This document shows, piece by piece, positions 1-64,000 of a DNA stretch of 64,000 nucleotides (its first letter is position 1; each line of letters starts with the position of its first letter). The notes under the pieces are model-generated. The model saw nothing but the letters and a program-made list of their open reading frames with translations, searched no databases and was not told the origin of the DNA. The stretch is from Magnolia sinica. Its lineage: Eukaryota; Streptophyta; Magnoliopsida; Magnoliales; Magnoliaceae. The stretch covers positions 26,952,501 through 27,016,500 of the forward strand of contig NC_080577.1 of the NCBI RefSeq assembly GCF_029962835.1. Direction: 5' to 3'. A program made the translations under genes and the position numbers.

Positions 1-56
1 ACTCAGTGTGTTGAGGAGAGGATACGGGTTCGGGTCCGTCCTGGGACTTCTACAGA

Positions 57-541
57 AGGGACGCGAATTGCGTAATACCCCGGCAGGGCTCTGTGGGGCC
101 CATCGTGATGTAAGTGTTTTATCCACGCTGCTCATTGCTTTTCTCATATCATTTTAAGATATGATGCTAAAAATGAAGCATGTCTACAGCTCCGTTGGAC
201 CACACCAAAGGAAGCCGCAGTGATAATGACACCAACCGTTCAAACCTTTCTAAGGGCCACCGTGATGTTTTTTTACGGTCCAAACTATTAATAAGGTCAT
301 GTAGACGTGGATGAAGTGAAAACACAAATATCATCTTGATCCGAAATTTCTCCATCTCCTAAGAAGTTTTTAATGCTGGAAGTTCAATGCCCAGCTTGTG
401 GTCCCCTTAATCCCTGGACCTACTTTATTTTTTGGGTCATATCTTAAAATAATCTGAGAAAAACGATGAACGGCGTGGATAAAAAAACTAACATCACGGT
501 GGGCCCCACAGAGCCCCACCCGGACGGATCCGCGTCCCTAT
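57..541. repeat. MITE-like hairpin element upstream of the kinase-like gene
   Basis: The two ends are inverted copies of each other over about 80 bp. The left arm runs from 'agggacgcg' through 'ggctctgtggggcccat' to 'atgatgctaaaaatgaagc', and the right arm is its approximate reverse complement ending 'cgcgtccct' at 541. No protein is encoded. The same arm type recurs inside the elements at 17.2, 19.7 and 38.3 kb and as fragments near 34.7 and 49.7 kb. I could not define a target duplication. The right end directly abuts the TATA-like box of the next gene. Confidence 0.7.
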
Positions 542-547
542 AAAATA
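538..547 (+). promoter_or_regulatory. TATA-like box of the RLCK-type gene
   Basis: The sequence ctataaaata lies about 65 bp before the proposed first ATG at 612, a normal plant distance. It directly follows the end of the MITE, so the element may supply part of the promoter. The start of transcription is not visible; it would be expected near 570. Confidence 0.45.
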
Positions 548-611
548 GAAGCAACTCTCTTCCATCGTTCCATCTGTTTTTCGTTTGTCACTCCCACGAT
601 TTCTCCTGTCT

Positions 612-629
612 ATGAATTTCAGGAACGAG
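612..629 (+). CDS. Proposed first mini-exon of the RLCK-type gene
   Basis: ATG plus five codons (MNFRNE) are followed by a strong donor, aacgag|gtatgt. The next exon at 1105 follows an acceptor (cttgcag) and continues in phase 0. It lies about 65 bp after the TATA-like box. If this exon is wrong, translation would start at the ATG at 1129 and the protein would lose 14 residues. Confidence 0.45.
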
Positions 630-3600
630 GTATGTAGATCATGAGAGATTATCCCATACAATCACTGCACACGTACTTTCACACACAACCCTCACTCTTT
701 CCCGCATCGTGTCACTTGTGTAGGGGATCCCAGCCGTGCAAATGAAAGACTACACCACTATGGTTACCGGCCGTGAGAATTAGGCCAATCCACTCATTAC
801 ATCAGGTCTGATCATCTGCTGTCCGTTGATTTCGAATCTGTGGACCGGCAGATGAACGGACCTGCCTAATTCTTGCCGCAGGACGCGAACCGGGTAGGGC
901 GCGGATCGGGTACTCCCCACCTGGACCTAGCTAGAGACGGACGATCCTGTCAGGAGCTCTGTGGGGCCCACTATGATGAATATGTTTTATCCCCTACACA
1001 AGTAGGCGCCCCAAGAATCATAAACTGCAAATGAAATTCGATCCAAACAGACCAACAATCTTGGCAGCAATGCACTGACTTTTACTGAACAATGTCACTT
1101 GCAGAGAGTTGTCCCCCTCGATTCAAGGATGGATTCACAAGTCTTCACTTTTCAAGAACTTGCACTAGCTACCGCGAATTTTCGGCCTGAATTTATATTA
1201 GGCAGGAGAAATTCTGAAGTTTTTAAGGGACAACTCGAGATTGATGGCCCGGTAAATGTGATGCCTGGCCCATTTTCTGCTCTGCACTGTCTTTATCATT
1301 TTAATTGCGTTTTTCTTTCGTTGTGAATACTTCATTGATACTGATTTCTGTTTATCTATGCGTAGTTTGTGGCGATTAAACGAGTCAATGGAAACAGAGA
1401 ATTCTTGGTTGAGGTTTTGATGCTAAGCCTTGTTCGCCATCCGAATCTGGTCAATTTGATTGGCTATTGTGCCGACGGTGATCAACGGCTTTTGGTGTAT
1501 GAGTACATGCCTTTGGGATCTCTGGAAGACCATTTGTTCGGTACACTATCCACATACCCTTTGATTTGTAACCACTTCAATTGTGTTTGGATACTCAATT
1601 GAATCAGATTACAATATAATTTAATCCAAGAAAGAGTAAACAACACTCTATTTGTTGCAATGGACTAACCCCAAATTGTAATTAGCATCATTTCACATCC
1701 AAACTGCAAATACATAGCACTGTGGTCATGGAAGCCAACCACACTTTAGTCATTTCCTTCATTATGAATTGCAATTCAGTTCAATTGAGCATGCAAACAC
1801 ACCCGAACGAGAAAGTAAAGAAGCTGGCAGTTTTGATCAGTATTCAGATATATTTCTCCTCTTTGAATGGCCATCTCTAATAGTTCGGGCCCCACATTTT
1901 CTTTGCAGATGTTGCGCCAGATCAGAGACCATTAGACTGGTACACTAGGATGAAAATAGCTGTAGGTGTCGCTAAAGGCTTGGAGTATTTGCAAATCAAG
2001 GTCAACCCGTCTATTATTCATCGGAATCTGAAACCATCTGTTGTGTTACTCGATGAACAATTCAATCCAAAACTCTCAGGTTTTGGGCTTGCTAAGTTAG
2101 GTCCAATTGGGAATAGATTGCATGTTTCCGCAAGAGTAGTGGGGACCGACGGCTATTGTGCTCCAGAGTATGCAAGCACAGGTCTCCTTACATCAATGGC
2201 AGATGTGTACAGCTTTGGAGTTGTTTTGTTAGAGCTAATCACAGGGAAGAGAGTCATCGATACTATGCGGCCCGCTGACGAACGTTGTCTTCTTACTTGG
2301 GTAATTTCTATCCTTCATTGGTCTTTCTTTACCTCTTAAGAATGGTGAAATGCATGGCTATATTGGAAGGTAACATGAACACTTAATATTTCAGAATCAC
2401 CTTATGGACTTAGCTATTTCGAAGTCATCGAAAACACCAGAAGTTGTATGTATTGAGTTGGGAGGTCCTGAGGATTCTGGACAGGATACTCAAGTTTTTT
2501 CATTCTAATAAGTGGGCCGTGATGGTTAAGTTATCCTGACCGTTGTTCTGTCGTGTCTTGCCGACGATGGACCATGCCCAAAAATCTCCTCAAGAAGACA
2601 ATCCTAACTCTTTCCATTTGTTTCCTACAAGTAGATTGTAAAGAAGAGAAGTACATCAATTATCCAAATTCAACTGCAAAAAAGAAGGGGAAAAGGGGGT
2701 TGGAAGATTGGTCGGTTTGCGATCTTACAATTTTGTAACTTCTTTTGGCAAAGGTCCATCGACAGTGGAGACATTTCTATACCTTGTCGATGCCGACATT
2801 GGTAGCAGATACTACAAGTGCACCTTTAACAGTCACTTGTTGTATTGGGTTCTAGCAATTACTCTGTCTAGTGAATTTTCTTAAATGAGGAGTCCTATCT
2901 CTACCATCTTTATCTGTATATGTATTCCTACACAGGCTGCAAAGGTAATATCCCAATTTTTTCAGATTGAATTTTCCCTTGATGTTGGATTTTTCAAGAG
3001 CTAGCTGATGAATATATTCAAATGATCACATTTCCACAAGCAGCGCCGACAAGTATTCCTATTTCAGATGATATTATCTAACTTTCCATGATCTAGGGCA
3101 TCATCATCATCGTAGACTTGTCTAACTATTCAGGGTCACTTTAGGAATCCTGTTTCGTCAATCAGTCCAAAGGTAGGTAAGTAAACGGGTCTTCGTTGAT
3201 GAGGGATGGACATGATGAGGTCGAGCACCATTTTCCTCAGGGGATAATTACTCGGAATCCACAAAGCTTCTCCAGACTCCTCACATAGATTCCTCGAATC
3301 CACGAGGAGAGAGAAAATAGAAATAAATTCTAATAAAATTCGAAATAAATTGATTGATGATTAAAAACGAGTTTATGATTCCTTAAATAGTAATATCAAA
3401 ACTAGGAAGAAGTTTTAGAATCAAACTACAACTCAAACTCCCTAAAATCGTGACTTACTATAAATAGTAAACTTATTATTTATAAACGGTCATGATTTCC
3501 ACTAGACATCATGGTTTTCAGCCAAAAATAGTAAGTGTACAATTTGGCCCAACCACGTTATTCCACTAATTTTTCTAAGCCCTTTTCATGTTGGGCACGA

Positions 3601-5921
3601 CTCCTAAAACTCAATAGATCAAAAGTTATTATCGAACTAAAACTTACTATAAATAGTAAAAATGGAAATAAAATGGATTTTCGACTGCCGATCTGATGGA
3701 ATCTCGCAAATTCGGTGTGGGTAACCCAATGGGGTTGGTTGGCTAAAGTAGCTTCTCCTACCCATAATCATATATGGTATGTCGAATAACTCATTCCGGT
3801 TTGCAAGATATGCTTGTTTTAAGATTCTGATGGTCCGAATTACTTCCACCTCTGATCGGGCTTTCTCTGTTCCATCTTGGCCATGAAATTGTCTGTGACC
3901 TGCTTTACATCATTCATGTCCCTACTCAACATATCAATCTAGGTCTCTTTTAGGTCTTCCTCTCATTTCAGGCGCTTCAAACCTAGTCAATGTTCCCCTC
4001 CTTAGCCATTGCTGTTCTTCAACCAAACCATCTCAACTTGCTCTCCCTCATTTTATCTCTAGGACTACTGTTTGGCTGCTTCGCATGATCTAAGGCATCT
4101 GTTACTGAACTTTCATGAAATTGCAAAATTCAAGATTGATTTATCGATGCTTTCATCTTCTTGATAACTACTTTTTAAACCAACTAAGAAATCATACATC
4201 AATGGTGTTTACTCTGTTTTGTTCTCCAATTTGCATTTGGTAACATTCCAATTGCAATTAAAAGACAATCAGTTCACTGATTTGGTTTTGGGGTGGAGTG
4301 AATTTAGTAGTTGTAACTGGAGTTTGATTTTTGAGAGGCCATCAATACCTACTTCAAGAAATTGACAAGTTCTTCATCGTGAAGTTTGCTAATTCCACAA
4401 ATGTCTATATCCTGGCCTCTCCCACATGCCAACACGGCACGCATTTGTAAGATCTCACACTAAGTAGTTGCCGTTGCCCAAGTACATGCATGTGGCATTA
4501 GAAAACCTTCTTCATCATAAAACTGAAACATGGGAAGTATTTGGGATCCTTTTTCTTCTTCTTCTTTTTAATTGATTCACATCACATTCTTGCCTTGTGT
4601 TGGTATTGTTATAGTTACTGTCATTTCTCCTGTAAACTTCTTACTTCTTTCAAATTGAGAAGGCAATAATCATGCCCCATTATCTCTCCCATCAGGTTAA
4701 CATAGCAATCTGATTCATGGGCTTGCAAATAAGGGAATGGTCTAAGTTTAGCAGGGTCCTAGTCAAATTATTAGGATCATGCAATTGGGGAGAATTTTCA
4801 GGGTGTCTTATAAAAAGGGCCTACCATGTGAATGGCTTCGATCACCATAATATGGGTCTCACATGCATAATTTGCTAACTGTTTCCTTATAAGGTTTGAT
4901 TGTAGCTTTTACAACTGAAACATTGGACTTTGAGTGCATAAATCATGAGGCAATCATGCCCCATTATCTCTCCCATCAGATTAACATAGCAATCTGATTC
5001 ATGGGCTTGCAAATAAGGGAATGGTCTAAGTTTAGCAGGGTCCCAGTCAAATTTTTAGGATCATGCAATTGGGGAGAATTTTCAGGGTATCTTATAACAA
5101 GGGGCCTACCTTGTGAATGGCTTCGATCACCATAACATGGGTCTCACATGCATAATTTGCTAACTGTTTCCTTATAAGGTTTGATCGTAGCTTTTACAAC
5201 TGAAACATTGGACTTTGAATGCATAAATCATGAATGCATGGAGAGAATTTTCCAGGTGTCTTCCACCAAGGAGCCCACGACCATACGTCTGAAATGCCGT
5301 TGTGCGCTAGCGCACATATGTTTTGAAGCTGAAAAACGTATGCATGCGCTCAGTAGTTTTTCAGCATGGCTTCAAAGCTTATTACATAAAACATGCTAGT
5401 GCCCCTAAACAATATTTATAGTCGTTTTCATGATTCGGAATCAACCTAACTTACTAAGCCCCTATCATAGAGGTGACCAAAGCCGTTCTGGTCACCAAAA
5501 TATGGGTCCCACATGCATAGTTTGCTAGTAGTTTTATTTTAATGTGTGATTGTGGCTTTTACATCTGTAACATTGGAGTTTTGAGTACATGAATACTTCT
5601 TTTTTCTTTTGATTTTCTTAAATAACTCTCCTGCCTGAGTTTTGGAATTCGATTGTACCTTCCTTGAATAGGAGTCTTCCAATTTGAAATGAATTTTTTT
5701 GCATGTACATTGTACAGGCTAACTCCATTCTCAAAGACCCAAAGAGGTTCCCAGAGTTGGCTGATCCACTCCTTCGAGGGGAATTCCCAGAGAGTTGTCT
5801 AAATCAAGCAGTCACCATTGCCGCCATGTGTGTCCAAGAGGAATCCACAGCCCGTCCCTCAATCACCGAGATTGTTGCCTCACTTAGCTTGCTTTCAAAT
5901 CCAATCAGCAATGACGATTAG
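612..5921 (+). CDS. RLCK-VII/PBL-type receptor-like cytoplasmic kinase gene, probable pseudokinase (5 exons)
   Basis: Exons join in frame as 612-629, 1105-1251, 1366-1540, 1909-2300 and 5718-5921, all with GT-AG borders, giving 311 residues and a stop at 5919-5921. The product matches the PBS1/PBL class of cytoplasmic kinases, which relay signals from cell-surface immune receptors. Seen motifs: [10 protein letters not shown] near residue 20; VAIK with Lys60; [10 protein letters not shown] with the alpha-C Glu near 71; [23 protein letters not shown] near 197; [16 protein letters not shown] near 212; and a C-terminal lobe ending at 311. Catalytic features are altered: the glycine loop reads [10 protein letters not shown], the HRD Asp is Asn (HRN, 151-153), DFG is GFG (171-173), and about seven residues after VAIK are missing. 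An N-terminal Met-Gly-Cys acylation motif is absent. The frame and splice sites are intact, so a catalytically dead but expressed protein is possible. The first six-residue exon is the least certain part. Confidence 0.75.
714..1003. repeat. MITE in first intron of the RLCK-type gene
   Basis: A 15-bp perfect inverted repeat, acttgtgtaggggat, bounds a 290-bp non-coding segment. The segment also contains a half arm of the 'ctctgtggggcccac' hairpin family near 956-990. No clear target duplication was found. Confidence 0.55.
3203..3902 (+). repeat. Interspersed repeat, copy 1
   Basis: It matches the segment at 6979-8238 in the same orientation from 'gggatggacatgatgagg' to 'ggccatgaaattgt', apart from an extra insert in the second copy. 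It contains ttactataaatagtaa twice, once in each half. No protein is encoded. It could be a solo LTR or a large MITE; the class is not settled. Confidence 0.65.
4661..5232 (+). repeat. Tandem duplication, two units of about 286 bp
   Basis: The units 4661-4947 and 4948-5232 begin 'aggcaat' and end 'aaatcatg' and differ at only a few positions, so the duplication is recent. It lies inside the last intron of the RLCK-type gene. Confidence 0.85.
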
Positions 5922-6019
5922 ATGTGAATGATGGATACCCAGATCAAAGGCCCCCCGAGTGCACGGTTCAAATTCGATGAAGAATAGTAGCAAATCTTGA
6001 AGTGGAAGTATTTTATGCT

Positions 6020-6025
6020 AATAAA
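6020..6025 (+). terminator. Poly(A) signal of the RLCK-type gene
   Basis: AATAAA lies 99 bp after the stop codon. It is a canonical signal at a plausible distance; use of the site cannot be shown from sequence. Confidence 0.4.
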
Positions 6026-6188
6026 TGGTAGGCTCTCTCTTCTGATTTTCTCCATAACTACTTGTCCTTTTCTGTGTATCTGTGATTTAGTACAAGAGTT
6101 GTATCTTGGGTGGGAGTAGCATTCTCTTACTAATGAGCAGCGTTTTCAGGTTTTCTCACCCTTTCTATGCATTTTGAATATGTTTTGA

Positions 6189-6191
<3 letters not shown>

Positions 6192-6260
<69 letters not shown>
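6192..6260. repeat. Compound (TA)n(GA)n microsatellite
   Basis: An uninterrupted TA run passes directly into GA repeats between the two convergent genes. Confidence 0.95.
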
Positions 6261-6261
<1 letters not shown>

Positions 6262-6475
6262 CTCACCTGCTCACCTTCTTACGTGAGCACCCATGATCAC
6301 CTTTGCACACGTGTCAAGGGCATGTAATCTGAACAGTACACGTGATGCCGCACCCCTTGAAACCTCACAGGCTCATCTTTCAGCCCGATACAAAACTCCG
6401 GTAGGCCATGGAAAAAGGAAACGGTTTCCTCCCTTGATTTGCATTGCTCTTTGCTATGGCCCACTGGAGTTTTGA
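6261..6475. repeat. Hairpin repeat truncating the NLR copy
   Basis: The core at 6391-6474 is an inverted repeat with arms caaaactccggtaggcca and tggcccactggagttttg. The flanking part carries cacgtg-type sequence unlike NLR coding sequence. LRR coding similarity on the minus strand stops at its edge, near 6476. Confidence 0.5.
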
Positions 6476-6978
6476 CAATAAATTCATACAATACCTTATC
6501 ATATGCTCCTTCATCTACAAATATTCCTAGTTTTCTAAGATTAGTGAGCTTTCCCAAGCAACCCTCCATCCATTTGCCAGCCTTTGTATCTGCTAAAGTC
6601 TGGAGGCTTTTTATCGTGGAGTCTTGGATTCCCATCTATCACTGCCCTACTTCCCATCACACTTTGTCCCTTCACTTGAAGATGTCTTAACTGTTGCATC
6701 TTCCCAATTGTGCTTGGTACTTGGATGTCACCATCTAAAAAAGATGCTACAAATAGAGTTTGTAAATTGGGTAGATTGCCTTTTGACAATGGGCGCCTTC
6801 CAATCATAGTCTCAGTACACCCAAGGTATCTCAGGTGGATTAGTTCACCTATTTCCATTGGTAGATTCGCAATGAATGCACCGTGTATATATAGCACCCT
6901 AAGCAACTTAAAGCCTCTACTGAGAAACTTATCTTGTTCACTTTGAAGCCACGTATAGTGTTGGGTGTATGACACGGG

Positions 6979-8238
6979 ATGGACGTGATGAGGTCAAGCA
7001 CGGTCTTCGAGGATAATTATTCTAAATCCACGGAGCTACTCTGGACTCCTAATAGAGATACCTCAAATCCACAACGAAAATAAGAAAATAGAAATGATTC
7101 TAGAAATTCATAATAAATTGATTGATGATTTTAAAATTTAAAAAAAAAAAAATTTAAAAATAAATAAATAAGATAAAAAAAGAGCTTACAACCTCTTAAA
7201 TAATAACCCTAGGAAGAACTTTCAGAAGCATACTATAACTAAAACTCCTAGAAATCGTGACTTACTATAAATAGTAAACTTTCTATTTATAAACTGTCAT
7301 TATTACTACTAGACCAGTAAGTGTCTAACCATGCTAGTCTCCTAAGTTTTCTAAGCACTTTTCTCGTTGGATGTAATTTCTAAGGCCCAACAAATGAAGA
7401 GTTATAATTAGCGGCATACACAAACCGAGTTAGCTCAGTTAGCTCGCTCGATTCGGCTCGGTTCGAAAATGAGTTCAAGCCAAGTCGAGCTGATTTTTTG
7501 TGCTCGAAAAAATTTCGAGCCGAGCTCGACTCGACTCGGATCAAACCCCAACTTGAATTGAATTCGGATCGAACCAATTCGGTGACTCAGTTATTTTGAT
7601 ATTGATGTTGCTCAGCAAGTATTTGATGAAATGACTCAACAAAGTGTTGGCTGGTGGCGAGGAAGGTATGGATATGAAACAAATACCCTTGTATCTTGAT
7701 TTTTATGTTGCCTGTTGAGTGTTTGATGAAATACCTGTAAACCGATGCTGTTGCTTTACATTTCATGAGAAATTGAAGGTGCACTCCATGTGTTTTAGAA
7801 AATGCCGCAGAGGCTCGATCTTGGCTCAAACTTGACTCGAACTGGCCTAAGCTACTAACTGAACTGAGACAAGCTAGCCAGTCAGGCTCGAGGACCGAGC
7901 CAAGCCGAGTCGAGCTGTGCCAAGCTCAACTCGGTTTGACTTGTGTACACCCCTAGTTATAATCAAACTAAAACTTACTATAAATAGTAAAAACGAAATT
8001 AAAATGAAAATTTGACCGTTGATCTGATGGAATCTGGCAAATTCGGCATGGGCAACCCAGCGTAGCAGGGTTGGGTGGCTAAAGTAGCTTCTCCTACCCA
8101 AAATCATATATGGCACGTCGGATAACTCATTCCGGTTTGCGAGATATGCCCGTTTTAAGCTTTTGACGGTCTGGATCACTTCCACCTATGATCGGGCCTT
8201 TTCTGGTCCATCTTGGCCATGAAATTGTACATGACCCC
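6979..8238 (+). repeat. Interspersed repeat, copy 2, inserted in the NLR copy
   Basis: This is the second copy of the repeat at 3203-3902, in the same orientation. It separates the NB-ARC-proximal part of the NLR copy from its LRR part. It carries its own 546-bp insertion at 7409-7954. The borders are estimated from where the two copies stop matching. Confidence 0.65.
7409..7954. mobile_element. Mutator-like MITE with perfect 9-bp target duplication
   Basis: agttataat occurs at 7400-7408 and again at 7955-7963, exactly around a segment absent from the other copy of the host repeat. The ends are imperfect inverted repeats (tagcggcatacacaaaccg against aggggtgtacacaagtcaaa) rich in cgagctcgactcg. 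A 9-bp duplication is typical of the Mutator superfamily. It has no coding capacity. Confidence 0.75.
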
Positions 8239-9837
8239 GATCTACATCAGTGTAGATCAACACAGCCCGAAGGTTTGGAGTGGAAGATTTTAAGGAAGTG
8301 TACTCACTTAAGTTTCTGTGGTGAATTGCAAGTCGACGAGCTCTGGTTTCAGGAGGATTTGCAGTCCCACAGTGAACTTCAAGAAACATACTTCCTTGGC
8401 TTCTGATAGGGAGAGATCCCACAAAAGATGGTGGATGCGGCAACTTTTAATACCTCCGCTTGAACTTCTTTCTGCAACTTGAACAATACTTCTTTGAATC
8501 AACTCCTTCAGATAATCCTCTCCAACCTCTTCCAATGTTAGCTCCCCTCTCTGTTGAAGTAACCCTTCTGCAGCCCTTATTCGAATCAATTTCTTGGTTT
8601 GGAACTTGTAGTCCTCTGGAAATTTTCCTAGGTAGAGAAAACATGGTTTTAAGTAATAAGGCAGCTCTTTATAGCTCAAAGATAATATGCCAGAGATTTT
8701 GTCTTCTCCCTTGACAAATTGCCAACTGATGCTACATTCTCCCACTCCCTTCTTTCCACGATAAGAGTCCCCCAATAACTACAATTGCAAGAGGTAGACC
8801 ATGACATTTTTCCACGATCTCTGTTCCCAAGTGCTCCAAATTCTGAGGGCAACCATTATCTTGTCCTGAGAATGTTTTCCTACAAAACAGATCCCAGCTC
8901 TCTTCATTGTTTAGAAATGGCAGTTCATGAGGCGGGCTTCGAGCATCTGCATGTAAAGCTAAGTCTTTGTTGCGCATGGTGAGCATGACCCTACTTCCAT
9001 TATTCATGTCCAGGAAAGCATCTTTGACGGCATCCCATGCTTGGTTTGTCCATATATCATCTAATACCATCAGGTATCTCTTCTCTTGCACATACACAGA
9101 AATTTGATGTTTCAGCTGAATGACGCTTGCTTTCTTGAGCTCCTCTTCTGATAGCACCATATGGCAATTTAGGACGTTCTGCAGAAGATCTCTCTCACCA
9201 TACTCTTGTGATATAGAAATCCATGCACAAGATTCAAAATGAGTCTTAATACTATCAGTGTTATAAACTTTCTTGGTAAGAGTGGTCTTACCAAGACCAC
9301 CCATTCCGATGACAGAAACAACACGATGTAGCAGCTGTCTGTCATCGATCAACCGCAAGACCAACGCCTCAAAGTCCTCAAAACCAACAAAATTTGGTTC
9401 TTGAAAATAAGGAGAAGTGAGCCTCCATTCTTGGAGGCTGAGGCCTGAAGAGCTCGTCCCCGCTACGTGGCCTGTATTTTCAATTCCATAATTCAACCTA
9501 CTTTCGGAGGTGGCACGGATTTTATTCTTTATCCATTCAATCTTCGAGCCCACCTCATGTCGAGCTATCAACTCACTGAAAATGCAAGCATACCTTTTAA
9601 TGCAGCCCACAAATCCACTTCCCCTTAAGGTTGCTATCTTGAAGACAGGTTTCGATGACGTCCTCAGCATTGTATGCAACGTCTCTCACATCCCGCACCC
9701 AGTTCTTTACTCTCCTATCTCCTTGTTTGGCGTCTGCATCTTCCAAGAAGCATTGCATCCACCTTAATTCCGCCTCCAGCCATACGACTTGATCACCAAC
9801 GCCATGTAAGAAAATGGCTTCTCGAATGAGTGGGTCA

Positions 9838-10021
9838 GCTAGTTTTTGGAGACACCCTGATCCATAGCTCAAGTGGCAGACTGAGTGAAAGATACCTCGT
9901 TTCAACACTGAGGTCTTGGCATCGATCCCTAACGGGGGTGGCTAACAGTGGAGTGTGAACTAACAGTAGGGGTACTAACAAGCTAACAAAAAAAAAAAAA
10001 AAAAAAGGCTAGTTTTTGGAG
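9838..10021 (+). mobile_element. tRNA-derived SINE with 14-bp target duplication in the NLR coiled-coil
   Basis: The body is 9852-10007, flanked on both sides by gctagtttttggag (9838-9851 and 10008-10021). The head is tRNA-like, with box A-like tagctcaagtggcaga and box B-like ggtcttggcatcgatcc, and the 3' end is a run of about 19 A. It lies antisense to the NLR copy and splits the codons of KLA|DPL. A relative lies at 12682-12835. Confidence 0.85.
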
Positions 10022-10054
10022 TAGTAATTCTACAACGGACTCAACAACGGCCAT

Positions 10055-10980
10055 CTTTCCTACCTCTTTTGAGTTCATGTTACATTTATCTCTATCAATT
10101 TTATAGGGGCCAACTTGGCCATTCATATATATTATTGATGGGGGGGGGAAAAGGATTTTTGAAATTTTGTAATATAAAATGCTTGCTTGATTCCCGCCAA
10201 TGTCTTCAATGGTTGGAGATGTGAGAACATGCATTTCGTGGTGTTGAGTGGGAGCGCTGATGCCGCTGGATCAAGGGCTAGGATTTTTGGTGCATGTGAA
10301 TATCATGGTTCGCTAATCATAAGGCCCACTTTTATAAAATGCAATCCCACGTGTTTGGAACCATCTTGCAATAATCCTTGCTGCTCCACAATTCACGTGG
10401 TTGTACGGTTGGTGAATACGAACCATCCATAGGTGGTGAAATCCCAATACGGTATTACTGTGGGCCCCAGGACCTTGGGTGACATCGTGCCACGGGAATA
10501 TCCCGTGGCTGGTGCAACAGGCAATCCGCTTCCTAGAAAATACATTAATACGTATAGAAATCCTCTGTAACAACTGCCACACGAAGACCATGCGACACCC
10601 AAGTTCTTTGGCCCCACCTGATGTGTGTTACATCCACTGCGTTCATCAGTTGACACATCTCATGCTAGGATCTGCATGGAGATATCAGGCCGCTCATTGA
10701 TTCTCTCATCCTCGAGAGATGCCTATCCCTATCTCACAATATGCCAGAAAATTCAGAAAATTATATATATTTTTATTCAAAAAGTCAATGTAGAACACGT
10801 AAATCCGGCAAAGGTATGTGGAAGAAATATCGAGATGGCAAAACTCAATACCATGGCTTAGGCCATGCTGTGCATGGCCCACTATATATGTCTTAGAATT
10901 GTTTTAGCACACGACAAGAAACTTAAAAAATGGGCAAAAGATACGTCCGGCAAGTTTCAGTGAAATCCTCTTATACATTG
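10055..10980. other. Spacer upstream of the NLR copy
   Basis: It contains short low-complexity runs and a segment with 'gtgggccccagg' typical of the local MITEs. I see no gene here. A promoter for the NLR copy would be expected next to 10054 but no clear box was found. Confidence 0.4.
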
Positions 10981-11500
10981 CTAAGCGAGGATGATAGTCC
11001 AACAGCATATTGGCGTTATGATGCTCCTCCAAAGATTGTGGGGAGAAAGAAGGTGCTAACAATAAATAATCTTCACAAGAGCAAGTTGATCCTTTAAAAT
11101 GTTTGTTTTTTATGCCTTTAAGATGAGGAATTACTGAATCATCTTCCATACATTGTTCGTTTGCAAAGAGATTGTAGGATAAATTTTTTCAAGTTGTTTG
11201 GTGTAGCATGGGTGTTGCCAAGACCCATTGATAGTTTCTTTCTCATGTGGCATAGTGGAGGGAAAAATCAGGAAGGAATTTTGGCAGTTAAGCCTCTTAG
11301 CGGGCATATGGGTCCTATAGTTTGAAAGGAATAGACCATGTTTTAGAAACCTTAGGGGCAGGTTATAGAGGTGTTTAGAAGGGCTAAATTCCATTTAACC
11401 GAATGGTCGATGGCATTGGCCGGAGGTGCAAACCTCGTCTTGTATATTTGTAAATTTTAGGCTTTGGCCTTTTATTAATAATATTATCACGTTCCAAAAA
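10980..11500 (+). mobile_element. LINE (L1-type) 3' end fragment
   Basis: A decayed version of the C-terminal zinc-knuckle region of plant L1 ORF2 can be read, with 'gctcctccaaagattgtgg', the KKVLTI(N/D)NL block and an ERNR-CFRNL-like block, followed by an AT-rich tail. Many stops and shifts are present. Only the extreme 3' part is here, as expected for 5'-truncated insertion. Confidence 0.6.
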
Positions 11501-11924
11501 ATAACATAAAAAATTATCTTATAAAACACTTAAGTTTCGCAAGTTGCTCTACCTGCACACCACACAATGTCTGTGGCCACCACATGCAACCGACCACTTG
11601 TTATTTTCTACATAAATTGGGATTTTTTTAAAGGGGGAAATGATTAGCCTAAACCATGACTACTGAGGTGGAAAACACCATGCCATGCACTACTTTAAAA
11701 TTGCAAAAAAAAAAGGGATAAGGAAACAAGAATTAAAAAAGAAAAAAGGGTAGAGCAAGTTCTTGTAATGATTTTGCAAGTTTTTGAGTTACCAATATAT
11801 AACAGGTGCGTTTGGCTGCACTAAATACCATGAAATTTCATGATTAACCAGTGTGATTTGGTGTAAAACATAATGCAATTTCTTGATATTTGGTACAGCC
11901 AAAAGTTTCCTAAAAGTGGATCCT

Positions 11925-12035
11925 TGCTCTTGCTCGGGTGGTAGACTCTCGGGAGTTTCAACACCCGGTCAAGGGTTCGCGTATCCATAGGTGGTGAAAG
12001 CCCACTTCGGCGTGTGTGTGGGGGTGTGTGTGAAG
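11925..12035 (+). mobile_element. tRNA-derived SINE fragment
   Basis: It has a tRNA-like head with box A-like gctcgggtggtaga and box B-like gggttcgcgtatcc, then a GT-rich tail. Imperfect flanking repeats (agtttcctaaaagtgga and agttcccaaaaagtgaga) may be its target duplication. The head differs from that of the SINE at 9852, so it is another family. Confidence 0.5.
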
Positions 12036-12039
12036 TTCC

Positions 12040-12680
12040 CAAAAAGTGAGAACGCAGATTTTTAGAAGGCACTGGGCGTGTACCTCAAATCCAAACCACC
12101 CAACAATGGTCCTGCTTATTTAGATGTTGGTGGTATCCCCAAAATCTGATTAACGGACGTTGTCAAACTGACTGATTGCTCCTTGGAGATATTGACGGTC
12201 TACTACATGCACACCAATCTACAAGGTACGACCACAGTTTTAAGTGTAATTTTCAGATTATGACCCATTTACAGGACCAGTTCAGGTTATAACCCATTTA
12301 CAGTGGGTCCCACTACTTGCACTGTCTGAACTCAAGGTGAGTCTCACACGATCCCCATAGGGCTGCTACTGTGGCACTGTAATTGTGGTGTAACATAGAA
12401 ACCAGATTCTTCCAATAGGTGAAATGAGAATTTCCAACTAATAACCAATAGTGCATGCAACGAGGAGAACCTTGACACAGTGGTGAAGTATATTGGATGA
12501 TACACGGGCACTGAGAAAGTGTATACATGGCATACAAGTACTTCAAATTAAACTGCCCAAATTATGAGTCCCATTTTAGATCATATCATAAACCAAAAAT
12601 TAAACTTATTATTTAATAATACTATAACTATCGGATTGGTGAAAATACCCAACAGTTCTATAAAGGAAAAAAGAGTTCAA
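12040..12680. other. Spacer, no gene seen
   Basis: Moderately AT-rich sequence with no open frame of note and no recognised repeat. Confidence 0.4.
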
Positions 12681-12681
12681 T

Positions 12682-12835
12682 ACACCGATCCATGTAGCTC
12701 AAGTGGTAGACTGAGTAAAGAGAACTTCGTTTCAACACTAAGGTCTTGGTATTGATTCCCAAGTGGGGTGTGGCTAACGGTGAGGTGTGTACTAACAATG
12801 GGGTGTGTACAGGTGTGGCTAACAGTAAGGTGTGA
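12682..12835 (+). mobile_element. tRNA-derived SINE, same family as at 9852
   Basis: It shares 'tagctcaagtgg', 'ctcaagtggtagactgag' and the 'gtggctaac...ggtgtg' tail motifs with the SINE at 9852. The poly(A) is lost and no target duplication was found, so it is the older copy. Confidence 0.65.
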
Positions 12836-13408
12836 AGCTAGGATTTGCAAACGATTCTGATTTGGGAATTGTTACTCAGTTACATTGAACCCAAAAGTTT
12901 ATGCAGTTTGATTTGAGTTACTATACATGCATACAACTCTCAGCGCCTGCATATCAAGCATAGTCTGTGGAAGTATCAAATGACCCCCCCTTTTTTTTTA
13001 ATCAAGGGGCGCTAATAACAAAAGAAAAAGGAAAAAAAAAAAAAGCAAATAGAGAAGAAAATAAGAAAATTGGCATACGACCATTCGATTAATTTGTTAG
13101 ACAGATTCCATGATACAATCTTGGAGAAGCCAACTTACCACAGCTCCAAGGGAAGGAGTGTCCAGCTCAGCAGCTCCGGACTAGTTGCTGTGTCCACCAC
13201 AGAGCAACAGTGATGGCCTAAGATGGCTCACCTGCTATGGGTTCTTAATTCAAACACTACAAAGAGTGCAGAAAGAAAAAGATAAAAGCAGAACAAAACC
13301 CATGAGACTCGGTAAATAATTTACAGCATACAGCATTATGCACAAGTAGGTTATGGTTTTCAGCATCATGAGAAACAGGCTCAAAGAACTACAATTAAAA
13401 CCAGAACA
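12836..13408 (-). other. Probable 3' UTR and downstream flank of SnRK1 alpha
   Basis: This follows the SnRK1 stop codon on the minus strand. No coding sequence is seen. No perfect AATAAA stands out close to the stop; AT-rich stretches at 13300-13330 are candidates for the 3' end. Confidence 0.35.
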
Positions 13409-41054
<27,646 letters not shown>

Positions 41055-41929
41055 TCTCCTATTGTAAGTACACAGTCAATATTAAAACTAAAAGGAAAGA
41101 CAGTCTGACCAAACAGAATCCAGAAATGGCCTAGAGTTATGATATAACATCTTTCGAAGGCAACGAAACAAACAAAGGGCATCACTCAAAAATAATAAAT
41201 AAATAAATAAATATGGCAGACAAAAGGCAATGCGACCAACAACCAAAACAACAAAACAAGCGGAAAAAAAAAAATGGGTATTAGTCATCCGTGTTGAATG
41301 CAACAACCCAACTAGTCCAGGGAGATGGTAGGATAAGTTACATGCTCCAAAAAATTCCGTGGGACCTGTCCTAAGTGCACGTCTCCTTACTATTGCTTTA
41401 GGCTATTGTCCGCTCATGGCCATTTCAAGAGTAGAGCAAAATAAGTTGAAGTAAAACTTTAAAAATAGCAAAATGGGGCTCTAAAATGTTCATGGTGGAT
41501 TCTCAAGCAATGACTACCACATCCATCTTAGCTTTACCAGATTGCTCTAAAATGTTTGTGGTGGATTGTGATGCATCAAGGACTGATACTGGCACAATGC
41601 TAACTCAAGAAGGTGACCATTAGCTGTTACAAGCAAAGGCTTGTTTAGATGACACCATAATTCGTCCACATACAAGAAATAGTACTTGTAGTTATCCATG
41701 TGATTAAAAAAGTGGCAGTCATATCTTTTAGTGCAACATTTACCACAGGCATTAAATACTTCACCCCAGATCAGTGAAATTTGTCATCCAAGTTAATTGG
41801 ATACAATCAATGTTCAGATCATCATCATCATCGAAGCCTAATTCAAGTTAATGGGAAATGATCAGTGTTCAGAGTATCAGTTTCATTACATGTATTGATG
41901 ACTTGGGATATGGAAACAAACAGGTATAG

Positions 41930-42490
41930 ATATCATTGATAATATCGCAAATACCAGGTAGAATATCGCCGTCTGAAGGAAACATTGGGAAAAAATCAGG
42001 TTAAATTTTCCAGTGAAACTTCAAGAGATGTTAAAAGACATGTTTACACACTTAGGACTCAAAATATTACAAAAACAAAAAACAAAAAAAAAACAAAAAA
42101 CGTAATTAGTTTCTATCAAACAAGGGCCCAAATTTTGATGTGCTAAGTTTAAGAAATAACGCAATAATTCAGCACATATAATGCACTAATTTAAAACACC
42201 CCTAGGAGAAATCACCAAAAAAATTTGGTTTTTGGTTTACTATTTTTTTTCTAGAATTTTGCAGGTATTAAAGCTGCCATTGTCGATAATATCGCATGAT
42301 AATGATGAGACAATGTATTTTTTCAACGGGATGTTGTCGATATCTTGCAATAATGTCAATACAAGTGATAATATCAACGATATCGTCAATGATATCTTGC
42401 AAATTTTATTTTCCCCCCAATAACTGTATAGCTAACCAAACAAAACCGATAATATCATTGATATTATCAATAATATCAGTGATACTAGGA
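41930..42490. repeat. GATATC/GATAATATC-rich repeat patch
   Basis: Many degenerate copies of gataatatc and cgatatc occur, in two clusters (about 41.93-41.99 and 42.28-42.49 kb). The layout recalls the motif-dense ends of the E1-E3 elements, but the motif differs and no inverted ends or target duplication were found. Confidence 0.5.
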
Positions 42491-43098
42491 ACACTGGATA
42501 TAATTATGAGATCAGATTAGAGGACAGAAATAAGATGGCTAAAACGTCTTGTTCCAACAACAAGCGTTCCAAATAGCAATATTGCCTCTTGCTTATGGGC
42601 ATCTCTGGTTCATGGTAATGATTTTGAGTTTCTTTTCTTTTCTTTTGGTGAGAGCGGGTTTTTACAAGAGTGATGACAGTTTTTTGTTGAGATTGATGAG
42701 TTCCCAATAGTGGTGATGAGCCTTTGGAGTGTTGTACCAATGTCACATGCCTACAAAACTTAAGAAAAAATTCCACAACACAGCTATTCAATCTAGAAAC
42801 ATTCGAGTACCCATCACACATGAGGGTGAACACACATACCAGCCAATAGCTACTCTAGACAGACACATGATTGAAAGGAACGATAGCGCAGAGACTGGAT
42901 TATTAGTTTACTAGGCACACCTGCCACTAGAAGTTATTCCAATTACAAAAAAGGATCCAAATGTCAGCTTGCGGGCAAGGCTTTATTTCCAAGGAGGGTG
43001 TTAGTTTATGATTATTGTTTTGAATGTGGCATGCATAGACGTGTGTTGGTGGGTGAGTAGGCATGGACTATTACGAGTATGAATGTAGCATTTGAGAC

Positions 43099-43102
<4 letters not shown>

Positions 43103-43161
<59 letters not shown>
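43103..43161. repeat. (CT)n microsatellite
   Basis: An almost perfect CT run of about 59 bp in the SnRK1 5' UTR intron. Confidence 0.95.
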
Positions 43162-43164
<3 letters not shown>

Positions 43165-43765
43165 AATGTGTGGAGCCTATACAAGTGAATGCAATGAATA
43201 TTACACTCATTATGTTTGACAGTATGTAAGTATACATACAAACATATATACATGTGGGTGTAAAATTGTTGTTTTGGGCTTTCTTCGATATCAAAGGCAC
43301 ATGGAAACCTATTCGGCCAAGATCTCTTCGGCCACCCACATGCGGCAAACGCCTTCATCAGAAAACCACATCTGGAAAGGTCGGATTCTGCCCTAAAATG
43401 CCATCCAGTACGACCAGCAAACCGTATGGAAGCGACAAATGAAACAGATATTTACTGCCACCATGACTGCATATCAGATATACAGAGAGGGAGAGATAAT
43501 TGGCAGATCGTACGCGGTTCAATTGACGAGAGAATAGAGAGAGAAAGGGAAGGAGATCAGGCTAACTTATAGTTGCCGGATCGAGTGCATTCAAAGACAT
43601 TTACTTCAATCGAGCCGACCAGATTTCGGGCCACGATTTAGATGAGGCATGGCCAAAAAATCACGATGATCGGGAGTTTTGTTGACCGTTCGTTCAGGGG
43701 CCAGTGGGAATTAAATCAACGGATGAAATCGATAGGTAGAGAAGAAGGAAATCCATACCTAGTAC

Positions 43766-43910
43766 CTGTAATAGAAGAGATCGGCCTTGTCGCGCGGAAG
43801 AGGATTCGAAGGGGAAGGGATTCGAAGGGGAGGGAATTCGAACGGAGAGAAAGCCCTGTAGCCTCTCCGAGCATAGGAGAAATTATATGGTGGCGAGTTA
43901 TATGATACTC
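43766..43910 (-). promoter_or_regulatory. Probable SnRK1 alpha 5' UTR exon and core promoter
   Basis: On the minus strand two TATA-like boxes (atataact at 43896-43903, atataatt at 43881-43888) precede a CT-rich leader with repeated 'ccttcgaatcc', which ends at the donor at 43766. An ATG at 43874 would open a reading frame that overlaps the main start out of frame, if transcription began upstream of it; with the nearer box it would be excluded. The assignment rests on position and splice signals only. Confidence 0.4.
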
Positions 43911-44698
43911 AGGATGCCCATGAAGCTTGATACACAGGTACTCAGAAATTGTACATGTGAAAATAAATTAACTCAAATTAAACCGACTAAATTGTGGAAC
44001 CCACTGTCGATAAGTAAAATAAAAAATATGATGTTAATTTAAAATTTATATTATCTGATTCATTGATACTTGTTTATGGAAATAGGACCGTTGGATACTT
44101 CAATTTTAACAATCTAAAGTGTGTCCACCAATCTGATAGTCACATGATGTAAATTTTGGTTCATGATACCGCTGAACCAGGAAGCATGATTTGGGTAGTC
44201 TAATTTGAGTTATTTGTATTCAAAGTATGCAATTTCCAAGTGCATGTGCATCATCCACCACACTCCGCCGGAGTATCAAACTTCTTCTATTACATATGAT
44301 ACGCGACCCGGAGCTTTGACCGCATACACATGTTTTTCTTTCCAATCTGACAAGTGGAGCCCGTCGTGTAATCTATACCGTTGATCTGTTATCTCCCACT
44401 GTGGACGGCGTATGAGATAAAAAATTCAGAATATTTTGACGTTTAATTTTAGTAATTTCCATTTTAATGTGGAGAGTTTTATTTCCCTTTTTTAACCATC
44501 TATTATGGACTGTGAAAATGTCATTCAGGAGTTTTTATTCCAGATGTTCAATCCATGTTGGGATACAATAGATCAACGGTGTCGATTAACGATTCATCTG
44601 TCCACTTTGTCGAAACTGGAAAAAGGTGTGTAATATTTGAAAACGTTAGGCGTACACCACATAATTCAATCAGCTGGTAAGAGGATTTTGAGCAAATG
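43911..44698. other. Upstream flank of SnRK1 alpha
   Basis: It has AT-rich stretches, including 'gtgtccaccaat', which resembles the AT-rich interior of elements E1-E3. No gene was seen. Confidence 0.35.
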
Positions 44699-44789
44699 GC
44701 CTCCAAGTATGACTTGAGCGAGGTTTTGACCTCTCACTCAGCAACCTTATTTTTTTCATCCTTAGGGGACTTTTTTTTTGTTTTTTTAA

Positions 44790-47700
44790 GGATGAAATTG
44801 CCTTATGCCACATGCCTTTTTGAATAGAGGATTGTGGGTCTGACAAAGTTATAAATGGGTCCACTCCTTTAAAGTTTTAATCCATTTATTTGTTTAAGGG
44901 CATGCTGGGACATTGGAGGTCGTTAATTTCATCTTCATTCAAGCCTTCTGTGGCTCTTAATGGAGATAATGGTCTTTCTTTTATAATTGTTTCCTCTAGT
45001 GTGGTCCATTCCTAATTTTTCTCTCATTCTTGGGGCCATGCCTTGAAATTATTTTTTCAAGCTAATGGTATAAGTGAATTTTAATGGAGATATATGGTGG
45101 GGCCCACAATAATAGTCTGAAAAGCTATATGTGAGGTTAGACCAAAATTCCAACCCATTTTAGGGATTTTATTTTTATTTAAAGGTTTTGTAAGAGAGAG
45201 GATCACAACCCGTTTGAGAGAGGGGGGACCACCACTAAAGAAGGTGGTTAAGATCGATGCTTACACCTCCATGGAACCCACTTCGGCAATCTTCCAGCGT
45301 GTTTACAGTCATAATCCCTTCATTTCGACAACATTTTGAAACTTGTCTTCATTTTGGCAATCTGTTTCAAGTTTTTCTTCAAGGGAGTGTGACTGATATG
45401 TCAGATACAGATAATAATGTGTAATTGGTTTGTTTTTTGGGCAGGTGGCCATTGTGAATCACATGTGGGTACTGTGGATCACCCTGGCCAGTGTTGATCC
45501 CACCTAGGGCACCCTGTGGATCCTACATAGGCACTCTCTGAAGCCTACTTGAGTAATGTGGATCCCACCTAAGCATACTATGGATCCCACTTGGGCACTT
45601 TTTTTTGTGAATGTTAAATTAATGAATGTGTATGTGTATGTTATTGTAGGTTGTGAATGTTGAAATATATGAATGCAAATACGAGTGTGATTGTTAATGT
45701 AGAAGTGGATATGGATTTTGAATTGAATGAATGAGAATGTGGAAGTGCATGTGGGTGTGGAAGTGCATATGACTGTTGATTTGTACCAACGAAGATGTGG
45801 AAGTAGATATGGATGTGGAAGTGGATATGAATGTGGAAGTGGTGGATTTGTATGAATGTGGATGTGGAAGTGTATGCAGTTGTGAAATTTAAATCGTATG
45901 GTGTAAAAATATGGAAGTGCGCTTGGATGTGGAAGTAGATGTTAATGTTGATTTATATGGTGTGCATGTGAATGTAGTTGTTAATGTTGAATTGTATGAA
46001 TACAAATATGGTAGTGCATGTGGTTGTCGAAGTGAATATGAATGTTGATTTATATGGTGTGGATGTGGATGTGATATAAATGTTGAATTGTATGAATTAA
46101 TGTGAAAGTGCATGTGAATATGGTTGTGGGTTGTGAATGTTGAACTATATGAATGCAAATGTGATAGTGCATGTGAATGTTGAACTATATGAATGAAAAA
46201 AATGGGAACATATGTGGATATGGTTGTAAATTTTAAATTATATGAATGAAAATATGAAAGTGCATGTGAAATATAGTAGTGGATGTGTATTTTGAATTGA
46301 ATGAATAAAAATGTGGATGTGAGTGTGGATGTAGAAGTAGAAGTATATGTAAATGTTGAATTGAATGCATGAAAATGTATAAGTGAATGTAGATGTGGAT
46401 GTAGATGTTAATGTAAATCTAAGGGATGTATCCCCTGAGCATAGTGGATCGCATTGGAGGGGGAGCGGATCCTCTCTGAGCACTGTGGATCTCACTTGGG
46501 GGTGGATCCCCCAAGCACTGCGGATCGCACCTGGACCAAGTGTGATTCATAATGCTTGATGGGATCTTCCTATACTCACATCTTCATTCACATACCTATC
46601 CATATTCATATCTTTGTTTACATCAACATCTTCAATTTAACATTCACATCCACATTCACATCTATATTTTTATTCATTTACATTCAACATTCACATCCAT
46701 TTCATGCATTGTACAATCGCATCCACATTATGATTCATTCAATTTAACATTCACATCCATTTATTCATTCATTTTATTCAACATTCGCATATCTCATTTT
46801 TTCAAATAATATGATTTATTTACAAATAGTGTATGTGGATGTGGGATGTAGATGTGAATTTGAAATTGTCTGAATGTAAGTGTGGTAATGCATGTGAATG
46901 TGATGTTGAATTATATTAATGTAAACATGAAAGTGCATGTGCATGTGAATTTTGACCTGCATGAATGAAAGTGTGTAAGTGGATGTGAATTTTGAATTAT
47001 ATGAATAAAAAATATGAAAGTGAACGTGGATGTAGAAGTGGTTGTGGATGTTGAATTGTATGAATGCGAATATGAAAATGTATATGCATGTGGAAGTGGA
47101 TGTGAATTTTGAATTGTATAAATGAAAATATAAAAGTGAATGTACACGTGAATGTTGAATGAAATGAATGTAGAGGTGAATGTGGACGTAGGGGGTGAAG
47201 CATTGTGGATCGCACCCGATGCGAGGTGGGGGGATCCCTTCCGAGCATTGTGGATCTCACCTGGGAGTGGATCTACCCTACCCCGAGCACTGTGGATCTC
47301 GCCTAGGGAGGAGGGGTGGATCTCCCCTACCCTGAGCATTGTGGATCTTGCCTAGGGAGGGGGGGTAAATCACATAGTGCTTGGGGGGGGGGGGGTGATC
47401 GGAGTCACCCCTACCCTGAGCAGTTTGGATCCTCCTCCCAAGGTGCGATCCATAGTGCTTAGGGGGATCCACCCCCTAGGTCCAAATTCACTTCCATATC
47501 CACCTTCACCTCCACCTCCACTTCTACATCCATATCCACCTTCACATTCACTTTCACATTTTCATTCATTCAATTCAACATTCATATCCACTTTCACATT
47601 CACGTTTTCATTCATTCAATTCAGATTTCACATCACTTCTGCATTTTCATTTATACAATTTGAAATTCACATCCACTTTCATATGCACATGTACTTTCAC

Positions 47701-49122
47701 ATTTGCATTCATACAATCCAAAATTCACATCCACTGCCATATGCACATGCACTTTTACATTTGCATTTATACAATTCAACATTCGCATCCACTCATACAT
47801 CATAAACATATCATATTCTTTAAAAATATATGAGAGAAGACATGAATGTTTAATATAATAAATGGACATGTGGATGTGAATAATGAATCAAAATATGAAT
47901 GTGGACATGGAATGGATAAAGCGGATGTGAATAATGAATATGAATGAATGAAAATGTAAATGTGGATGTAGATGTGGATGTGGATGTGGAGGTGAATGTG
48001 AATGTTAAATTGAATATGTAGATGTACATTTAGATAGAGATATGAGGGTGGATGAATCCCCATAAGCGTGGATCGCACGACCTCTTAGGTGCGGTTCACA
48101 GTGCTTGGGGGGATCCACCCCCCTCAGGTGTGATCCATAGTACTCAGGGGGGATCTACCCCTCACGTTCACATTTACTTCTATTTCCACATTCACCTCTA
48201 CCTACACCTTCACATCCACATTCACTTCTGGAGTGGGTCTCACATAGGCGGCAACAATAGTCCTAACTACCTTGTAGGGTAGTGGTCCCCTCTCTCGAAA
48301 AAAATAGCTTCCACAATAATTCAAGTAGGACTTTCTTGTCCTACATAACACTTTTTGGACTATTATTGTGGGGTTCCCCATGCATCTCCATTGAAATTCA
48401 CTCCAACCATTAGCTCGAAAAAATAATTTTAAGGCATAACCTCAAGATTAAGGGAATAAGACATCATGAGTGAACTACACTAGATGAAATAACTCCGAGC
48501 AGAAGTCTGCTATCATGCCTATTTGGGTGCAACGGAGGTCTCGGATGAAGATGAAATCAACATCCTCTAATGCCCCGGGATGATACGAAACAAATGAATG
48601 GATTAGATATCTTAAGGAGCGGGCCCATTTGTGGCTTCGTGAGACCCACAATCCCCTCTTCGAAAGGGGTTTCTTCAACTTATGAGTTATGAAAAAGAAA
48701 AGAAGAAACAACTAAATGGCCTTATGTGGCAAGGGAACCACCTTTTGAACCTGTCTTGGATCTTATGTAGGGCCCACTAGATTGTCGTGAAGCAAATTCA
48801 ACTCATCCACATCAAAGGGGCTCTAATTTCATGTCATCGGCCCAAGTTTAAGGGCAAAACTCATTACGAATGGACTAAATCGGATAAAATAATTCAGAAT
48901 TAACGAACAACATTTATATAGTTGTGGGCCACTTAGAGCTTTAACAAAAAACTAGAAAAATCCTTTTTATGGGTTAACATCCGTCCGTTAATGTGAACGG
49001 ATCAGATCTACTAAGGGATGGGCCCAATCATTGTTTTAGTGGGGCTCACAATCCATTTTGAAAATGATCTCTCAAATTTTTAAGACAAGTTGGCTTCTAT
49101 GATGGAGTAGGTGGCAAAAGGG
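44790..49122. mobile_element. Element A: foldback-type element inserted in the left arm of B
   Basis: A left arm (44.79-45.29 kb) matches the inverse of 48.24-48.76 kb over about 500 bp (for example 'gaattttaatggagatata' against the inverse of 'catctccattgaaattcac'). A second, diverged right arm in the same orientation runs 48.77-49.12 kb. Between the arms lie only degenerate tandem repeats. No coding capacity was seen. Exact ends are uncertain by some tens of bases. Confidence 0.6.
45450..48235. repeat. Polarity-switching tandem repeat core of element A
   Basis: There are two unit types: a roughly 6-bp degenerate GTGGAT/GTGAAT unit and a roughly 24-bp unit around GTGGATCCCACCTGGGCAC. The 6-bp arrays read forward at 45.64-46.43, 46.83-47.19 and 47.84-48.04 kb and reverse at 46.56-46.80, 47.49-47.82 and 48.16-48.23 kb. 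The 24-bp clusters sit at the switch points (45.45-45.60, 46.43-46.54, 47.19-47.48, 48.05-48.16 kb). Confidence 0.75.
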
Positions 49123-49310
49123 CAAATTTGGAGTTTTTTTTTCTACTGTACGCCTCACTTTTAAGCCACCCACCTTTGTCATTTCCTCCAAACTTACTTT
49201 ACCAAACTAAGCCCTTGTTGTACGGCCACACTTTTACTAGACCAAAATGCCTTTGCTATATCAGAAACGTAACTTCGAAAGCTGCTGTTCACCTCACGCC
49301 GTTTCACCCT

Positions 49311-49590
49311 AGCAGTAAAACTACCATTTTCTGATTCTTCTCTCCTCTTTGTAATTGTCTACCCTAGCAGAAAAACTCTCATTTTTTATTTCTTCTCTCC
49401 TCTACGTGATTGTCCACTCTAGTAGTTAAATCTCTATTTTCTAATTTCTTCTCTCCTCTTTGTGATTGTCCATTCTAGCAGTAAAACCCCCACTTTTTTA
49501 TTTCTTTTATCCCCTTTGTGATTGTTCACCTTAGCAGTAGAACCCCAAATTTTTGTATTTTTTTTGTCAAGAATACACTTGCAACATATG
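49311..49590 (+). repeat. 55-56 bp tandem repeat, about five units
   Basis: agcag or agtag marks each unit at 49311, 49366, 49421, 49477 and 49533. The unit contains ttcttctctcctctttgtg and gattgtccac. It lies in element B. Confidence 0.85.
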
Positions 49591-49839
49591 TCATTTTCGA
49601 GTTTTGTCAACCCAAGATAGGATGAAAATGGTGCCCCCATGAAAGAAGCTACGAATGGCAGGTATATTTCAAATCCTTAACTTCGTTATGTGGACCCCAT
49701 CGTATTTTATATGATATATCCGCACCGTCCACAATCCAGTTATTTTATTTAAACATCCTAGGGCATATCCTGAAAAATGAGGCAAATTCAATGCCTAAAT
49801 GTCCCACATTGAGGCTTTTTAAAAAAAAGAACAAAGACT

Positions 49840-50560
49840 GAAGTGAAATTGAACGAAGACCGATGTGAAATAGACTGAGGATCGACTGAAGTTGTTTGCG
49901 AACTAAATTAAATTGACCACGAACTAAGTTTTGATGACTGCGAATTGAATTAAATTGACTGCAAACTAAGTTAAATTGACCGCGAATCAAGTTAAAATGA
50001 CCATGAACTAAGTTAAATTGATCATGAACCAAGTTAAATTGACCACGAACTAAGTTAAAATGACCGCAAACTGAGTTAAAGTTGATCACGAACTGACTTG
50101 AATTAACCGCGAACTGAGTTAAATTGACTGAGGACTAAGTGAAATTGATCGATGGAGGCTTGAAATTGACATCTTGACCGAGAACTGTGTCAAATTGACC
50201 GATAACTGCTTAAGTGAGTTCTCAGTCAATTTCACTCACTTATCAATTAATTTCATTTAGTACATGGTCAATTTCACTAAGTTCACGGTCAATTTGACTT
50301 AGTTCGCTGTCAATTCAACTAAGTTCGCGGTCAATTTCACGATGTTTGCGGTCAATTTAACTGAGTTCTCGGTCAATTTCACGATGTTCACGGTCAATTT
50401 AACTTAGTTCAAGATGTCAATTTCAAGCAGTTATCAATCAATTTCACTTAGTCCCCGATCAATTTCACTTAGTCCGCGGTCAATTTCAATAAGTTCGCGG
50501 TCAATTTTAATCAGTTTGCGGTCAATTTAACTTAGTTCGCAGTCAATTTCAATCAGTTTG
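49840..50560. repeat. Inverted pair of 21-bp minisatellite arrays
   Basis: Forward units (gaactaagttaaattgaccgc) run from 49840 to about 50210, then the same unit in reverse (gcggtcaatttaacttagttc) from about 50215 to 50560. The open frame of repeated GQFNLVR heptads on the minus strand is a by-product of the 21-bp period. Similar units resume at 51.84 kb after an inserted LTR. Confidence 0.85.
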
Positions 50561-51843
50561 TGTTGAGTGTGAAATATTACATATTTTTTTCTATTTATAA
50601 TTTGGATTTATAAACATGATAGTGCTTAATTGATTTAATTATGCATGTTTTCATATGCGAGATGATTTCGAGAATTTAAGGTGAGATCGATATCAAAAGG
50701 AAGATTTATGTTTAAAAGATTACCGAATAAAGATTTAGAGGTCTGTTAGTCATTGGTGAAGAATTCACATGCCAAAGATCCAAAATAAATAAGTGAGGAA
50801 TGAAGAGAATCAAAGATTTGAAGTGAAAAAAAAGAATCCTGAAAATAAACATATTCCTGAAATTGTCCTAAAAATATATGTTTTAAAAATCTGAGTCTTC
50901 TTTAGAAAACTACGCAGAGTGCGTAAATTTGAGGCGGTTTAAACTCTGAGTCTATTTTGAAAAGCTGTACAAAGTGTGTAAATTTGAGGCAGTTTAAACT
51001 CCAAGTCTATTTTGAAAAACTGCGCAGAGTACGTAGATTTGAGGCGGTTTCTAGATTTTTTCAATTCAGTGCAAAAGTTGGAGTTCCACAAATATAAATA
51101 GGACTCCCTAGGATGCTCAAAGTATCCTCTAGGGTTTGAAAAGGTCTCACTGAGCATAGCACAAGGGTGGAGTAGTTGTTAAAGAGTTTTTCTTCTTCCC
51201 TAGTTTATTTTTCATGCTTTGTTTAAGAGCTTTTGTTTCATTCATGTCTATGGTTGGCTAAACCTCTTAGCTAGGGCTAAGAGGTGAAGCTTGTAGCTTG
51301 TTTTGATGTTTATTTTGCTTTGATTCTTGTTCTTATTGAACCTCATTGATTTATAGTTTGATATTAAATGAATATTTCAGTTTTCTATAATTTATTATGA
51401 CTCAAATAATAATAGATACTGTGATATCTTTGGATTTATTCTCTTCCTATTTTGAAATAGCAAGATTAGTAAATCCCGCTGTTCACCATTGTCTCATGGA
51501 CATATTAGGGTGATGGAGTCCCTTCCAATCATCACAATTCTCCTCCATTGAGAATTAGGTCAATGAAAAGTTTAGATTTGATTTAAATTGCTTCATCTTC
51601 TAATAGAATATGATATGACTCTAATTCCAATTGTGTTCCTTGAATCAAGTAAGGTAGCATCTTGATAGCTACAAGTGGATCCTTGGATACCATAGTTCCC
51701 ACCTTTAAATTCATAAGTTTTAATCAACACTATTCACTATTGCTCTCAATTATTCAGATTTCAAATTAGATCTTTTTCTAGTTGTAGTTGTAGTTATTTT
51801 TAGAATACGTACAAGTTTCGTCCATGTGGATACGGCCTGTTTG
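50556..51843 (+). mobile_element. Solo-LTR-like unit in element B (fossil)
   Basis: The unit 50561-51838 (1278 bp) starts tgttgagtgtg and has gtttg on both sides (50556-50560, 51839-51843), inside an otherwise continuous minisatellite array. A TATA-like atataaata lies near 51.09 kb, and the end 'tccatgtggatacgg' resembles the 3' ends of some Ty3/Gypsy LTRs. No internal retroelement region is present, so it would be a solo LTR. A short tandem repeat of about 61 bp lies at 50.88-51.05 kb. Confidence 0.55.
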
Positions 51844-51864
51844 CGGTCAATCTCACTCAGTTCG

Positions 51865-52446
51865 CAGACAATTTCACTCACTTCGTAATCAATTTCACGA
51901 TGTTCTTGGGCAAAAATGCAACATATAACTCGAAAAAATGACCAATAATTGAGTGAAATTAGCCGCAAACTTGTTGAATTTCACCTATGAGTCAAGTACT
52001 TTGACTTGGAATTCGTTAAAATGACCGACGATTTGGGAAACTGACACTATACTTTATGATTTCTTACCACAATAAGTCAACTTTCACACTATACTTCATT
52101 AAATATTGAACGTTATTGTTAATATATTTTTCAATTCATCCTTGTAGTTTGCAAGTCAAATTGACCGATAACTACTTGAAATTGACATCGTTTTGACCGA
52201 GAATTTGTAGAAATTGACCGACAGTTTCATGAAATTAATTGAGAAATGAGTGAAACGAGCCACAAACTTATTGAAATTCACCTATTAGTCGAGCACTTTG
52301 ACTTGGACTTCGCCAAAAATGACTGCCGACTCGGGAAACTGACATTATACTTTATGATTTTTCACCGCAATAAGTCAACTTTCACAGTATGTTTCATTAA
52401 ATATTGAATGTTATTGTTGATATATTTTTCAATTCATCCCTGTAGA
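51865..52446 (+). repeat. Direct duplication in element B, period about 297 bp
   Basis: Two units share caccta(t/g)(g/t)agtc..., gggaaactgacat and 'attgttgatatatttttc'-type sequence (51971-52155 against 52268-52446). They are moderately diverged, so older than the duplication at 4661. Confidence 0.75.
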
Positions 52447-52490
52447 TGGAAAGTGGTGGATTTGTAGGTAGAAAGAAGAAATATTCTAAA

Positions 52491-55400
52491 CAACCTGTGA
52501 GACCCGACCCGAGTTCGCATGTGTGCATGTGTGTGTGTGAGTATGCATTCCGTCCATCTTGATCCCGCGGTCCTACCGGTGGAATCCCGGCGACCCGTGA
52601 CCCTTGGATAATGTTTGCGGTCATCCGTGAGCCCAGTCATGAAGACCCGACTCGGATCGAGTTGAGGCCTATACCATTGTGACCGCATCGTCGTTGCGAT
52701 TCCAACGACGCGTCTTGTGCATTCATCCGACTTATAGATCAAAAGTTGTGAGCATTTCATCATGTGGCCCACTTTTTGTACAAAAGCATATGGACCACTC
52801 TCAGGCACAAGTTCCCATGCACACCACCCACACACACTACAATTCCCATAGAATAAACACTACCAATCCTAAACACTACCCACACCTAACCTACCCTAGC
52901 AAACATTGTTTGTATCACCATAGGTCATGATTTCTTTCTCTAACTAAGGAGGGAGAGTAATGATGACTCCCCTACAACCTTCCCTTCCTCTCTCTCCTCC
53001 TTCATTCTCTCATTTTCCTCTTCCATGGAAGAATTTTCAGCCCTCCCTCTCCCAATTTCCAGCAATTTTCCCTTCCTTTCTTCCTCCATCTAGCTACCAC
53101 AAATTCATCTTGACCATTAAACCTTTAAGCTTGGAGCTTGGAGTACCTAGTGTTGGTGGTAGCTTGAAGATTCAAGGTGGGTGATTATAATTGTTGATCT
53201 TATTTTCTACCCTTTGATCTTTTTTTTCTTTCTAGATGGATCATATGGGACCCACCAATCCATGGTGGGGATCCCATTTGATCCCATGGATGTGGCCCTT
53301 TGGCCCATCCTACATGCATGTCATGATCCATGATGGGGCCATTCTCCATGGACCCCATCATGATGTATTTTATAATCCACTCCATCTTAAGGTTATCTAT
53401 ACCCTAAGGATCATGTTGGGATGACATCCCAACCATCCATAACAATTATATATCATGCATGTAGTGATTTTATGTTGCATGTAAAATCAATGTAGTTGTA
53501 TGGGTATGATTCACTCTTGGGAGGGCCCACTAGTGGCGGGGCCCTACCCCCATGACCGGATTACTCTCTTTCCTTCTTTTCTTTCTCTGATGTATGGATG
53601 ATAGTGTGTGTGTGGCCCATTTATAGTGGGCCTTGGATGTCCCAAATAAATAAAAATAAAAATCCAGCAAGGTGGGATGCTCTTATCACCTAACTCCATG
53701 ATCATCGGACACCTTAATCAAATGCATGCAAGTGTCCTAGTTCTAGTATGTGATCTGGACTTATGTGGGACCCACTGAGGAAGGCCACACACCCTTTTTA
53801 TGGCTGGGATTATTGAGATATAGGCTGATGTGTCCAGCCATGTATTGCTGTCCAAAAACTTGGACTGTTGCGTGGATTGTCATGTTCAATCTTTGGCATG
53901 GATTTTTGGATCATGATTGTCATTATTTTCTTTATAAGTATGGAGTGTAATGAGAAGGTGTGGACCCCACCATGAGGTGTGATGGGTCATACCTCAGATG
54001 GTCCATGATATGGTACCCAAAAAGGAGGCCCATAGGGGTGGGCGGTCCACCTTGTTGGGCTGTCCAACCCACATGTATGGAGGGAAAACATACACTTCAG
54101 CTTGGTTTCTCTGAAGGATGGGCCACTTTTATGGACCCCACCTTACTTTATTTTATGAAGAAAATACTAAACCTCCATTTTTCCCCTCTTGGATGAAGGT
54201 TGGGCCCACCTTATTGGGTAAACAATGCATGGACAGCAACATCCCTTCCTGGACAGATTGAAATTCTTAATTTAATTAAAATATTTATGAGTATCCAAAA
54301 ATCATAAAATTTTACAGAGAGGTGGTTCACTTATGGTAGGACCCACCTACAAAATTTTGGGGCCAATGGACACCTGTACACACCATGGTGGTGGCTGGAC
54401 TGGCCCATTACAATACGGTGTCCAGATCAGTCCGATTTTTAGGACAGATTGATTTCTTTAAATAAATTAAAATATTTATATATGTCTAAAAATTCTGAAA
54501 TTTTGTGGAGATATGTTCCACCCATTCTAGGACCCACTTACCAAATTTTAGGGCCAATGGACCTCTGTGTACACCGTGGCAAGGGCCGGACTGGCCCACC
54601 ACGTTGGGACGTCCAGGTCAGTCCGATTTTCTAGACAGTTTATTTTATTTAAATAAATTAAAATATTTCTAAGTGTCCAAAAATCTTAAATTTTTGTGGG
54701 GGTATAGGTCACCTATGGAAGTATCACTCTGTAAAATTTCAGATCCAAAATACATTTGAGTTGCCCGTGGTATGGCTGGAAGTGGTTTGCTAGGCAGGGA
54801 CGCCCAGGCTGGGGCATCTAGCCTGCTTCGTGGGCCCACCTCGATGTGTTGAATGTCCCACCACCCATCCATGTAGGGTCCTTAGGGGATTGATCATACT
54901 TGCCCCCTTTTTATTCAATTAGAACACATTAGGTGGATTTTTGGGCCATATACCCCAGGTCCATAGGACTGCCTACACATGGGACATCCCTGCCTTAGGC
55001 TACTGCTGGGCTTGCATTCTAACAGTCTGGCCCATTTCATATATGTATTGTATATCCTCTCTCATCTGGTGGGGCCCACAGTGATGTGTGTGAGCCATCC
55101 AGAATTAATTATACTAAGAAATACTTCTAATGCTGAACTCCAACCAACCCAGAAATTTGGGTGGGCTGGAATTTGGCATTGAGCCCAATAACTGTTGCCT
55201 ATAGATGTTCTTTGGGGCAATATGGCCCACTAGATTTGAGGAGGATTTATGTCAGTATCTTATCATCTTAATTTTTATTTTTTTGGGGCTTAATTAGTGT
55301 ATGATTAAAGGCCCATCCCAAATAGGATTCTTCTTGGGCTAGTCTCTTAGTTAAGTAAGGGCCTTATAGCCTTGGTTGGGCTGGAACTTTTGATAGGCCC

Positions 55401-57257
55401 ATTGAACCCTTGGGTCCTATATTTACCATGTCATTGTGATGGGCCTTATGGGCCAAATACTCAAGTAGTTGGGCCCTTGTTTGCCCAGTATAATAAATCC
55501 ATACTTGGGCCGAGATGTGAGGCCCAACTTACATGTGTTAAAAATTTAAGAATTTCCCATATGTTGGGATAATGGGCTGCCCATTAGGCCTACCACAATG
55601 AATGAACCTATGACCCTTATGGTTGGGCCCTAACCTTGCTTAAGGGCCCACCAGGTTGCCTTTGTTTTTGGGCTTAGTGTATGGCCCACTAGGCCATAGG
55701 TTGATTGTGCCTTGGACCTTTCTTTGCATATATAGTAGGCTACCTTTTGGGACCCAGTTGAGGTTGAATGTCCTCCTTGGTGGCCCTAAGGTAGGCCCAT
55801 AGAGGCCCTTATAGGTGGTTAAAGGCCCACCTTGGGCCTGGCTAGGACTGTTCCTCCTTAGGATTTTGACTCTCTTAGTTTGTGGGTCATCCCAAAGTAC
55901 TGGGCTCCCACTAGAGGACTTCTCTTCTTCTTAGAATACCTGTCGATGTGCCTAGATCTTGACCCTCCTTGGGACAGACGATTTCATATTCCTCAGGTAG
56001 CACACTTACATCGTTGCAACCCATATGCATCATCTGTATGAATTGATTGCATTGTATAGTGGTCATTCAGGGATGGAGTTTCTTCCCTTTTGCACATTGA
56101 GTACTTGAAACTTGTGCATGATTTGTGTGTGTGACTCATGCATTGGCATCGCATTTCATGAGGATACCGCCCTTGCTTCATCAGGGCCTTGCCTCCACAG
56201 GGACATTTGTGGATGGCCGCATGTGTGGACACCGGAAATATTACTTGAGCATACTGGGTGCGTAGGATGCCCATGGGTGAGATTCTCAAAACTTTCATGG
56301 TACCAAGGATCTGCTCCAACGCCGTGACCGGGTGGAATACATGAGCGCATGAGGGCCTTATACCGTTAGGCCGCGACTCCCACTGTCGTGTAGTCGGTTG
56401 GATAGGGGTGTGGCCTTACCTGCCTGGTGTGAGGAGGCATTGCTAGGCTGAGTCTGACCAGCTCGTAAATGGGTCCGCTACCTTCAGGCCTTGTTGGTGA
56501 TTGGTTGTCCACAAGCGGGTAGTGAGGTCTCTTACGCTCGTTTGACTGGGTCTGCAGAGCGGCGGTCATTCAGCAGTGTAATGGACCCCGGTGATTTCCT
56601 TATGATTGAAAATGTACTTGACTTATGGTTTGGATATGAGCACTGACATTACTTACATCGCATTAGCATTGGCTGTACAAGCCCCCCTTTCATACATTGC
56701 CTTGGTATGGCACTCATTACTTATTGCATCGCATACATGGTAAGCCTTGGTAAGACTAGTGATATGTTCATTGATTATGCTTCTCTCCTTATACCTCCTA
56801 CTATTCTTCTGTGCACCATTGTCACACACTTACACCACCCTCTAAGCTTCTATAAGCTTATGCACGATTGATACGTGCAGGAGACTCTAGGTAGGCGCCG
56901 TAGCAGCAGAGCATGGAGTAGAGTTGAGCAGTGAGGACTCCAGTGTTGCTGATTTCTCTCTCTTTTCCTTTTTATTCTCATGTATGTCCTTTTGGACCTT
57001 CTGGATGATTGTAAAAGTTCAAATTTTTAGTGGATTTTGTGATGTGTGCCTTTGTTATTCTCAGATGTACTTGTTGTGATCTTGGGTATGCTCGCATTGG
57101 AAGTGATTATATTGTTATGAAAATCCTCCTTGTAAGATCCCAGGATCGGAACCTACCTCAGGAGCCGAGAATGGGGTACTACGGAGGCTGTTGCGGCCAG
57201 AACCGGCCATCGGGTTCCTTGTGAGTCCGGTTACCGAGTCTGGGGCGTGACACAACC
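52491..57257 (+). mobile_element. Very long solo-LTR-like unit, 4.76 kb (fossil)
   Basis: The unit 52496-57252 starts tgtgagacccg and ends ggggcgtgaca, with caacc on both sides (52491-52495, 57253-57257). Ends of TGT...ACA type and a 5-bp duplication fit an LTR. No gag, protease, reverse transcriptase or integrase sequence was recognised inside, so it appears to be LTR only. A reverse copy starts at 61807. The exact flanking repeat suggests a fairly young insertion. The lineage is probably Ty3/Gypsy, not certain. Confidence 0.65.
54251..54800 (+). repeat. 190-bp tandem repeat inside the long LTR
   Basis: Nearly three units start at about 54251, 54442 and 54632 (ggacagattg...). Each has attaaaatattta and a 'ggccaatgga' segment. 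The period is 190-191 bp. Confidence 0.75.
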
Positions 57258-57740
57258 TTACCTCTCATAGTCGCCATATCAGTGAAATTCGTGTGGAAGA
57301 AGAAAAAGAAGAGTGCGTTGAAGTGAAACACGATTTTCGGAGATAAGCCTTCAAGATTCCACATTTAGGATGGAAGATGGCAGATGATAGATGTAAAGTA
57401 GTGATTCAATAGAGATTTGATGAAGAAAATGGGTGAAAATAAGGAATATTTTGATATAGATGAGTTCAGACATTTTTTTGGGTGTGGGTGAGTGAAAGGA
57501 ATGCAAGTAATAAAGCAGGGGCATTTTGGTCTAGTAGGTAAAACTGCAGCCGTACAACAGGGATTTAGTTTGGTAAAGTAAGTTTGGAGGTAACGACAAA
57601 GGTAGGTGGCTTAAAAGCGAGGCGTATAGTAGGAAAAAACTAGCAAATTTGTGCTGAAAAAGAAAAGTCACCCAAGTTTAAAAAGGATGAGCTTTCTCAG
57701 TGAGAGGTCAAAGCCTTGCTTACATCGTACCTGGTGGTCA
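57258..57740. other. Right part of element B
   Basis: This is the sequence between the long LTR and the right inverted end. A minus-strand frame of about 60 codons with an ATG is present but has no recognised similarity, so I do not call a gene. Confidence 0.4.
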
Positions 57741-58090
57741 TTATATTAAAAATCCCCTAGAGAAACTTATTAATTAGTGAATTATCACATAGAATTTGTA
57801 TACATGGCATTTACTTAGCTTAGATTAAATCGTTTAGAAATGGGACCCTGTGTAGATAGGTCATAATCACAGAATAGACTTGATTTAAACGTCCTGGCTA
57901 ATTAATAACGACCATTTATTTAGTGCATCTTAACCATTGATTTAACATCATTTCAGTACATTTGGTTACACCTCTGCTTCACTTTTCTTGGTTACTACAC
58001 ATGAATCATCGCACACTGCTACAATATCTCCTTGGCTCATTTTGACGAGCTACGCTAATTCCCATGCATGTCTACATGCGACTTTCTCGC
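57741..58090. other. Spacer, no gene seen
   Basis: AT-rich sequence to the right of element B. No recognised feature. Confidence 0.35.
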
Positions 58091-58860
58091 CACATGTGAA
58101 TAGATTGGTGGTGCACTAGACGGGCCCCACTATGTGCTTCCAAATACACATTACATTGTGACCCAACACCAAGTAGCTCAATGATGTTAGGATGTGGGTG
58201 ATGAGATTTGATTTGATTAGACCCATCCCACTATTAGAGATGGGCCGTCCAGTGGGTACTCGAGTTAACAACTTTGGATGAAGATTATTGGTGACCCAAA
58301 GACTCCATAGTTTGGTGGTGTTGGGCACATAGCAAGATTTGATTGGACCATGTGCCATCATTGAAGAGGACCACACAAAGCATGCTTGAAAGTTGTTAGC
58401 TCACCTCTAACAATACCATGTGATCCAATTAAATCCTGGTACATCACAACACCATCAAGCTCCATGATGTTTGGGTAATCATGCATCGAGTTAAACAACT
58501 TACAAATATGCTTTGCATGGGCTCCATATCTGGTAGGAGCTCATGGCCTTATTAAATCTGGTGTTGAGGTCATCATGCAATCCACATCCATCTGAAACCA
58601 TGCCTTTGAAGGGATGTGGATTGCATGGTAACCATAACAACACATACCTCAGTGGTGTTGGGACATGATGGGATTTGATTGGGCCACATGCCACTATTAA
58701 AGATGACTTGATTGAGTACCCACTTGACCTAATAACTTTCAAACATGCACCTATCTCTGACAATAGTACACGACCCAATCAAATCCCTCTACATCCCAAA
58801 TCCACCTAGGCATGTGGTGTTGGGGTCATTAAGTAACTGGTGTCCTTTTCAAAGCCAAAA
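58091..58860. repeat. Cluster of diverged hairpin repeats
   Basis: Degenerate copies of gatttgattggaccatg and its inverse (gacccaatcaaatccc) alternate three or more times, with 'acaacaccatcaagctcc'-like and 'gtggtgttggg' segments between them. They look like tandem or nested copies of one small palindromic MITE. Confidence 0.5.
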
Positions 58861-61806
58861 TGCAAATGGGCAGGGCAGTTCTTGCCATCACCATCGCCCA
58901 GGCCACTTATCCCAACCATTGCATGCGTGCAATGCCGAAGATGCTCATCTAGCTGTTGTTGGCAATTCAATCAAACACGGTGCTACACGTGTGAGTGAGG
59001 ACCTGTATTTAGATTTTATGTGCGATTATGATGTGTGGGCATGCTAGAGTCATACTTGACTCAATTTTTTATTGAACGTTGGTGCCCCTGCGCCAAACAA
59101 ATGCATAGGACCGAATTCGGAAATCCAGTTATCAAATCAACCACCAATTGAAATCAATGTTCGGGTGATTTGTGAAATTGATAAGGATTAGTACTTTCTG
59201 ATGGATTCTTTTTGCCTTATGACTTCATAACTTTTCTTTCAGCAATGATTGTAATTAATTTCAAAAAAAAAGGACGAACAGATAAATAAAAAGAAGGCTA
59301 AATAATGCCGATTTTTATTAATAATTAAATATGTGGCCTATTACAATCGACCAAGTATTAAAATAAAAAAACAAGAGATAAATACCCGATCCATTTGTAT
59401 GAACAAATGATTAAGGTGAATGATCAACAAGATGTGACCAGAGGGATGTGACTTCCTAAGAACTCAGTTGATCGGGATCCAACAACTTAGGGCTATGGAC
59501 ATTCAATCTAATCCTATAGTATTGTAACGATGAGCATTGGACAGTAGTGGTCTATGCTAAGATTAGGCTATGCTATACTATACTAGGATAATCAAAAAGA
59601 TAAATGTAAAGAAGATGAATTTGTGTTTGGTGTGAGTCTCAAGGTCTTCCTCGTGTGCTTTTTATTTTATTTTATGTATATAGGTTGTTAATGTGGCTAA
59701 ACCCTCATTGGGTTTCCTCATTGATCCTAGATCCTCCGTGTTTACGACATGCATTCAGGATAGGAAGGTCTCTGCTTTTACATAGATGGTCTCCTCTAGA
59801 AAACAACTGCATATAGATTTGGGATCGAGGACATTGGCTTTTAGATCTTTGTGTAAACAGTATCTTGGATGATGTTACATATAAAAATAGACCTATTAGG
59901 GGAAGCTTTACTACTAATCCCGAACCTGAAATCAATCATGATCACCCATATGGTGACCTAATTAAACTACCTCCTATAGGACTTTGAGCTCTTTCTCCAT
60001 TTTGATTGTGGTCCTGGAGGGGTCAAATTGTTCAGGACACTATTGCATTAAAAATAACTTTGCCAAAGTTGAAATTGTGTGGATAGTTTACCACGACATG
60101 CGTGGAAGTTTGGCGGAGCTTAGAATTACGGCTAAGTCTTTGAGGGGGTACATAGGACCAGTTAATTTTATTTTTTTACATAATTAACTAATTTACCAAT
60201 TTAATTCAATAAGACAAATAACACTCGGGCTTACAAACAAAGTGGGTCCAATCACATTGACTACAATAGATGTAACATTATAAACAATTATCTATAAAGG
60301 AGATAGTGATCTTATGAGTGAGATGTGATCAATTAGATTCCTAACATTCAATCCAAATTAAGCAATTAAACCTACAAGTATGAATATAAATGTACACAAA
60401 TGACAATGTCAAACACAAACATATATAGTGGTTCGGCTACTAACCTACTCTACTCCCGGTGAACGTACTCTCTTCGAGTGTAACAAAATTTCACAATCGG
60501 AGGTTTTAAATTAAGTTCACCTTTAACCATTACAATGGTTTCTCCTGCGCTAACCACTAACCTACACGTACACTCCCGTGTTGGAGGAACACGTTTCTAC
60601 CCGTGTCAGTGGCTCCCATAGAGACTTGTTAATTTTCTATCAGCTAACCAACAACTACCAGCAATCCTAATCTAAGGCCCTACGTACACTCTATCTAAAA
60701 GTTTTCTATGGAGACTAACATGTATGCACCCATGTCCGGTGAATGGGGTCCTAATCCAAGGCCTTACGGACACTTGCTGGAGGCTCCATATAGAGATTAA
60801 CACTCACGCACCTGTGTCCAATGAATTCAATCATACACAAGAACCTATTTGAGTTTGGATCACAAACTCTACATTCAATCCTGCGTAAGGGAAGAGTGTG
60901 AAATAAGCTCTAACAAATGACAACCTTACTTGTCAGATTTAGTCATTTTGTAGCGCCTTCTTAAGATACTTCTGTAATACTGTCATGTGCTTGAATTAGT
61001 TTCTCAATTGCTCCCATGATAGTTGATGTCAATGGTTTAACTCTATGATCAAACACATTGCATGCGATGTACCAATGAGGTGACCAAAGTGACAGGAAGA
61101 TGGTGGAATCTCCTACAACTAATGATAATAGTTGGTTCCCATTAGGGATTCACTTAGATGAGTGTTCTAGAGAGTTTAAACAAGGATATGCCTATAGGTT
61201 TGCGTTTAATCTTTAGAATAAGGTGGAGATCAAGTTCATCTTCCTAATGGAGGTTAGAATCCTCATTATAGTGGTAAAACTCAAGAAGATGACTTGAATC
61301 TAATAGGTTTAAAGGTTTATGATGAGAGATATGAGTGGGGAATCATATAAGCTCTAATTGGATAACAAATCCATCCAAATGCCTGATGCTCGAATGCTCT
61401 TTATATAGAAAACAGTTTGCCACGACTATAAAATAGGTAGAAAAATAGCATCCTTGATCGATTGACCGAGGGCCTTCGATTGATCGAACATCGTCAAAAT
61501 ATGCCAGAAAAACTTGTTGGACAATTTTGGCCATCTTCAATTGATTGAGCTTTGCTCGACAATCTGCTTTTTGAGCAGTTTAGTCTACAACTTTGAACAT
61601 CTTTTAGCCTTTTAATCATGTTTTAAATGAACTCCTAAGGCTGATGGATGATCAATTAAAGGTTTTCCTATTAAGGAATGGATCATTTGGATGTTAGATT
61701 GTTTTGGCTTTAAGATTAGGGTCACCAAGGCACCTTGTGAATTATCCGTTGTTCACTCCTTTGTGCTTCTTGTCCTCTTATGTCTTTGATTTTCATCTTC
61801 CAAGGG
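58861..61806. other. Gene-poor stretch, old LTR-like remnants possible
   Basis: Around 60.42-60.61 kb the 'gtggttcggctactaacc' segment, and around 61.35-61.57 kb a 'tctttatatagaaaac' box with 'atcgattgaccgag' repeats, resemble the flanks and promoters of plant LTR elements. They may be parts of one old minus-strand copy. No borders, coding domains or host genes were found. Confidence 0.3.
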
Positions 61807-64000
61807 TGTCACGCCCCAGACTCGGTAACCGGATTCACAAGGAACTCGATGGCCGGTTCTGGCCGCAACAGCCTCCGTAGTACCCCATTCTCGGTTCCTG
61901 AAGCAGGTTCCGATCCTGGGATCCTACAAGGAGGATTTTCATAACAATATAACCATTTCCAATACGAGCATACGCAAGATCATAACAAGTAAATCTGAAA
62001 ATAAAAAAAGGCATATATCACAAAATCCACTATGAATTTGAACTTTTACAAGTTTACATAAGGTCTAAAAGGACATACATAAGATAATAGAAGAAAGAAA
62101 GGAAGGATGCAATACTGGGTCCTCAAGCTCAGCTCTAATCCAAACTCTGCCACTGCGACACCTGCCTAGGATCTTCTGCACGCATCAATCGTGCATAAGC
62201 TTATAGAAGCTTAGAGGGTGGTATAAGTGTGTGATAATAGTGCACAGAAGAATAATAGGAGATACAGGAAGGAGACATGCTCAATGAGAATATCACTAGT
62301 CTTACCAAGGCTTATCATGAGTATGATGCAATGAGTACTGGACGCCATACCAAGGCAATGCGTGAAGGGGCTTACATAACCAATACTAATGCAATGCAAG
62401 TAATGCCAGTGGTCATAACCAAATCGTATGCCAAGTATATTTCCAATCATAAGGAAATTACCGGGGTCCATTACACTGCTGAATGACTGCCGCTCTACAG
62501 ACCCCGTACAGTCAAACGAGCGTAAGAGACATCACTACCCGCCTGTGGACAACCAATCACTAGCAAGGCCTGACGGTAGCGGACCCATTCACGAGCTGGT
62601 CAGATTCAGCCTAGCAATGCCCTCTTACATTAGGCGAGTAAGGCCACACCCCTATCCAACCGACTACACGACAATGGGAGTCACGGCCTAATGGTATAAG
62701 GCCTTCGTGCGCTCATATATTCCACTCGGTCACGGCGTTGAAGCAGATCCTTGGTACCATGGAAGTTTTGAGAATTTCACCCATGGGCATCCTATGCACC
62801 CGGTATGCTCAAGTAACATTTTCGGTGTCCAAACATGGTCGTCCACGATGTATCTGTGGAGGCTACAACCCTGATGAAGTAAGGGTGATAATGCTCATAT
62901 ATTATGCAATGCCAGATGCATGAATCACACAATCAACTATGCATCAATTCCAAGCATCCAACATGCTCAAGAGGGAATATTACGTCCCTCGGGAAGACAA
63001 CATGCAATGCCCAATGACACAATCATAACCACACACATAGTGTCATCCAAGCATACAATGATGCACATGGGTTATGAAGATGGGTCTAGGCGCATCACGC
63101 GGTGATATACAAAGTAAATTACATTCCTCCTATCCAAGAAGGAACCAAGACTAGGTACTTAGACAATATCCATAAGGAATCCCACCTCTAGTGGGGGCCC
63201 ATTTACCTGGGGTAGCCCACGAGATTAAGCATACAACTACGGGTCTAAGTAATATAGAAATGAGCCTAGCAACTGTCTAAGATAAGTATCCAATCACTCT
63301 TAAATACAACCGGACCTAAAGGGGTCCATAATGGGGACATTTAACCACCATTCCCCAAAAAGGTATATCAACCATGAACTATATGGATAAAAGGCCCAAG
63401 GAATACATTTAAGATAAAAATAAAAGTAACCACATACATATATTCCTCATAATAGGCCATAAAAAGATATAATACCACTTTTAACAACATGGGCTCTAAG
63501 AGGGGAATTAAGGCCCAAGGCCCAATTCCCAATGGCCATAGAATCCATGCATTAAGTTGGACTTGGTGGGCAGCCCGTGTACACAATGTACGGCTAAAAA
63601 AAATAGGTTTAAGTTTGGATGAAATGGGTCCCACTACATCAGCCCAATAACTAGCGATTTAAGTAGGCAACTGAGGGCCCAATACTATCCTTACCTCAGC
63701 CCACAAGTCCATCAAAATGGTGGAAGTTGGCCCAATGTATGGTTGGGCCAAACTGGGATGTCCCTGCCCAATCTGGGCTCATTGGATGTCCCAAAATTCT
63801 GATCTTAAGATGAGGTCCTCATAAGATCACTAAAAGTGACCCAAAAGAATGCACTGCTTAAGCCCAAAGATTATAAGAAAGCATAAGCATGTAACACGTA
63901 CACAAGTTCTCAATATGGTGAGCCCCACAGCCAAATAAAGTTGTAACCATAAAATTGTACATCGAAGGCCATTTGATAAACTTTTGGCCCGTTTGACTTC
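61807..64000 (-). mobile_element. Reverse copy of the long LTR, running off the window (fossil)
   Basis: From tgtcacgcccc at 61807 the sequence is the inverse of the end of the unit at 52496-57252. For example 'ggccggttctggccgcaac' matches the inverse of 57.19-57.22 kb, and the 'acccattcacgagctggtc' region that of 56.46 kb. The match decays but continues with the same order past 63 kb. About 2.2 kb is visible; whether it is a solo LTR or the edge of a larger element lies outside the window. Confidence 0.65.

Follow-up and report, generated by a model that had tools for sequence, protein, structure and literature searches.

The window analyzed here is a 64,000-nucleotide stretch of the Magnolia sinica genome (contig NC_080577.1, positions 26,952,501 to 27,016,500). 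Its eight open reading frames of at least 150 amino acids include pieces of disease resistance genes (NB-ARC and plant-type resistance winged-helix domains) and of reverse transcriptase, and no transposase was found among all eight. Between about 44,680 and 49,261 lies a repetitive element with one arm at its left end, two tandem arm copies at its right end, and a core of hexamer arrays that change direction. No RNA family reached the gathering score in the interval from 44,600 to 49,300. A first-pass annotation, made from the sequence alone, had confined the element to positions 44790 to 49122, which proved too narrow: a terminal profile on the left and an additional stretch on the right both lie outside those limits.

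Arms and termini of the element

The left terminal domain (T; 44680 to 44790, forward strand), for which the consensus of the copies begins approximately with GGGGATTTTTACTATAATAGCCC, leads into the left arm (L; 44790 to 45259, forward strand). This arm is one side of a long terminal inverted repeat. Within it, positions 44815 to 45132 pair in inverted orientation with 48668 to 48343 of the inner right arm (Ri; 48241 to 48745, reverse strand) at 72% over 326 columns, with a local alignment score of 206, whereas none of 100 dinucleotide shuffles scored above 32. The annotation had itself raised the prospect that the arms might turn out to be unrelated when aligned, and this alignment lays it to rest. 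The outer right arm (Ro; 48741 to 49125, reverse strand) is diverged and lies in tandem with Ri. It was detected by a profile made from L and Ri alone (match over 241 bases, E value of 4.4e-15; the best value in the reversed window was 0.49), and the pairwise likeness of Ro to Ri is weak, with a score of 35 versus shuffle maxima of 37 and 29 in two runs.

Many copies of the element found elsewhere in the genome (see below) share a sharp left boundary located about 160 bases outside the arm. A terminal-domain profile constructed from 12 copies matched the window at 44680 to 44922 (E value of 4e-27) and also matched the copies L010, L016, L023, and L027. In L010, L036, L037, and L039, the right end carries the same domain in inverted orientation (T'). 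L010 is bounded at its positions 637 and 4442, matches the terminal profile at 637 to 943 and again at 4442 to 4145, and has the order of the window: L arm, inner stretch, flipping arrays, Ri, and Ro. At the right end of the window element, the match to the terminal profile reaches only position 122 of the profile (49125), and a stretch here called X (49123 to 49261) is present instead of the T' domain.

A search of 25 sequences located X at two places only, at 49123 to 49261 and, with 84% likeness, at 57651 to 57510 of the same window. At the second place it forms part of a short sequence on the reverse strand (57510 to 57758) in which T is joined straight to X, with neither arms nor core; the T part matches terminal profile positions 5 to 124 (E value of 2.7e-7). 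This stretch is more likely to be a short relative, or a derivative that would have lost everything between the arm bases. An alternative is that the element was inserted into an older T-X repeat, of which 57758 to 57510 would be an unoccupied example. Such an insertion would account for the outer flanks, 44680 to 44779 and 49123 to 49261, being found side by side at 57.5 to 57.8 kb, and at first this place was read as an empty site; that reading lost its leading position because other copies join T to the arm. Since T is continuous with the left arm in many other copies, T is part of the element, and the stretch shared at 57.7 kb starts at the family's own terminus. We consider the insertion improbable on these grounds.

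Reversing arrays, hinges, and the mirror core

The left arm is followed by a nonarray inner stretch (45260 to 45440, forward strand) and then by a GTGGATCCCACC-type cluster (C1; 45441 to 45600, forward strand), identified by direct reading and GATCC counts, which forms the left edge of the arrays. The arrays comprise six main hexamer tracts, F1, R1, F2, R2, F3, and R3, and therefore five switches of direction, rather than a satellite running head to tail in a single direction. The first forward tract, F1 (45605 to 46420), is a GTGGAT/GTGAAT array with higher-order periods of about 58 and 97. It ends at a GATCC cluster (C2; 46430 to 46560, recognized by direct reading, GATCC counts, and the table of switches described below), where the direction changes to that of R1 (46565 to 46788, reverse strand). 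The return to the forward direction occurs at an AT-rich hinge, h+ (46789 to 46855, forward strand; hinge profile E value of 4e-16), which is followed by F2 (46856 to 47189, forward strand); R1 and F2 were both delimited by runs of strand-specific motifs. A central GATCC cluster (C3; 47190 to 47480) separates F2 from R2 (47482 to 47778, reverse strand), which mirrors F2 with 78% over 214 columns. Hinge h recurs in the opposite orientation (h-; 47779 to 47845, reverse strand; E value of 1.5e-5) before F3 (47846 to 48020, forward strand), which mirrors R1 according to both motif runs and the mirror alignment. The cluster C4 (48030 to 48165; direct reading and mirror alignment) mirrors C2, and the series ends with a short reverse tract defined by motif runs, R3 (48165 to 48232; about 70 to 73 bases), a remnant of the mirror of F1, which is below the size limit of the dense-tract caller used for the switch table.

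The alternation is far from random. The 188 strand-specific motifs in the interval from 45.4 to 48.3 kb fall into 10 runs, where 83 would be expected and the minimum in 10,000 label permutations was 59; together with the arm score of 206, this bears out the claim of the first-pass annotation that arrays alternate in direction within long inverted arms. Where it counted at least six alternations, there are six main tracts and five switches between them. The regular spacing of about 300 bases that it gave for the flips does not hold, because tract lengths are uneven and range from about 70 to 816 bases. The dense-tract caller found no tract in window positions 1 to 44,600 or 53,001 to 64,000. 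Compared with hexamer-block shuffles, tract pairs that did not involve R3 shared their higher-order order with z values of 5 to 20, showing that the tracts are alike in this order beyond what composition would give; pairs that included the short R3 had z values of 0.6 to 2.3. A tree of the 58-base unit monomers, of which 33 occurrences were collected, was dropped because the 16-base core used to find them was too loose, giving 80 chance matches in 44.7 kb on two strands.

The switches are of two kinds, and the annotation had recognized one of them. It had placed a sequence cluster at the switch points in general; in the window, the GTGGATC/GATCC clusters border the arrays on the left and occupy the forward-to-reverse switches, whereas the reverse-to-forward switches (at approximately 46.8 and 47.8 kb) have the AT-rich hinge h and no GATCC cluster. 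This division extends to other copies. In a table of switches from 22 sequences, which did not include the short sequence at 57.7 kb or the short elements L033 to L035, GGATC/GATCC was present at 15 of 16 forward-to-reverse switches and at 0 of 11 reverse-to-forward switches; inclusion of L037 and L039 (1/1 and 0/2, respectively) brought the counts to 16/17 and 0/13. One forward-to-reverse switch without GATCC is in L010, and two of the reverse-to-forward cases, both in L012, stem from a single stretch that has been duplicated. A hinge h profile made from five reverse-to-forward sites gave 13 matches in 9 of the 25 sequences, plus L037, and 0 matches in the reversed sequences. It matched at 10 of the 13 reverse-to-forward switches (weakly in L010) and found no match at the other 3. 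Short perfect inverted repeats within the clusters were considered as sites of foldback priming that could have produced the flips. C2 and C3 of the window taken alone seemed enriched for such repeats. Once all forward-to-reverse hinges were counted, the repeats were not enriched there (4.3 per kb, versus 8.3 for the window background and 1.7 for the tracts), and the idea is thus unsupported.

The tracts and hinges of the window are arranged as a mirror. Alignment of the block C2-R1-h-F2 to the right half in reverse complement gives a score of 289 (46457 to 47106 against 48163 to 47522), compared with 99 in direct orientation, and the pairs 46457-48163 and 47104-47524 place the axis at about 47,312, within C3. 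The two halves are F1-C2-R1-h-F2 and R2-h'-F3-C4-R3, each with a smaller hairpin of its own; the right half has no counterpart of the inner stretch or of most of F1. The mirror score and the shared order of the tracts lead us to describe the window element as an almost complete inverted repeat, and the mirror establishes that an inverted duplication took place, by whatever route. A core without a mirror, in which hairpin units of the F-C-R type were multiplied in tandem by unequal crossing over, was our initial model. It has in its favor the direct alignment of F1 with F2 (72% over 372 columns) and the presence in L023 and L026 of two h hinges that point the same way. The second h of the window is inverted, however, and L022 likewise has h+ and then h-. 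Given the inverted hinge and the disparity between the inverted and direct scores, tandem hairpin copies were set aside for the window element, and we judge them a rather remote explanation. The pair of same-direction h hinges in L023 and L026 is not something that a simple mirror gives.

Copies elsewhere in the genome

Odd inner layouts such as this one have so far been hard to assign to assembly error, one-off rearrangement, or inherited design. The 1.84-Gb genome was searched with positions 44760 to 45460, comprising the left arm and inner stretch and excluding the arrays, and at least 53 matches were obtained from the 40 of 154 candidates that were scored, a count that takes in the two matches of the window itself. 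Twenty copies taken among the best arm matches were examined. A direction switch within 400 bases was present in 10 of the 20 (L010, L012, L014, L016, L019, L022, L023, L024, L025, and L026), a fraction that is not a genome-wide estimate because the copies were chosen by arm score. Five had forward tracts only (L009, L011, L018, L020, and L028), the dense-tract caller found no tract in four (L015, L017, L021, and L027), and L013 had tracts of both directions located far apart. The inner stretch was matched in 17 of the 20 copies, but since the query contained part of it, these matches are not independent of the search. Tract lengths vary widely among the copies.

The right end was approached separately through Ro. 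Three of the four loci taken in this way (L036, L037, and L039) have Ro and Ri followed by flipping arrays, and the fourth, L038, has Ro copies only and no tracts. The double-arm end is thus known from five places (the window, L010, L036, L037, and L039), and the orders of both the left half and the right half of the window element recur at other chromosomal places. In a tree of 30 arms, from which L011 was left out for its truncated arm and L038 was also absent, the Ri arms from the five places formed a clade (support of 99/95), as did the Ro arms (100/100); the left arms were not a single clade, and that of L016 was placed beside Ri. The separate Ri and Ro clades indicate that the three-arm layout predates the dispersal of the family and that the two ends have not been homogenized. 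Three further loci (L033, L034, and L035) are short elements flanked on either side by Ro-like arms; the dense-tract caller found a single forward tract in L033, whereas L034 and L035 gave no tract.

An assembly error at one place would not produce a layout that is found again elsewhere on the chromosomes. Nor are the flips a local accident of the window copy, as hinge h, the Ri and Ro lineages, and the order F-C-R-h-F are shared by copies with about 25 to 30% divergence. Copies found by their arms share hinges, polarity, and arm order, which argues that the design was made once or a few times and was then transposed, and we hold with high confidence that the window element belongs to an inherited, dispersed family. 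An ordinary satellite or microsatellite that later suffered random inversions, and that lies between unrelated inverted repeats by chance, would be consistent with the simple hexamer units, their higher-order periods, and the variable tract lengths. This explanation is largely refuted and in our view very improbable: copies detected through their arm sequence, without the arrays, have the same hinges and order next to that arm, the tracts have the common higher-order order described above (pairs without R3), and no comparable tract exists elsewhere in the window.

Classification and possible origin

We consider it likely that the window element is a degenerate member of an old, nonautonomous family of foldback DNA transposons, probably of the Mutator-like (MULE) superfamily. 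Confidence is good for the assignment to DNA transposons and moderate for the assignment to MULEs, for which no target duplication or transposase was found. Foldback transposons are known for repeat-filled arms, and here the inverted repeat makes up most of the element, contains tandem short repeats, and belongs to dispersed copies that share a terminus. MULEs are marked by inverted arms hundreds of bases long. Inverted arms of at least 100 bp are present in the window and at the ends of L010, and the tandem external and internal repeats, similar for 100 bp or more, that distinguish MULEs with an extra terminal repeat are represented by Ro and Ri as detected through the L plus Ri profile. MULEs are expected to be flanked by target site duplications of 8 to 11 bp. 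No clean duplication was recognized in L010, L033, L034, or L035 or by eye at the ends of the window element; the copies are about 70 to 78% alike, so target duplications may have decayed. No transposase or MULE domain was detected in the 10 scanned of the 25 long open reading frames from the examined loci. The only domain in those 10 frames belonged to a plant DUF247 gene outside the element.

The lack of a clean target site duplication and of a transposase, together with a right end in the window that is unlike the left, could also be explained if the element belonged to another superfamily of DNA transposons or were a recombination product that does not transpose. The left terminus recurs in many dispersed copies, however, the terminal domain is present in inverted form at the right ends of four copies, and the long arms are of the MULE kind, and these observations make this alternative fairly unlikely.

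The annotation had known of no named element with this design. No description of two-hinge direction-flipping arrays was found in titles and abstract openings, mainly of the openly accessible literature, and so to this extent the family is undescribed, but its kind is known, both as foldback elements with repeat-filled arms and as MULEs with extra repeats (PMC3310237). In tomato, rice, and maize, according to the accessible part of the latter account (Ferguson and Jiang 2012, PMC3310237), some MULEs have an additional terminal repeat at one of their ends and were almost never amplified; in tomato, 1 of 12 distinct solo-extra-repeat elements had another copy. The family described here resembles them in its long inverted arms, its tandem external and internal arms at one end, and its nonautonomous nature. 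Unlike the tomato elements, its double-arm end is found at five places, and unlike those MULEs as described there, it has a mirror core of direction-flipping hexamer arrays. Target duplications of extra-repeat MULEs are expected outside the external repeat only, and none was recognized in the four copies inspected. Tm1, a Mutator/Foldback family of root-knot nematodes with 9-bp target duplications and units of about 14 bp, shares with FB-type elements and with the present family composite inverted repeats of tandem short units that occupy nearly the entire element; the accessible part of the Tm1 account mentions no second-level direction flips inside one arm, which are present here (PMC3169594). 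Galileo of Drosophila likewise has internally repetitive long terminal repeats, and its inverted extension, reported to yield TIR1-F1-F1-TIR2, offers a model for the mirror. As portrayed in that report, it differs in being a member of the P superfamily with units of about 210 bp and without two-hinge hexamer arrays (PMC3573991). Tetris of Drosophila virilis is a nonautonomous foldback element with tandem repeats within inverted repeats; it differs, by the portion of its description at hand, in its animal host and in its units of about 220 bp, which have expanded into satellite arrays (PMC4079207).

In our working model, the mirror would have originated by gap repair. A transposase encoded elsewhere may have mobilized the entire block by binding to its terminal domains. 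A break left at an excision site could then have been repaired with the other end as the template, such that the subterminal sequence of one end was copied, inverted, into the other; this is the route suggested for Galileo. Before that, local inverted duplication at the GATCC cluster would have produced the smaller hairpins, and the hexamer arrays may have expanded and contracted by slippage afterwards. The finished layout would have been propagated by transposition. If the layout was carried along in this way, the flips are fossils of the founder rather than a continuing process in the window copy. The suggestion made in the annotation of template switching or inversion at the clusters is a guess about the origin of the first copy. 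A different proposal is that the layout is kept for a function. Strand exchange or hairpin extrusion would take place preferentially at the GATCC clusters and at h, the core would be rebuilt and reflipped upon excision and repair, and the place at 57.7 kb would reflect loss of the whole hairpin at its base. We regard this proposal as improbable; if true, the pattern of directions inside this DNA transposon would itself be inherited and would change slowly.

The many diverged copies are material for testing template switch and gap repair models of inverted-repeat growth. If transcribed, such copies could give long double-stranded RNA, a plausible trigger of silencing. Large hairpins had been predicted in the first-pass annotation, and the one stretch folded, F2-C3-R2 (46822 to 47812), agrees with this prediction, with a predicted RNA folding energy of −443.8 kcal/mol versus a mean of −277.1 kcal/mol for 20 shuffles and a DNA folding value of −216.3 versus −119.6 for shuffles. 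The strong predicted fold is what would be expected of any such inverted repeat.

Apparent duplication among family copies elsewhere in the genome

Two of the copies of element A's family that were fetched from elsewhere in the same genome through a match to the left arm of this foldback-type element, L013 and L021, are 89% alike; they look like a segmental duplication, because this likeness takes in sequence beyond the ends of the element. In a third copy (L012, turned), a stretch holding one reverse and one forward hexamer tract was found at 3787-4390 and again at 9155-9758, with a spacing of 5.37 kb and an identical hinge, the stretch at the switch in direction, in both.

Elements sharing sequence with the arms

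The window contains three mutually related elements (17221-19090, 19740-21650, and 38350-40650), which carry AACGGCCGTTAC-type repeats close to their ends. Two of the three enclose an imperfect palindrome of 430 bases, and these palindromes are partly alike in sequence to the arms of element A (E values of 6.5e-14 and 9.4e-11).

Other repeats and coding fragments in the window

A second repeat hairpin lies 0.6 kb rightward of element A (49830-50560); its 21-base units run forward until ~50,195 and in reverse starting at ~50,230, and its self-alignment is inverted at ~70%. Further 21-base pieces were present at 51838-52454, as was a 211-base direct duplication (51947-52156 versus 52244-52454, 86%). 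The window also has a 1.17-kb inverted pair (56083-57253 and 61806-62977, 85%) and a tandem duplication of ~282 bases (4668-5233, 96%). The minus strand carries fragments of a disease-resistance gene that has NB-ARC and winged-helix domains (8308-9679), and also reverse-transcriptase and zf-RVT pieces resembling a non-LTR retroelement (26817-29169), the zf-RVT match scoring under its curated cut-off.
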